From contig NZ_LYUZ01000068.1 in the NCBI RefSeq assembly GCF_001679925.1, positions 1-58,467 on the forward strand: DNA of 58,467 nucleotides. The letters are read 5' to 3'. The stretch's first letter is position 1, and every line of letters starts with the position of its first letter. Positions 1 through 58,467 of the stretch are shown piece by piece. The DNA is from Leisingera sp. JC1 (GTDB taxonomy: Bacteria > Pseudomonadota > Alphaproteobacteria > Rhodobacterales > Rhodobacteraceae). Under the pieces are notes generated by a model that ran no database searches, was not told the DNA's origin, and saw only the letters and a program-made list of their open reading frames with translations. A program made the position numbers and the translations under genes.

Positions 1-139
1 CCGCCGCCCACGATATGCAATGTCTGTGCCGAATGATCTGTCATGCCCGCCCCAAGCCTGTTGCACGATCCCGCCCCCTGCCCTATGTGGCGGGCATGAC
101 AGATCATTCGGCACAGACATTGCATATCGTGGGCGGCGG
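1..139. repeat. 51-bp perfect inverted repeat at window edge
   Basis: Positions 1-51 are the exact reverse complement of positions 89-139, separated by a 37-base spacer; the pairing continues three bases further inward with one mismatch. The right arm contains the trmFO start codon (96) and its first 14 codons, so the left arm is an inverted copy of coding sequence. The left arm begins exactly at base 1, so the repeat may continue outside the window. A real regulatory hairpin would not be expected to copy a gene's dinucleotide-binding region so exactly. A foldback or chimeric-read artefact at a contig end is the simpler reading, but this is inference. Confidence 0.9.
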
Positions 140-1451
140 CATGGCCGGCTCGGAAGCGGCCTGGCAGGCGGCAAACATGGGCGTTGAGGTGGTAATCCAC
201 GAAATGCGCCCCAAGGTGGAAACCTTTGCCCACCAGACCGGCAACCTGGGCGAAATGGTGTGTTCGAACTCCTTCCGCTCCGATGATGACGAGCAGAACG
301 CCGTGGGCCTTCTGCATTGGGAGATGCGGGCTGCAAACGGGCTGATCATGACCACCGCGGATGAGCACCGCCTGCCTGCCGGCGGCGCCCTCGCGGTGGA
401 CCGCGATCCCTTTGCTGAGACTGTCACTGCCAAGCTGAAGGCGCACCCGAATGTCACTGTTTCTTATGAAGAAATCACTGAACTGCCCGCAGACGGCCAC
501 TGGATCTTTGCCACCGGCCCGCTGACCTCGCCAGAGCTGGGCAAGGCGATCCAGGCGGAAACCGGGGCTGAGGCGCTGGCCTTCTTTGATGCCATCGCGC
601 CGATTGTCTATGCCGAGTCGATCGACATGTCGAAGGCCTGGATGCAGTCGCGCTATGACAAGGGCGAAACCGAGGAAGAGCGCACCGCCTACCTCAACTG
701 CCCGATGGACAAGGATCAGTACGAGGCCTTCATCGACGCGCTGCTGGCCGCCGACAAGACCGAGTTCCACGAGGGCGAGACCGCAGGTTATTTCGACGGC
801 TGCCTGCCGATCGAGGTGATGGCCGAACGCGGCCACGAGACCCTGCGCCACGGGCCGATGAAGCCGGTGGGATTGACCAACCCGCACCAGCCTGAGGTCA
901 AGGCCCATGCGGTGGTGCAGCTGCGCCGCGACAACGCGCTGGGAACGCTGTTCAATATCGTGGGTTTCCAGACCAAGATGAAATACGGCGCCCAGACGGA
1001 AGTCTTCAAGATGATCCCCGGACTGGAAAACGCCAGCTTTGCCCGGCTCGGCGGCATCCACCGTAATACTTTCATCAACTCGCCCACACTGCTGGACGCG
1101 CAGATGCGGTTGAAGTCCAAGCCCAACATCCGCTTTGCCGGCCAGATCACCGGGGTTGAAGGCTATGTGGAAAGCGCCGCCATGGGCCTGCTGGCGGGCC
1201 GCCTCGCAGCGGCTGAAATCCTAGGACAGGATCTGCCCGAAGTGCCGCAGGACAGCGCCATGGGCGCGCTGATCCATCACATCACCGGCGGCGCCGAGGC
1301 CAAGACCTTCCAGCCGATGAACGTGAACTTCGGCCTGTTCCGCCCGGTCGATGGCCTGAAGGGCGGCCGCCGCGGCCGCAAGGACCGCTACAAGGCCTAT
1401 ACCGACCGCGCCAAGGATGTCTGGCAGGAGTGGCTGAAAAACTTTTCCTAG
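96..1451 (+). CDS. trmFO: Methylenetetrahydrofolate--tRNA-(uracil-5-)-methyltransferase TrmFO
   Basis: TrmFO makes 5-methyluridine at position 54 in the T-loop of tRNAs, using methylenetetrahydrofolate as carbon donor and FADH2 as reductant. The 451-residue product starts with a [11 protein letters not shown] dinucleotide-binding loop near residue 13 and then has HEMRP. The two cysteines expected for catalysis lie in [12 protein letters not shown] and AYLNCPMDK. The C-terminal segments [12 protein letters not shown] and GLFRPVDG are family-typical. I start at ATG 96, which places the FAD loop at the usual distance; the longer reading from base 15 runs through the edge inverted repeat. It leads a short tRNA-related run, 33 bases before the methyltransferase gene. 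The Shine-Dalgarno sequence is weak. Confidence 0.95.
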
Positions 1452-1484
1452 ACGAAAAGCCCTGCCCGCGCCTAAACTTTTCCC

Positions 1485-2099
1485 ATGAGCGAAAAGTTTC
1501 TGGACAAGGCGTACGGCCTTGAAACACCGGAAGCGACCCTGGAGCACTATGACCAATGGGCCGCTTCCTATGACGCGGAGATTGCCGAAAACGGTTACGC
1601 GACACCGGGGCGGATTGCCCGGGCTTTGGCAAAATACCAGACGGACATGAGCGAGCCTGTGCTGGATTTCGGCTGCGGCACCGGTCTGGCCGGCCTTGCG
1701 CTGCGGCTGCAGGGGTTTGAAACGGTGGACGGCATGGAGCCGTCGGAGGAAATGCTTGCCCAGGCCCGCAGCAAAGACGCCTACCGCACGCTGACGCGGA
1801 TAGATCCTGCAGATAAACAGCCGATCCCGCGTGGCGCCTACCGCCTGATCACCGGCTGCGGTGTTCTGGGCACGGGCGCAGCCCCGCCTGCGGTGTTCGA
1901 CACTGTCATGCATGCGCTGCCGCGCGGCGGATTGTTTGCCTTTTCCTATAACGACCACGCGCTGGCCGACCATGCCTATTCCGGCAAGCTCAATGAATGG
2001 CTGGACTGTTCAGCAGCGCGGCTGCTATTCCGGGAGCACGGGGACCACCTCCCCGGCATCAACCTGAAGTCCACCGTTTATGTAATTGAGAAAGCGTGA
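1485..2099 (+). CDS. Class I SAM-dependent methyltransferase
   Basis: This is a 204-residue methyltransferase of unknown substrate. Motif I, VLDFGCGTGLAG (residues 59-70), is the glycine-rich SAM-binding loop. It is followed by an acidic strand end (VDGMEPSEEML) that fits the ribose-binding position, although Glu appears in a slightly shifted register. The C-terminal half (FAFSYNDHAL) fits the rest of a small Rossmann methyltransferase domain. There is no signal peptide or membrane segment, so it should be cytoplasmic. Its stop overlaps the GTG start of gluQ by three bases (GTGA), which implies translational coupling. The tRNA-modification neighbours make an RNA or small-molecule role possible but do not show it. 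Confidence 0.85.
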   Translation: MSEKFLDKAYGLETPEATLEHYDQWAASYDAEIAENGYATPGRIARALAKYQTDMSEPVLDFGCGTGLAGLALRLQGFETVDGMEPSEEMLAQARSKDAYRTLTRIDPADKQPIPRGAYRLITGCGVLGTGAAPPAVFDTVMHALPRGGLFAFSYNDHALADHAYSGKLNEWLDCSAARLLFREHGDHLPGINLKSTVYVIEKA

Positions 2100-2956
2100 C
2101 ATTCACCACACGTTTCGCGCCGTCGCCAACCGGACCGCTGCACCTTGGCCATGCCTATTCCGCCATGCTGGCGCATGATATGGCCATGGCCGAGGGGGGC
2201 ACTTTCCTGCTGCGCATCGAAGACATCGACCAGTCGCGCGCGCGCGCTGAATGGGAGGCGCAAATCTATGAGGACCTGCGCTGGCTTGGTCTCAGCTGGC
2301 CGAAGCCGGTGATGCGCCAGTCAGAGAGGCTGCCCCGCTACCGGACAGCGCTGGACCAGCTGACCTCCATGGGCCTCACCTATCCCTGCTGCTGCAACCG
2401 TGCTGATATCGAGGCGGCTGCTGGCGCACCGCAGGAAGGCGTTCCGCAATTCGGACCCGACGGTCGCATCTACCCCGGCACCTGCCGCAACCGCTTGCCA
2501 TCTGAGGCCACAGGCCGGGACGTAATTCGGTTGAACATGGAAAAAGCGGTCCATGCCGCGAACTTGCGCAGTTTCACGGAAACGGGACCGGACTACCAGG
2601 GCACGCACTCCCTGGACGCTGATGCGCTTTTCTCAGGTGTTGGCGACATCATTCTGGTGCGCCGCAACATGGGCAGCTCTTACCATTTGTCGGTTGTGGC
2701 GGACGACGCAGACCAGGGCATTACACATGCGGTGCGCGGTGCTGACCTGTTCGAGGCGACGCAAATCCACGTCCTGCTTCAATGCTTGCTGGACCTGCCC
2801 ACACCCATTTACCACCACCACCGTCTGATCCGCGATGAGAACGGCAAGCGCCTTGCCAAACGCGACGATGCCCGTGCCATCGCCAAATACCGCGCCGAAG
2901 GGGCCACCCCGCATGACATCCGCGAAATGTTGGGCCTGCCGCTTCTTTCTGGTTGA
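2096..2956 (+). CDS. gluQ: Glutamyl-Q tRNA(Asp) synthetase
   Basis: GluQRS is a paralogue of the glutamyl-tRNA synthetase catalytic domain. It attaches glutamate to the queuosine base in the anticodon of tRNA-Asp. The 286-residue protein carries the HIGH-type motif as HLGH (residues 16-19) within APSPTGPLHLGHA and a KMSKS counterpart KRLAKRD (about 251-257). Between them, CCCNRAD and a later YPGTC supply the Cys/Cys/Tyr/Cys zinc site of this family. It lacks the anticodon-binding domain of true GltX, as expected at this length. The start is GTG 2096, overlapping the preceding stop; no ATG fits. It ends 36 bases before the convergent hisI. Confidence 0.93.
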   Translation: MTFTTRFAPSPTGPLHLGHAYSAMLAHDMAMAEGGTFLLRIEDIDQSRARAEWEAQIYEDLRWLGLSWPKPVMRQSERLPRYRTALDQLTSMGLTYPCCCNRADIEAAAGAPQEGVPQFGPDGRIYPGTCRNRLPSEATGRDVIRLNMEKAVHAANLRSFTETGPDYQGTHSLDADALFSGVGDIILVRRNMGSSYHLSVVADDADQGITHAVRGADLFEATQIHVLLQCLLDLPTPIYHHHRLIRDENGKRLAKRDDARAIAKYRAEGATPHDIREMLGLPLLSG

Positions 2957-2975
2957 AAATACCCCCGCCGGAAGC
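2956..2975 (+). repeat. Short intergenic motif shared with 47147-47166
   Basis: The 20 bases here match positions 47147-47166 at 18 of 20 positions, in the same orientation and in similar non-coding settings. Both contain the core CCCGCCGGA after an AAAATAC lead. I think such motifs recur between genes in roseobacters, but two copies in this window are all I can show. Confidence 0.5.
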
Positions 2976-2992
2976 ACGGCCCGCCAGGGCCG

Positions 2993-3364
2993 TTATTCCA
3001 TCGGCTTCATCAGCTCAACTTCTTCCCCGTCCCGCACAGCGGTAAAGAAACAGGTCCGCCGGTTGGTGTGGCAGGCCGCCCCGGTCTGGCGCACCAGCGC
3101 CAGCAGGCAGTCGCGGTCGCAGTCGATCCGCAGGTCCACCAGTTCCTGCACGTGGCCTGAGGTCTCCCCCTTGATCCAGAACGACTGCCGCGAGCGCGAC
3201 CAATAGGTGACCTTGCCGGTCTCCAGCGTCTTCGCCACCGCATCGGCGTTCATCCAGGCCATCATCAGCACCTCGCCGGAGGTTGCATCCTGCGCAATGC
3301 AGGGGATCAGCCCGGCGTCATTGTAGGTCAGGCTGGCGGGATCAAAGGACTCGGGCGAGGACAT
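2993..3364 (-). CDS. hisI: Phosphoribosyl-AMP cyclohydrolase
   Basis: HisI opens the adenine ring of phosphoribosyl-AMP, the third step of histidine synthesis, using zinc and magnesium. The 123-residue product has the metal-site signatures RIDCDRDCL and ACHTNRRTCFF, with Cys and His residues in the expected order. It also has the upstream TYWSRSRQSFWIKGE block. Only the HisI domain is present; HisE must be encoded elsewhere. I chose ATG 3364, giving MSSPESFD, because the open frame further upstream has no HisI-like sequence. It is convergent with gluQ and divergent from the Fe-S scaffold gene. Confidence 0.95.
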   Translation of the reverse strand: MSSPESFDPASLTYNDAGLIPCIAQDATSGEVLMMAWMNADAVAKTLETGKVTYWSRSRQSFWIKGETSGHVQELVDLRIDCDRDCLLALVRQTGAACHTNRRTCFFTAVRDGEEVELMKPME

Positions 3365-3442
3365 GGGGGAAAAACCTTTTGCATCTGCTGTTCGGCTCCC
3401 TATGTATGGGGAACCTGCAAAATGGGAAAGACCGGGAAAGCG

Positions 3443-3895
3443 ATGTCTGGCGATAGTGATCTGATCAAGCTGTATTCCTCGCGCATTCTGGCGCTGGCAG
3501 CCGACATTCCGCACCTGGACCGGCTGCAGGCGCCGGATGCCACTGTCAAGAAACGCTCGCCGCTGTGCGGTTCTGCCGTGACTGTCGACATCAAGGTTGA
3601 GGACGGCCGGATCACGGATTTCGGTCAGGACGTGAAGGCCTGTGCCCTGGGTCAGGCCTCTGCCGCGGTGGTAGGCGCCAATATCATTGGCCGCTCGCAG
3701 GAAGAGGTTGAAACCGCCCGCAATCAGCTCAAGGCCATGCTGACCCAGGGCGGACCGGTCCCTGATGCGCCGTTTGACGAACTGGAAGTGCTGCAGCCTG
3801 CAAAGGAATTCAAGAACCGCCATGCCTCGATCATGCTGGCGCTGGAGGCGACGCTGGAAGCGATGCAGACTGCCGCCAAGGAGCAGTGCGCCTGA
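3443..3895 (+). CDS. IscU/NifU-like Fe-S cluster assembly scaffold protein
   Basis: This is a small IscU-fold protein (150 residues from this start) likely to hold or pass Fe-S clusters. Conserved family blocks are KRSPLCGSAVTVDI and DVKACALGQASAAVV, which give the first two ligand cysteines. A further Cys occurs only at the extreme C-terminus (KEQCA), unlike the internal third Cys of canonical IscU, so the cluster-binding set may differ. ATG 3443 and ATG 3422 are both possible starts, each with a weak GGGGAA or GGGAAA ribosome site. I prefer 3443 because the homologous part begins there. No isc or suf genes are adjacent, so its partners are unknown. Confidence 0.85.
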   Translation: MSGDSDLIKLYSSRILALAADIPHLDRLQAPDATVKKRSPLCGSAVTVDIKVEDGRITDFGQDVKACALGQASAAVVGANIIGRSQEEVETARNQLKAMLTQGGPVPDAPFDELEVLQPAKEFKNRHASIMLALEATLEAMQTAAKEQCA

Positions 3896-3944
3896 GGCTT
3901 TCGGCCCGCGCAAATAACACGCAAACAGCAATGATCATCAGACT

Positions 3945-3976
3945 GCCCTGCTCCTTTGCAGGGCTTTTGGTTTTCT
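3945..3976 (+). terminator. Rho-independent terminator after Fe-S scaffold gene
   Basis: A 7-bp GC-rich stem (3945-3951 with 3958-3964), a 6-base loop and the run TTTTGGTTTT form a terminator 50 bases after the stop. Confidence 0.8.
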
Positions 3977-3992
3977 ATGCTCCGCACAAATG

Positions 3993-4027
3993 AAAAAACC
4001 GCCGCGCATCCGGGCAGATGGCGGCGG
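3993..4027 (-). terminator. Rho-independent terminator on minus strand
   Basis: Read on the minus strand, CCGCCGC (4021-4027) pairs with GCGGCGG (3999-4005) around an inner CATC/GATG stem, followed by six Ts (3993-3998). It probably ends the transcript of the 40-codon gene at 4184-4306, giving that mRNA a 3' tail of about 155 bases. Confidence 0.75.
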
Positions 4028-4183
4028 CAGTTTTGCTCTGCGGTGCGGGACCCGGGCGGGCCAGGCAGGATCTTGAGGCAATCCAAACGGGGATCGGGAC
4101 AGGCGGTTGATCCCCGGAAACAGTCCGGGACAGGAAAGGGCCGGCCCGGCACAACAGAAGCATTCAGGAAAACGGTGCGGGGA

Positions 4184-4306
4184 TCAGAACAGGCCCGGCA
4201 GATGCAGCGCCGCCACCAGCATCACCATCAGCGAGGCCGCGCCGATGGCGTCCTGCAGCAGGGTTGAATGGGCGTTTTGAATGGTGGTCTTGATCTGTGC
4301 AATCAT
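4184..4306 (-). CDS. 40-aa small membrane protein, probably SOS-controlled
   Basis: A 40-codon open frame (MIAQIKTTIQNAHST at the N-terminus) ends in one hydrophobic segment, residues 21-40 (IGAASLMVMLVAALHLPGLF), after a short amphipathic stretch, so it should insert in the inner membrane. A strong AGGAGG ribosome site sits 8 bases before ATG 4306. It lies 148 bases after recG on the same strand, and that gap holds six GAAC half-sites including one exact LexA-type GTTC-N7-GTTC site. A minus-strand terminator follows. Known SOS-induced small membrane proteins such as Caulobacter SidA block division. This peptide has a similar size, topology and promoter type but no sequence link that I can show. 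Its function is not known. Confidence 0.75.
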   Translation of the reverse strand: MIAQIKTTIQNAHSTLLQDAIGAASLMVMLVAALHLPGLF

Positions 4307-4362
4307 GGCTCGGGCCTCCTCCAGTCTGCGATGCTGCTCTCTGGCATTCTTGTTGCCTCTTT

Positions 4363-4437
4363 GTTCTCATTTTTAAGAACACCTGTAAAGAACTTTTTGA
4401 GAACATTTGCGAACACAGAAGAACACCCAGGCGGAAC
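4363..4437 (-). promoter_or_regulatory. LexA-type SOS box within an array of GTTC half-sites
   Basis: On the plus strand GAAC begins at 4377, 4390, 4401, 4411, 4421 and 4434 (steps of 13, 11, 10, 10 and 13), with an opposed GTTC at 4363. The pair at 4390 and 4401 reads GTTC-N7-GTTC on the minus strand, the alphaproteobacterial LexA consensus. The near-helical spacing of the other copies would place them on one face of the DNA. The array lies 57-131 bases upstream of the 40-codon gene. Confidence 0.75.
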
Positions 4438-4454
4438 ACCCGCGTGACGGAAGC

Positions 4455-8953
<4,499 letters not shown>

Positions 8954-8961
8954 TCATCCTT

Positions 8962-9681
8962 TCAGGCGCCGACAGCCATCCTTTGACCGCCCGACATATG
9001 ATCTTCCTGCGGATCGCGCAGCACATAGCCGCGGCCCCAGACAGTTTCGATATAGTTTTCACCATCGGTCGCGTTGCTGAGTTTCTTACGCAACTTGCAG
9101 ATGAAAACATCGATGATCTTCAGTTCCGGTTCATCCATGCCGCCGTAAAGGTGGTTCAGGAACATCTCCTTGGTCAGCGTGGTGCCCTTGCGCAAGGAAA
9201 GAAGCTCCAGCATCTGATATTCCTTGCCGGTCAGATGAACGGCTTTGCCGCCGGCCTCCACCGTCTTGGCATCCAGATTGACCGCGATCTTGCCGGTCTT
9301 GATGATCGACTGCGAGTGGCCCTTGGACCGGCGGATGATCGCATGGATCCGCGCCACCAGTTCCTCGCGGTGGAAGGGTTTGGTCAGATAGTCATCCGCG
9401 CCAAAGCCGAAGCCCTTGATCTTGTTGTCGGTATCATCGGCACCGGACAGGATCAGAATGGGGGTTTCGATGCGGGACATGCGCAATTGGCGCAGAACCT
9501 CATGGCCGTTCATATCCGGCAGCCCCAGATCCAAGAGGATCAGGTCATAGTCGTAAAGTTTGGCCAGATCGATCCCTTCTTCCCCCAGATCCGTCGTATA
9601 AACGTTCAGGTTGGCATGGGTCAGCATCAGCTCGATGCTTTTTGCCGTGGTCGGATCATCCTCAACCAGCAGAATGCGCAT
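8962..9681 (-). CDS. ctrA: Cell-cycle response regulator CtrA
   Basis: CtrA is the OmpR-type master regulator of alphaproteobacteria. It binds TTAA-N7-TTAA sites and controls motility, division and, in Rhodobacteraceae, gene transfer agents and c-di-GMP genes. The 239-residue protein has a receiver with the acid pocket EDD (7-9), phospho-acceptor D51 in [11 protein letters not shown] and K in [10 protein letters not shown]. The winged helix includes [16 protein letters not shown] and [10 protein letters not shown]. The start ATG 9681 has a GGAG site. It ends in MAVGA, a hydrophobic tail that may replace the AA degron used by ClpXP in Caulobacter. sciP lies just upstream on the same strand. 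Confidence 0.97.
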
Positions 9682-9752
9682 ATTATTTTCTCCGCCTGTA
9701 CACTGTTTCCCTCAGGTCGCGTTAACCTTGGTGGAAAAAAGTTAATGCCTCG

Positions 9753-9768
9753 TTACCATGATGGTTAA
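9753..9768 (-). promoter_or_regulatory. Palindromic TTAACCAT element in the ctrA promoter
   Basis: On the minus strand TTAACCAT is followed, after one base, by ATGGTAA, a near-perfect inverted repeat containing the CtrA half-site TTAACCAT. It lies about 75 bases upstream of ctrA; further TTAA copies occur at 9743 and 9722. This suggests autoregulation, or binding of SciP or another cell-cycle factor. Confidence 0.5.
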
Positions 9769-9798
9769 TTTAGAATTTCAACTCAAGGGCGGCCTGAT

Positions 9799-10086
9799 TT
9801 ATTTTGCGTCCTGATCACGGAATTTCTTGAGACGTGTGGTTTTCAGGGCCTCTTCGCCATGATCGGCAACAGCCGCAACCCAGCTGCGGAACTCTTCCTC
9901 GCTCAGCCCATAGCGGCGCATCGCTTCCTTCTGCGGCAGCAGCCCGTAGAGCACCCCGCGCACCACAGCCGCCTTACGGGAGGCAACCCAGCGCTTGGTG
10001 GTTTCCGGCGGCAAATCCGCCCGGGTCATGATGGAGCCGTCCGGCAGGGTGACTGCCCGCGGCCCGTCGACTTTTTTCAAAAACAT
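9799..10086 (-). CDS. sciP: CtrA inhibitor SciP (DUF1153)
   Basis: SciP is a small helix-turn-helix protein that binds CtrA-controlled promoters or CtrA itself and limits transcription. The 95-residue product (MFLKKVDGPRAVTLPDGS at the N-terminus) matches DUF1153: LPPETTKRWVASRKAAVV, then the helix-turn-helix region KEAMRRYGLSEEEFRSWV. ATG 10086 has a GGGAAGAAAG ribosome site; the longer upstream frame is antisense to mnmA and is not used. ctrA follows on the same strand after 117 bases, so partner and inhibitor may be partly co-transcribed. Confidence 0.92.
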   Translation of the reverse strand: MFLKKVDGPRAVTLPDGSIMTRADLPPETTKRWVASRKAAVVRGVLYGLLPQKEAMRRYGLSEEEFRSWVAAVADHGEEALKTTRLKKFRDQDAK

Positions 10087-10233
10087 CTTTCTTCCCTCTG
10101 AAGATCTTGTTCGTTGGGTCTGGCAACAGGATTTACGAACAGGCTTAACGCCGCATGAACCACGCCCCTTGAGAGTCCTTAGGATTTTCATATATTCTGC
10201 GGCGCCTGCCCCCTTGCCTTTAGGAGCTGCCCC

Positions 10234-11379
10234 ATGGCGCTGGACCAAGATCTGGAACTCAATTCGCTCGGCTTTGCCAAACCGCCCTCGGAAACCCGGG
10301 TGGTTGTGGCCATGTCCGGCGGCGTCGACAGCTCTGTTGTTGCTGCATATTTGGCCGATCAGGGCTATGACGTGGTCGGCGTGACCCTGCAGCTCTACGA
10401 TCACGGTGCGGCACTGGCGAAAAAAGGCGCCTGCTGTGCGGGCATCGATATCCATGATGCGCGGCGCGTGGCAGAGGAGCGCGGCTTCCCGCATTACGTT
10501 CTGGATTATGAGAACATTTTTAAGGATGCGGTGATTGACGAGTTCGCCGACAGCTATTTGGCTGGTGCAACCCCGGTGCCCTGCATCCGCTGCAATGAGC
10601 GGGTGAAGTTCAAGGACCTCCTGGAAACCGCCAAGGATCTGGAGGCCGACTGCATGGCGACCGGTCATTACATCCAGCGCAAGATGGGCGAGCACGGACC
10701 GGAACTGCACTCGGCCGAGGACGCCAACCGCGACCAGAGCTATTTCCTGTTCTCCACCACGCCCGAGCAGCTGGATTACCTGCGCTTCCCGCTGGGCCAC
10801 CTGCCCTCCAAGGACGCCACCCGCGAGATGGCGGCGCAATACGGCCTGGCAGTGGCGGACAAGCCCGACAGCCAGGACATCTGCTTTGTGCCGGACGGCA
10901 ACTACGCCAGCGTGATCGAGAAACTGCGCCCCGGCGCGGCGGAACCGGGCGAGATCGTGCATTCCGATGGCCGGGTGCTGGGCAGCCACGAGGGCGTCAT
11001 CCACTACACCATCGGCCAGCGCCGGGGGCTGGGTATCGGCGGGCTCAGCGAACCGCTTTACGTGGTGAAACTGGACGTGGACAAGAAACAGGTGGTTGTC
11101 GGCCCCAAGGAGCTGCTGACCACCCGCACCATCCCGGTGCGTGAAATCAACTGGCTGGGGGATGAACCATTCACCAGCCGCGAAGAATGGCATCTGAAGG
11201 TCAAGGTCCGCTCCACCCGCCCACCGCGCGAGGCGATCATCCGGCCGCTGACGGAGACCACTGCCGAGGTGGAGCTGCTGACGCCCGAAGAAGGCGTCTC
11301 CCCCGGCCAGGCCTGCGTGTTCTACGCCAATGAAGGCAGCCGCATCTTCGGCGGCGGCTGGATCTGGCGCGGCTACTGA
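10234..11379 (+). CDS. mnmA: tRNA-specific 2-thiouridylase MnmA
   Basis: MnmA puts sulfur on U34 of tRNA-Lys, -Glu and -Gln, taking persulfide sulfur from a relay. The 381-residue protein has the PP-loop SGGVDSS (28-34), CCAG and [10 protein letters not shown], in which C120 should be the nucleophile. The second catalytic Cys lies in [21 protein letters not shown] and the C-terminal beta-barrel are present. ATG 10234 has an AGGAG site 7 bases upstream. It is divergent from sciP and convergent with lpxB. The gap to lpxB holds a structured palindromic repeat. Confidence 0.96.
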
Positions 11380-11394
11380 TCCCCTTCCCGCCGG

Positions 11395-11442
11395 GTCAAG
11401 GGAGGCGCAGCCTCCGCGCGGCACGCGCGGCTTGCCCTTGAC
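11395..11442. repeat. Palindromic element predicted to fold as a three-way junction
   Basis: GTCAAGGG (11395-11402) pairs with CCCTTGAC (11435-11442). Inside it, AGGC/GCCT (11403-11413) and CCGCGCG/CGCGCGG (11414-11430) form two hairpins, each with a GCA loop. The 48 bases sit between convergent mnmA and lpxB and resemble a REP-type interspersed repeat. The remaining 11443-11645 is GC-rich, also rich in short inverted repeats, and has no gene that I can see. Confidence 0.7.
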
Positions 11443-11645
11443 GCGGCAAACCTTTCCAAAATGGACTGCGCGCCTGAGTGCATACCTGCCCTTAGGCGCT
11501 TCTCAGCACAAAAATTTCCGGCATTTGTACTTTTGCCAACCGTCTGCGTTCTGCGGCTGCGGAGCGGCGCACTCCGCGCGGGAGCGCAGCGCCCGCGCCA
11601 CCAGAAGCCGCGCGGCGGAGGCTTTGCTTCCGGTGCGCTTCCGCC

Positions 11646-12812
11646 TTACCTGCCGGGCAGCCGGTCGAGAACCGCCCGCGCGGCCCGCAGCCCCGGAGCC
11701 TCTCCATCTTGGCCCAGTCGCTGCATAGTCAGTTCCATCGCGTGCATCTGGTCGTCCGGGTTCTCTGCGAGTGCTTCCAGCCGGGTGGAGATGTTCTCCG
11801 GCGTGCAATCCGGCCCCAGGCATTCCGGCACCACTCGGGTGTCGCTCACCAGGTTGACCAACGTCACAGTATCGATCAGCGCCATGCGCTTCATGATCTG
11901 CCAGGTGAGCCACTGGAACTTGTAGGCAATCACCATCGGCGTACGGGCGGCGGCCAATTCCAAGGACACCGTTCCCGAGGCAGCCAGCGCCAGACTGGCA
12001 GAGGCAAAAGCTGCGCGTTTGAAGGCCTTTGCACGTTCCGGGGTGTAGCGGTTCGGATCGATCATGACGGTGCCCGCCGGCCAATCCTTCAGTGCGTCTT
12101 GCACCAAGCCCGCAACGGGCGCGGCGGCAGGAACCACAATCCGGTAGTCCGGATGCTTGGCGGTGAACTGCACCAGCGCCTTGCCGAACTCCGGGGCCAG
12201 CCGTGAAACTTCCGAACGCCGCGATCCGGGCAGCGCCAGCACAAATGGTGCATCCCCCAAGCTGAATTCACTACGGAAGACTTCGATCTCCACTTCCGTT
12301 GCCCGTGGCTCCGCCACCACCGGGTGGCCGACGAAATCGCAGTCCATGCCAGCCGCTTCCATATAGGGCGGTTCAAACGGCAGCAGAGCCAGCACGTGGT
12401 CGATAACTTCCGCCATCTTCTGTGCCCGCTTGGGCCGCCACGCCCAGACCGACGGGGCAACGTAATGCACAGTGCGGATATCACTGCGGTCCTTGACCAG
12501 CCTCGCCACGCGCAGGGAGAAATCCGGGCTGTCGATGGTGATCAGCACATCCGGCTTTACCTCGATGACAGCCTCCGCCGTTTCGCGGATCCGGCGCTTC
12601 AGGTGGCGGTACTTGGGCAGCACTTCTGCCAGTCCCATCACCGACAGCTCATCCATGGGAAAGCGCGAGGCCAGCCCTTGCTCTGCCATCAGTGCGCCAC
12701 CAATGCCATCAAAGCTGACACCCGGTTCCAGCTGTTTCAGGCCTGCCATCAGCGCCCCGCCCAGCCGGTCGCCCGAAGGCTCGCCAGCCAGGATAAAGAC
12801 CCGAAGGCTCAT
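11646..12812 (-). CDS. lpxB: Lipid-A-disaccharide synthase
   Basis: LpxB, a GT19 glycosyltransferase at the inner membrane surface, joins UDP-2,3-diacylglucosamine to lipid X to form the lipid A disaccharide. The 388-residue product begins with the diagnostic FILAGEPSGDRLGGALM. It then has DGIGGALMAEQGL, SPDFSLRVARL, YVAPSVWAWRPKRAQKM, LPGSRRSEVSRL and TVSLELAAARTPMV. The ATG overlaps the lpxI stop by 4 bases. It is the last gene of the bamA-to-lpxB run. Confidence 0.97.
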   Translation of the reverse strand: MSLRVFILAGEPSGDRLGGALMAGLKQLEPGVSFDGIGGALMAEQGLASRFPMDELSVMGLAEVLPKYRHLKRRIRETAEAVIEVKPDVLITIDSPDFSLRVARLVKDRSDIRTVHYVAPSVWAWRPKRAQKMAEVIDHVLALLPFEPPYMEAAGMDCDFVGHPVVAEPRATEVEIEVFRSEFSLGDAPFVLALPGSRRSEVSRLAPEFGKALVQFTAKHPDYRIVVPAAAPVAGLVQDALKDWPAGTVMIDPNRYTPERAKAFKRAAFASASLALAASGTVSLELAAARTPMVIAYKFQWLTWQIMKRMALIDTVTLVNLVSDTRVVPECLGPDCTPENISTRLEALAENPDDQMHAMELTMQRLGQDGEAPGLRAARAVLDRLPGR

Positions 12813-13597
12813 GCCTCGCGCAACCAGAGGAACAAGCCCAGCCGGTCGCAGGCTGCAGTCACCGCGTCCTGATCCAGAACGATGACACCACCCGCCTCCA
12901 GCACAATGCCGGACAGCCCGGCCTTAGCCGCGGCCTCAACTGTCTCCACACCAATGGTGGGCAGATCGGCGCGGCGGTCCTGTGCCGGTTTCGGCGCCTT
13001 GAACAACAAACCGCCCTGCCCGTCCGGGCGCTGCTGCAGCGAGGCCAGCATCCAATCTGTGCCAAAGAGGTTCTCAACCGCAATCGCCTGCCCCTTGCGC
13101 ACGGCGCAGGACTGGCCGATGTCGGCCGCGGACATGGCCGCCACGATCTCGGCACCGCGTTCCGCATCCGCCTTGTCCAGCTCGCCCGGCTGCACTTTGG
13201 TCGGCACCCCGGCGGCCATCAGCAGATCCGGGGCCACCTCATGAGCCGCGCGGACGGCAAAGCCTGCCTGTTCGAAAATCCCGATAATCGCGCGCAAGGC
13301 GCCATCGTCACCGGCCGCCAGCGCGGCTTGCAGCACCGGCACCAGCGGCATCGTGGCCGCATCAATAGCAGAGGGGTCAATGTGCGGACGGCGCACGGCG
13401 CCGGCGAGGCAAATCTCCGTCACCTCTGCCGCCTTCAGCCGCTCCAGAAAGCTGCCAAGCTGTTCAAAGCGGAAGGTGATCTCGGGATCGACCATATCCG
13501 GCTCTGCCCCTGCCATTGCGCAGATCAGCGGACGGCCCGGCGCATGCGCGGCGACTTCTGCCGGCAGCGCGCCGGTGCCTGCAATCACAGCCAGCAT
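12809..13597 (-). CDS. lpxI: UDP-2,3-diacylglucosamine pyrophosphatase LpxI
   Basis: LpxI (DUF1009) hydrolyses UDP-2,3-diacylglucosamine to lipid X, the role filled by LpxH in E. coli. It is the usual alphaproteobacterial version. The 262-residue product has MLAVIAGTGALPAEVA at the start, then CLAGAVRRPHIDPS, DDGALRAIIGIFEQAGF and the C-terminal LPTIGVETVEAAAKAGLSGI with VLDQD. It lies 4 bases after lpxA and overlaps lpxB, so the three are one translational unit. Confidence 0.95.
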   Translation of the reverse strand: MLAVIAGTGALPAEVAAHAPGRPLICAMAGAEPDMVDPEITFRFEQLGSFLERLKAAEVTEICLAGAVRRPHIDPSAIDAATMPLVPVLQAALAAGDDGALRAIIGIFEQAGFAVRAAHEVAPDLLMAAGVPTKVQPGELDKADAERGAEIVAAMSAADIGQSCAVRKGQAIAVENLFGTDWMLASLQQRPDGQGGLLFKAPKPAQDRRADLPTIGVETVEAAAKAGLSGIVLEAGGVIVLDQDAVTAACDRLGLFLWLREA

Positions 13598-13601
13598 CGC
13601 T

Positions 13602-14387
13602 TCAGCCCCCCGGGGTCAGGAAAGACCGGTCGCTCTCACCGGTGATAAAGGCAACGATTTCCTGCACGTACTGGCTTTCGGTCTCGTCCCCCAGCCGCTT
13701 GGCACGCTCCTGGAAGGTGCCTTCGCCCTGTGCCAGCATCTGAAAGGCCGCGCGCAAGGCGGTGATGTCGCTGCGGGCGACACCGCGACGTTTGAGACCC
13801 ACCAGGTTCAAGCCGTCCAGCTCACCCCGTTGCGCCTGCACCAAGCCATAGGGAATGACATCATTTGTCACCATGGTGACCGCGCCGATGATAGCGCCCT
13901 TGCCGATCCGCACCCATTGATGGATGCCGGACAAACCGCCGATGATCACATCATCCTCCAGCACGCAGTGACCCGCCACCGCGGCGGAGTTCACCACGAT
14001 CACCCGGTCGCCAACCTGGGCGTCATGGGCGATGTGGCAGCCGGCCATGAACAGCCCGTCATCGCCGATCCTCGTCACACCGCCGCCGCCCTCAGTGCCG
14101 GCATTCACCGTCACATGCTCGCGGATGCGGTTGCGCTTGCCGATCACGGTCTTGCACTTCTCGCCCTTGAACTTCAGGTCCTGCGGGATCTCGCCCAGCA
14201 CGGCAAAGGGGAACACCACGGTCTCGTCACCGATTTCGGTGTCACCGGTGACAACAACGTGGGATTTCAGAACAACCCGGTCCCCCAGAACAGCCTCAGA
14301 GCCGACCACGCAGAACGGGCCGATCTCGCAGTCCTTTCCAAGCTTGGCGCCCTCTTCAATCACAGCACTGGGGTGGATCTTGCTCAT
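13602..14387 (-). CDS. lpxA: UDP-N-acetylglucosamine acyltransferase LpxA
   Basis: LpxA adds the first 3-hydroxyacyl chain to UDP-GlcNAc, opening lipid A synthesis. At 261 residues from ATG 14387 it matches the E. coli length. The N-terminal two thirds is a left-handed helix of hexapeptide turns (IHPSAVIEEGAKLG, IGPFCVVGSEA, VVLKSHVVVTGDTEIG). The helix is capped by VGLKRRGVARSDI and a helical tail. The catalytic His is probably in ECHI-like MAGCHIAHDAQVG. The longer upstream frame overlaps fabZ and is rejected. It starts one base after the fabZ stop. Confidence 0.95.
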   Translation of the reverse strand: MSKIHPSAVIEEGAKLGKDCEIGPFCVVGSEAVLGDRVVLKSHVVVTGDTEIGDETVVFPFAVLGEIPQDLKFKGEKCKTVIGKRNRIREHVTVNAGTEGGGGVTRIGDDGLFMAGCHIAHDAQVGDRVIVVNSAAVAGHCVLEDDVIIGGLSGIHQWVRIGKGAIIGAVTMVTNDVIPYGLVQAQRGELDGLNLVGLKRRGVARSDITALRAAFQMLAQGEGTFQERAKRLGDETESQYVQEIVAFITGESDRSFLTPGG

Positions 14388-14388
14388 C

Positions 14389-14859
14389 TCAGCTGCCCTC
14401 GGCCTGACGGTCGACCATTGCGGTAAATTCCGCTTCTGCAGCCACTTCGCCCTCAACCGTCGCGCGGCCAAGGAACTTGAAGATCTTGCCGCCGGGCTTG
14501 CCCCGCAGGGTTTCCACATGCATCTCCAGCACATCGCCGGGCACCACTTTGCGGCGGAATTTGCACTTGTCGATGTTCATGAAGTAGATCAGCAGGTCGG
14601 TGTCGACCATATCCATGCCAACGCCCAGCATCACCCCTGCGGTCTGCGCCATTGCCTCGACGATGGTGACGCCCGGCATGATCGGCGTGCCCGGGAAATG
14701 ACCCTGGAAATGCGGCTCGTTCATGGTGACATTCTTGATGCCGCGGGCCGACTTATAGCTGTCGATATCGACCACCTTGTCGACCAGCAGGAACGGATAG
14801 CGGTGCGGCAGGATCCGCTGGATCAGTTGAATGTCAGCGCTTTGCAGCTCGGTGGTCAT
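14389..14859 (-). CDS. fabZ: 3-hydroxyacyl-ACP dehydratase FabZ
   Basis: FabZ dehydrates 3-hydroxyacyl-ACP in fatty-acid elongation and so competes with LpxA for the same substrate. This 156-residue protein has [11 protein letters not shown], the hot-dog helix with catalytic His in [11 protein letters not shown] and Glu in [12 protein letters not shown], and [14 protein letters not shown]. It sits between ompH and lpxA. In many alphaproteobacteria lpxD would come just before it, but here only 76 non-coding bases separate it from ompH. Confidence 0.96.
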
Positions 14860-14935
14860 GCGTGGTTTCCCATCTACGTCAAGAATACTGCGCTGTCCCT
14901 AGCAAGCGAACAGCCATTGAGCAAGTTCCGCACAC

Positions 14936-15541
14936 TCAGTGCTCGCCAGCCTCATCCGCGGCACCATCTCCAAGAACAGCATCAATCCGCGCAATTGCCA
15001 ATGACGTGATGTCGGCGGCATCGGCACTCAGAAAGACCGAGGAGTGGTCAAGAATCGCCCCCGCCCCGGTTTCACGCATGATCTGCTGAAGCACCGGCAG
15101 TGACGCCGCAATGAACTCCCGCCGTGCGTCCTCTCCCATCTGGGAAATTTCCCGCAGTTTCTGATCCTGGCGGCGGCGGGTTTCCTGCACCTTCTCGTCA
15201 AAGGAATCCGCCAAGGCACGGAATGCTTCAGGTTCCATCCCGTTGCGCCGTTCGGTCAGTTCCAGTTCCTCTTGGCGCAGCTCCGCTTCGATCCGCCGGT
15301 TCTCGGCGGTCAGCACTGCGCCTTCGGCCTCGATCTCGCGCTCCACCCGCTTGCCAAAGGCGCTTTCGGAAAACAGGCGGTCCGGCTGAATTGTGAGGAT
15401 GCCGCTCTGCGGCAGCCCCAGCTGGAACTCGGTGCCTCCGTTGGCATTGGCGTCCTGGGCGTGGCCGGACGGCGCCGAAAACCAGCTCAGCGCCAGGGCA
15501 AGGCCAAACGCTGCCCAGCTTCCGGGCGCAAACCGCGGCAC
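14936..15541 (-). CDS. ompH: OmpH/Skp family periplasmic chaperone
   Basis: This is a Skp-like holdase that would carry unfolded outer-membrane proteins to the BAM complex. The 201-residue protein has a signal peptide (hydrophobic core AAFGLALALSWF, likely cut after GHA). A short strand ILTIQPDRLFSESAFGK follows, then a long charged coiled coil (about 75-150) as in the Skp tentacles. The tail closes with AGAILDHSSVFLSADAADIT, which fits the body domain. It starts 4 bases after bamA, which fits its role. Confidence 0.9.
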   Translation of the reverse strand: MPRFAPGSWAAFGLALALSWFSAPSGHAQDANANGGTEFQLGLPQSGILTIQPDRLFSESAFGKRVEREIEAEGAVLTAENRRIEAELRQEELELTERRNGMEPEAFRALADSFDEKVQETRRRQDQKLREISQMGEDARREFIAASLPVLQQIMRETGAGAILDHSSVFLSADAADITSLAIARIDAVLGDGAADEAGEH

Positions 15542-15545
15542 CAGA

Positions 15546-17936
15546 TCAGAACCTCGCCTGCAAGGTCAGGTCAAAGGTCTGCTCCTCGTCAAAGTCCTCT
15601 TTCTGGAGGGCCTTGGAGAAATTGAACCGCAGCGGGCCGAATCCCGTGGTCCACAGCAGAGAGACGCCAACCACATGACGGAATGACCTGTCACGGCCCA
15701 CAATGGTGGCGCCTGCGGTGTCAGCATCCTGAAGGCCCCAGAGGCCGCCGACATCGTAGAACAAGCCGCCGCGCATGCCCAATTCCTCAGGCAGGCCTAG
15801 CGGGAACTCCGCGTCGAAACGGGCAACAGCGTAGTAGTTGCCGCCAAGGAAGTCGTTGTAATTGCCGCCGCCCGGGTTGCCGGGGCTTTGGTCCCGCGGA
15901 CCAATACCGCCGGGCTCAAAGCCGCGCATGACAGAAGGCGTCAGAACGAAACGGTCGATCGAGCGGCTGCTTCCGCTGCCTTCCCACTGGAAGGCTCCGG
16001 CCTCAAGCGTCGCACGGATTGTCACTTCCTCGTTAAAGATCTGCTTCTGGGCGACCAGCTTGGTTGTTGCCTTGATGTACTCGGAATCCCCGCCAATACC
16101 GGCATAATCCGCGCCGATCTCCACCAGGAAACCGGCGGTCGGATCCAGACCGGTCAGGCGGCTGTCATAGCGGTAGGTGAAACCGATCGCACTGGCGTTG
16201 CGTTCGCCCTGTGCGATTTCGTTCCGCACCACCGGACCTGGGAGGTTCTGGTTGGTGTCATCGTCATCAAACAGCATCTCGTCCGCATCCCAAGTGTAGC
16301 GGACCTGCAGGGAGGTATCTTCCCCGGTGTCAAATGTCAGCGCCGGACGGAAGAACACCCGCTTGGTTCGGTACTCCGAGAAGCTGGAATCCGTTTCATT
16401 CAGTCCCAGATCCAGGTCGAAACGCAGTTTTCGGCCCAGTAGATAAGGCTCAGTGAAGCCCAGAACATATGAGTCGGACTCAGTCGCGGTTGCGATGTTG
16501 AAAGACAAACGCTGACCGCGGCCCAGGAAGTTGTTTTCCGTCAGGCCGATGCTGAGGCCGAAACCATCGGTGACCGAGTAGGCACCGCCGAGGTTCAGCG
16601 AGCCGGTTGGCTGTTCTTCGACATCCACATCAACGATCACTTGATCCGCTGAGCTGCCCTCGCGGGTTTCGACATCCGCATTGGCGAAGAAGCCAAGCGC
16701 CCGGATCCGCTCCGCACTGTTGCGGATGGAACGCGGATTGAAGGGGTCGCCCTCGACAGAGGCAAATTGCTGGCGGATGACCCGGTCCAGCGTGGTGGTG
16801 TTGCCCTCGATGTCGATCCGTTCGACAAAGACGCGTGGGCCGCGGGTCAGCACGAATTCGATATCCAGCGTCAGATCGCGGTCATTGCGGGTCACCCGCG
16901 GTTCGACCCGCAGGAAGTCGATCTCATTGCGGACTGCCAGGCCTTCCATCCGGTCGATTGCATTTTCAACCAGCGTCGGCGTGTAGGTGACACCCGGCTT
17001 GATCTTGAGGGTCGACGCGAACTCGTCCGCGTCCGCCTCAGCCATTTCGCTGGTGACCGTGATATTGCCGAATTTGAACTGCTGCCCCTCTGTCACGTCG
17101 ACAACCAGGAATACTGCGTCGCGTTCCTCGGTCACTTCGGCGTTGGTGCTGTTGACCCGGAAATCAACATAGCCGCGCGACAGGTAAAAATCCCGCAGCA
17201 CCTGCTTGTCGAACTCCAGCCGGTCCTCAATCAGGGTGTCGGACCGGATGAAGGCGCGCAGAAGGCCGGCCTGCTTGGTTTCCAGCACCCGGCGCAGGCG
17301 TCGGTCCGAATAGACCCGGTTGCCGGTAAAGGAAACGCGCTCCACTTCGATGGTATCGCCTTCTGAGATCTCGAAGACCAGGTCAACGCGGTTGTTGCTG
17401 CGGCGGATGATCCGCGGGGTCACGCGTGAGGCCAGGCGCCCTTGCACACTGTAGGCTTCGGCAATGGAAGCCGCGTCACGCTCGGCCTGGCTGGGGTTGA
17501 ACACCCGGCGCGGTGCAGATTCGATGATTTGGGTGAGTGCGTCGTCTTTCAGGCGTTTGTTGCCTTCGAAACTGATCTGATTGATGGTCGGGAATTCAGT
17601 GACCTTGATCACCAGCGTGCTGCCGCGCGGCACGATTTCCACTGTTTCAAATACGCCACTGTCAAGAATGCGCTGGTAGGCATCGTTCAGCTCGCCTGCG
17701 CTGACAGTCTGGCCGCGCTCAATGCCGGTATAGGCCACAACCGTGGATGTCTGAATGCGCTGGTTGCCTTCGACCTGCACCGAATTGAAACGATAGCTTT
17801 GCGCCTCTGCCGGAAGCGGTGCCAGCGCGTATCCCAACGCAACTGCCAGAGAAATAGCAGAAACTTTGCGGTACAAGATATTGATGCCCGACTTTCGCTC
17901 GACACAGGACTTGCCTGCGATTTTCCCCCAAACCAT
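15546..17936 (-). CDS. bamA: Outer membrane protein assembly factor BamA
   Basis: BamA is the essential Omp85 beta-barrel insertase. The 796-residue protein has a long signal sequence ending near PLPAEAQS, five POTRA domains (about 45-440; for example FNSVQVEGNQRIQTSTV and GDTIEVERVSFTGNRVYSD), and a C-terminal 16-strand barrel (about 450-796). The barrel carries the lid-loop motif RGFEPGG and the terminal beta-signal ending in ARF. The start at 17936 is not certain, because several codons precede the signal core. A TTGACA-like -35 lies about 60 bases upstream, so bamA may have its own promoter. Confidence 0.96.
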   Translation of the reverse strand: MVWGKIAGKSCVERKSGINILYRKVSAISLAVALGYALAPLPAEAQSYRFNSVQVEGNQRIQTSTVVAYTGIERGQTVSAGELNDAYQRILDSGVFETVEIVPRGSTLVIKVTEFPTINQISFEGNKRLKDDALTQIIESAPRRVFNPSQAERDAASIAEAYSVQGRLASRVTPRIIRRSNNRVDLVFEISEGDTIEVERVSFTGNRVYSDRRLRRVLETKQAGLLRAFIRSDTLIEDRLEFDKQVLRDFYLSRGYVDFRVNSTNAEVTEERDAVFLVVDVTEGQQFKFGNITVTSEMAEADADEFASTLKIKPGVTYTPTLVENAIDRMEGLAVRNEIDFLRVEPRVTRNDRDLTLDIEFVLTRGPRVFVERIDIEGNTTTLDRVIRQQFASVEGDPFNPRSIRNSAERIRALGFFANADVETREGSSADQVIVDVDVEEQPTGSLNLGGAYSVTDGFGLSIGLTENNFLGRGQRLSFNIATATESDSYVLGFTEPYLLGRKLRFDLDLGLNETDSSFSEYRTKRVFFRPALTFDTGEDTSLQVRYTWDADEMLFDDDDTNQNLPGPVVRNEIAQGERNASAIGFTYRYDSRLTGLDPTAGFLVEIGADYAGIGGDSEYIKATTKLVAQKQIFNEEVTIRATLEAGAFQWEGSGSSRSIDRFVLTPSVMRGFEPGGIGPRDQSPGNPGGGNYNDFLGGNYYAVARFDAEFPLGLPEELGMRGGLFYDVGGLWGLQDADTAGATIVGRDRSFRHVVGVSLLWTTGFGPLRFNFSKALQKEDFDEEQTFDLTLQARF

Positions 17937-17972
17937 TTTTCAGAACCCGATTTTTTTAGCAGCTTTGGGACG

Positions 17973-18001
17973 TGCGTACCGGGTTTGAAAGCGCTTGTCA
18001 A
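17973..18001 (-). promoter_or_regulatory. Possible sigma-70 promoter of bamA
   Basis: On the minus strand TTGACA (17996-18001) is followed by 17 bases and TACGCA (17973-17978). The -35 is perfect but the -10 is poor, so this is a weak call. Confidence 0.35.
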
Positions 18002-18063
18002 AACCAACTAGGGCGCTTCATGGGGGCAAGGCGCACAGCGGGCTGCCGCGCCGGTTGCGGGAA

Positions 18064-18189
18064 TCACAAAGAGGCGAGCCAGGCGCCTGCAGCGAGGGAG
18101 CCAAAGATCGCGAAACCGGTCAGTGCCCGGTCCCAGTTCAGCCGGACCAGAAGGCCAAGGCCGTGGTATGATTGCGAGAGTACGTGCAT
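18064..18189 (-). CDS. 41-aa single-pass membrane peptide between rseP and bamA
   Basis: This is a short open frame of 41 codons (N-terminus MHVLSQSYHGLGLL) with a charged middle (RLNWDR) and one hydrophobic C-terminal helix, residues 23-41 (LTGFAIFGSLAAGAWLASL). A GGGGAAAG ribosome site sits a few bases before ATG 18189. It lies in the 396-base gap between rseP and bamA and reads in their direction. A GTTAAC half-site lies about 70 bases upstream. I do not recognise a family. The ribosome site and clear topology favour a real gene, and its position suggests a link to envelope stress or BAM, which is inference. Confidence 0.65.
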   Translation of the reverse strand: MHVLSQSYHGLGLLVRLNWDRALTGFAIFGSLAAGAWLASL

Positions 18190-18332
18190 CGCTTTCCCCA
18201 GTTCTTCACCCAGCCGCCGGCAAGCAACCGAAAAGTCCGCCAGCGGTTTGAAGAAAAGTTAACGCGGGAATGTGGCAGCACTTGGGCGGCGCTGAGGCCG
18301 CCCTTGGCCAGGTCATTCAAATCTGAACTGAA

Positions 18333-19682
18333 TCAGCAGAACAGGTCATTGCCCAGAGCAAACAGCATCAGCGACAGGACCACCGCAATGCCAAAAGTCA
18401 TCAGAACCCGCACAGCCCGGTCGCTGGGGGGACGGCCCGTCACTGCCTCATAGGCGTAGAACATCAGATGCCCGCCGTCGAGCGCTGGCACGGGGAACAG
18501 GTTCAGCAGGCCAACGGCCGTCGACAAAACCGCGATAAACCGGATGAAGCTTTCCGCCCCCTGGCTGGCCATCGCACCGGAGGTTTCGGCAATACCGATC
18601 GGCCCGGACAGGTTGCAGGTGCTGATCGCGCCGGTGATCATGTGCTTCAAGCCCGACAAAGAAGTCTCGACCACGGCCCAGACCTGGTAGGTGCCCGCCG
18701 CCAGCGCTTCTCCGAACCCCGCGGATTCGGTTGCCGGGGAAAACGCCAGACCGCCAACAATGCCGATCCGCCAGCGGGTGGCAAAGCCGCCATCCGGCTG
18801 CGGTTCATCCGTGCGCCGCGGTGCCAGCGCCATCGCGACAGTTTCGCCGCCGCGCCACACATCCAGCACCAGCACCCGGCCGTCGGCTGCCTCAACCAGT
18901 TCCTTCAATTGATCGAAGGACACCAAGGGCGCGCCATCTACCGAAACGATCACATCACCCGGCTGCAGCCCCGCATCAGCGGCAGCGCTGCGCGGCACCA
19001 CGCCCCGCACAAAAGGCGGATAAAGATACGGGCCGCTGACCGTCAGCTCCTCGCCCTTCCGGCGCACGGTATAGTCCAGCGGCTGCTCCTGCGGCAGTGC
19101 CTCCCGGAACGCGTCCCAGGCGTCTGAATCCAGGAAATCAGGCACTGTCAGTCCTCCCGCTGCAATAAGCTCATCGCCCTGCTGAAGCCCGTTTTCAGCT
19201 CCCGGCAGCGTCTCAAGGGTACCAATCGTCAGGGGATCACGCATGGTTCCCTGCGAGAACGCAATGGCAGTGAAGATCAGCGCAGACATCACGAAGTTGA
19301 ACACCGGGCCTGCTGCAACCGTTGCCCCCCGCGCCCACAGAGGCGCGCCATGCATGGTGCGCCGCAACGCCGCCGGATCCGCCGCAGCGGCCTCCATCGC
19401 CTGGGCGTCCTTGCCCGAGGCCGCATCGGCATCGCCAAGGAACTTCACAAAGCCGCCAAACGGCAGCGCAGCGACCTGCCAGCGGGTGCCGTGCTTGTCC
19501 ATCCTGCTCCACAGCACCGGGCCGAAGCCCAGCGAGAACACCTCTGCATGGATGCCTGACCAGCGGCCAACGATGTAATGGCCGTATTCGTGCACCGCCA
19601 CGATCACCGACAAGGCGATGACAAAGCTGGCGATGGTATACAGAAAACCGCCAAACTGCGGGACAAAAGAAAGTACGTCCAA
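18333..19682 (-). CDS. rseP: RIP metalloprotease RseP
   Basis: RseP is a site-2 zinc protease that cuts within inner-membrane substrates, such as anti-sigma factors and signal-peptide remnants. The 449-residue protein has the active site HEYGH (31-35) in the first membrane segment. One clear PDZ domain lies around VVPRSAAADAGLQPGDVI, with a second, more degenerate one before it. The conserved LDG of NLFPVPALDGG supplies the third zinc ligand, and C-terminal membrane helices follow. It starts 4 bases downstream of dxr. Confidence 0.95.
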   Translation of the reverse strand: MDVLSFVPQFGGFLYTIASFVIALSVIVAVHEYGHYIVGRWSGIHAEVFSLGFGPVLWSRMDKHGTRWQVAALPFGGFVKFLGDADAASGKDAQAMEAAAADPAALRRTMHGAPLWARGATVAAGPVFNFVMSALIFTAIAFSQGTMRDPLTIGTLETLPGAENGLQQGDELIAAGGLTVPDFLDSDAWDAFREALPQEQPLDYTVRRKGEELTVSGPYLYPPFVRGVVPRSAAADAGLQPGDVIVSVDGAPLVSFDQLKELVEAADGRVLVLDVWRGGETVAMALAPRRTDEPQPDGGFATRWRIGIVGGLAFSPATESAGFGEALAAGTYQVWAVVETSLSGLKHMITGAISTCNLSGPIGIAETSGAMASQGAESFIRFIAVLSTAVGLLNLFPVPALDGGHLMFYAYEAVTGRPPSDRAVRVLMTFGIAVVLSLMLFALGNDLFC

Positions 19683-19686
19683 AATT

Positions 19687-20865
19687 CTACCCTATGCATT
19701 CTTCGGCGGCCTGTGCTGCCTGTTTCCTGGCGACATGGTCAACCCGGGTCACGTTATCAAGTGTCATTGCGGCATCTATGAGGCCGCCATCCGCCTCAAT
19801 CCGTTCCAGCACCGCCGCCGTCACAGAAGCCATATCAGTGAAGCGGATGCGCCCGGCAATGAACTCATCCAGCGCCTGTTCCTTGGCGGCATTAAAGGCC
19901 GCCCCCATCAGGCCGCCCCGCTCCATCACCTCATAAGCCTGCCGCAGCGCCGGATAGCGCGCCGGATCGGGGGCGCGGAAATTCAGCTGGCCGATGCGGG
20001 CCAGATCCAGCCGCTCCACCGGCAGATTCTGCCGCGCGGGCCAGTGCAGCGCATAGCCGATGGCATGACGCATATCTGCAGCGCCCAGATGCGCCATCAG
20101 CGCACCGTCGTTGAAGCCAACCAAAGCGTGGACCAGCGATTCCGGGTGCACCAACACTTCGATCTGCTCTGGCCGAACGCCAAAGTACTCCCGGGTTTCA
20201 ATGACTTCCAGAGCCTTGTTAAACATGGACGCGCTGTCGATTGTGATCCGCTGCCCCATATCCCAATTGGGATGCGAGGACGCCTGCGCCAGGCTTGCCT
20301 TGGGGAGTTCCTCCAGCGGCCAGTCGCGGAAAGCGCCGCCTGACGCGGTTATGACGATCCGCTCCACCGCCTCGATGTCCTCGCCTGCCAGCCCCTGGAA
20401 CACCGCCGAATGCTCGCTGTCCACCGGCAGCAGCCGGGCGCCGTGCTTTTCTGCGGTTTCCAGCAGCAGTTTCCCTGCGCAGACCAGCGATTCCTTGTTG
20501 GCCAGCGCCAGCGTGGTACCATGTTTCAGCGCCGCAAGCCCCGGCGCCAGTCCTGCAGCGCCGACAATCGCCGACATGATCCAATCTGCAGGCCGCGCAG
20601 CTGCCTCAACCAGCGCAGCTTGGCCTGCAGCTGCTTCCACGCCGGTCCCCTCCAGTGCGGCCCGCAGATCCGGCAAACGGTCGTCAAATGCTGTCACAGC
20701 CACATCTGCGCGCAAGGCAATGGCGTCTTCTGCCAGCCGCGTGATATTTGCGCCGCCGGTCAGAGCCACGACGTCATAGGCATCAGGCGCGCGGCGGATC
20801 AGGTCGATGGTGTTCTGGCCAATCGACCCGGTGGCGCCGAAGATCGAGATTTTCCGCATGGTCAT
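19687..20865 (-). CDS. dxr: 1-deoxy-D-xylulose 5-phosphate reductoisomerase
   Basis: Dxr converts DXP to methylerythritol phosphate with NADPH, the committed step of the MEP route to isoprenoids that also feeds UppS upstream. At 392 residues it is of normal length. The NADPH loop is IFGATGSIGQNTIDL. LLPVDSEHSAVFQGL carries the metal-binding acids, and WDMGQRITIDSASMFNKALE is the substrate loop. ATG 20865 and the in-frame ATG two codons later are both possible starts. It lies 10 bases after cdsA. Confidence 0.97.
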   Translation of the reverse strand: MTMRKISIFGATGSIGQNTIDLIRRAPDAYDVVALTGGANITRLAEDAIALRADVAVTAFDDRLPDLRAALEGTGVEAAAGQAALVEAAARPADWIMSAIVGAAGLAPGLAALKHGTTLALANKESLVCAGKLLLETAEKHGARLLPVDSEHSAVFQGLAGEDIEAVERIVITASGGAFRDWPLEELPKASLAQASSHPNWDMGQRITIDSASMFNKALEVIETREYFGVRPEQIEVLVHPESLVHALVGFNDGALMAHLGAADMRHAIGYALHWPARQNLPVERLDLARIGQLNFRAPDPARYPALRQAYEVMERGGLMGAAFNAAKEQALDEFIAGRIRFTDMASVTAAVLERIEADGGLIDAAMTLDNVTRVDHVARKQAAQAAEECIG

Positions 20866-20875
20866 TCCTGACTGG

Positions 20876-21652
20876 TTATCCCCAGAAGGCGGCTACGGCC
20901 AGGAACATGGCCGCTGCTCCCAGCATACCGTCGAACCGGTCGAACAGACCGCCGTGCCCGGGAATCAGCGCGCTGGAATCCTTGACGCCCATCTTGCGCT
21001 TCAGGGCACTTTCCGCCACGTCGCCGGCCTGGCTGGCCATCGACAGCAGAACCGACAGCACGACAAAGCCAAATCCCTGCCCCATCTGCGCGGCAAAGAT
21101 TGCCCCGACGATGGCGGCCGCAATCCAACCCGAGGCGGTGCCGCTCCAGGTTTTCTTGGGGCTGACTCGGGGCCAGAACTTTGGCCCGCCAATAGCCTTG
21201 CCTGCAAAATACCCGGCCACATCCGTGGCCACAACGATGCAGATCAGCCACAGCATCCAAGCCATGCCCATCTGACCGCGCAGCCAGATGAAGCCAAAGC
21301 CCGCCAGCAGCACCCAAAGGGCAAAACCTGTGAAGTACTGCCGCCGTTCGCTGATCTGGCTATACCCGGCAGCTACTGGTGCCGCCAGGACCGGCAGCAC
21401 CCACAAGGCGGGCAGCAGGGACGCCAGCAGCACCGCGACAGCTGAAATGGCGCCCAGCTGCAGGGCCGTGCCGCTGCGCGCAGGCGCCAGCATCCGCACC
21501 AGTTCCCACACCATGCCGCCGCAGCAAAGCGCGATCACTGCATTGAAGACCACCCCGCCAGTCCAGACGGCAAAACCACCTGCCGCTATCATGACCGCAG
21601 CAGACAAGGCGCGCGGCAAAAGATCCGCCCAGCGGTCCTTGGCGCCGTTCAT
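20876..21652 (-). CDS. cdsA: Phosphatidate cytidylyltransferase
   Basis: CdsA makes CDP-diacylglycerol from phosphatidate and CTP, the branch point for all phospholipids. The 258-residue polytopic membrane protein has about seven hydrophobic segments. It carries the family signature near the C-terminus: VGVKDSSALIPGHGGLFDR followed by DGMLG. Its ATG overlaps the uppS stop by 4 bases, the standard uppS-cdsA arrangement. Confidence 0.95.
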   Translation of the reverse strand: MNGAKDRWADLLPRALSAAVMIAAGGFAVWTGGVVFNAVIALCCGGMVWELVRMLAPARSGTALQLGAISAVAVLLASLLPALWVLPVLAAPVAAGYSQISERRQYFTGFALWVLLAGFGFIWLRGQMGMAWMLWLICIVVATDVAGYFAGKAIGGPKFWPRVSPKKTWSGTASGWIAAAIVGAIFAAQMGQGFGFVVLSVLLSMASQAGDVAESALKRKMGVKDSSALIPGHGGLFDRFDGMLGAAAMFLAVAAFWG

Positions 21653-22407
21653 GCCTTAACCGCCCCGAACCGGCGGTCGCGGCGGCCAAAGCTGTTGCAC
21701 AGCCGCTCCATTTCTTCCGCTGTGAAATCGGGCCACAGCGTGTCAATGAATTCGTATTCTGCATAGGCCGACTGCCACAGCAGGAAGTTGGAGATCCGCG
21801 CCTCGCCGCTGGTACGGATCACCAGATCCGGGTCCGGCAGCACATGTGTGTCCAAATAGCGCGGCAGTGTTTCCTCATCGACGTCCTCGGGGTTCAGGCG
21901 GCCCTCAGCCACATCCCGTGCCAGCCGTTTGGTGGCGCGGGCCACCTCGTCGCGGCCGCCGTAGTTCAGCGCGATGGTCAGCTGGGTGCCGCTGTTGCCC
22001 TCGGTCTTGCGCTCCAGCTTGTCCATGAGACCGGTCAGTTTGGCGTCGAGCCGCACCCGGTCGCCAATGAACCGAACCCGCACATTTTTTTCCGCCAGGG
22101 CATTCATTTCCTTGGAGATATAACGGCGGAACAGGCTCATCAAACCGGTAACTTCGGTTTGCGTGCGCTTCCAGTTCTCTGTCGAGAAGGCAAAAATGGT
22201 CAGGTATTCCACGCCCAAATCAGGGCAGCACTCGACAACTTCACGGACCCGGCGCGCGCCGGCATGGTGGCCGAACAGCCGCGGCCGCCCCCGGGCCTGT
22301 GCCCAGCGGCCATTGCCATCCATGATGATGGCAACATGGCGCGGGCCGGTGCGGGCCGCCGGAGCTTCTCCGGCTGCACGCACTTGCGGGTTTGCGTCTC
22401 CTGGCAT
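21649..22407 (-). CDS. uppS: Undecaprenyl diphosphate synthase
   Basis: UppS condenses isopentenyl units on farnesyl diphosphate to give the C55 carrier for peptidoglycan and O-antigen. The 252-residue protein has the catalytic Asp in AIIMDGNGRWAQARG, the IFAFSTENWKR block, LTIALNYGGRDE and VIRTSGEARISNFLLWQ. An extra 20 or so residues precede the conserved start. It lies 10 bases after frr. Confidence 0.96.
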   Translation of the reverse strand: MPGDANPQVRAAGEAPAARTGPRHVAIIMDGNGRWAQARGRPRLFGHHAGARRVREVVECCPDLGVEYLTIFAFSTENWKRTQTEVTGLMSLFRRYISKEMNALAEKNVRVRFIGDRVRLDAKLTGLMDKLERKTEGNSGTQLTIALNYGGRDEVARATKRLARDVAEGRLNPEDVDEETLPRYLDTHVLPDPDLVIRTSGEARISNFLLWQSAYAEYEFIDTLWPDFTAEEMERLCNSFGRRDRRFGAVKA

Positions 22408-22416
22408 TACAGCCCG

Positions 22417-22980
22417 TCAGACCTGCATGATCTCGGCTTGCTTGGTCTCAAGCGCCTCGTCCACATGCTTGATCATGGCGTCTGTCAGGTCCTGAACCTC
22501 GGCTTCCCAGAACTTCTGGTCGTCTTCCGACATGCCATCGGCTTTGGCTTTCTTGATCTGGTCCATGCCGTCGCGGCGCACGTTGCGGATCGACACCCGG
22601 GCGTGCTCGGCGTACTGGCCGGCAACCTTGCCCAGCTCGCGGCGGCGTTCCTCGTTCAGCTCCGGGATCGGCAGCATGATGATGGTGCCGTTAAGCTGCG
22701 GGTTGATGCCCAGGCCGGATTCGCGGATCGCCTTCTCCACCTTACCTACCAGGCCTTTGTCCCAGACGTTGATGGTGACCATGCGCGGCTCCGGCACGTT
22801 CACGGTGCCAACCTGGTTGATCGGCGTCATTGAGCCGTACGCATCCACCATCACCGGCTCCAGCATCGAAGCCGAGGCCCGGCCGGTGCGCAGCGAGGCG
22901 AATTCGGTGCGCAGGTTGGCCATGGCGCCTTCCATGCGGCGTTTCAGATCGTCGGTATCCAGTTCAAAATCATCAGACAT
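22417..22980 (-). CDS. frr: Ribosome recycling factor
   Basis: Frr splits post-termination ribosomes with EF-G. The 187-residue product shows the three-helix bundle pattern with [37 protein letters not shown] and [16 protein letters not shown]. It follows pyrH on the same strand with 230 bases between, where a terminator-like hairpin and a second inverted repeat suggest its own promoter. Confidence 0.97.
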
Positions 22981-23008
22981 GCTGCTCTCTCCCCTTATCT
23001 GAGGCGGT

Positions 23009-23036
23009 CTTCCATTGGCTCATAAGCCATTGGAAG
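23009..23036 (-). promoter_or_regulatory. Imperfect inverted repeat upstream of frr
   Basis: Two 12-base arms (23009-23020 and 23025-23036) with a CATA spacer and one central mismatch lie about 30 bases before the frr start. They could be an operator or a leader hairpin. I know of no matching regulator. Confidence 0.35.
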
Positions 23037-23158
23037 GCTGATGTATAGCGATCAAGCGGAGGATTCGCCGCCGCCGGTGCTGCAAGATTTAGCCTGCCCG
23101 CGGCGGAATTCACTGTTTTGATCCTGCCGCATTGGCTCAGGCTTTGGCCTGACAAGCA

Positions 23159-23189
23159 AAACCGCCAGCGTTCTGAACGCCAGCGGTTT
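23159..23189 (-). terminator. Terminator-like hairpin after pyrH
   Basis: AAACCGC/GCGGTTT and an inner GCGTT/AACGC stem, separated by a CA/CA internal loop, are followed on the minus strand by a short T run. It lies 22 bases past the pyrH stop and separates pyrH from frr. Confidence 0.6.
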
Positions 23190-23210
23190 CACAAGGGCCG
23201 TTTCAGAACC

Positions 23211-23960
23211 TCAGCCCTGCACCTTGGTATAAGTGCCTTCACCTGACAGGATGCCGCGGAAGCCGCCCGGTTCATCCAGCGGGAAGACGATCAGCGGCAG
23301 GTTGTTGTCGCGCGCCAGGGCGATGGCAGAGGCGTCCATGACCTTCAGGCGCTTGGCAAATACGTCGTCATAGCTGATCTCATCATAACGGACCGCATCG
23401 GCGTGTTCCTTGGGATCTTTGTCATAGATCCCGTCCACCCCGTTCTTACCCATGAAGATCGCCTCGCAGGCCATCTCATTGGCGCGCAGGGTCGCGGCAG
23501 TGTCGGTGGTGAAATAGGGGTTGCCGGTGCCTGCCGCAAAGATGCAGACCCGTTTCTTCTCCAGGTGGCGCACGGCGCGGCGGCGGATGTAGGGCTCCGC
23601 CACCTCATCCATGCGGATCGCTGAGATCACCCGGGTGAACACCCCCAGCCCTTCCAGCGCCGACTGCATTGCCAGCGCGTTCATCACCGTGGCCAGCATC
23701 CCCATGTAATCGGCGGTGGTGCGCTCCATCCCCTGCGCCGAGCCCGAGAGGCCGCGGAAGATGTTGCCGCCGCCGATCACCATGCAGATTTCCACCCCCA
23801 TATCGTGCACGGTCTTCACCTCGCGGGCGATGCGCTGCACTGTCGGCGGATGCAGGCCGAACCCCTGGTCGCCCATCAGTGCCTCGCCCGAAATTTTCAG
23901 CATGACGCGTTTATAGGCGGCGGCCGGATCCAGTTCCGGCTTTTCTTGCGGTTGAGGCAT
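23211..23960 (-). CDS. pyrH: UMP kinase
   Basis: PyrH phosphorylates UMP to UDP as a hexamer regulated by UTP and GTP. The 249-residue protein has [33 protein letters not shown]-like [28 protein letters not shown] and [12 protein letters not shown], all typical of bacterial UMP kinases. It is divergent from miaA and leads the leftward envelope and translation run. Confidence 0.97.
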
Positions 23961-24089
23961 GTTGCGCTCCAGAAGATGTGAGGGTTAATTTGCGCGGCAA
24001 AATGAAGTAAATCGCTGGCGGTTTCAATCCGCGCAGCGCAGTTTCCGCGCATATTTGCGGAACACGCCCAAGAGACGGACCGCATCCCG

Positions 24090-24950
24090 ATGAACCTGCC
24101 CGACATTGATCCCGGCAAACCTGTGCTGATTGCTGGCCCTACAGCCTCAGGAAAGTCCGCGCTGGCGCTGGATATTGCTGCCCGTCAGGGCGGTGTCATC
24201 GTCAACGCAGATGCAAGCCAGGTCTACGATTGCTGGCGCGTGATCACCGCCCGCCCCTCAGCGGTGGAAGAGGCCCAGGCGCCGCATGCGCTTTACGGGC
24301 ATGTGCCCTTTGACGCGGAATATTCTGCCGGCCATTGGCTGCGCGAGGTGCTGCCGCTTCTGAACGGGCCGGACCGGCCGATCATCGTCGGCGGCACCGG
24401 CCTCTATTTCACCGCCCTGACAGAGGGCATGGCCGAGATCCCCGCCACGCCGCCCGCGGTGCGGGCCGAAGCTGACAGCCTGCCGCTGGAGACGCTGCGG
24501 GCAGAACTTGATACGGAAACCGCGAGCCGCATCGATCTGATGAATCGCGCCCGGGTGCAGCGCGCCTGGGAAGTGCTGAAAACCACCGGGCGCCCCCTAG
24601 CCCGCTGGCAGGACGACACCCCTGCCCCTGCCCTGCCCCTGGAGAACTGCACGCCAATGGTTCTGAACTCTGACAAAACCTGGCTGGAGGACCGCATCCG
24701 GCGGCGCTTCGGCCTGATGCTGGATCAGGGTGCCATGGCAGAAATCGAGGCCATGCGCGGCCGCTACGATCCGGTTCTGCCCTCCTGCAAGGCCATCGGC
24801 GTCCCGGAACTGGTGGGCTACGCCGAAGGGCATCTCACGCTGGAGGAAGCTGAAGAGCGCGCCGCCGTCGCCACCCGGCAGTTTGCCAAACGCCAGCGCA
24901 GCTGGTTCCGCGCCCGGATGAAAAACTGGCACCAGATCACACTGGGCTGA
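24090..24950 (+). CDS. miaA: tRNA dimethylallyltransferase MiaA
   Basis: MiaA adds a dimethylallyl group to A37 of tRNAs that read UNN codons. The 286-residue protein has the P-loop [13 protein letters not shown] near residue 14, then [19 protein letters not shown]. After it come [11 protein letters not shown] and [14 protein letters not shown] with the arginine-rich [18 protein letters not shown]. It uses the same isoprenoid pool as dxr and uppS nearby, but it is divergent from them and probably transcribed alone. Confidence 0.96.
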
Positions 24951-25080
24951 GAAGGAGGTGTCAGCCGCCAGCCCGTAAAGTTTTCAGCATTTCCGGTGCC
25001 GGCAAGCGGAAACTTGCCAGAATCAGCAATCCATGAGCTGTTTCAGCCACCGACACCGGATCCTCTGCCAAAATTTGCTC

Positions 25081-25884
25081 ATGCCATTCGATTCAGATTT
25101 CCCGAGAGAGTTTCACGCTGCACCGCTGGTGCGGCTAGCTCCGGACGGCAGCTGGCAGACCCGTCTTGCACACAGCCGCTGCGACCACCTGCTGATCTGG
25201 ATCACCCGCGGTCAGGGGCGTCTTTTCCTGAACGGCGAGCAGCGCGGCTTCGGGCTGCATAGCGTCATCTTCATTCCCGCCGGCACCCTGTGGTCCGCGG
25301 ATTTCGGCCGCCAGTGCCTGGGACAGGTGCTGGCGATGTCGGGCCCCTTGCTGCCGCCATTCCCCGGGGAGCCGATGCACAAGAGGTTCGCCAGCCTGCA
25401 GGAGCAGACCAGCCTGGCCGGGCACTTCGAGGCCATCAGCCGCGAACAGTCCGCACGCGAACCGCATTGGAACCGTGCCGTGCAGGCCCGGTGCGAGCTC
25501 GCCGCCATTGCCCTTCAGCGCCAGCCGGGGGCAGCGGGCAAGCTGACCGCAGCGCAGCGCCTCTGCCGGGCCTATTGCCAGCGCATTGCCGGCCTCCAGG
25601 CTGGTCAGCTCAGCATGGCAGAACACGCGGCGGCCCTGAATGTGACGCCGACGCATCTGACCCGGGTATGCAAGGCCGCGGCCGGCAAGACCGCAGCCGC
25701 CCTGCTGACAGAGCGCCAGCTGCATGCCGCGCGCACCCTGCTGATCTCTTCCGAACTGCCTATTCGCGACATCGCTGTCCGGCTGGGCTTTGGCAGCGCC
25801 GCCTATTTCACCCGCTTTATCTCTCAGCACACCGGCCAGCCTCCCAGCGAATTGCGCGAATCTGCCCGCAGAAGACCGCAATAG
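25081..25884 (+). CDS. AraC-family transcriptional regulator
   Basis: This is a 267-residue regulator with an N-terminal cupin-like sensor (RCDHLLIWITRGQGRLFLNG then IFIPAGTLWS) and two C-terminal helix-turn-helices. The first is AEHAAALNVTPTHLTRVCKA; the second is LPIRDIAVRLGFGSAAYFTR followed by FISQHTGQPPSELR. ATG 25081 begins the conserved part; ATG 25033 would add 16 residues, and neither has a good ribosome site. The inducer is unknown. It lies 309 bases upstream of a peptide-type ABC importer on the same strand and could control it, which is inference. Confidence 0.88.
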   Translation: MPFDSDFPREFHAAPLVRLAPDGSWQTRLAHSRCDHLLIWITRGQGRLFLNGEQRGFGLHSVIFIPAGTLWSADFGRQCLGQVLAMSGPLLPPFPGEPMHKRFASLQEQTSLAGHFEAISREQSAREPHWNRAVQARCELAAIALQRQPGAAGKLTAAQRLCRAYCQRIAGLQAGQLSMAEHAAALNVTPTHLTRVCKAAAGKTAAALLTERQLHAARTLLISSELPIRDIAVRLGFGSAAYFTRFISQHTGQPPSELRESARRRPQ

Positions 25885-26193
25885 CCTGATCCCTCAGCAG
25901 TTTCCCGCCACACCGCCGTGCGGGCCGTAATTTCCCCCGATTGCCTGCCTCCAGTACTGGGCAGTTTTGAACAGTATGCGGATGTATGCCGCCCCGAATA
26001 ATAAAACCGACGCCGGAAATGTCGTATTTTTACACGGAAACGACGAAACTGTGCATTGACGAAACGCTGTATCTCTGCCGGAATGCAGGCATGGGGAAAC
26101 TTTAATCCAAAACTCGAACCATAATCGCCCGGCCAGCCGCTGGGCCAATACCCGTTTCGCAAAAAGACAGAACGGTATGACAGGGAGACCTAA
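25885..26193 (+). promoter_or_regulatory. Upstream region of the ABC importer with GACGAAAC direct repeats
   Basis: No gene is visible in these 309 bases. GACGAAAC occurs twice in the same orientation, at 26042 and 26058, 16 bases apart. The second copy overlaps TTGACG (26056), which could be a -35, but no good -10 follows. The binding-protein start at 26194 has a GGGAGA ribosome site. Confidence 0.4.
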
Positions 26194-27858
26194 ATGACCA
26201 AAGACACAATCAACGGAGCCCCGATCCATTGGGCCGCCAAGATGCACGCCAAAGAAGTGCTGGACGGCAAGCTGGACCGCCGGGAATTCCTGACCCGCGC
26301 CACCTCGCTTGGCGTCACCGCAGCAGCGGCCTATGGCATGATCGGCCTGGCTGCCCCTGTGAAAGCCGCAGAAGAAAAGCAGCAAGGCGGCACCCTGCGT
26401 GTGCAGACCGAAGTCCGCCCGCTGAAGGACCCGCGCACCTTTGACTGGTCGCAAATGGCCAACAAGACCCGCGGCACCATCGAATACCTGGTGGAATACA
26501 ACAATGACGGCTCCTTCACCGGCATGCTGCTGGAAAGCTGGGAAATCAACGAAGACGCCACCGTCTACACCCTGAACGTCCGCCAGGGCGTCAAGTGGAA
26601 CAACGGCGACGACTTCACCGCCGAAGATGTTGCCCGCAACATCGCCGGCTGGTGCGACAAGGGCCTGGAAGGCAACTCTATGGCCGGCCGTTTCGCAACC
26701 CTGATCGACACTGAAACCGGCCAGGCAGCCGAAGGCGCGATCGAGGTGGTCGACAGCCACACGGTCAAACTGAACCTGCCGGCCTCCGACATTTCGCTGA
26801 TCGCAGGCATGGCCGACTATCCGGCGGCCATCGTGCATTCCTCCTTCCAGACCAACGACTTCACCCAGAATGTTGGCACCGGCCCGTTCCTGCTGACCGA
26901 GCTGGAAGTCGGCGTGCGCGCGGTGCTGCAGCGCAACGACGACCACACCTGGTGGGGCGAGGCAATCTATGGCAAGCCGGCGCTCGACACCATCGAATAC
27001 GTCGATTTCGGCACCGACCCGTCCTCCTGGCTGGCGGCGCTGGAATCCGACGAAGTCGACATGCTCTATGAATCGGTCGGCGAATTCATCGACGTGATGG
27101 ACGGCCTCGGCTACAAGAAGTCCGAAGTTGTGACCATGTCCTCGATCGTGATCCGCACCAACCAGCTGGCGGAAATCGACGGCAAGAAACCCTATGCTGA
27201 CAAGCGCGTCCGCAAGGCGATCCAGATGGCGGTCGACAACTCCGTCTGCCTGGAGCTTGGCTACGGCGGTCGCGGCGAAACTGCGGAAAACCACCATGTC
27301 GGCCCGATCCACCCGGAATACGCCGAACTGCCGCCGCAGAAGGTTGATCCCGCCGGTGCCAAGGCGCTGATGGAAGAAGCCGGCATGATGGATTTCGAGC
27401 ATGAGATCCTGTCGATCGACGACGACTGGCGCCGGAACACCACCGACGCGGTGGCAGCACAGCTGCGCGACGCTGGCTTCAAGGTGAAACGGACCGTTCT
27501 GCCCGGCTCGACCTTCTGGAACGACTGGGCCAAATACCCGTTCTCCTCGACCAACTGGAACCACCGCCCGCTGGGCGTTCAGATCTGGGCGCTGGCGTAC
27601 AAATCCGGCGAAGCCTGGAACGAATTCGGCTGGGAAAACCCGGAGTTCGACGCCTTGCTAGCAGAAGCCCTGTCCATTGCTGACGCTGACAAGCGCCGCG
27701 AAATCTCTGCCAAGGGCCAGGCTCTGATCCAGGAAGAGGGCGTGACCATCCAGCCCTACTGGCGCTCGCTCTACCGCCACATGCGCGAAGGTGTTGTCGG
27801 TGCCGACATGCACATCTCCTTCGAGCATCACCACTACAAGTGGGGCTGGGCAGCCTAA
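26194..27858 (+). CDS. Tat-type ABC substrate-binding protein, family 5 (oligopeptide/dipeptide type)
   Basis: This is the periplasmic receptor of the ABC importer encoded downstream. The 554-residue protein has a long n-region with a twin-arginine motif DRREFLTRA (R29-R30), a hydrophobic stretch and a likely cut after VKA near residue 58, so it should be exported folded. The mature part follows the SBP_bac_5 pattern: [61 protein letters not shown]. Family members bind peptides, nickel, opines or sugars; sequence alone does not settle the ligand. A strong hairpin follows the stop. Confidence 0.9.
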
Positions 27859-27880
27859 GCCCGACCGGCTCCTGACTCTT

Positions 27881-27906
27881 GCACCGCCCCTCCTCCGGGG
27901 CGGTGC
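27881..27906 (+). terminator. Stem-loop between binding-protein and permease genes
   Basis: A perfect 10-bp stem GCACCGCCCC/GGGGCGGTGC with a TCCTCC loop sits 22 bases after the binding-protein stop, followed only by TTTCC. It probably attenuates read-through or shields the upstream mRNA so that the binding protein is made in excess. Confidence 0.65.
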
Positions 27907-27977
27907 TTTCCAGCTCAAAAGATAAGAGACCCGCCCCTTGAGCCGGGTCCGATCCGCCAGACTGACAGGGGACCCAA

Positions 27978-29030
27978 ATGGGACTTTTCATTCTCCGCCG
28001 TTCGGGCGTGATGCTGCTGACGGCCCTGTGCCTGACGTTCATCGTGTTCTTCCTCACGAACCTCTACCCAAACCTCGAAAAACTCGCCAAAACCCAGGGC
28101 AACTTCCGCATGTCGGATGAGGCCGTGGCCAGCTGGCTGGACGCCAACGGCTATGGCGGATCCATGGTTTCGAAATACGGGCAATGGCTGGGCGTTCTGC
28201 CAGGCTGGACCCGCGAGACCGAGAAAGGGTTCACCGGCCGCTGCATGACCGGCGCGGTCAGCGCTGAGGAAGCCGCCGAAGCGCCGACCTTCTGCGGCAT
28301 TCTGCAAGGCGACTGGGGCTATTCGACCCGGTTCAAGGATGAAGTCTCCACCATCATCGCAGAACGGCTCGGCAATACAGGCCGCCTGATGTTCTGGGTG
28401 CTGGTGCTGATGGTGCCTTCTGCCCTGATCATCGGGGTGCTGGCGGGCATGCGAGAAGGCTCTGTCACCGACCGAAGCCTTTCAACCGCCTCTATCCTGA
28501 CCACGGCAACACCCGAATATGTTTCCGGCGTGATCTTCATCGCCGTGTTCACATCCTCCACCGTGGGCCTCAAGTGGTTCAAGGGCACCGCCACCTCGGC
28601 GATGGACAACCCGAACTTCGAGAACTTCTTTCTGCCGGTGCTGACCATCGCGCTTTACGGCATGGGCTATATCGCCCGGATGACCCGCGCCTCGATGACT
28701 GAGGTGATGACCGCCCAATACATCCGCACCGCCCGGCTCAAGGGCGTGAGCTTTCACAACATCGTTCTGAAGCACGCGCTGCGGAACGCACTGATTGCCC
28801 CCTTCACCGTCATCATGCTGCAGTTCCCCTGGCTGCTGAACGGCGTGGTGATTGTCGAGACCCTGTTCAACTACAAGGGCTTCGGCTGGATCCTGGTGGA
28901 AGCCGCGGGCAACAACGACATTGAACTGCTGCTGGCCGTTTCCGTGGTCTCAGTCTTCGTGGTGCTGATCACCCAGCTGATCTCCGACATCGGCTATGTG
29001 TATCTGAACCCGCGTATCCGGATCTCTTAA
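27978..29030 (+). CDS. Peptide-type ABC transporter permease (DppB-like)
   Basis: This is the first inner-membrane subunit of the importer. The 350-residue protein has an N-terminal membrane segment (VMLLTALCLTFIVFFLTNLY), a roughly 100-residue periplasmic loop longer than usual for DppB, and then five membrane segments. The ATPase-contact EAA loop reads YIRTARLKGVSFHNIVLKHALRN in two overlapping parts. GDWGYSTRF before the core is typical of DppB-class permeases. A GGGGA site precedes ATG. The second permease follows after 15 bases. Confidence 0.92.
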   Translation: MGLFILRRSGVMLLTALCLTFIVFFLTNLYPNLEKLAKTQGNFRMSDEAVASWLDANGYGGSMVSKYGQWLGVLPGWTRETEKGFTGRCMTGAVSAEEAAEAPTFCGILQGDWGYSTRFKDEVSTIIAERLGNTGRLMFWVLVLMVPSALIIGVLAGMREGSVTDRSLSTASILTTATPEYVSGVIFIAVFTSSTVGLKWFKGTATSAMDNPNFENFFLPVLTIALYGMGYIARMTRASMTEVMTAQYIRTARLKGVSFHNIVLKHALRNALIAPFTVIMLQFPWLLNGVVIVETLFNYKGFGWILVEAAGNNDIELLLAVSVVSVFVVLITQLISDIGYVYLNPRIRIS

Positions 29031-29045
29031 GGAAGGCAGCAGAGC

Positions 29046-30260
29046 ATGGAACCTCTTAGCACACTCGAAATTGCGGGGCGTATCATCTACCAGCTGTCCC
29101 CGGTTTGGTTTTCACTGGTAATCCTCTACGCAGCCTCCATCGGCTTCAAACGGCGGCTGGGCCTTTACGGCAAGCTGTTTGACAGCCCCATCGGCATGAT
29201 CGGCTTTGGCCTGGTGATGTTCTGGGTGTTCACCGGCATCTACGGCGCCATGGACATGATCATTACCCATGACCCGCTGGTGCAGGTCTCGGGCATGAAG
29301 AACAAGGTCCCCGGCACCCCGATGAACGGCGCCACCGAAGCGGACTACCCCTATTACCTGCTGGGCGGCGACAACCTGGCACGCGACGTGTTCAGCCGCC
29401 TGGTCAAGGGCGCCTGGGAAGTTATCAAGATCGCCCCTATGGCAGCCGTCTTTGCCTTCATGGTGGGGATCACCCTGGGCCTGCCCGCGGGCTACTACGG
29501 CGGACGCCTGGACACCACGCTGTCCTTTGCCGCCAACCTGATCCTGGCTTTCCCGGTGATCCTGTTGTTCTACCTGCTGGTCACGCCTGAAATCGTCGCC
29601 ACCGGTGTTCCGAACTACATGGCGATCGTTCTGTTCATCTTCCCGATCGTCTTTGTCGGGGTGCTGCTGAACTCGCGCTATTACACCCGGCCCAAGGTGC
29701 GCAACCTGGTACTGCCGCTGGTTCTGGGGATTATCATCTGGTTCTACCTGCAGCTGGTCTCCAACGGCGGCTACCTGATCAACACCCCCGCCTATTCGAT
29801 CCCGGGCCTGCCCCGCGTGATGGATATGTTCGACATTCCCGGCGGTATCCTGGTGGTGTTCGTCTCGGTGGTCTTCGTCAACTCGCCCACGGTGTTCCGT
29901 ATCGTGCGCGGCCTGACACTGGACATCAAAACCCGCGACTATGTGGCGGCTGCCCAGACCCGCGGCGAAGGCCCCTGGTACATCATGCTGTGGGAAATCC
30001 TGCCGAATGCCCGCGGGCCGCTGATCGTCGATTTCTGCCTGCGCATCGGCTACACCACCATCCTCTTGGGTACCCTCGGCTTCTTCGGCCTTGGCCTGCC
30101 GCCGGAAAGCCCGGACTGGGGTTCCACGATCAATGACGGCCGCAAGCTGCTGTCGATCTACCTGCACCCGGCACTGCCGCCCGCGTTTGCGCTGCTGACG
30201 CTGGTTCTGGGCCTCAACCTGCTGGCCGACGGCCTGCGCGAGGAAAGCCTGAAGGATTGA
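29046..30260 (+). CDS. Peptide-type ABC transporter permease (DppC-like)
   Basis: This is the second permease of the importer, 404 residues, which is long for DppC (about 300). It has several N-terminal hydrophobic segments, GGDNLARDVFSRLVKGAWE typical of DppC, and an extra membrane region in the middle (VRNLVLPLVLGIIIWFYLQL). The EAA loop is TRDYVAAAQTRGEGPWYIML-like, near residue 300. FFGLGLPPESPDWGSTINDG closes the core as in other DppC proteins. The GGAAGG ribosome site is good. A palindromic repeat separates it from the ATPase gene. Confidence 0.92.
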   Translation: MEPLSTLEIAGRIIYQLSPVWFSLVILYAASIGFKRRLGLYGKLFDSPIGMIGFGLVMFWVFTGIYGAMDMIITHDPLVQVSGMKNKVPGTPMNGATEADYPYYLLGGDNLARDVFSRLVKGAWEVIKIAPMAAVFAFMVGITLGLPAGYYGGRLDTTLSFAANLILAFPVILLFYLLVTPEIVATGVPNYMAIVLFIFPIVFVGVLLNSRYYTRPKVRNLVLPLVLGIIIWFYLQLVSNGGYLINTPAYSIPGLPRVMDMFDIPGGILVVFVSVVFVNSPTVFRIVRGLTLDIKTRDYVAAAQTRGEGPWYIMLWEILPNARGPLIVDFCLRIGYTTILLGTLGFFGLGLPPESPDWGSTINDGRKLLSIYLHPALPPAFALLTLVLGLNLLADGLREESLKD

Positions 30261-30271
30261 TCCAAACCGGC

Positions 30272-30297
30272 GGGACCGGGGGCTGGCCCCCGGTCCC
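30272..30297. repeat. Palindromic hairpin between permease and ATPase genes
   Basis: Eleven-base arms GGGACCGGGGG (30272-30282) and its exact complement (30287-30297) flank a CTGG loop. There is no T tract, so it is more like a REP-type repeat than a terminator. Confidence 0.7.
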
Positions 30298-30356
30298 CCG
30301 GGATACTTGGAGCAAGAGGAAAGATGGATTTCCCGCTCCAACAGGGAGAAAACAAA

Positions 30357-32447
30357 ATGAACAAACTGGCAGACTACGACGGCCCGATCCTCGAGATTAA
30401 CAAGCTGTCGATCTCCTTCTTCACCCGGCTGCGCGAAATCCCCGCGGTGATGGATTTCTCGGTCACCGTTCAGCCCGGCGAGGCGGTGGGCCTCGTGGGC
30501 GAGTCCGGCTGCGGCAAATCCACCGTGGCGCTTGGCGTCATGCAGGACCTGGGCAAGAACGGCCGTGTCGTCGGCGGCACCATCAAGTTCAAGGGCCGCG
30601 ACCTGGCCGAGATGAGCGCCGAAGAGCTGCGCGACATCCGCGGCAATGAGATCGCAATGATCTATCAGGAGCCGATGGCCTCGCTGAACCCGGCAATGAA
30701 AATCGGCAAGCAGCTGATGGAAGTGCCGATGATCCACGAGGGCGTAAGCGAAAAGGAAGCCTATGCCCGCGCGCTGGAAGTGGTTACAGACGTGCGGTTG
30801 CCCGACCCGGAGCGGATGCTGAATTCCTTCCCGCACCAGCTGTCGGGCGGCCAGCAGCAGCGGATCGTGATTGCGATGGCGCTGATGTCCAAGCCTGCCT
30901 TGCTGATCCTCGATGAACCCACCACCGCGCTCGACGTGACGGTGGAGGCCGCGGTTGTTGAGCTGGTCAAGGACCTGGGCAAGAAATACGGCACCTCGAT
31001 GCTGTTCATCTCGCACAACCTCGGGCTGGTTCTGGAAACCTGCGACCGCCTGTGCGTGATGTATTCCGGCGAAGCGGTGGAACGCGGTTCGATCCACGAC
31101 GTCTTCGACGAGATGCAGCACCCCTATACCCAGGCGCTGTTCCGCTCGATCCCGCTGCCGGGCGCCGACAAGAACTCGCGCCCGCTGGTGGCGATCCCGG
31201 GCAACTTCCCCCTGCCCCATGAACGCCCGCCCGGCTGCAACTTCGGCCCCCGCTGCGATTACTTCGAGGAAGGCCGCTGCGATCAGGACATGGTGATCCC
31301 GATGTCGCCGGTGCACGGCAACGACCGGCACGAAACCCGCTGCCTCAAGTTCCAGGAAATCGACTGGAACGCCCCGATCACGGTCGGCGAGCAGAAGGAA
31401 AAGACCGCGCCCGGCAAGGTCGTCCTGAAGATGGACAACCTCAAGAAATACTACGAGGTGGCTGCCAACGCCCTGTTCGGCGGCGGCGACACCAAGGTGG
31501 TGAAAGCCAACGAGACGCTGAGCTTCGAGGCCCGCGAGTCCGAAACCCTCGCCATCGTCGGCGAGTCCGGCTGCGGCAAGTCCACATTTGCCAAGGTGCT
31601 GATGGGACTTGAGACCGCCACCGAGGGACAGATCCTGCTCGACAACCGCAACATTGAGCAGATCCCGATCGAGGAACGCGATACCAAGACCGTCTCCGAC
31701 GTGCAGATGGTGTTCCAGAACCCCTTCGACACCCTGAACCCGTCAATGACCGTCGGGCGCCAGATCATGCGGGCGCTGGAAATCTTCGGTATCGGCAACT
31801 CCGAGGCCGAGCGCCGCAAGCGGATGCTGGAACTTCTGGACCTGGTGAAACTGCCCCGCGCCTTTGCCGACCGCATGCCGCGGCAGCTGTCGGGCGGCCA
31901 GAAGCAGCGTGTGGGCATCGCCCGCGCCTTTGCCGGCGGTGCGCGGATTGTGGTTGCGGACGAACCTGTCTCGGCGCTCGACGTGTCGGTGCAGGCTGCG
32001 GTCACCGACCTCCTGATGGAAATTCAGAGGAACGAGAAGACGACGCTTCTGTTCATCTCCCATGACCTGTCGATTGTGCGCTATCTCAGCGACCGGGTGA
32101 TGGTGATGTACCTCGGCCATGTGGTGGAACTGGGCGACACCGACCAGGTGTTTGCACCGCCCTACCACCCCTATACCGAGGCGCTGCTGAGCGCGGTGCC
32201 GATTGCCGACACCTCCGTGGAGAAAGAGCACATCGTTCTGGAAGGCGACATTCCGTCAGCCATGAGCCCGCCGCCGGGCTGCCCGTTCCAGACCCGCTGC
32301 CGCTGGAAATCCGAGGTGCCGGGCGGATTGTGCGAGAAGGAGGTTCCGCCGGTCCGCACACTGGACGGCGGCCACCAGATCAAATGCCACCTCAGCGACG
32401 ACGTGCTGGAGCGCATGAAGCCGGTGATCAAGGTCGCCGCCGAGTAA
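30357..32447 (+). CDS. Fused dual ATPase of peptide-type ABC transporter (DppD-DppF type)
   Basis: This energy subunit carries both nucleotide-binding domains in one chain of 696 residues, where DppD and DppF are often separate. Walker A GESGCGKST appears near 47 and again near 401. Signatures are LSGGQQQR (near 161) and LSGGQKQR (near 510); Walker B is LLILDEPTTALD and IVVADEPVSALD. Both halves end with the oligopeptide-ABC C-terminal motif (RPPGCNFGPRCDYF; SPPPGCPFQTRCRW). Another in-frame ATG at 30324 also has a ribosome-like site, but it lies next to the palindromic repeat. I prefer 30357 (MNKLADYDGP), with GGGAGA upstream. Confidence 0.93.
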   Translation: MNKLADYDGPILEINKLSISFFTRLREIPAVMDFSVTVQPGEAVGLVGESGCGKSTVALGVMQDLGKNGRVVGGTIKFKGRDLAEMSAEELRDIRGNEIAMIYQEPMASLNPAMKIGKQLMEVPMIHEGVSEKEAYARALEVVTDVRLPDPERMLNSFPHQLSGGQQQRIVIAMALMSKPALLILDEPTTALDVTVEAAVVELVKDLGKKYGTSMLFISHNLGLVLETCDRLCVMYSGEAVERGSIHDVFDEMQHPYTQALFRSIPLPGADKNSRPLVAIPGNFPLPHERPPGCNFGPRCDYFEEGRCDQDMVIPMSPVHGNDRHETRCLKFQEIDWNAPITVGEQKEKTAPGKVVLKMDNLKKYYEVAANALFGGGDTKVVKANETLSFEARESETLAIVGESGCGKSTFAKVLMGLETATEGQILLDNRNIEQIPIEERDTKTVSDVQMVFQNPFDTLNPSMTVGRQIMRALEIFGIGNSEAERRKRMLELLDLVKLPRAFADRMPRQLSGGQKQRVGIARAFAGGARIVVADEPVSALDVSVQAAVTDLLMEIQRNEKTTLLFISHDLSIVRYLSDRVMVMYLGHVVELGDTDQVFAPPYHPYTEALLSAVPIADTSVEKEHIVLEGDIPSAMSPPPGCPFQTRCRWKSEVPGGLCEKEVPPVRTLDGGHQIKCHLSDDVLERMKPVIKVAAE

Positions 32448-32471
32448 CGCGCCAGAACAACGCGCAACAGA

Positions 32472-32500
32472 AAAGCCGGGGTTCAGCACCCCGGCTTTTT
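32472..32500. terminator. Bidirectional terminator after ABC operon
   Basis: The 10-bp stem AAAGCCGGGG/CCCCGGCTTT with a 7-base loop has T runs on both strands. It can end the ABC transcript and that of the convergent membrane-protein gene at 32547. Confidence 0.9.
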
Positions 32501-32546
32501 CATGCGCACAGCTTCACAGCAGTCCCCCCACTCCCACGGGGTGAAC

Positions 32547-32921
32547 TCAGCTCAACAGCAGGACCGAAATCATCAGAAGGTTGATCGAGGCGAATTGCAT
32601 CAGCCGCGGCGCCTTGCTGCCCTTGGCTGCCGCCATCAAGGCCGCAGCAACTGAAACCGCAAGACCGGCCAGGGCCAGACCGCTGCCAGCCAGCCCTGCC
32701 AAGCCGGCGTCCGGTCCCCACGGAGAGTCCGCTACTGTCATGCCCTTGAGCCCGACGCCGATCAGGATACCCGTTACCGCACCAGCCAGGCTGAGCATCG
32801 CACTGCGCGGCTGCACCGGCAGACGGCCGGCCAGTACGCTGTCGATCATATGCCGGGTCGGCACCGCGCTTGGCTGCCAGTCGATGCGTTCAAGACGTTC
32901 GTCAAAGCTGTTGATGTACAA
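32547..32921 (-). CDS. Small membrane protein of unknown function behind a CtrA/DnaA site
   Basis: This 124-residue protein has a soluble N-terminus (about 1-44, YINSFDERLERIDWQPSA) and three hydrophobic segments (AMLSLAGAVTGILIGVGL; LAGLAGSGLALAGLAVSVAA; ASINLLMISVLLLS). I start at TTG 32921, which has a GGAGGG ribosome site 6 bases upstream; no ATG fits the conserved part. I do not recognise a family. Seventy bases upstream lies an exact TTAA-N7-TTAA CtrA site, then a perfect DnaA box, so expression is probably cell-cycle linked. It may belong with the chemotaxis and motility class of CtrA targets, but that is inference. Confidence 0.75.
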   Translation of the reverse strand: MYINSFDERLERIDWQPSAVPTRHMIDSVLAGRLPVQPRSAMLSLAGAVTGILIGVGLKGMTVADSPWGPDAGLAGLAGSGLALAGLAVSVAAALMAAAKGSKAPRLMQFASINLLMISVLLLS

Positions 32922-32960
32922 GGCATTCCCTCCAGAACCTGCGCACAGATTCACGAAAAA

Positions 32961-33026
32961 TTAAGGCAAATGCTTGACACTCCGGCGGAGTTAACGCGGC
33001 ATTAAGGAAAGTTATCCACAGGTTAA
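32961..33026 (-). promoter_or_regulatory. CtrA full site next to a perfect DnaA box
   Basis: TTAA-N7-TTAA lies at 32991-33005 (the CtrA consensus), TTATCCACA at 33012-33020 (the DnaA consensus), and single TTAA motifs at 32961 and 33023. An odd palindrome ACTCCG-G-CGGAGT is at 32979-32991. The region is upstream of the 32547-32921 gene. Confidence 0.7.
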
Positions 33027-33053
33027 CGCCTGCGCCGACTTAGGGTCAGGACC

Positions 33054-33638
33054 CTAGCTGCCCCAGATCTTCCGCACGTAGTTCTGGGTTTCCTTGTAGG
33101 GCGGCACCCCGCCATACTTTTGCACCGCTTCCGGACCGGCGTTATAGGCCGCCAGGGCCAGCCGCCAGGAGCCGAACTTGCGGAACTGGCGTGCCAGATA
33201 GCGGGCGCCGCCCTCCAGGTTCTGCTTCGGCTCTGCCGGGTTCACCCCCAGCGCCCGCGCCGTGGCCGGCATCAGCTGGGCCAGACCCAGCGCGCCCTTG
33301 TGCGACTTGGCATTGGGGTTCCAGTTGCTCTCCTGCTGAACCAGGCGGAGGAACAGATCCTCCGGCACCCCATGCTGCCGCGCCGCGCTGCGTGCCATTT
33401 CCAGATACTGGCCGCGGTACTTGCCGCTGTAAGGCAGCGTGCCGCCGGCGGACGGGATACTGAAGGTCTTGGGCTGCAGCCGGACAGAGTTCTTGTACTG
33501 GGTCGCGGCACGGCCATCCAGCACCCTGGTGTGGGCGGCAAACAGATCCCGCCGGTTCTTTGTGCTGAACATATCAGCAGCCGCAGGCTGCCCTGCCCCA
33601 ACCATGGCAATAACCAAACCCGCAACGGTCTTGCGCAT
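33054..33638 (-). CDS. Lytic transglycosylase (SLT domain)
   Basis: This is a periplasmic muramidase-like enzyme that cuts glycan strands with anhydro-muramic acid formation. From ATG 33638 the 194-residue protein has a signal peptide ([17 protein letters not shown]). The SLT core has the catalytic Glu in [19 protein letters not shown], then [33 protein letters not shown] and [18 protein letters not shown]. The upstream frame extension to 33692 lacks signal character. The CtrA/DnaA region follows its stop. It could remodel the wall for division or for an envelope-spanning machine. Confidence 0.93.
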
Positions 33639-33871
33639 TTCCGCTGTCCCGACACTGTCCCACTTTGCGCAAATATAACTAATGCGGAGCAAATTTAAAG
33701 CAACACAGGCGCAAGAACCCGAGATTGAGGTTGAAACAAGCGTAAAACCATCCCCAGAGAGCTGCTTTCCTCACCCTGCCGGGGTCTATAGTGTGCTGGC
33801 AAAACAGCCCGGACGGATTCGCACCGGTCCGGTCAATGACAGGATATTCAGGAAATAAAGGACGGAACCCT

Positions 33872-34384
33872 ATGGCCGGCTCACTCAACAAAGTCATGCT
33901 CATCGGCAACCTGGGCCGCGACCCGGAAGTGCGCAGCTTCCAGAACGGCGGCAAGGTCTGCAACCTGCGGATTGCCACCTCGGAAACCTGGAAGGACCGC
34001 AATACCGGCGAGCGCCGTGAGAAGACTGAATGGCACTCCGTCGCGGTCTTCAGCGAAGGCCTGGTCCGCGTGTGCGAACAGTATCTGCGCAAGGGCTCCA
34101 AGGTCTACGTCGAAGGCCAGCTGCAGACCCGCAAATGGCAGGACCAAAGCGGCCAGGACCGTTACTCGACCGAAATCGTGCTGCAGGGCTTCGGCGGAAC
34201 CCTGACCATGCTGGATGGCCGCGGCGAAGGCGGCGGCGGTGGCGGCCAGGGCGGCGGTTATGGCGGCGGCAGCCAGGGCGGCGGCTATGGCGGCGGATAT
34301 GACAGCGGCTCCCAAGGCGGCGGCGGCGGCAACTTTGGCGGCGGTGCCTCCCACAACATCGACGACGACGAAATCCCGTTCTAA
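33872..34384 (+). CDS. ssb: Single-stranded DNA-binding protein
   Basis: SSB coats single-stranded DNA and recruits repair proteins through its C-terminal tip. The 170-residue protein has an OB fold (about 1-110: [50 protein letters not shown]), a disordered Gly-rich linker of GGGYGGGSQ-type repeats (about 118-158) and the tip DDDEIPF. ATG 33872 begins the conserved sequence. Unlike ssb of many alphaproteobacteria, I see no GTTC-N7-GTTC SOS box in the 230 bases upstream. Confidence 0.97.
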
Positions 34385-34421
34385 GCGGCAAGCTGCCGTT
34401 TCCCTGAACCACAATCTTGCG

Positions 34422-34457
34422 AAGCCTCCGGGAGAAACACCTCCTGGGGGCTTTTTT
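34422..34457 (+). terminator. Rho-independent terminator after ssb
   Basis: A 13-bp stem with two G-T pairs (34422-34434 with 34441-34453), a 6-base loop and a six-T run lie 38 bases after the stop. Confidence 0.85.
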
Positions 34458-34753
34458 GCTGTGCTTTCATGAAAACATTGCGCGCCAGGCATACGCTTCC
34501 AGCAGGCTGCCACCCTCCGCGCAACACCCGGCCAGCCGTTTCCCGCAGCGCGCATACTGGCCCCTTCAAAATCCCATTTCTACTGTCTTTTCAATGCGCA
34601 GGCTTGGACTTGCGAGCGCTTGCAGCTGCCCACATCCGGGCCCGTCACACAGGTTCCAGGCCCGCCCTGCGTACGCAGCGCTAGGCGAAAATTAAGACAC
34701 ATAACGGATGCTGAATGGATATGTCGTGAAAAGGTACATCAAGGATTCGGAAT
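34458..34753. other. Intergenic region before the chemoreceptor; no gene seen
   Basis: Open frames here lack ribosome sites and protein-like composition. A TTAAGACACATAAC stretch near 34691 only loosely resembles a CtrA site. The chemoreceptor promoter is presumably here. Confidence 0.5.
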
Positions 34754-36949
34754 ATGGGAATGCGTTTTCTGCAGCATCTCTCGATCAGAACCAAGATCGG
34801 GATGCTCCTGGCGGCACCGCTGCTGCTCAGCCTTTGGTTCATCGGGCAAACCCTGCTCGACCTGCAACGGAAAGCCCAGGCCGACACGGTCCTCGCCGGC
34901 GAGGTGATGGAACATATGAGCAGCCTGGTCCACAATCTGCAGCTGGAACGCGGGCTCAGCGCAAGCTATCTCGAAAGTGCCGCCAGTTCCCCGCCGGAAA
35001 AGCTGGTCAAGGTGCGCCAGCAAAATGACGCCAAGATGGCTGCCTACCTCGAAGAGATCAGCCGTATCGATCCCGCATCTTTGCCGTCCGAGTCCGCAGA
35101 GGCAATCGCGTTTGCCAAGTCCGAACTGGCCCGCAAAAAAGACATCCGCCAGAAGATCGACACCCATTCCCTGAAGCTGAAGGCCCTGATTGCCTACTAC
35201 ACGGACCTGAACGGGGCCCTCATTCAGACCGGCCTGGCGATGGCCAAGGGCATTGATGATCCGCTGATCTCGCAGGAGGCCGTGGCACTGTCTTTCTTCA
35301 TGCGCGCAATCGACGCCGCAGGGCTGGAGCGTGCAGCCGGTGCCGTGGGATTCAAACACGGCTGGAAACCGGAAGACCGCGAAGCCTTTGTTGCCGATCA
35401 TGAGCTGTTCAAGGAACGCCTGCGCACCTTCAAGAACTTTGCAACCGCAGAGGACCGCGACGCCGTCAAAGGCCTGTTCAGCGATCCTGCCATGAAGAAA
35501 TTCGACGAGATGCGCGAGTCGATTCTGCACGGCTCTGGCGGTGACGCCGTGACCGCCGAGGATTGGTTTGCAGCCGCAACCAAAGCCATCGAGGTCCTGC
35601 AAAAGAAGGAAATGCTGCTGATTGAGCATCTGGAGCGCGACATGGCGGCCTTTGATGCCCACAACAAGCTGATGCTGACAGAGATGGCCATCTTTGCCGC
35701 TGTCATGCTGGGGCTGGTTCTGCTGCTCAGCGCGGTGATAGCCCGCGACATGACCAAGAACCTGTCGATCCTGAACGTCGCGCTGAAAAAGCTCGGCTCC
35801 GGCGAGACCGAGGTTGAGGTTCCAGGCGCGCAACGCCGGGACGAGATCGGCGCGGTTGCCCGCAATGTGGTGGACCTGCGCACCGTCACCCAGCGCAAGC
35901 AGGAAGAACGCGTGCAGGAGGAGAGAGAGCGCCGCGAGGAAATCCTGAAAGTGACCGGCCGCATCGGCAGCGCTCTTGCGGATCTGCAGCACAAGCGCCT
36001 GGACAACCCGATCCAGGAGTATTTCCCGGCAGAATTCAAATCGATCCGGATGGACTTCAACGACTCCCTGACAGCCCTCAGTGCAGCGGTTTCCGTGATC
36101 GCCGAACTGACCAGCAGCGTCGATGAAAGCACCAAGTCGATTGCCGAGGCCTCGATGGACCTTGCCCACCGGACAGAGGCGGAATCGGCGACGCTGGAAA
36201 AAACCACCCATGCGGTGGGCGAGCTGACCGGCAATGTGAAACGGACTGCAGAAAACGCCGGCCGCGCCGAAGAGCTGGCGGACAGCGCCCAGCACGGGGT
36301 CAAATCCTGCGACGCCGTGGTCAAGGACACCATTACCGCGATGGACAAGCTGCAGGAATCCTCACAGGAGATTTCCCAGATCACCAAGGTGATCCAGGAC
36401 ATCGCCTTCCAGACCAACCTGCTGGCGCTGAACGCCGGGGTTGAGGCCGCCCGCGCAGGTGAAGCAGGCCGCGGCTTCGCGGTTGTCGCCTCGGAGGTGC
36501 GGATGCTGGCACAGCGCTGTGCCGATGCGGTACAGCAAATCGACGAACTGACCGCCCGCAGCTCTGAACAGGTCAAGAACGGCGCGGCTCTGGTGGATCA
36601 GGCCGGACAGGCCATGGCCACCGTGAGCGAACAGGTGGTCGAGATTTCCTCGCTGGTGGTCGAGATTGCCGGCAACATGAAGGACCAGTCGGCACAGATG
36701 AGCGATGTCAACACCGCCGTGGGCGAGCTGGAGATGATGGCGCAGCAAAACGCCGCCATGGCCGAAGAGACCACCGCGGCGACGACATCCTTGTCCGATC
36801 AGGCGCAGGAGCTGCGGGAACAGGTCACCCAGTTCACATTGGGCTCCACGGCAAGCGCCTTGCCTGCGCCCGAAGCGCATCCGCCGATGGCTATCGACTT
36901 CGATGAAGACGAAAGCTGGGACCAGGACCTGAACATCAGCGCCGCTTGA
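34754..36949 (+). CDS. Methyl-accepting chemotaxis protein with NIT sensor domain
   Basis: This is an inner-membrane chemoreceptor of 731 residues. Membrane segment 1 (about 15-33) precedes a large helical periplasmic domain (about 50-290) of the nitrate/nitrite-sensing NIT type ([19 protein letters not shown]). Segment 2 is at about 312-332, then HAMP, an unusual second HAMP-like stretch (about 400-450), and a coiled-coil signalling domain. The CheA/CheW hairpin tip includes [20 protein letters not shown] near 550. The C-terminus shows no clear CheR-binding pentapeptide. No other che genes are in the window. The ligand is a family-based guess. Confidence 0.92.
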
Positions 36950-36970
36950 TTCAGGCACTGCCGGAACAGC

Positions 36971-37000
36971 AAAAAAGGGCAGCCCCAGCGGCTGCCCTTT
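36971..37000. terminator. Bidirectional terminator between MCP and aroB
   Basis: AAAGGGCAGCC/GGCTGCCCTTT (36974-36984 with 36990-37000) with a 5-base loop has an A run before the stem, so it can end the convergent aroB transcript as well as that of the chemoreceptor gene. Confidence 0.85.
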
Positions 37001-37025
37001 GACTGTCTGAGGCCTGCGGCCCGGT

Positions 37026-38132
37026 TCAGGCGCCCGCGCTGCGCAGCACCTCCAGCACCGCGTCCGGCGGCACGTCGCCAGTGACAAAGGCCTCGCCAAT
37101 GCCGCGCGCCAGGATGAAGCGCAGCTGGCCGGCCACCACTTTCTTGTCCTGGCCCATCAGATCCAGCAGCGCCTCTGCTCCCGGCAACTCGCCCGGAATA
37201 TCTGCCAGATCGGTCTTCATGCCCATCGCCTTCAGATGCGCCCGCACCCGGCTGGGGTCCTCCTGCGAACACAGCCCCAGCTTCGACGACAGCTCAAACG
37301 CCAGCGCGCAGCCGATCGCCACACCTTCGCCATGCAGCAGCCGGTCCGAATACCCCGTCGCCGCTTCCAGTGCGTGGCAGAAGGTATGGCCCAGATTGAG
37401 CAGCGCCCGGTCACCCTGCTCTGTCTCGTCGCGCACCACGATGTCGGCTTTCATCTGAACCGAGCGCGCCACGGCTTCTACCCGCGCCGCCACGTCGCCT
37501 TCGGCGAGTGCAGGGCCGTGTTCTTCCAGCCAGGCAAAGAACTCCGAGTCGCCCAACAGGCCGTATTTCACCACTTCGCCATAGCCGGACAGGAAATCGC
37601 GTGCGGTCAGCGTCTCCAGCACCGAAGTATCGGCCAGCACCAGTGACGGCTGGTGGAAAGCCCCGATCAGATTCTTACCCTGCGGCGCGTTGATGCCGGT
37701 CTTTCCGCCAACCGAACTGTCGACCTGCGCCAGCAGCGACGTCGGGATTTGCACGAACCGCACACCCCGGCGCAGCACCGCAGCGGCAAATCCTGCCAGA
37801 TCGCCAATGACGCCGCCGCCAAAGGCAACAATCACGTCGCCGCGCTCCACCTTCTGCTCCAGCAGCCATTCCACCGCGCGGGTGAACTGCGGCCAGCCCT
37901 TGGTCGCCTCGCCCGGCGGCAGCGCCAGCGCGGTCATCTCCACGCCCGCGGCAGCCAGCCCGGCACGCAAGGTTTCCAGGTGCTTCTCCGCCACGGTCTC
38001 ATCCGTCAGCACCGCCACCTGCGGCCGGCTCAAGAACGGCTTGATCCGCTCCCCCGCCTGCGCCAGCAGGCCCGGGCCGATCACCACATCATAGGCGCGT
38101 TCGCCCAGGGGCACATGAACCGTGCGCTCCAT
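37026..38132 (-). CDS. aroB: 3-dehydroquinate synthase
   Basis: AroB cyclises DAHP to 3-dehydroquinate, step two of the shikimate pathway, with NAD+ and Zn/Co. The 368-residue protein has VIVAFGGGVIGDLAGFAAA, the phosphate-binding VQIPTSLLAQVDSSVGGKTG, and the metal-ligand region LLNLGHTFCHALE with HGEGVAIG. ATG 38132 overlaps the aroK stop by one base (TGATG) and has GGAG 8 bases before; an in-frame GTG at 38141 is less likely. It is coupled to aroK. Confidence 0.97.
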   Translation of the reverse strand: MERTVHVPLGERAYDVVIGPGLLAQAGERIKPFLSRPQVAVLTDETVAEKHLETLRAGLAAAGVEMTALALPPGEATKGWPQFTRAVEWLLEQKVERGDVIVAFGGGVIGDLAGFAAAVLRRGVRFVQIPTSLLAQVDSSVGGKTGINAPQGKNLIGAFHQPSLVLADTSVLETLTARDFLSGYGEVVKYGLLGDSEFFAWLEEHGPALAEGDVAARVEAVARSVQMKADIVVRDETEQGDRALLNLGHTFCHALEAATGYSDRLLHGEGVAIGCALAFELSSKLGLCSQEDPSRVRAHLKAMGMKTDLADIPGELPGAEALLDLMGQDKKVVAGQLRFILARGIGEAFVTGDVPPDAVLEVLRSAGA

Positions 38133-38722
38133 CAATTCCACTCCAATACATCAGGGCGTGCCTTCAAGGCGTCCAGCACGCGGTCCACCATGGTTTCAAT
38201 CGAGGCCTGCCCGTCCGAGACCACTGACACATCGGCCTTGGAATACAGCGGCACCCTCTGGTGATACAGGTTGCTGAGTGTCGCACGCGGATCAGCGGTG
38301 CGCAGCAGAGGCCGGGTATCGCGGTGGCGCACCCGGTTCCACAGCACCTCAAGGTCGGCATTCAGCCAGACCGAGACACCCTTGGCGGTGATCACCTGCC
38401 GGTTCTCCTCTGCCAGGAAGGCCCCGCCGCCGGTGGACAGCACGCCGCGCTCCTCTTCCAGCAGGCGCGCGATCACCTGGCGCTCCTTCTGGCGGAAGAA
38501 CGGCTCGCCGTCGCGCGCGAAGATCTCCGGAATGGTCATGTTGGCAGCGGCTTCGATCTCGTGGTCGCTGTCCAGAAACGGCGCATTCAGCCGTGCCGCC
38601 AGCGCCCGTCCCACGGCGGTCTTGCCCGCCCCCATCATACCCACCATCACGATGGTCTTCTTCAATTTCCCCGGCACCGGCGCTGCTGCCTTCTGGCCGC
38701 TGATTTGCTCTTTTTCGCTCAT
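38132..38722 (-). CDS. aroK: Shikimate kinase
   Basis: AroK phosphorylates shikimate at O3. The 196-residue protein has a P-loop VGMMGAGKTAVGRALA near residue 30, the substrate Asp in FLDSDHEIE, FARDGEPFFRQKERQVI, GGGAFLAEENRQ and the lid RDTRPLLR. A short polar N-terminal extension precedes the kinase. It is the first gene of the aroK-aroB pair and is divergent from the 49-codon membrane-peptide gene, with about 80 bases for both promoters. Confidence 0.97.
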   Translation of the reverse strand: MSEKEQISGQKAAAPVPGKLKKTIVMVGMMGAGKTAVGRALAARLNAPFLDSDHEIEAAANMTIPEIFARDGEPFFRQKERQVIARLLEEERGVLSTGGGAFLAEENRQVITAKGVSVWLNADLEVLWNRVRHRDTRPLLRTADPRATLSNLYHQRVPLYSKADVSVVSDGQASIETMVDRVLDALKARPDVLEWN

Positions 38723-38803
38723 TCTTCAGTGAATGACGTGATCTTGCCGAAAAGGGAATATATAACTTGGGCAAAAGAGCAGGAAACAGGCATTGGATGC
38801 ACT

Positions 38804-38953
38804 ATGGGGCGATTGATTAAGTATTTGGTCTACTTGCTGGTTCTGGCTGCAATCGGGCTGGTGGGATATGCCTATGTCGGCCCCTGGTTCGGTGCCGATT
38901 TCAGCGCTCCCAGCAGCGAAGTGCGCAAACCGGTGGTGCTGAATGCGGATTAA
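38804..38953 (+). CDS. 49-aa single-pass membrane peptide upstream of xerD group
   Basis: This short gene (MGRLIKYLVYLLVLAAIGLV at the N-terminus) has one membrane helix (residues 6-27) and a polar, probably periplasmic, tail with PSSEVRKPVV. A purine-rich AGGAAACAGG lies upstream of ATG. Its last 11 bases overlap the start of the 505-residue exported-protein gene, so the two are likely co-translated. Function is unknown. Position and overlap suggest it acts with the 505-residue protein. Confidence 0.75.
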   Translation: MGRLIKYLVYLLVLAAIGLVGYAYVGPWFGADFSAPSSEVRKPVVLNAD

Positions 38954-40460
38954 GGCGGCTGCCGCCGGGGTGATGCTGGCAGGCAGCGCGCTTGCCAACG
39001 AACCGCTAGCGGCAATTGACTGGCTGAACCAGCCGGCACCCCGGGACGGGCTGCCGGGCACGGTGCTGCTGGAACCGCCCGTCGCGGGAACCGCTGCTTT
39101 GCCCCAAATATCCGTCACGCCGCTGGAAACCTTGCTGCCTCCGGTCGGGCTGGTGCCTGCTGCCGCAACCGGCCTGCCTGCCGACCTTTGGCGCGGCAGT
39201 TCCGCCGATGACATCACCCATCTGATCGAAACCGTGCCGGTGCGCGGCAGCCCGGCGATGCAGGCGCTGCTGTTCACCCTGCTATTGTCGGAAACCCGCC
39301 CGCCCGCCGCCACCGGCGACCGCATCCTGCTGGCCCGGCTCGACCGGCTGCTGGCACTGGGGGCCACCGATCCCTCGCAGGCACTGGTGGAACACGCAGG
39401 CCCGGCGGACAGCAAGGACCGCTTTTCCCGCTGGTTCGACGCCACCCTGCTCACCGGCAGCGAGGATGCCTCTTGCGCGGCTCTCACCGCGTCGCCGCAT
39501 CTGTCGGACAGCTACGCCGTGCGGATTTTCTGCGCAGCCCGGCGCGGCGACTGGCCGACCGCGGCGCTGATGCTGGAAACGGCCCACGCGCTGGAGCTGC
39601 TGCCCAAGGATCAGATGGATCTGCTCGACAGGTTCCTGAATCCGGACCTGTTCGAACTGGCCCCGCCGCTGCGCCGCCCGGCGCATCCTGACCCGCTGAC
39701 CTTCCGGCTGTTTGAAACCATTGGCGAGAGCATGCCGACCGCCCCGCTGCCGCCGGCCTTTGCCGCCGCTGACCTGCGCGACATTGCCGGCTGGAAGGCG
39801 CAGCTGGAAGCCGCAGAGCGGCTGTCCCGCGCCGGCGCGCTCAACCCGAACCAGTATCTGGGCCTGTTCAGCGCCCGCAAACCCGCCGCCTCCGGCGGTA
39901 TCTGGGACCGGGTCTCGGCGGTGCAGAAACTCGAAGACGACCTGAGTTCCGGCAGCCCTGACGCCATTGCCAGATCCCTGCCCCGCGCCTGGAAGGCCAT
40001 GCAGGAAGCCGGCACCGAAACCGTCTTTGCGGATCTCTTTGCCGAGCCGCTGGCGCGCGCAGAACTGACAGGGCCAGCGGCACAGCTTGCCTGGCGGATC
40101 CGACTGCTGTCACCGACTTACGAAACCGCCGCCCATGACGCACAGGCCTCAGGCGCGGCCGATCATTTCCTGGCGGCCCTTGCCCAGGGCCGCCCCGGCG
40201 ATGCCGCCGCGCCTTCGCCGCTGGCAGACGCCATTTCGCTGGGGTTTGCCGCGGAGGCCGCCGCCCCGCCTGCCATCCGCCGGCTGCTGGACAACGGCCA
40301 GCTTGGCGAGGCAATTTTGCGCAGCATGAGTTTGTTTGCCCAGGGTGCCGACGGCAATCTTGGCGACCTCAGCGCCGCCCTCGCCGCCTTCCGCGCCGTC
40401 GGCCTGGAGGACACCGCCCGCCGCGCCGCCCTTCAGCTGATGCTGCTGGAGCACGGCTGA
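38943..40460 (+). CDS. Exported protein of unknown function between aroK and xerD
   Basis: This is a 505-residue protein with a short signal peptide (AAAAGVMLAGSALA, cut near residue 19). The mature part is rich in Ala, Leu and Pro and looks mostly helical, with repeated amphipathic pairs (AVRIFCAARRGDWPTAALML, AAQLAWRIRLLSP). It may form a TPR-like or solenoid fold, but I see no clear TPR consensus and no catalytic motif. It overlaps the small membrane-peptide gene and ends one base before xerD. I do not recognise the family. Confidence 0.85.
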   Translation: MRIKAAAAGVMLAGSALANEPLAAIDWLNQPAPRDGLPGTVLLEPPVAGTAALPQISVTPLETLLPPVGLVPAAATGLPADLWRGSSADDITHLIETVPVRGSPAMQALLFTLLLSETRPPAATGDRILLARLDRLLALGATDPSQALVEHAGPADSKDRFSRWFDATLLTGSEDASCAALTASPHLSDSYAVRIFCAARRGDWPTAALMLETAHALELLPKDQMDLLDRFLNPDLFELAPPLRRPAHPDPLTFRLFETIGESMPTAPLPPAFAAADLRDIAGWKAQLEAAERLSRAGALNPNQYLGLFSARKPAASGGIWDRVSAVQKLEDDLSSGSPDAIARSLPRAWKAMQEAGTETVFADLFAEPLARAELTGPAAQLAWRIRLLSPTYETAAHDAQASGAADHFLAALAQGRPGDAAAPSPLADAISLGFAAEAAAPPAIRRLLDNGQLGEAILRSMSLFAQGADGNLGDLSAALAAFRAVGLEDTARRAALQLMLLEHG

Positions 40461-40461
40461 C

Positions 40462-41403
40462 ATGGCAGCCCCGCGCGACAATTACCAGTGGATCTCCACT
40501 TTCCTGGATGCCCAGGCGGCGGAAACCGGCGCCTCGCAGAACACGCTCCTGGCTTATGGCCGCGACCTCAAGGATCTGACCGCCTGGCTGGAGCACTGCA
40601 AACTGGGCTTTCTGACTGCCAGCCAGGACGATATTGAGGCCTATCTGATCAACTGCGACGCCCAGGGCCTCGCCCGCGCCACCCGCGCCCGGCGGCTGTC
40701 TGCCGTCAAGCAGATCTACCGTTTCGCATTTGAAGAAGGCTGGCGCGAAGACAATCCCGCCATTCAGATCCGCGGCCCCGGACGGGAAAAGCGGCTGCCG
40801 AAGACCCTCGAGGTGATCGAAGTCGACCGCCTGCTGGACGCTGCCCGCCAAACCGGCCGCAGCGAAGGCGACCGGCTGCGCAATACCTGTCTGATGGAGC
40901 TGCTCTATGCCACCGGCATGCGGGTCACCGAACTGGTCTCGCTGCCGGTATCCGCCGCCCGCGGCGACCCGCGGATGCTGCTGATCCTGGGCAAGGGCGG
41001 CAAGGAACGCATGGTGCCGCTGTCGCCGCCTGCGCGCGAAGCACTGGCGCAATGGCTGCTGGTACGCGACGGCGCCGAAGCAGAGCGCGAAGCCAAGGGG
41101 CACCCGCCCTCGCGCTTCCTGTTTCCGTCCCGCGGCAAATCCGGCCATCTGACCCGCCACCGCTTCTATCTGCTGATCAAGGAACTGGCGGTGACCGGCG
41201 GCATCTCCCCGGATAAGGTGACACCGCACACCCTGCGCCACGCCTTTGCCACCCACCTCTTGGCAAACGGCGCCGATCTGCGCGCGATCCAGGCGCTCTT
41301 GGGCCACGCCGACATCGCCACCACCGAAATCTACACCCATGTTCTGGACGCTCGGCTGCAGGAACTGGTGCTGGAACACCACCCCCTTGCCAAGCGCGGC
41401 TGA
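40462..41403 (+). CDS. xerD: Tyrosine recombinase XerD
   Basis: XerD, with XerC, resolves chromosome dimers at dif during division. The 313-residue protein has the N-terminal core-binding SAM-like domain (ISTFLDAQAAETGASQNTL). The catalytic set is Arg in ATGMRVTELVSL, Lys in GKGGKERMVPL, HxxR in PHTLRHAFATHLL, His in LGHADIATTEIY and Tyr in EIYTHV. XerC is not in the window, so XerD against XerC rests on overall pattern and place. It begins one base after the 505-residue exported protein. Confidence 0.92.
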   Translation: MAAPRDNYQWISTFLDAQAAETGASQNTLLAYGRDLKDLTAWLEHCKLGFLTASQDDIEAYLINCDAQGLARATRARRLSAVKQIYRFAFEEGWREDNPAIQIRGPGREKRLPKTLEVIEVDRLLDAARQTGRSEGDRLRNTCLMELLYATGMRVTELVSLPVSAARGDPRMLLILGKGGKERMVPLSPPAREALAQWLLVRDGAEAEREAKGHPPSRFLFPSRGKSGHLTRHRFYLLIKELAVTGGISPDKVTPHTLRHAFATHLLANGADLRAIQALLGHADIATTEIYTHVLDARLQELVLEHHPLAKRG

Positions 41404-41479
41404 CCGCAGCGCTTGAAGCGGCGGGGCTAAGGCCCCATAAATACAGCGAACAATCAACAGACCGGACATCTGCCCTCTC

Positions 41480-42790
41480 ATGGACACCGCCTCCACCGTT
41501 CTCGACAGCGCCTTCTGGACCACTGCCGGGGCTATCGTGCTGCTACTCGTCTTTTCCGGCTTCTTTTCCGGCTCGGAAACGGCGCTGACCGCCGCGTCGC
41601 GCGGCAAGCTGCGCGCCCAGGCCGACAAGGGCTCCCGCGGTGCTCAGCGCGCGCTGTTCATTACCGAAGACAATGAGCGCCTGATCGGTTCGGTCCTGCT
41701 GGGCAACAACGTCGTCAACATCCTCGCAGCCTCGCTCGCCACCGCGCTCTTCACCCGGATTTTCGGTGAAGGCGGTGTCGCGATGGCAACGCTGGTGATG
41801 ACCCTCCTGGTGCTGGTCTTTGCCGAGGTTCTGCCCAAGACATACGCCATTTCCAACGCCGAGAAGGCCGCCTCGGCGGTATCTGCACCGATCAGCATCC
41901 TCGTCATGATCCTGTCGCCTGTCGTGGGCGCGGTGCGGCTGTTCGTACGCGGCGTGCTGCGCGTCTTCGGCGTGCAGATTGACCCCGACAGCCACATCAT
42001 GGCGGTGCGCGAGGAAATCGCAGGCGCCCTGCAGCTGGGCCATTCCGAGGGCGTGGTGGAAAAGGAAGACCGCGACCGCATCCTTGGCGCGCTAGACCTC
42101 TCCGACCGCTTTGTCGAGGAGATCATGCTGCACCGTTCCAACATCGAGATGATCGACGCGGATGCAGAGCCTGAGACCATCCTGGAGCAATGCCTGCAAA
42201 GCCAGCACACCCGCCTGCCCGTTTTCCGCGGCGAGCAGGAGAACATCATCGGCGTGGTTCACGCCAAGGACCTGTTCCGGGCCATGTATGAGCAGGCCGG
42301 CGGCGCAGGCGGGGATTCCGACCAGCTGAAAACCTTCGACGTCGCCCAGGTCGCCAAAGCCCCGTATTTCATCCCCGAAACCACCACGCTGGACGAGCAG
42401 ATGCGCCAGTTCCTGCGAATGCGTTCGCATTTTGCACTGGTGGTGGATGAATACGGCGCCCTGCAGGGGCTGATCACGCTGGAGGACATCCTCGAAGAAA
42501 TCGTTGGCGAGATCACCGACGAATTCGACCCGGCAGAGGAAAGCGCTGCCCGGAAGACCGCCGACGGATCCTATCTGGTCGAGGGTGCCACCACCATCCG
42601 CGACCTGAATCGGGCCACCGAATGGAGCCTGCCGGATGACGAGGCCAACACCGTCGCAGGGCTGGTGATCCACGAGGCGCAGATGATCCCGGTCAAGGGC
42701 CAGGTGTTCTCCTTCCACGGCTTCCGCTTCGAAGTCACCGCGCGCGAAGGCAACCGCGTGACTGAGCTGAAGATCCGGCCGCTCTCTTGA
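41480..42790 (+). CDS. CNNM/CBS-domain hemolysin-family (CorB/CorC-like) membrane protein
   Basis: This 436-residue protein is of the type linked to Mg/Co export or tolerance. It has an N-terminal CNNM/DUF21 membrane domain with FFSGSETALTAASRGKLR, LLGNNVVNILAAS and VFAEVLPKTYAI (about 10-190). A CBS pair follows (about 205-335; TRLPVFRGEQENIIGVVHAK, HFALVVDEYGALQGLITLED), then a C-terminal CorC_HlyC domain (VAGLVIHEAQMIPVKGQV). The older 'hemolysin' name does not imply toxicity. It probably continues the xerD-led run. Confidence 0.9.
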   Translation: MDTASTVLDSAFWTTAGAIVLLLVFSGFFSGSETALTAASRGKLRAQADKGSRGAQRALFITEDNERLIGSVLLGNNVVNILAASLATALFTRIFGEGGVAMATLVMTLLVLVFAEVLPKTYAISNAEKAASAVSAPISILVMILSPVVGAVRLFVRGVLRVFGVQIDPDSHIMAVREEIAGALQLGHSEGVVEKEDRDRILGALDLSDRFVEEIMLHRSNIEMIDADAEPETILEQCLQSQHTRLPVFRGEQENIIGVVHAKDLFRAMYEQAGGAGGDSDQLKTFDVAQVAKAPYFIPETTTLDEQMRQFLRMRSHFALVVDEYGALQGLITLEDILEEIVGEITDEFDPAEESAARKTADGSYLVEGATTIRDLNRATEWSLPDDEANTVAGLVIHEAQMIPVKGQVFSFHGFRFEVTAREGNRVTELKIRPLS

Positions 42791-42803
42791 CGGGAGGCCG
42801 GCA

Positions 42804-44438
42804 ATGACCCGTGCAGCTCTGATGGCCTGGGGCTGGTTCGACAGCATCGTGCTGGAACTGTTCCGGCAGCTGCGCTGGTCCTTCCTGCCGCCGCTGCTGA
42901 TATACTTCGCCTATGGCGCGCAGGGCATCAGCACCGTTGCCGCCTCGTTCTACGTCAAAGAATACCTCGACCTCTCCGCGGCCTTCCTCGCAGGTCTCGC
43001 GTTCTGGGTCGGGCTGCCCTGGGCGCTGAAGATGCCGCTGGGTCATCTGGTCGACCTGATATGGCGCTGGAAATACCTCTTGATCCTTGCAGGCGCTGCG
43101 CTGATGGGTGCCAGCTATGGCATCCTCGCCGCCATCGTTCTGCACCCGGACACGATGGGCGCGCTGATGCCGCTCAATGCCTGGTACGTCACCGCCGCCC
43201 TGCTGGCTCCCTGCGGCTTCGTGCTGCAGGACGTGGTGGCGGACGCCATGTCGGTAGAGGCCGTGCCGCATTTGGATGCCCAGGGCAATCCCCTGCCCGA
43301 GGCAGAAACCAAGTCTCTGCACACCACCATGCAGACCTTCGGCCGCATCGCACTGATCGGCGGTTCCAGCGCCGCTGCCGCGTTGAACGTTGCCCTGTTC
43401 GACGGTGCCGATGCCATGCCCCAGGCCGACAAAGGCGCGCTTTACGGCTTTGTCTTCACCCTCGCCCTTTTTATCCCGGTCATTTCGCTTTCCGGCGTGG
43501 CTCTGGCGATCTGGCAGAAATGGCGCAAGGCCGCCGCTCTGCGCCGCGAAGGCTTGGCCGAAGCCGACATCCGCAGCCGCATCGAGCCGCCCCGCGACCA
43601 GGTGACCCCGAACCACTGGTATTTCATTGGCGGAGGCGCCTTTGTTGCGCTGTCGCTCACCGTGGGCCTCGGCGATGTTCCCTACTCGCAGGAAATCGTC
43701 TTTGCCGGATCCATGGCCATCGTGCTGTTCCTGATGCGCCAGCTGGTCGCGGTACTGCCAACGGACCACGCCCGCGCCCTCATCGGCACCGCCATCATCA
43801 TCTTTGTCTACCGAGCAACGCCGCTCCGCGGCCCTGGCGCCACCTGGTTCGAGATCGACGTGCTGGGCTTTGATCAGCAGTTCCTGTCGGTCCTGTCCCT
43901 GATCACTTCCCTGCTGACGCTCGCGGGCATGCTGATCTTCCGCCCGCTGATGGCCAGCCGCCCCATCGCCTGGATCGTTGCCTTCCTGGCGATCACAGAG
44001 GCTGTCCTCAGCCTGCCCAACATCGCGCTGTACTACGGCGCCCACCACTGGACCGCGGCTATGACCGGCGGCGTGGTCGATGCCCGCTTCATTGCCATCG
44101 TCGACACCGCGGTGGAATCGCCGCTGGGCCAGGTCGCGATGATCCCGATGCTCGCCTGGATCGCCCGCAACGCGCCCTCCGGGCTCAAGGCCACCTTCTT
44201 TGCGGTCATGGCCTCCTTCACCAATCTGGCGCTCTCGGCCTCCAGCCTGGGCACCAAATACCTGAACGAGATCTTCGTTGTGACCCGCGAAGTCACAGAT
44301 TCGGCAGGTGCCGTCACCACGCCCGCGGACTATTCCCAGCTGGGGATGCTCCTGATCACCGTTGGCGTCATTCTCCTGGCAGCCCCGCTCACCGCGATTT
44401 TCCTCATCCAGAACAGCCGCTTCCGCACCTCCGAATAA
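42804..44438 (+). CDS. MFS-type transporter resembling the BT1 folate-biopterin family
   Basis: This 544-residue polytopic membrane protein has about 12 hydrophobic segments. Near residue 70 the run FWVGLPWALKMPLGHLVDLI resembles the PW-x-K-P-x-x-G-x-x-(S/V)-D signature of BT1-type folate/pteridine carriers. The motif CGFVLQDVVADAMSVE fits the same family's LQDV(V/A)AD block. Substrate is unknown; related bacterial members are not well studied. A good GGGAGG ribosome site and a 13-base gap link it to the CorC-like gene. A terminator follows. Confidence 0.65.
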   Translation: MTRAALMAWGWFDSIVLELFRQLRWSFLPPLLIYFAYGAQGISTVAASFYVKEYLDLSAAFLAGLAFWVGLPWALKMPLGHLVDLIWRWKYLLILAGAALMGASYGILAAIVLHPDTMGALMPLNAWYVTAALLAPCGFVLQDVVADAMSVEAVPHLDAQGNPLPEAETKSLHTTMQTFGRIALIGGSSAAAALNVALFDGADAMPQADKGALYGFVFTLALFIPVISLSGVALAIWQKWRKAAALRREGLAEADIRSRIEPPRDQVTPNHWYFIGGGAFVALSLTVGLGDVPYSQEIVFAGSMAIVLFLMRQLVAVLPTDHARALIGTAIIIFVYRATPLRGPGATWFEIDVLGFDQQFLSVLSLITSLLTLAGMLIFRPLMASRPIAWIVAFLAITEAVLSLPNIALYYGAHHWTAAMTGGVVDARFIAIVDTAVESPLGQVAMIPMLAWIARNAPSGLKATFFAVMASFTNLALSASSLGTKYLNEIFVVTREVTDSAGAVTTPADYSQLGMLLITVGVILLAAPLTAIFLIQNSRFRTSE

Positions 44439-44454
44439 CCACGCAGCCCATAAG

Positions 44455-44474
44455 CGGCACGCCATGCCGTTTTT
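44455..44474 (+). terminator. Short terminator after BT1-like gene
   Basis: CGGCA/TGCCG with a 5-base loop, extended by A-T and G-T pairs, is followed by five Ts. Confidence 0.55.
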
Positions 44475-44534
44475 CTTCTGGACTACTGTTCACTTATGTC
44501 CAGAATGCAGGAAACGCCAATCAGGGAGGCCCAC

Positions 44535-46952
44535 ATGAAAACCACCACCCGCGTGGCAGTGATCGGCGGCGGCGTCGTCGGCTGCTCTGTCCTCTACCAC
44601 CTGACCAAGCTCGGCTGGTCCGACGTCATGCTGATCGAACGCTCCGAGCTGACCAGCGGCTCCACCTGGCACGCCGCGGGCGGTTTCCACACCCTCAATG
44701 GTGATACCAACATGGCCGCCCTGCAGGGCTACACCATCAAGCTCTATAAAGAGCTGGAAGAGATCACTGGCATGTCCTGCGGGTTGCACCACGTCGGCGG
44801 CGTCACCCTGGCGGAAACCCAGGAACGCTTCGACATGCTGAAGGCCGAACGCGCCAAGCACCGCTTCATGGGGCTGGAAACCGAAATCGTCTCCCCCGAG
44901 GAGATCAAGAAAATCGCCCCCGTCACCAACGTGGACGGCATCATCGGCGGGTTGTACGACCCGCTGGACGGCCACCTCGACCCCTCCGGCACCACCCACG
45001 CCTATGCCAAGGCCGCGCGCATGGGCGGCGCCACGATTGAAACCCACTGCAAGGTGATCGAGACCAACCAGCGCCCCGACGGCACCTGGGATGTGGTGAC
45101 GAACAAGGGCACCGTCCACGCCGAACATGTGGTCAACGCAGGCGGCCTCTGGGCGCGCGAGGTCGGCGCCATGGCCGGTGTTTACTTCCCGCTGCACCCG
45201 ATGGAGCACCAGTATATCGTCACCGATGAGGTGCCGATGATCGCCGAGATCATCGACGGCGGCGGCGAGCATCCGCATGTGATGGACCCGGCCGGCGAAA
45301 GCTACCTTCGCCAGGAGGGCCGCGGCCTTTGCATCGGCTTCTACGAGCAGCCCTGCAAGCCCTGGGCGGTGGACGGCACCCCCTGGGACTTCGGCCACGA
45401 GCTGCTTCCCGATGATTTCGACAAGATCGAGGACTCGATCGCCTTTGCCTACAAACGCTTCCCGGCGCTGGAGGCCGCAGGCGTCAAATCCGTAATCCAC
45501 GGCCCCTTCACCTTTGCCCCCGACGGCAACCCGCTGGTCGGCCCGGTGCCCGGCATGCGCAACTACTGGTCCGCCTGCGCGGTCATGGCTGGCTTCTCCC
45601 AGGGCGGCGGCGTCGGCCTGATGCTAGCCCAGTGGATGGTCGAGGGCGAATGCGAGCGAGACACATTCGCGATGGACTGCGCCCGCTTCGGCGACTGGAT
45701 CACCCCGGGCTACACCCGCCCCAAAGTCATTGAAAACTATCAGAAACGCTTCTCCATCGCCTACCCGAACGAGGAGCTGCCCGCGGCGCGCCCGTTCCGC
45801 ACCACCCCGATGTACGACATCTTTGATGGCATGGGCGCGGTCTGGGGCGCGCAATACGGCATGGAGGTCCCGAACTACTTCGCGACAGGCGACGAGCCGC
45901 GGTATGAGACCCCGTCGTTCCGCCGCTCCAACGCCTTCGAGGCCGCCGCGCGCGAGGTCAAGGCCGTGCGCGAAAACGTGGGCATCAACGAGGTACACAA
46001 CTTCGGCAGGTACCTGGTAAAGGGCGCCGGCGCCCGCGCCTGGCTCGACCGCATCATGGCGGGCCGGGTGCCGCAGCCGGGCCGCCTGTCGCTGACCCCG
46101 ATGCTGTCGCCCAAGGGCCGTCTGATCGGCGATTTCACCATCTCCTGCCTGTCAGAGGACGAGTTCCAGCTCACCGCCTCCTACGGCTCGCAGGCCTACC
46201 ACATGCGCTGGTTCCTGCAGAACCTGGACGACGGCGTGAGCTTGGACAACATCTCCGACACCCGCAACGGCTTCCAGATCGCTGGCCCCAAGGCACGCGA
46301 GGTCCTGCAAGCCTGCACCCGTCAGGACATCTCGGACATGCGCTTCATGGATGTGCGCCGCCTGACGGTGGGCATGGCCGACTGCATCGTGCAGCGGGTC
46401 AGCTACACTGGCGACCTCGGGTATGAGATCTACTGCGACCTGCCCAGCCAGCGCGCCCTGTGGGATGCGCTGTGGTCCGCTGGCCAGCCGCACGGCATGA
46501 AACCGTTTGGAATGCGGGCAATGATGTCGCTGCGCCTGGACAAATTCTTCGGCTCCTGGCTGCGGGAATTCTCGCCCGACTACACGGCCGCGGAGACCGG
46601 TCTGGACCGCTTCATCTCCTTCAAGAAGGAAGTGGACTTCATCGGCCGCGCTGCCGCTGAGGCCGAACGCGACGCAGGCCCTGCCCGCCAGCTCTGCGCC
46701 TTTGAGGTCGCGGCAGACGACGCCGATGTGGTAGCCTATGAACCGATCTGGCTCGACGGCGCGGTTGTCGGCTTCTGCACCTCCGGCGGCTATTCGCACC
46801 ATGCGCAGAAATCCATTGCGCTGGGGTTTGTCCCCACGGAGAAAGCCAGGGAAGGGCTGGAAGTGGAGATCGAAATCCTCGGTAAAATGTACAAGGCCCG
46901 GCTCATTACTGAGCCGCTGTTTGACGCCGACGGTGCCCGGATGCGCGGCTGA
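44535..46952 (+). CDS. GcvT-family FAD dehydrogenase (dimethylglycine/sarcosine dehydrogenase-like)
   Basis: This 805-residue enzyme joins an N-terminal DAO-type FAD domain to a C-terminal aminomethyltransferase (T-protein) domain. The pair oxidises an N-methyl group and passes the one-carbon unit to tetrahydrofolate. The FAD loop is VAVIGGGVVGCSVL (8-20). The motif SGSTWHAAGG holds H46, the position of covalent flavin in dimethylglycine dehydrogenase. C-terminal blocks FDIFDG-like PMYDIFDGMGAVWG, SYTGDLGYEIYCDLPSQ and FGMRAMMSLRLDKF belong to GcvT. ATG 44535 has an AGGGAGG site. Roseobacters carry many such genes for methylated amines; the exact substrate is open. Confidence 0.9.
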   Translation: MKTTTRVAVIGGGVVGCSVLYHLTKLGWSDVMLIERSELTSGSTWHAAGGFHTLNGDTNMAALQGYTIKLYKELEEITGMSCGLHHVGGVTLAETQERFDMLKAERAKHRFMGLETEIVSPEEIKKIAPVTNVDGIIGGLYDPLDGHLDPSGTTHAYAKAARMGGATIETHCKVIETNQRPDGTWDVVTNKGTVHAEHVVNAGGLWAREVGAMAGVYFPLHPMEHQYIVTDEVPMIAEIIDGGGEHPHVMDPAGESYLRQEGRGLCIGFYEQPCKPWAVDGTPWDFGHELLPDDFDKIEDSIAFAYKRFPALEAAGVKSVIHGPFTFAPDGNPLVGPVPGMRNYWSACAVMAGFSQGGGVGLMLAQWMVEGECERDTFAMDCARFGDWITPGYTRPKVIENYQKRFSIAYPNEELPAARPFRTTPMYDIFDGMGAVWGAQYGMEVPNYFATGDEPRYETPSFRRSNAFEAAAREVKAVRENVGINEVHNFGRYLVKGAGARAWLDRIMAGRVPQPGRLSLTPMLSPKGRLIGDFTISCLSEDEFQLTASYGSQAYHMRWFLQNLDDGVSLDNISDTRNGFQIAGPKAREVLQACTRQDISDMRFMDVRRLTVGMADCIVQRVSYTGDLGYEIYCDLPSQRALWDALWSAGQPHGMKPFGMRAMMSLRLDKFFGSWLREFSPDYTAAETGLDRFISFKKEVDFIGRAAAEAERDAGPARQLCAFEVAADDADVVAYEPIWLDGAVVGFCTSGGYSHHAQKSIALGFVPTEKAREGLEVEIEILGKMYKARLITEPLFDADGARMRG

Positions 46953-46966
46953 GTTTGAAAAACACC

Positions 46967-46998
46967 GGATTCAGGTCAGCCCGCCTGACCTGAATCCG
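46967..46998. repeat. 14-bp perfect stem-loop after GcvT-family gene
   Basis: CGGATTCAGGTCAG (46967-46980) and its exact complement (46985-46998) flank a CCGC loop, 14 bases after the stop. There is no T tract, so it may be an mRNA-stabilising hairpin, a weak terminator or an operator. Confidence 0.8.
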
Positions 46999-47065
46999 CC
47001 CTGTTGCCTAGGCAGCGCACGCTGACGCCGCGAAACTTGCGCAACACATACGTCAGTGCCGGCAC

Positions 47066-47108
47066 CCGAATGTTTCGCGCGCGAAACATTCGGTCAACCC
47101 TACTGACC
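47066..47108. repeat. 28-bp perfect palindrome with a second overlapping inverted repeat
   Basis: 47066-47093 is a perfect spacerless palindrome whose left half is CCGAATGTTTCGCG. Its end overlaps GGTCA (47092-47096), which pairs with TGACC (47104-47108). Both lie in the 252-base gap before the MobA-like gene and look like protein-binding sites. Confidence 0.8.
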
Positions 47109-47146
47109 TATGCGGCTTTCACTGGCCCTCGTCCTTCATCTTTGTA

Positions 47147-47166
47147 AAAATACTCCCGCCGGAGGC
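47147..47166 (+). repeat. Second copy of the intergenic motif at 2956-2975
   Basis: It matches the first copy at 18 of 20 positions in the same orientation. It lies about 40 bases before the MobA-like gene start. Confidence 0.5.
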
Positions 47167-47204
47167 ATCCGCCATCGCGGCCTAGAACCAAGGACCGGGG
47201 TTGC

Positions 47205-47786
47205 ATGACCGCCATCGCCATTCTCCTGCTCGCCGCCGGCGCGTCCTCGCGGATGCAGGGCTGTGACAAGCTGATGGAGGAGGTGGACGGCCAGCCCCTG
47301 CTCACCCTGATGTGCCGCCGCGCCGCGCTGACCGGCCTGCCGGTCTACGTCACTCTGCCAGGCCCATCCCACCCGCGGGCAGCCGCAACAGGCGATGCAA
47401 TCCAGGTTCCGGTGCCGGACGCGGCTGAGGGCATGGCCGCCTCCATCCGCCGCGGAACCGCCGCGCTGCCGGAAGGAACTGAGGCAGTGATGATCCTGCC
47501 CGCCGATATGCCGGAAGTGATGGCCCAGGACATGCTGCACCTTGCTGCGCATTTCAGCGGACAAGACAGCCCTGTCCTGCGCGCAACGGCAGAGGACGGC
47601 ACGCCGGGCCATCCGGTGCTGTTTCCGCAACGCTGTTTCAAAGCCCTGAGGACCTTGAGCGGAGATCAAGGCGCCCGCAGCGTCCTGAAGGCTGAGACGG
47701 TCCAGGCCATTCCGCTGCCTGGCCGCCGCGCGCTGACCGATCTGGACACGCCCGAAGACTGGGACGCCTGGCGCCGGAACCGCTGA
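47205..47786 (+). CDS. MobA/MocA-like nucleotidyltransferase
   Basis: This 193-residue protein has a GT-A-type fold of the molybdenum-cofactor nucleotidyltransferase group. It carries the signature LLLAAGASSRMQG with the trailing Lys of CDKLMEEVDGQPLL, then GMAASIRRG and MILPADMPEV, with the metal Asp. GHPVLFP and LTDLDTPEDW complete the pattern. MocA puts CMP on molybdopterin and MobA puts GMP; related proteins serve xanthine dehydrogenase. The absence of Mo-enzyme genes here leaves the reaction open. Upstream lies a cluster of inverted repeats. Confidence 0.85.
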   Translation: MTAIAILLLAAGASSRMQGCDKLMEEVDGQPLLTLMCRRAALTGLPVYVTLPGPSHPRAAATGDAIQVPVPDAAEGMAASIRRGTAALPEGTEAVMILPADMPEVMAQDMLHLAAHFSGQDSPVLRATAEDGTPGHPVLFPQRCFKALRTLSGDQGARSVLKAETVQAIPLPGRRALTDLDTPEDWDAWRRNR

Positions 47787-47805
47787 CATCCCCTGCAAAT
47801 GCAGA

Positions 47806-47832
47806 GAAGGCAGGGCACTAGACCCTGCCTTC
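47806..47832. terminator. Hairpin between convergent genes
   Basis: GAAGGCAGGG/CCCTGCCTTC with a 7-base loop lies between the MobA-like gene and the RTX gene. T runs are absent, so termination is likely but not certain. Confidence 0.55.
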
Positions 47833-47882
47833 CTGCGCTACGCTCTTATCCACCGCCTCCCCCAAGACGGCAGCTGCACCTT

Positions 47883-50117
47883 TCAGTGCACAAGCAGATG
47901 CGCCTCGTGTTTCCGCAAAGAGCGGCGCGCGGCAGTGTAACCCTCGCGGCCTTTTTGCGACTTCAGTTCCGGGAACAGTTCGAACAGTTCATTGCGCTGT
48001 GCGTTGTCCAGCCCGCGCAGGGACTGGTCACCAGGCTGGAAGCTTTCGGTCCAGGCGCCGTCGGACAGCACAACCTCATGCTGGTCGAACATGAAGTGGA
48101 TGTAGGTCACACTGGCGACCTCAACCGGATCCACACCTGCCAGGCCGGTCAGATGCTTGGCTGCAACCAGCACTTCGCGGTCCTCGAAGTAAAGCGCGGT
48201 CTTGTCGTTGGCGACCAGCACCCGGTGGTTCGGGCTGACCATCATGTCACGCTCCGGCAGACCATTGCCCAAGGCACCCTGGCGGATCAGAACCGGCTGA
48301 AGATGCGCGGCGCCTTTCAGCTCTCCGGCCTGCAGCGTGCGGGTGCCGACCCAGCGGATTTCCTGAATGCCGTTGTCGCGGGTGATCACCCGGTCGCCAG
48401 CCTGCAGATCCTCGACCTTGCGCTCGCCCTGCGGGGTTGCGATCAGCGTGCCCGGCGTGAAGCAGGGTATGATCTGCTCGATCTCGCCAAAGGTCATCGA
48501 GCCGGTAACGTCGCCGTCCTCATCGAGGAAGTTCACAGTACCCGACAGGCTGTTGCCGTCCGGGTCAACCGTGACGCCAGTCAGTTCGAACGGGCCGGAA
48601 CCGCGCAGGTCCAGGGTGTCGAAGTCATCACCGCCTGAGCCGCCGTCCACGACATCACCGGCATTGCCGCCGATGAAGGTATCACGGCCGTCACCGCCTG
48701 ACAGCGTGTCGGCGCCGTGGCCGCCGGTGATCACATCATTGCCGTCACCGCCCTCGACATAGTCATCGTCGATGCCTGCATCGATGGTATCATTGCCGGT
48801 GCCGCCATAGATCTCGTCATCGTCATCCTGGCCATAGATCACGTCGTTGCCGTCACCGCCGTAGATCGTGTCCATCCCGTTGGTGGGATCGGGGTCTGCC
48901 GGACGCCCGTCGCCGCCGTCATCGGTGATGTTCAGCCCGTCCGGGAACGCCGGGTCAAGGCCGCCGTAGATTGTGTCGTCGCCGCTGCCGCCTTCGATGA
49001 GGTCGGACCCCTCGCCGCCGGTGATCAGGTCGGCATCCGCGCCGCCATCAATGGTGTCGTCGTCGATCCCGCCATCAATCACGTCCATGCCGGTGCCGCC
49101 GTCGATCAGATCGGCATCATCCCCGGTGGAAATGGTGTCGTTGCCAGCACCGCCAAGAACCGTATCGCGGTCGTCATAGGGATCGGCATCGGCCGGGATG
49201 AACGGAATATCCGGATCGGTGCCGGTGTAGCCCGGGAAGCCGCGGTCGGGCAGCGGGTAGCCGCTGTCACTGGAGGTGTCGATCACATCGTCGCCATCGC
49301 CGCCTTCCACCGAGTCCGAGCCGTCGCCGCCGTCGATGGTGTCATTGCCGCCGCCGCCCAGGATGGTGTCGTCGCCCTCGCCGCCGCTCAGGCTGTCGTC
49401 GCCCGGCACAACCGGGTCCACGGGGTCGGAAGAATAGTCGTAGTGCGCGTTGTCCAGCGTCGTGCCGGAGGTGCCCAGATCAACGATCAGCTTGACGTCG
49501 TTGAAGTCCCGGTCGCCCAGATTGTTCAGATCCTCGAACCCCAGCTGCACCGAACCGTCGGGGAACTCATAGATCCCTTTGGTATGGACCAGCCCGTCCG
49601 GGTTCAGGTCCGCATTGTCGCCGTAACCCGAGGAATAGAATGTTCCCTGCGGGCTGATGATGCCAACGCCGATCACCGCACCTGCGGGCGCGTCATAAGT
49701 GAAGGTCTCGCCCGCATCCGCTTTGGCGTTCTCTGACAGCACGACGACATTGCTGATCTCGCCGGTTTCCGGGTCGATCGTGTAGGCAAAGACCTGGTTC
49801 TGAAAAGCCGAGCTGGTCGAGGAAATGGTGATCTTTACAGGTTCATAGACACCTGAGACCCCATCACCGAGGATCAGGTCGTTGCCACTGCCGCCGTCCA
49901 CAGTGTCGCTGCCCGAACCGGCGTAGACAGTGTCATTGCCGCTGCCGGCAACGATGACGTCGTCGTCAGGCCCCGCCCCCGGATCAATCGCGTCTGCATT
50001 ATCGACCATGTCGCCTTCGGGATCGCCGGTGTAGGCCGCATCAATCAGGTCATTGCCTGCGGTACCCTCTACGATTCCGTCCAGCGCCGGTTTCTGCCCA
50101 TCACAACCTTTTTTCAT
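47883..50117 (-). CDS. RTX calcium-binding protein with DUF4114 and C-terminal Hint domain
   Basis: This is a very acidic 744-residue protein, probably secreted by a type I system and folding on Ca2+ outside the cell. It has a short RTX block (about 15-85; GSGNDTVYAGSGSDTVDGG), then DUF4114 (about 100-215; QLGFEDLNNLGDRDFNDVKL). A long array of GGxGxD nonapeptides follows (about 230-510), then a Hint_2 domain from Cys552 (CFTPGTLIATPQG, GDRVITRD) to the splice-type His in VSPNHRVLV. The Hint domain may cleave the chain itself or attach it to a surface. ATG 50117 has a GGAGAAGG site. No T1SS genes are in the window. Confidence 0.93.
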   Translation of the reverse strand: MKKGCDGQKPALDGIVEGTAGNDLIDAAYTGDPEGDMVDNADAIDPGAGPDDDVIVAGSGNDTVYAGSGSDTVDGGSGNDLILGDGVSGVYEPVKITISSTSSAFQNQVFAYTIDPETGEISNVVVLSENAKADAGETFTYDAPAGAVIGVGIISPQGTFYSSGYGDNADLNPDGLVHTKGIYEFPDGSVQLGFEDLNNLGDRDFNDVKLIVDLGTSGTTLDNAHYDYSSDPVDPVVPGDDSLSGGEGDDTILGGGGNDTIDGGDGSDSVEGGDGDDVIDTSSDSGYPLPDRGFPGYTGTDPDIPFIPADADPYDDRDTVLGGAGNDTISTGDDADLIDGGTGMDVIDGGIDDDTIDGGADADLITGGEGSDLIEGGSGDDTIYGGLDPAFPDGLNITDDGGDGRPADPDPTNGMDTIYGGDGNDVIYGQDDDDEIYGGTGNDTIDAGIDDDYVEGGDGNDVITGGHGADTLSGGDGRDTFIGGNAGDVVDGGSGGDDFDTLDLRGSGPFELTGVTVDPDGNSLSGTVNFLDEDGDVTGSMTFGEIEQIIPCFTPGTLIATPQGERKVEDLQAGDRVITRDNGIQEIRWVGTRTLQAGELKGAAHLQPVLIRQGALGNGLPERDMMVSPNHRVLVANDKTALYFEDREVLVAAKHLTGLAGVDPVEVASVTYIHFMFDQHEVVLSDGAWTESFQPGDQSLRGLDNAQRNELFELFPELKSQKGREGYTAARRSLRKHEAHLLVH

Positions 50118-50897
50118 TACCTTCTCCTCGCCGGATTGGCCCCGAGCCCCATCGTTCGGGCCAGCCGGGCAGCCGCACAGCCATGCGGAATGCCGCAGTC
50201 AAAAACACCTGCCCATGCAGCGAGAGGGCCAGACCGCACACACGTTCTGGTTTGCGTGCTCAAGCAGCACGCAGCCGGATTGCAGTCGCTTTTCGGATCA
50301 GTGGAGTGCGCCTATCGCGGCACAAAGACTTAAAATAAAGTTTTAACAGTCCACCACAGTCCAGCAGCTTGCAGAACTTGCCCCCCCAATGGGCTTATTC
50401 ATGCATACTTTAGGCGCGCGGGGCGACAAAGCCAAAAAATTGTCTAAATTTCCCCTCATTTCGCCACTCGGCAGGAAAATTGCCCCCTGCTTCGGGCTTG
50501 GTTTCCGGCGACTGTTTCCAGTTTCCGCCCGAAATCGCGTCCTTGCTGGGGCCAAACATGCTATTTCCGCCATATACAGGCAGTTTCAGCACTGGTTAGG
50601 TTTCCATTTGCGAAACGTGGAATTTTCCAGGCACAGCCAGCGACCTCTGCCCTATTCTGCCAGTGCAGCCCTGACATTAGGGGCCAAACGGCAATCAATT
50701 CTACGCGATTTGCGGTTTTTGTTTCCCGGATTGAGTGAAGAGCGCCCGACGAGACACGAATCAAGGCAGCAAAAGGGCAGCAAGCCGCGGATCGTTGTAC
50801 AAGGAAATAGTCGAGGGGAATTTATTCAAACCCGCAGCAACCAGCAACGCCTTAGCCCCGCGCAGGCCCGCGGCATTCAGCATCGATGTCAGGGTTA
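50118..50897. other. 780-base intergenic region between RTX gene and tRNA-Ser; no gene supported
   Basis: The stretch is visibly more AT-rich than its surroundings around 50320-50480 and 50560-50740. Open frames here lack ribosome sites, and one runs straight through the tRNA. I searched for a second copy of the tRNA 3' end as an attachment site and saw none. The RTX gene promoter must be in its left part. An unrecognised small RNA or a degraded insert is possible. Confidence 0.5.
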
Positions 50898-50987
50898 TGG
50901 CGGAGAGACAGGGATTCGAACCCTGGAGACGGTTTCCCGCCTACACACTTTCCAGGCGTGCGCCTTCGACCACTCGGCCACCTCTCC
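50898..50987 (-). tRNA. tRNA-Ser(GGA)
   Basis: The cloverleaf has a GGAGAGG acceptor stem pairing with TCTCTCC, then G73 and an encoded CCA. The D arm is GCCGAGTGGTCGAAGGC, the anticodon loop CTGGAAA (anticodon GGA at 50951-50953, reading UCC/UCU) and the T arm CAGGGTTCGAATCCCTG. The long variable arm is the serine class mark. Confidence 0.97.
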
Positions 50988-51067
50988 GTTGAGGGGGCTT
51001 TTGAAGGATCAGCCGGGGAATTGCAAGGGCTGAAACTGCAAAAACTTCACTTACCCCCAAAACTTTT

Positions 51068-51796
51068 TCAGGCCTCCAGATGCAGGTAGACGCGGCGGTT
51101 CTGTTTGCCCTTTTTCTCAACCTTTCCAAGGCGGATGCGGCCGATTTCACCGGTGCGCTTCACATGGGTGCCGCCGCAGGGCTGCAGGTCCACCTGTTCC
51201 TTCTCAGTGCCGATCCGTACCAGACGCACCTGCCCTGCCCCGCGCGGAGGTGACACCGACATTGTCTTTACCAGCTGCGGGTTGGCATCCAGTTCGGCAT
51301 CGGTGATCCAGTCCTCCGTCACCGCCAGATCGCGGTCGATCAGCGCCTGCAGCTGGTCCTGCAGCGCCTGCTTGTCCTCTGGCGCCTCGGGCATGTTGAA
51401 GTCCAGGCGCCCCTTCTCAGCCCCGATCGAGCCGCCCGTGACCTCCAGCGGAATCACCACCGACAAAAGGTGCAGCGCGGTGTGGACCCGCATGTGGCCG
51501 TAGCGGCGGTTCCAGTCGAGCGTCTGGGTTACCGTGGTGCCCACGGCAGGCAGCGGCTCGCCTTCATGCGGGACCAGAATGACCGCGCCATCCTCACCCT
51601 TGACCGTGGTTGCGATGGAGCACTACTGGCCGCCAGCCCACAAAAGCTGGCCGCTGTCGCCGGGCTGGCCGCCGCCTGTGGCATAGAATAATGTCCGGTC
51701 CAGAACGATCCCGCCCTGATCAGAGTGGGCCACCACTTCGGCCTCAGTCATCCGGGCATAGGCGTCCTTGCGGAACAGCGGTTCACTTGTCGGCAT
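51068..51796 (-). pseudogene. Alanyl-tRNA editing protein (AlaX-type) interrupted by an in-frame TAG
   Basis: A continuous 243-codon frame from ATG 51796 (MPTSEPLFRKDAYARM) encodes an AlaX-like trans-editing enzyme that removes mischarged amino acids from tRNA-Ala. Codon 58 is TAG (51623-51625), just after FYATGGGQPGDSGQLLWAGG and before SIATTVKG. Downstream the zinc-site motifs are intact: YGHMRVHTALHLL and QPCGGTHVKR. No frameshift is needed to join the halves, so a single base change or a sequencing error explains it. GTG 51544 could restart and give the 158-residue C-terminal part, but without the N-terminal beta-barrel. Its start overlaps the mscS gene by 14 bases. Confidence 0.8.
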
Positions 51797-54254
51797 CGGC
51801 TTCCCCTTCTCCCTCCTGGTCCTGCTGCAAATCGCTCACGTCCGGCTTAGGCGGTACCGCCGGGGCCGGAGGGCTGCCATCGGCAGCGCTGCCAGGCGCC
51901 GCGCTAGCGCTGTCAGGCGGCGAGCCAGCAGGTGAAAGCGCCTCTGGATTACGGATCCAGATGTCGCGCTGCATGAAGGGGATCTCGATCCCCTCTTCCT
52001 GGAACCGCTTGGCGATTTCATAGTTCATGTCGGATTTCACCGACAGAACCCAGTTCACGTCGCGCAGGATGGCGCGGATTTCAAAATCCAGGGAGTCGGC
52101 GCCAAAGCCCTGGAAAACCACATAAGGCGCCGGGTTGAGCAGCACCATCGGATGAGCCTTGGCGATCTCGGTCAGAATGGCTTCGACCTTGCGCGGCTCG
52201 GTGCCATAGGCGACACCCACCGGCACGATCACCCGGCCAACGGTGTTGCCGCGGGTGTAGTTGGTGACGGTTCCGCTGATCAGGTCCGAGTTCGGCACGA
52301 TCACATCAGTGCGGTCAAAGGTCTCGATCCGGGTGGAGCGAACAGAGATGTCGCGCACGTAGCCCATCAGCCCGCCAACCTCGATCCAGTCGCCCTTGGA
52401 GACCGGGCGCTCGATCAGCAGGATAATGCCGGAAACGAAATTCGACACGATGGTCTGCAGGCCGAAACCGATGCCAACCGACAGCGCACCGGCAACGATG
52501 GCGAGGGAGGACAGGTCAAGCCCCGCCATGGAAATGGCAATCACTGCCGACAGGAAGATACCGACATAGCCAAGGCCTGAGGTGATGGCGTTCTGGCCGC
52601 CCGGGTCGATCTTGGTCTTGGGCAGGAGCGAGTTGCGCAAGGAGCCCTGGATCAGACGGGTCAGCGCATAGCCTGCGGCAAAGACCACGGCAAAGGTCAG
52701 GAAGGCGGTGGGCGAAATTCGGGTATCGCCGATCTGGAAGCCCTCAAGGAATCGCGACCAAAGCTCGGTCATGTCCGCGACCCGCGCGCCCCAGATCAGC
52801 GCCAGCAGCGGCAGCGCCAGGGCGGCCAGCAGGAAGCCGATCAGGACCGCAAACAGTGACTCGCGTGCGGCGGAGCCCTTGCCGGACAGCCAGCCGTAGA
52901 CGTCGCCCAGGAACCGCTGCACCACCAGCAGAGCGGCCAGCAGGGCCAGGGTGGATACCGCCGGGTAGATCAGCGCCTCAGCCGCGTTGACATAGCCAAG
53001 CGCGGCCAGCAGCGGAGAAACAAAGCCCAGCAAATAGCTGGCGCGCCGCGCAAAGGTCAGGATGCGGTTGGCCCCGGCGGCAATGGCACCGTCGTCTGCG
53101 GTGTCCGCCGCCTGCTTCTGGCGCCGCTTGGCGCCGATCCGGTGCAGCCGCAGCATCACCAGCGCCGCCGCGGTGATCAGCGGGAAACTGGCAACCGCAT
53201 GGACGGAGGACGGGATGTTCTCGATATTCTCCAGCTTCACCAGCGCGTCCTGCAGCACCAGGATCACCGCCAGGATATCGACCATCAGCCGGGTTTCATT
53301 CAGCCGCCCCTCCTGCACCGGCACCAGATCATTGTCGAGCCGGTTGGAGAACAACTGGTTGCCCAGCCAATGGAACGACAGGATCAGCAGCGCCCAGCCT
53401 GGAACATAAACGATCAAGAGCGAGCCGCGGGAACCTACTATTCCCGACAATCCCACCGCCGCTAGCAGGCAGATGATTCCGATATACGGCAGAATGACTT
53501 CGAGCAGCGAAACGATGAAGCCCCAGACACCGCGGCCGCTGCTGCCGAACTGGCGCAGGTAGTCGCCCGCCGCATGGGCCCAGGGGCGGCCCCGCAGCAG
53601 CAGGAACGCGGCAATCGCCAGCAGCAGCAGCAAGGCTGGCAAGCTGTTGCTCACCCGCTCAGCTGTGGTTGCGCTGCCGATCCGGGTGGCGGTTTCGTTC
53701 CAGATGGAGCTTACCGACCGGCTGAGGGTGCGCAGCGCGCCAGGCCAGTGTTCCGGGTTCAGCGGCGAAGGTCCGCGCTCCAGCAGAGTACGGGTGCGGC
53801 GCTCACGGATGATCTTGTCAATCTCGGAAATCAGGCCGTTGGCGCGGCTGTAGGCCTCCTCGGAGACAATGCGCGGCACCTTCAGGTCGCGCAGCTGCTC
53901 TTCCAGAGAGGCGCGCAGCTGAGCGATATCTTCGGGTTCGCTCTCGCCCTCTTCCGGTGCCTTGCCAAGGGCGCTGATCTGGCCTTCGAGTGTTTTGATA
54001 CGGTCGCCGTTTTCCGTCCGCGCTTCCAGAAAGCGCTGGCGGTAGCTGGTCAGATCCTTGCGCAGGGTTTCCAGCGCGGCGCTGGAGGCGCGGCTGGCGT
54101 CGATCACTTCTTCCGCGCGGTTCGCGGTCTTAAGCCATTCCTGATAATATGCGCGGGATTCAGCAGTCAGCTGCGCCAGCGCAGGCACTGCGAGGCCGGT
54201 CAGAAGGACCAGCCCCAGCAGCATATTCCGCAAAGCGGTTATAATAGGTGTCAT
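51783..54254 (-). CDS. Large MscS-family mechanosensitive channel (DUF3772 N-terminus)
   Basis: This 823-residue inner-membrane protein has a signal peptide (MLLGLVLLTGLAVPALAQ). A periplasmic coiled-coil/DUF3772 region (about 30-190) is followed by about eleven membrane segments and the MscS core near 545-770. The core includes LAIVAGALSVGIGFGLQTIV, the pore-lining helix, followed by SNFVSGIILLIERPVSKGDW and VPNSDLISGTVTNYT. The C-terminal tail is Pro/Ala-rich and probably disordered. It should release solutes on hypo-osmotic shock. Its ATG overlaps the cysK stop (ATGA), so it is coupled to the tellurite block. Confidence 0.93.
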   Translation of the reverse strand: MTPIITALRNMLLGLVLLTGLAVPALAQLTAESRAYYQEWLKTANRAEEVIDASRASSAALETLRKDLTSYRQRFLEARTENGDRIKTLEGQISALGKAPEEGESEPEDIAQLRASLEEQLRDLKVPRIVSEEAYSRANGLISEIDKIIRERRTRTLLERGPSPLNPEHWPGALRTLSRSVSSIWNETATRIGSATTAERVSNSLPALLLLLAIAAFLLLRGRPWAHAAGDYLRQFGSSGRGVWGFIVSLLEVILPYIGIICLLAAVGLSGIVGSRGSLLIVYVPGWALLILSFHWLGNQLFSNRLDNDLVPVQEGRLNETRLMVDILAVILVLQDALVKLENIENIPSSVHAVASFPLITAAALVMLRLHRIGAKRRQKQAADTADDGAIAAGANRILTFARRASYLLGFVSPLLAALGYVNAAEALIYPAVSTLALLAALLVVQRFLGDVYGWLSGKGSAARESLFAVLIGFLLAALALPLLALIWGARVADMTELWSRFLEGFQIGDTRISPTAFLTFAVVFAAGYALTRLIQGSLRNSLLPKTKIDPGGQNAITSGLGYVGIFLSAVIAISMAGLDLSSLAIVAGALSVGIGFGLQTIVSNFVSGIILLIERPVSKGDWIEVGGLMGYVRDISVRSTRIETFDRTDVIVPNSDLISGTVTNYTRGNTVGRVIVPVGVAYGTEPRKVEAILTEIAKAHPMVLLNPAPYVVFQGFGADSLDFEIRAILRDVNWVLSVKSDMNYEIAKRFQEEGIEIPFMQRDIWIRNPEALSPAGSPPDSASAAPGSAADGSPPAPAVPPKPDVSDLQQDQEGEGEADADK

Positions 54255-55285
54255 ACGTCCTCAAAAACACCGGGGATCGAAGCGGGCGTGTGGGTCATCC
54301 ACTCCGGCACCGGCAGGTTCTTTTCACGCAGGAAATCGGGATTGAACAGCTTGGACTGGTAACGGGTGCCGTAGTCGCACAGCACGGTCACGATAGTCTT
54401 GCCCGGTCCCATCTCCTTGGCCAGGCGCACGGCACCAGCGATATTGATCGCGGAGGATCCGCCCAGGACAAGGCCCTCGTCGTGCAGCAGGTCAAACACG
54501 TAAGGCACCGCTTCGGCGTCGGAAATCTGATAGCTGAAGTCAGGGGTGAAGCCTTCGAGGTTCTTGGTGATGCGGCCCTGGCCGATCCCCTCGGTGATAG
54601 AACTGCCTTCGGAGGCCAGCTCACCCTTGGTGTAATAAGAATAGAGCGCCGCGCCCATCGGGTCTGCGAGGCCGATCTTCACGCCCTTGGGCTGCAGCGC
54701 CTCGGCGACGCCTGCAAGCGTGCCGCCGGAGCCGACAGCGCAGACGAAACCGTCCACCTTGCCGCCGGTCTGTTCCCAGATCTCCGGGCCGGTGGTTTCC
54801 ACATGTGCCTGACGGTTGGCGGTATTGTCGAACTGGTTGGCCCAGATTGCGCCGTTGGGTTCGGTCTTGGCCAGTTTCTCAGCCAGGCGCTGGGAATAGC
54901 GCACGTAGTTGTTGGGGTTCTTGTAGGGCGCTGCGGGCACCTGAACCAGCTGGGCGCCGGCAAGGCGCAGCATGTCCTTCTTTTCCTCGGACTGGGTTTC
55001 CGGGATCACGATGACCGTCTTGAAACCCATCGAAGCGCCGACCAGAGCCAGACCGATGCCGGTGTTGCCGGCAGTTCCCTCAACGATGGTGCCGCCCGGC
55101 TTCAGCTCGCCGCGGGCGATGGCGTCGCGGATGATATAGAGCGCGGCGCGGTCCTTGACCGACTGGCCCGGATTCATGAATTCCGCCTTGCCCAGGATCT
55201 CGCAGCCGGTCTCTTCGCTGACGCGGTTCAGGCGGATAAGAGGTGTATGGCCGACGGCATCAGCCAGATCGCGTGCAATGCGCAT
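54251..55285 (-). CDS. cysK: Cysteine synthase A
   Basis: CysK makes cysteine from O-acetylserine and sulfide with PLP. The 344-residue protein has the PLP lysine K44 in NPGQSVKDRAA and the loop EGTAGNTGIGLA, where Ala replaces the usual Ser of TSGNTG. It also has the phosphate-binding GSGGTLAGV and a C-terminal PDFLREKNLPVPEW. In Rhodobacter sphaeroides cysK lies with trgAB and supports tellurite resistance. The same three genes are together here: trgA, trgB, cysK, then mscS. Confidence 0.95.
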   Translation of the reverse strand: MRIARDLADAVGHTPLIRLNRVSEETGCEILGKAEFMNPGQSVKDRAALYIIRDAIARGELKPGGTIVEGTAGNTGIGLALVGASMGFKTVIVIPETQSEEKKDMLRLAGAQLVQVPAAPYKNPNNYVRYSQRLAEKLAKTEPNGAIWANQFDNTANRQAHVETTGPEIWEQTGGKVDGFVCAVGSGGTLAGVAEALQPKGVKIGLADPMGAALYSYYTKGELASEGSSITEGIGQGRITKNLEGFTPDFSYQISDAEAVPYVFDLLHDEGLVLGGSSAINIAGAVRLAKEMGPGKTIVTVLCDYGTRYQSKLFNPDFLREKNLPVPEWMTHTPASIPGVFEDV

Positions 55286-55353
55286 GGTATCCCTTTCGAT
55301 CGTTCCCCCATGGTGTATCCAAGCGGATTGCCGATCACAAGGCGGGAAGCGGG

Positions 55354-56478
55354 TCAGGAATGCTCTGCGCGCAGACGATCACGGTGCCGTGACAGCCACA
55401 GCGCTGCCGTGATCAGCGGCATGTCCTGGTAGGTCTGCGCGTCGATCCCGGCCATCATCTCCTCGTAGCTGAGAGTCTTGCTGCGGATATCTTCGCCTTC
55501 ACCAGCAACCCCGCCGCCGCCCGAGACATCAGAAAGGTCGGCTATACCAATGAAAATATGTATATATTCACCCAAAGCCCCGCTGGAAGGGTAGCCCTGT
55601 GCCACGGCCTCCAGGTGCTGGATGGTGACGCCCGCTTCCTCCACCGCTTCACGCCGGGCGGTCTCCTCGGCGCTCTCGCCCGGGTCGATCACGCCGGCGA
55701 CCGGCTCCCACATCCAGGGGTGGGCGTCGCCCATCATGAAGGGCGGTGCGCGGAATTGTTCCACCAGCAGCACCTGGTCGCGCACAGGATCATAGGGCAG
55801 CACAACGGTTGCGTGGCCTGCCATGGACGCCGACCGGTTCAGCACCGGGCTCATGCTGCCGTCGAAGCGGCGGAATTGCAGGTCCATTTCCTCCATCGCG
55901 AAGAAATTCAGATGGGCACGCTTGTGGGTATGGACGATCACGTCGCGGCTGAGATCATGCACCCCGTCGCCGGGCCGGGCCTGACCTGCCAGCCAGGCAG
56001 CGGCGCGGCGGCGGATTGAGGGGAAACTGCGGGCCACCTCTTCTGCGCTCATGCGGCCATGATAGGCCATCACTTCCTCAGCTGCGCGCAGGGACAGCGC
56101 GCCCCAGTCTGCCACCCAGGCCGCGAGGTCCCAAGGCTCCGCAGCCTGCCAAAGCCCCGGCTCCGGGAAATAGACTTCAGCCGCGGCCGTGCTTCCATCC
56201 GCCAGATGCACAGCAACGGGCTTGAGCGTGTAACCGAAGCCGCCTTCATAAAAATTCAGGGCATCCAGATCGGCTGGCGAAAGATCCCGCACCAGCACAC
56301 CATCTGCTGTGGCCCCCTGACGTTCCTCGATTGCGGGAAAAGGCTGGTCGGCAACCTGATAGACGCCGTGACCGGGCAGTTCGGCAGGCTGCGCCTTCAG
56401 CGCGTCCCCGCTGCGGCCCAGAACCAGTTCAAGCAAAGGCAAATGGCGCAGCGTGCCAAAGAAGAAGAGATCAGACAC
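55354..56478 (-). CDS. trgB: TrgB-like fusion of gamma-glutamylcyclotransferase-like and NUDIX domains
   Basis: This protein joins an N-terminal AIG2/GGCT-like domain (LFFFGTLRHLPLLELVLGR, ALNFYEGGFGY) to a C-terminal NUDIX hydrolase. The NUDIX box GVIDPGESAEETARREAVEE plus AG(V) is at about 262-284, with an ADP-ribose pyrophosphatase-like VLLVEQFRAPPF before it. I start at GTG 56478 with an upstream AGG; a TTG at 56487 is the alternative, and no ATG fits. In R. sphaeroides trgB is part of the tellurite-resistance locus. The biochemical role in tellurite tolerance is not known; nucleotide-sugar or ADP-ribose clean-up is inference. Confidence 0.85.
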   Translation of the reverse strand: MSDLFFFGTLRHLPLLELVLGRSGDALKAQPAELPGHGVYQVADQPFPAIEERQGATADGVLVRDLSPADLDALNFYEGGFGYTLKPVAVHLADGSTAAAEVYFPEPGLWQAAEPWDLAAWVADWGALSLRAAEEVMAYHGRMSAEEVARSFPSIRRRAAAWLAGQARPGDGVHDLSRDVIVHTHKRAHLNFFAMEEMDLQFRRFDGSMSPVLNRSASMAGHATVVLPYDPVRDQVLLVEQFRAPPFMMGDAHPWMWEPVAGVIDPGESAEETARREAVEEAGVTIQHLEAVAQGYPSSGALGEYIHIFIGIADLSDVSGGGGVAGEGEDIRSKTLSYEEMMAGIDAQTYQDMPLITAALWLSRHRDRLRAEHS

Positions 56479-56506
56479 GGAAGACAACCTGTTGTTTATA
56501 AGGGTT

Positions 56507-56947
56507 TTAGCGCCAGCGCTGAGAGGCGTTTTCGGTTACAAGACCTGCCAGAGCCCCGCCAACCACCAAGGGTATTACCACCGACGGCACGGCAATAAGA
56601 AAGAAGTATTCCATGCCAATGACAAAGATCTGCGACAGCGCCTCGAACGGGCCGCCATAGCGGTGCCGCATGGCAAGGCGGAACATTTCCCAAGCGCCCT
56701 GAACAAACAGCGCCCACAGCACCAGGACAGCCATGCCAGTCAGGCCATTGTTGATTGCAGGAACAACCCCGCGGCCGGCGCGTTTGCCCATGAAGATCCA
56801 GCCGCAAAGCAGCCCCAGCACCACGTTTATATGCACGAAATATCCGAAGTTGGTGCCCTCGGGCAGCAAGGGCATGACCAGAAAGGATACGACGAACGCC
56901 AGTGTTGCCAGGGAAATTGCGGCGGCAAGGCGGGCTCCGGTGGGCAT
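56507..56947 (-). CDS. trgA: TrgA family membrane protein
   Basis: This 146-residue inner-membrane protein has four hydrophobic segments (ISLATLAFVVSFLVMPLL; INVVLGLLCGWIFMG; GMAVLVLWALFVQGAW; IFVIGMEYFFLIAVPSVVIP). Size, topology and position just upstream of trgB and cysK identify it as TrgA, named from the R. sphaeroides tellurite-resistance locus. It should be co-transcribed with trgB, 28 bases downstream. Mechanism is unknown. Confidence 0.8.
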   Translation of the reverse strand: MPTGARLAAAISLATLAFVVSFLVMPLLPEGTNFGYFVHINVVLGLLCGWIFMGKRAGRGVVPAINNGLTGMAVLVLWALFVQGAWEMFRLAMRHRYGGPFEALSQIFVIGMEYFFLIAVPSVVIPLVVGGALAGLVTENASQRWR

Positions 56948-56975
56948 ATCAGGTCAATTCCGTGGCGCAGTTCAG

Positions 56976-58181
56976 TTAGCGATGCGCAACTGTAATCTGC
57001 GTCACGTCGCAATTTCCAGTCTTAAAGGCAGCGGCGCAGGAAGTGAGGTAAAAGTTCCACATCTTGTGGAACCGCTCATCAAAGCCAAGGGCCGCGATCC
57101 GGTCCCACCGGGTGTTGAAGGTCTCATGCCAGCGCCTGAGCGTCTGGTCGTAGCTGCTGCCGAATTCGATTGACCGGACCACGCCAAGGCCCGCCTTCTC
57201 CACCTGGGCGCGCAGCACCGCCGGTGATGGCAGCATGCCGCCGGGAAAGATGTGCTTCTGGATGAAATCGACGCCCTTGCGGTAAACCTCCCAGCGCCGG
57301 TCCGCCACGGTGATGATCTGGAGTGTCGCCTTGCTGCCGGGCTTCAGACGGTCGCGGACCGCGCCGAAGTATGCGGGCCAGTATTTTTCCCCAACCGCCT
57401 CGAACATTTCAATCGAGGCGATGCCGTCAAACTGGCCGCGGCAATCCCGGTAGTCCTGCAGGCGCAATTCCACCTGCCCGGAAAGACCCGCATTTTCAAT
57501 CCTCTGTCGGGCAAACCTTAACTGCTCATTACTGATCGTGAGGCCAGTAACCTTCAATCCGCGCTCCTTGGCGGCGTATTCGGCAAAGCCGCCCCAGCCG
57601 CAGCCGACTTCCAGCACGTGGTCGCCGGGCTGCACCCCCATCTGATCCACCATCGAGGCGTATTTTGCGGTTTGCGCCGCCTCAAGGCTGTCCTGGCCGC
57701 TGCGGAACAGAGCGCTAGAATAGGTCATCGTGTCATCGAGCCACAGCTGGTAGAACTCATTGCCCAGATCGTAATGATGAGCGATGTTTTTCTTTGCCTG
57801 GCGGCGGTGGTTGCGGTGCAGCCAGAAGCGGAAGCGCTCATAGGCCCGCGCCAGCCCTTGCCCCGGGAAGCCGTCATAGACCGTATCCGCGCCCATATGC
57901 ACAAGATCCATAAACGCCTGCAGGTCGGATGTGCTCCACCAGCCTTCCAGGTAGGCGTCGGAAAAGCCCAGGTCTCCCTCGCGGATCAGGCGGGCAAAGC
58001 AATCGGGGTGGTGGATGATCAGATCCGCCGCGGGGCCCGGGTTCCTGCCCCTGGCTGTGAAAATACGCCCGTCCGGCAACTGAATGTCCAGCTGCCCGAC
58101 CTCCATGGCCTTCACTTTGGCGAACACTGCCGGGAAGTAGCGCGGCAGGTCTTTTTGGCCCTCAACGGACGTGAACTTCAT
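56976..58181 (-). CDS. cfa: Cyclopropane-fatty-acyl-phospholipid synthase
   Basis: Cfa transfers a methylene group from SAM to the double bond of membrane phospholipid acyl chains and so stiffens the membrane under stress. The 401-residue protein has IAHHYDLGNEFYQLWLDD, MTYSSALF, the SAM loop VLEVGCGWGGFAEYA, ASIEMFEAVGEKYWPAYF and QKHIFPGGMLPS. It lies 28 bases before trgA on the same strand and may share its transcript. The incomplete photolyase gene lies upstream. Confidence 0.96.
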   Translation of the reverse strand: MKFTSVEGQKDLPRYFPAVFAKVKAMEVGQLDIQLPDGRIFTARGRNPGPAADLIIHHPDCFARLIREGDLGFSDAYLEGWWSTSDLQAFMDLVHMGADTVYDGFPGQGLARAYERFRFWLHRNHRRQAKKNIAHHYDLGNEFYQLWLDDTMTYSSALFRSGQDSLEAAQTAKYASMVDQMGVQPGDHVLEVGCGWGGFAEYAAKERGLKVTGLTISNEQLRFARQRIENAGLSGQVELRLQDYRDCRGQFDGIASIEMFEAVGEKYWPAYFGAVRDRLKPGSKATLQIITVADRRWEVYRKGVDFIQKHIFPGGMLPSPAVLRAQVEKAGLGVVRSIEFGSSYDQTLRRWHETFNTRWDRIAALGFDERFHKMWNFYLTSCAAAFKTGNCDVTQITVAHR

Positions 58182-58262
58182 TCGCTTCCCCCTGTGCAGG
58201 AAACAGGTGTGCTATGGGAAAAAGCTAGGCCGCAGGGGGCTTTGAGGCAAGGAAACTATGCG

Positions 58263-58467
58263 TTAGCGGCTGTCACGGCTGTCGTGATAGGCCGTCAGCG
58301 CCCGGTGCCGCCCTGCCTGCAGGCTGATGATTGGCTCCGCCCTCGGCGTGTCAGACGCGAGGTTCCATGACCGCGGGGCTGCAGCGTAGAAATCCAGCGC
58401 GGTTTGGGGCGGATTTCCCTGGCCTTCGGCAATCCAGCGGCGGGTATAGGCGCCATCAGGGTCGAAT
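58263..58467 (-). CDS. phr: Deoxyribodipyrimidine photolyase, C-terminal end (partial)
   Basis: The last 67 codons of a gene enter from the right edge. FDPDGAYTRRWIAEG and PIISLQAGRHRALTAYHDS match the end of the FAD-binding domain of class I photolyases, which repair UV pyrimidine dimers with light. The start and catalytic core lie outside the window, so photolyase against cryptochrome cannot be settled. Confidence 0.7.
   Translation of the reverse strand, partial: FDPDGAYTRRWIAEGQGNPPQTALDFYAAAPRSWNLASDTPRAEPIISLQAGRHRALTAYHDSRDSR

What the first reader, a model, noticed from the sequence alone, without database searches (positions are those of the whole stretch)
4184..4437. LexA-type array in front of an unlisted 40-codon membrane-protein gene after recG
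Six GAAC half-sites spaced 10-13 bases, one pair exactly GTTC-N7-GTTC on the minus strand, lie directly upstream of a short gene with a consensus AGGAGG site and one membrane helix. Caulobacter uses a tiny LexA-controlled membrane peptide (SidA) to stop division after DNA damage. This gene has the same logic and sits next to recG and ligA. The multi-copy array is richer than one SOS box and could allow cooperative LexA binding. No sequence relation to SidA is claimed.
Basis: partly seen in the sequence, partly recalled or inferred. Interest (0 to 1): 0.78.

Follow-up and report, generated by a model that had tools for sequence, protein, structure and literature searches.

The report
Conserved tiny membrane gene plus RNA
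Behind a DNA-repair gene in many bacteria of the family Rhodobacteraceae sits a conserved mini-gene, made of a striking repeat-bearing promoter, a 40-amino-acid membrane-type protein and a folded RNA that we could not match to a known family; what switches it on is unknown and is probably not the usual DNA-damage switch.

Summary
Six GAAC/GTTC half-sites precede a 40-codon gene with AGGAGG and one predicted helix. The gene is real: 313 of 394 family genomes match and dN/dS is about 0.08. It follows recG in 30 of 30 and 80 of 80 loci; one divergent locus seems not to. The promoter is highly conserved: GTTC-10-GTTC-11-GTTC-TTTACA-N17-GAACAA.

The LexA reading is weak. SOS boxes at recA and lexA carry T before the second half-site in 60 of 67; the array carries A in 29 of 29. 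Other core spacings are 10, not 11. Array and peptide persist in 4 of 8 near-complete genomes without detectable LexA. LexA is not excluded: the box scores in the low SOS range. SidA kinship was not tested.

Best reading: a family-wide dual-output transcript (membrane peptide plus structured 3' RNA) under an unidentified regulator reading helically phased GTTC repeats.

The parts
4434..4437 (-). outermost GTTC half-site, variable among relatives
4421..4424 (-). GTTC half-site, partly conserved (logo position -31)
4411..4414 (-). conserved GTTC half-site, 10 bp upstream of the next (logo position -21)
4390..4404 (-). GTTC-N7-GTTC, the conserved 11-bp-spaced pair (GTTCTCAAAAAGTTC)
4384..4389 (-). 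TTTACA, -35-like element abutting the last conserved GTTC (inferred promoter)
4361..4369 (-). TGAGAACAA, extended -10-like element after a 17-bp spacer; its GAAC lies 27 bp from the last conserved GTTC in 118 of 124 promoters
4315..4320 (-). AGGAGG ribosome-binding site
4184..4306 (-). 40-aa single-helix membrane-type peptide gene
4028..4164 (-). conserved structured RNA: closing stem, four-way junction, three hairpins with C-rich loops
3993..4027 (-). intrinsic terminator (GCCGCCGCC...GCGGCGG, then U run)
4455..6545 (-). recG, upstream neighbour on the same strand

Best explanation
The locus is a separate transcription unit conserved across the family Rhodobacteraceae. A sigma70-like promoter (TTTACA-N17-GAACAA with an extended TGA) is controlled by a regulator that binds GTTC direct repeats 10, 10 and 11 bp apart, on one face of the helix, right up to the -35 element; that is the geometry of an activator touching RNA polymerase. 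The transcript has two outputs. One is a 40-aa peptide that sits as a single helix in the inner membrane. The other is a roughly 135-nt four-way-junction RNA that shows C-rich CUG(C/U)C loops and is followed by an intrinsic terminator; it probably acts as a stable 3'-end RNA that captures an RNA-binding protein or target mRNAs. Shown here by sequence: peptide coding, array and promoter conservation, RNA structure, linkage of the three. Inferred: transcription start, co-transcription, activation rather than repression, identity of the regulator, membrane insertion, and function of peptide and RNA.
For: Peptide in 313 of 394 family genomes at E <= 0.1, 81 without; median dN/dS 0.08, below 1 in 253 of 253 close pairs, with the other two frames at 1.47 and 5.65; one helix, residues 2-39, mean pLDDT 81.8. 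Array in peptide-chosen loci: GTTC-N7-GTTC in 78 of 80, GTTC-N6-GTTC-N7-GTTC in 70 of 80; logo of 124 pattern-chosen promoters. RNA: on the model-fitted alignment 38 of 39 pairs have changes on both sides, 85.2% of cells are paired against 67.5% shuffled and at most 45.6% when slid; on the MAFFT alignment 67 double-change cells against 28.6. RNA hits lie 8-79 nt behind the peptide, same strand, in 86 of 90 cases where the peptide's coordinates were listed. In 12 of 12 further loci chosen by RNA hits, four of them in genomes where one search had no peptide match, array, small ORF and RNA occur together. CTGYCY motifs: 2.9 per RNA against 0.57 shuffled; mean probability unpaired 0.73 against 0.45 over all positions.
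Against: No transcript, protein or binding data were available. The regulator is not identified: the published CenR (TGA-N8-TGA) and ChvI (TTGC-N3-GCAA) motifs are not what is conserved here. The RNA model found a match in only 135 of 394 genomes at E <= 0.1 under strict filters, and R1 missed 22 of 83 loci, so the RNA is less uniform than the array. The RNA could be only a 3'-end stabiliser. Pairing of the loops with the conserved 5' leader was tested and not supported.
Confidence: 0.6

Rival explanations
1. LexA array: LexA binds the GTTC repeats cooperatively and represses a DNA-damage-induced membrane peptide that delays division.
For: GTTC is the LexA half-site in this family: GTTC-N7-GTTC at lexA in 30 of 30 loci and at recA in 25 of 30; 11 of 30 lexA promoters hold three sites. 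The array pair scores 17.0 bits (median of 113); 18% of real boxes score lower, and only 6% of random GTTC-N7-GTTC score higher. The peptide is seen, by profile or by eye, in 4 of 8 near-complete genomes without detectable LexA, against 281 of 347 good genomes by the less sensitive single-sequence search.
Against: A instead of T before the second half-site in 29 of 29 and 121 of 124. 10-bp core spacings. Array plus peptide kept in G150 (100% complete, 3 contigs; array reduced to one N7 pair plus a displaced third site), G069 (100%), G160 (96%) and G158 (95%, 6% contamination), where own LexA found no ortholog.
Confidence: 0.25
2. Envelope-stress or other two-component control: an OmpR/PhoB-type response regulator binds the 10/11-bp direct repeats and activates the promoter.
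For: Direct repeats one helical turn apart, co-directional and directly upstream of the -35, a layout reported for CenR-activated promoters in R. sphaeroides (PMC9275681, passages).
Against: No alphaproteobacterial regulator with a GTTC repeat turned up in the papers I saw; CenR and ChvI motifs differ. Not tested experimentally.
Confidence: 0.35
3. Type I toxin-antitoxin-like or TisB-like peptide: the peptide is a pore-forming toxin and the RNA controls its translation.
For: Small hydrophobic peptide with a structured RNA next to it; the TisB logic is recalled, from no call.
Against: One match per genome in all but two listed genomes (G018, G383), strong purifying selection, no viral relative and no plasmid relative, RNA downstream and not antisense, no coevolving pairing with the 5' leader.
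Confidence: 0.1
4. The RNA is merely an elaborate terminator or stability element of a small mRNA and the peptide is the only product.
For: It ends in an intrinsic terminator, and a peptide ORF preceded it in 12 of 12 loci picked by RNA hits.
Against: The loops are conserved while the stems covary; a mere stabiliser needs no conserved loop sequence.
Confidence: 0.25

Closest known systems
ccaF1-CcsR1-4 of Rhodobacter sphaeroides (PMC8307010, passages)
   Same: Small protein gene followed in the same transcript by small RNAs, in the same bacterial family.
   Different: CcaF1 is described as an RNA-binding protein, not a membrane peptide; four small RNAs rather than one junction; no sequence relation tested.
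Pos19 of R. sphaeroides (PMC5036791, passages)
   Same: Small RNA (219 nt) with a translated small ORF.
   Different: RpoE promoter TGATCC-N15-GCGTA, reported only in R. sphaeroides strains, located between cxp and fadB.
VcdRP dual-function RNA of Vibrio cholerae (PMC8672173, abstract start in the listing)
   Same: 29-aa small protein plus a regulatory RNA in one transcript.
   Different: Unrelated organism; no comparison of sequences made.
SidA of Caulobacter (PMC13384398, passages; its small size and LexA control as in the finding, otherwise recalled)
   Same: Small peptide; the published one inhibits cell division.
   Different: LexA control not supported here; no sequence comparison made; no 3' RNA known to me.
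ChvR of Caulobacter (PMC6237742, passages)
   Same: RNA induced by DNA damage without an SOS box, through a two-component system.
   Different: 84 nt, C. crescentus-specific, ChvI motif not seen here; no peptide mentioned in what I saw.

Membership tests
LexA (SOS) regulon, alphaproteobacterial type | GTTC-N7-GTTC in the promoter | tested here: met
   Window 4390-4404; 78 of 80 named loci.
LexA (SOS) regulon, alphaproteobacterial type | TGTTC as second half-site (T in 60 of 67 family recA/lexA boxes) | tested here: not met
   A in 29 of 29 and in 121 of 124 promoters.
LexA (SOS) regulon, alphaproteobacterial type | Matrix score like that of real SOS boxes | tested here: inconclusive
   Median 17.0 bits against 20.5 for real boxes; 18% of real boxes are lower.
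LexA (SOS) regulon, alphaproteobacterial type | Site tracks presence of LexA | tested here: inconclusive
   Array and peptide kept in 4 of 8 near-complete genomes without detectable LexA, yet the peptide is rarer there than overall (281 of 347).
LexA (SOS) regulon, alphaproteobacterial type | LexA binding and damage induction | not testable with these tools
   No expression or binding data.
SidA-type division inhibitor | Sequence kinship to SidA | not tested
   No SidA sequence was retrieved.
SidA-type division inhibitor | Single-pass tiny membrane peptide | tested here: inconclusive
   One helix 2-39 with a hydrophobic second half; membrane insertion itself not shown.
CenR or ChvI regulon | Published binding motif in the promoter | tested here: not met
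   TGA-N8-TGA and TTGC-N3-GCAA are not among the conserved positions of the logo (compared by eye).
Any Rfam family | Match to a covariance model | tested here: not met
   Window 3000-6600 at E <= 5 gave four sub-threshold matches, none on the element; five relatives at E <= 0.5 gave three, none on the element.
Any Pfam, NCBIfam or PHROGs family | Profile match of the peptide | tested here: not met
   one of 22 members gave a non-significant NCBIfam match (E 0.055).
Dual-function RNA (peptide plus regulatory RNA) | Both a translated ORF and a selected RNA structure in one unit | tested here: inconclusive
   Selection on both and tight linkage shown; translation and co-transcription not shown.
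Dual-function RNA (peptide plus regulatory RNA) | Base-pairing or protein-binding activity of the RNA | not testable with these tools
   Needs experiments.

The most novel reading that the evidence does not exclude
A family-wide dual-output stress gene: an unrecognised regulator reads helically phased GTTC repeats (the LexA half-site re-used at another pitch) and fires one short transcript that delivers both a membrane peptide and an undescribed four-way-junction RNA whose repeated CUGYCC loops titrate an RNA-binding protein or silence a set of mRNAs, coupling the envelope to post-transcriptional control.
Probability: 0.35. Interest if true: 0.85.

Novelty: new variant of a known kind. Interest (0 to 1): 0.7.

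Why it matters
Rhodobacteraceae are among the most abundant marine bacteria (recalled). The peptide is present in 312 of 393 genera sampled and stood behind recG in the 110 loci measured; its promoter is strikingly constant and its RNA is absent from Rfam. That points to a core function which the papers my searches brought up do not name (supplements and most subscription papers were out of reach). It also warns against calling every GTTC-N7-GTTC an SOS box: here the half-site is kept but spacing and flanks differ, and the array persists in some genomes without detectable LexA.

Tried and rejected
Rejected: pairing between the conserved 5' leader (AGRGGCAACAA) and the RNA loops; the matched mean energy -12.75 is no better than the permuted mean -12.65 (sd 0.15; 484 of 2000 permutations as low). 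At least one of the 117 rows made there (L005) had the wrong ORF picked; searches use the same rows. RNAalifold on a plain MAFFT alignment showed only the terminator; a first subset showed little, and a closer set was needed. Structure-aware MAFFT modes were not installed. Three further GTTCACAAATGTTC copies among the places listed for the own genome (100 of 154 listed) lie in similar repeat-like stretches and look unrelated. CenR and ChvI were considered and rejected by motif. The peptide was not searched outside the family in whole genomes. One search printed 16 of 30 loci in the wrong orientation; one search corrected this.

Prior-art limits: the two Rhodobacterales RNA motifs that I saw in the main text of PMC8632094 (HRC-8-4, uORFC-8-2; passages and section 22) are at other loci; its supplement could not be read, so this RNA may be listed there. 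In PMC4809877 and PMC5107571 a term search for recG and LexA gave nothing.

Full report
What is in the window. Read on the minus strand, the stretch behind recG (4455-6545, Pfam RecG domains) holds GTTC at 4434-4437, 4421-4424, 4411-4414, 4401-4404, 4390-4393 and 4377-4380, then a GAAC at 4363-4366, AGGAGG, and a 40-codon ORF at 4306-4184. The four-site run at 4390-4424 is unique in the window and absent from 100 shuffles. The GTTC-N7-GTTC pair alone is barely above chance (4 found, 1.42 expected).

The gene is real. With the 40-aa query, 313 of 394 sampled family genomes match at E <= 0.1. In 80 named relatives from genome contigs (the best 80 of 229 confirmed) the median dN/dS over 253 close pairs is 0.08 and is below 1 in all 253, while the two other frames of the same stretch give 1.47 and 5.65; entropy by codon position is 0.74, 0.35 and 1.38. 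AlphaFold gives one helix, residues 2-39, mean pLDDT 81.8. Over 86 distinct peptides the most constant residues include T15, L16, D19, G22, L26, L34 and P37. No Pfam, PHROGs or NCBIfam match is significant. No viral or plasmid relative was found. recG lies upstream on the same strand in 30 of 30 loci and 80 of 80; in one genome (G344, L275) the upstream sequence, read by eye, does not look like recG, so the unit may move on its own.

The promoter. In 80 named loci, 78 have GTTC-N7-GTTC, 70 have GTTC-N6-GTTC-N7-GTTC, and 80 have GTTCTT followed 18-24 bases later by GAACAAA. Over 124 distinct promoters the last conserved GTTC is invariant, the one 11 bp upstream is 98-99% and the next 91-95% conserved per base, TTTAC follows (94-100% per base), and GAAC stands 27 bp from the last conserved GTTC in 118. 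These 124 were picked by a pattern that demands two GTTC 9-12 bp apart, TT behind the second and GAACAA some 23-34 bp on, so the invariance of those parts is inflated; the exact spacings, the third GTTC, the A-tracts and the TTTAC beyond TT are not. The 80 loci and the 30 were found by peptide and are free of that bias. TTTACA-N17-GAACAA with TGA before it reads as a sigma70 promoter with a poor -10; this is inference.

Is it LexA? In 30 recA loci 25 have a GTTC-N7-GTTC, and in 30 lexA loci all 30 do (67 boxes in all); T precedes the second GTTC in 60 of 67, whereas the array has A in 29 of 29. The Caulobacter consensus agrees with the T (passages of PMC13384398). A scoring matrix puts the array pair at a median of 17.0 bits, real boxes at 20.5, random pairs at 10.1; 18% of real boxes are lower. 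So the site is a poor but possible LexA site. The LexA DNA-binding domain was not found in 19 of 394 genomes. With own LexA as query two of these 19 have a partial LexA after all (G122, G233); G069, whose domain hit was marginal (E 5.3e-4), has none. Of the 19, a peptide profile finds the peptide at E <= 0.01 in 11, and 10 of those 11 keep GTTC-N7-GTTC upstream. Among eight genomes at least 95% complete without detectable LexA ortholog (G029, G059, G069, G150, G158, G160, G167, G301), four (G069, G150, G158, G160) keep array and peptide; G158 is 6% contaminated, and in G150 the array is reduced. Against my reading, four of these eight lack the peptide, a larger share than the 66 of 347 good genomes without a match overall. 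G059 and G150 have only distant hits (28% and 25% identity). In the genus, the array with the GTTCGCAAATGTTC core occurs once per genome in 12 of 13 genus genomes including own; other matches to the bare pattern have other cores.

The RNA. Single-sequence folds of divergent relatives mostly give the same shape. Model R1, from 23 sequences (A3), hit the expected place in 61 of 83 loci searched (57 at E < 0.01, seed sequences included), missed 22, and gave one extra weak hit (E 0.77). On the fitted alignment 38 of 39 pairs change on both sides, 396 double-change cells against 122 shuffled, and 85.2% of cells are paired against at most 45.6% when slid. That alignment leans to the model; the unfitted MAFFT alignment A3 gives 67 against 28.6 cells and 84.6% against at most 50.9%, but there only 17 of 39 pairs change on both sides (shuffled 12.7, reached by 11 of 500) and the structure was predicted on the same alignment, with one helix added by hand. 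The window's own RNA folds at -74.9 kcal/mol, z -3.07 (terminator included). Model R2 finds 135 of 394 genomes at E <= 0.1 with strict filters. Of 137 hits, 90 are in genomes whose peptide coordinates were listed; 86 lie 8-79 nt (median 19) behind it, and the four others have E > 0.02. The remaining 47 had no listed coordinates; 12 of them were fetched and all 12 show array, small ORF and RNA. Loops: CTGYCY 2.9 per RNA against 0.57 shuffled, CTGTCCC in 95 of 117, CTGCC in 114 of 117, but the longer CTGCCTGTCC in only 35; probability unpaired 0.73 against 0.45. Natural sequences show the multibranched shape in 73% against 25% of shuffles, MFE z mean -2.67 with 35 of 60 below -2, over a sample of 60 of 117. 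No Rfam family fits.

How it probably works. The array ends at the -35 with repeats one turn apart; an activator bound there would touch RNA polymerase, and the poor -10 suggests that help is needed. Reported CenR-activated promoters in R. sphaeroides look alike in layout, with another motif (PMC9275681, passages). The product would be one short transcript with a membrane peptide and a folded 3' RNA. The nearest known design in the family that I met is ccaF1-CcsR1-4 (PMC8307010, passages). Which of the two outputs carries the main function is open.

Literature. Searches. Papers seen as passages: PMC6473078, PMC9275681, PMC4809877, PMC10659215, PMC13384398, PMC9731502, PMC6237742, PMC2864571, PMC2877005, PMC8632094 (also section 22), PMC8307010, PMC5036791; PMC5107571 gave no occurrence of the terms sought. 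None of what I saw describes this unit; many papers and all supplements were out of reach.

Noticed in passing
window 28606-28785 (-): Rfam match RF02647 Cis52_sRNA (Ruegeria cis52), 140 bits.
   Followed up: no
L238, L240, L241, L242, L243, L245, L256, L258, L259, L262, L263 (upstream of lexA): 11 of 30 lexA promoters carry three GTTC sites spaced 11 bp, not just one SOS box.
   Followed up: partly
genomes G029, G059, G069, G150, G158, G160, G167, G301: Near-complete (95% or more) Rhodobacteraceae genomes without a detectable LexA ortholog.
   Followed up: partly
own genome C84:41-54, 5915-5928, 65211-65224 (L092-L094): GTTCACAAATGTTC three times within similar stretches, apparently ends of a repeated element.
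   Followed up: no
   Followed up: no
window 8962-9681 (-): Response regulator gene (Response_reg plus Trans_reg_C), CtrA-like by recall, upstream of recG beyond a long ORF (6542-8920) that the finding calls ligA.
   Followed up: no
window 4349-4360 (-): Conserved leader GRGKCAACAA just behind the -10-like element, near the inferred transcription start; purpose unknown.
   Followed up: partly
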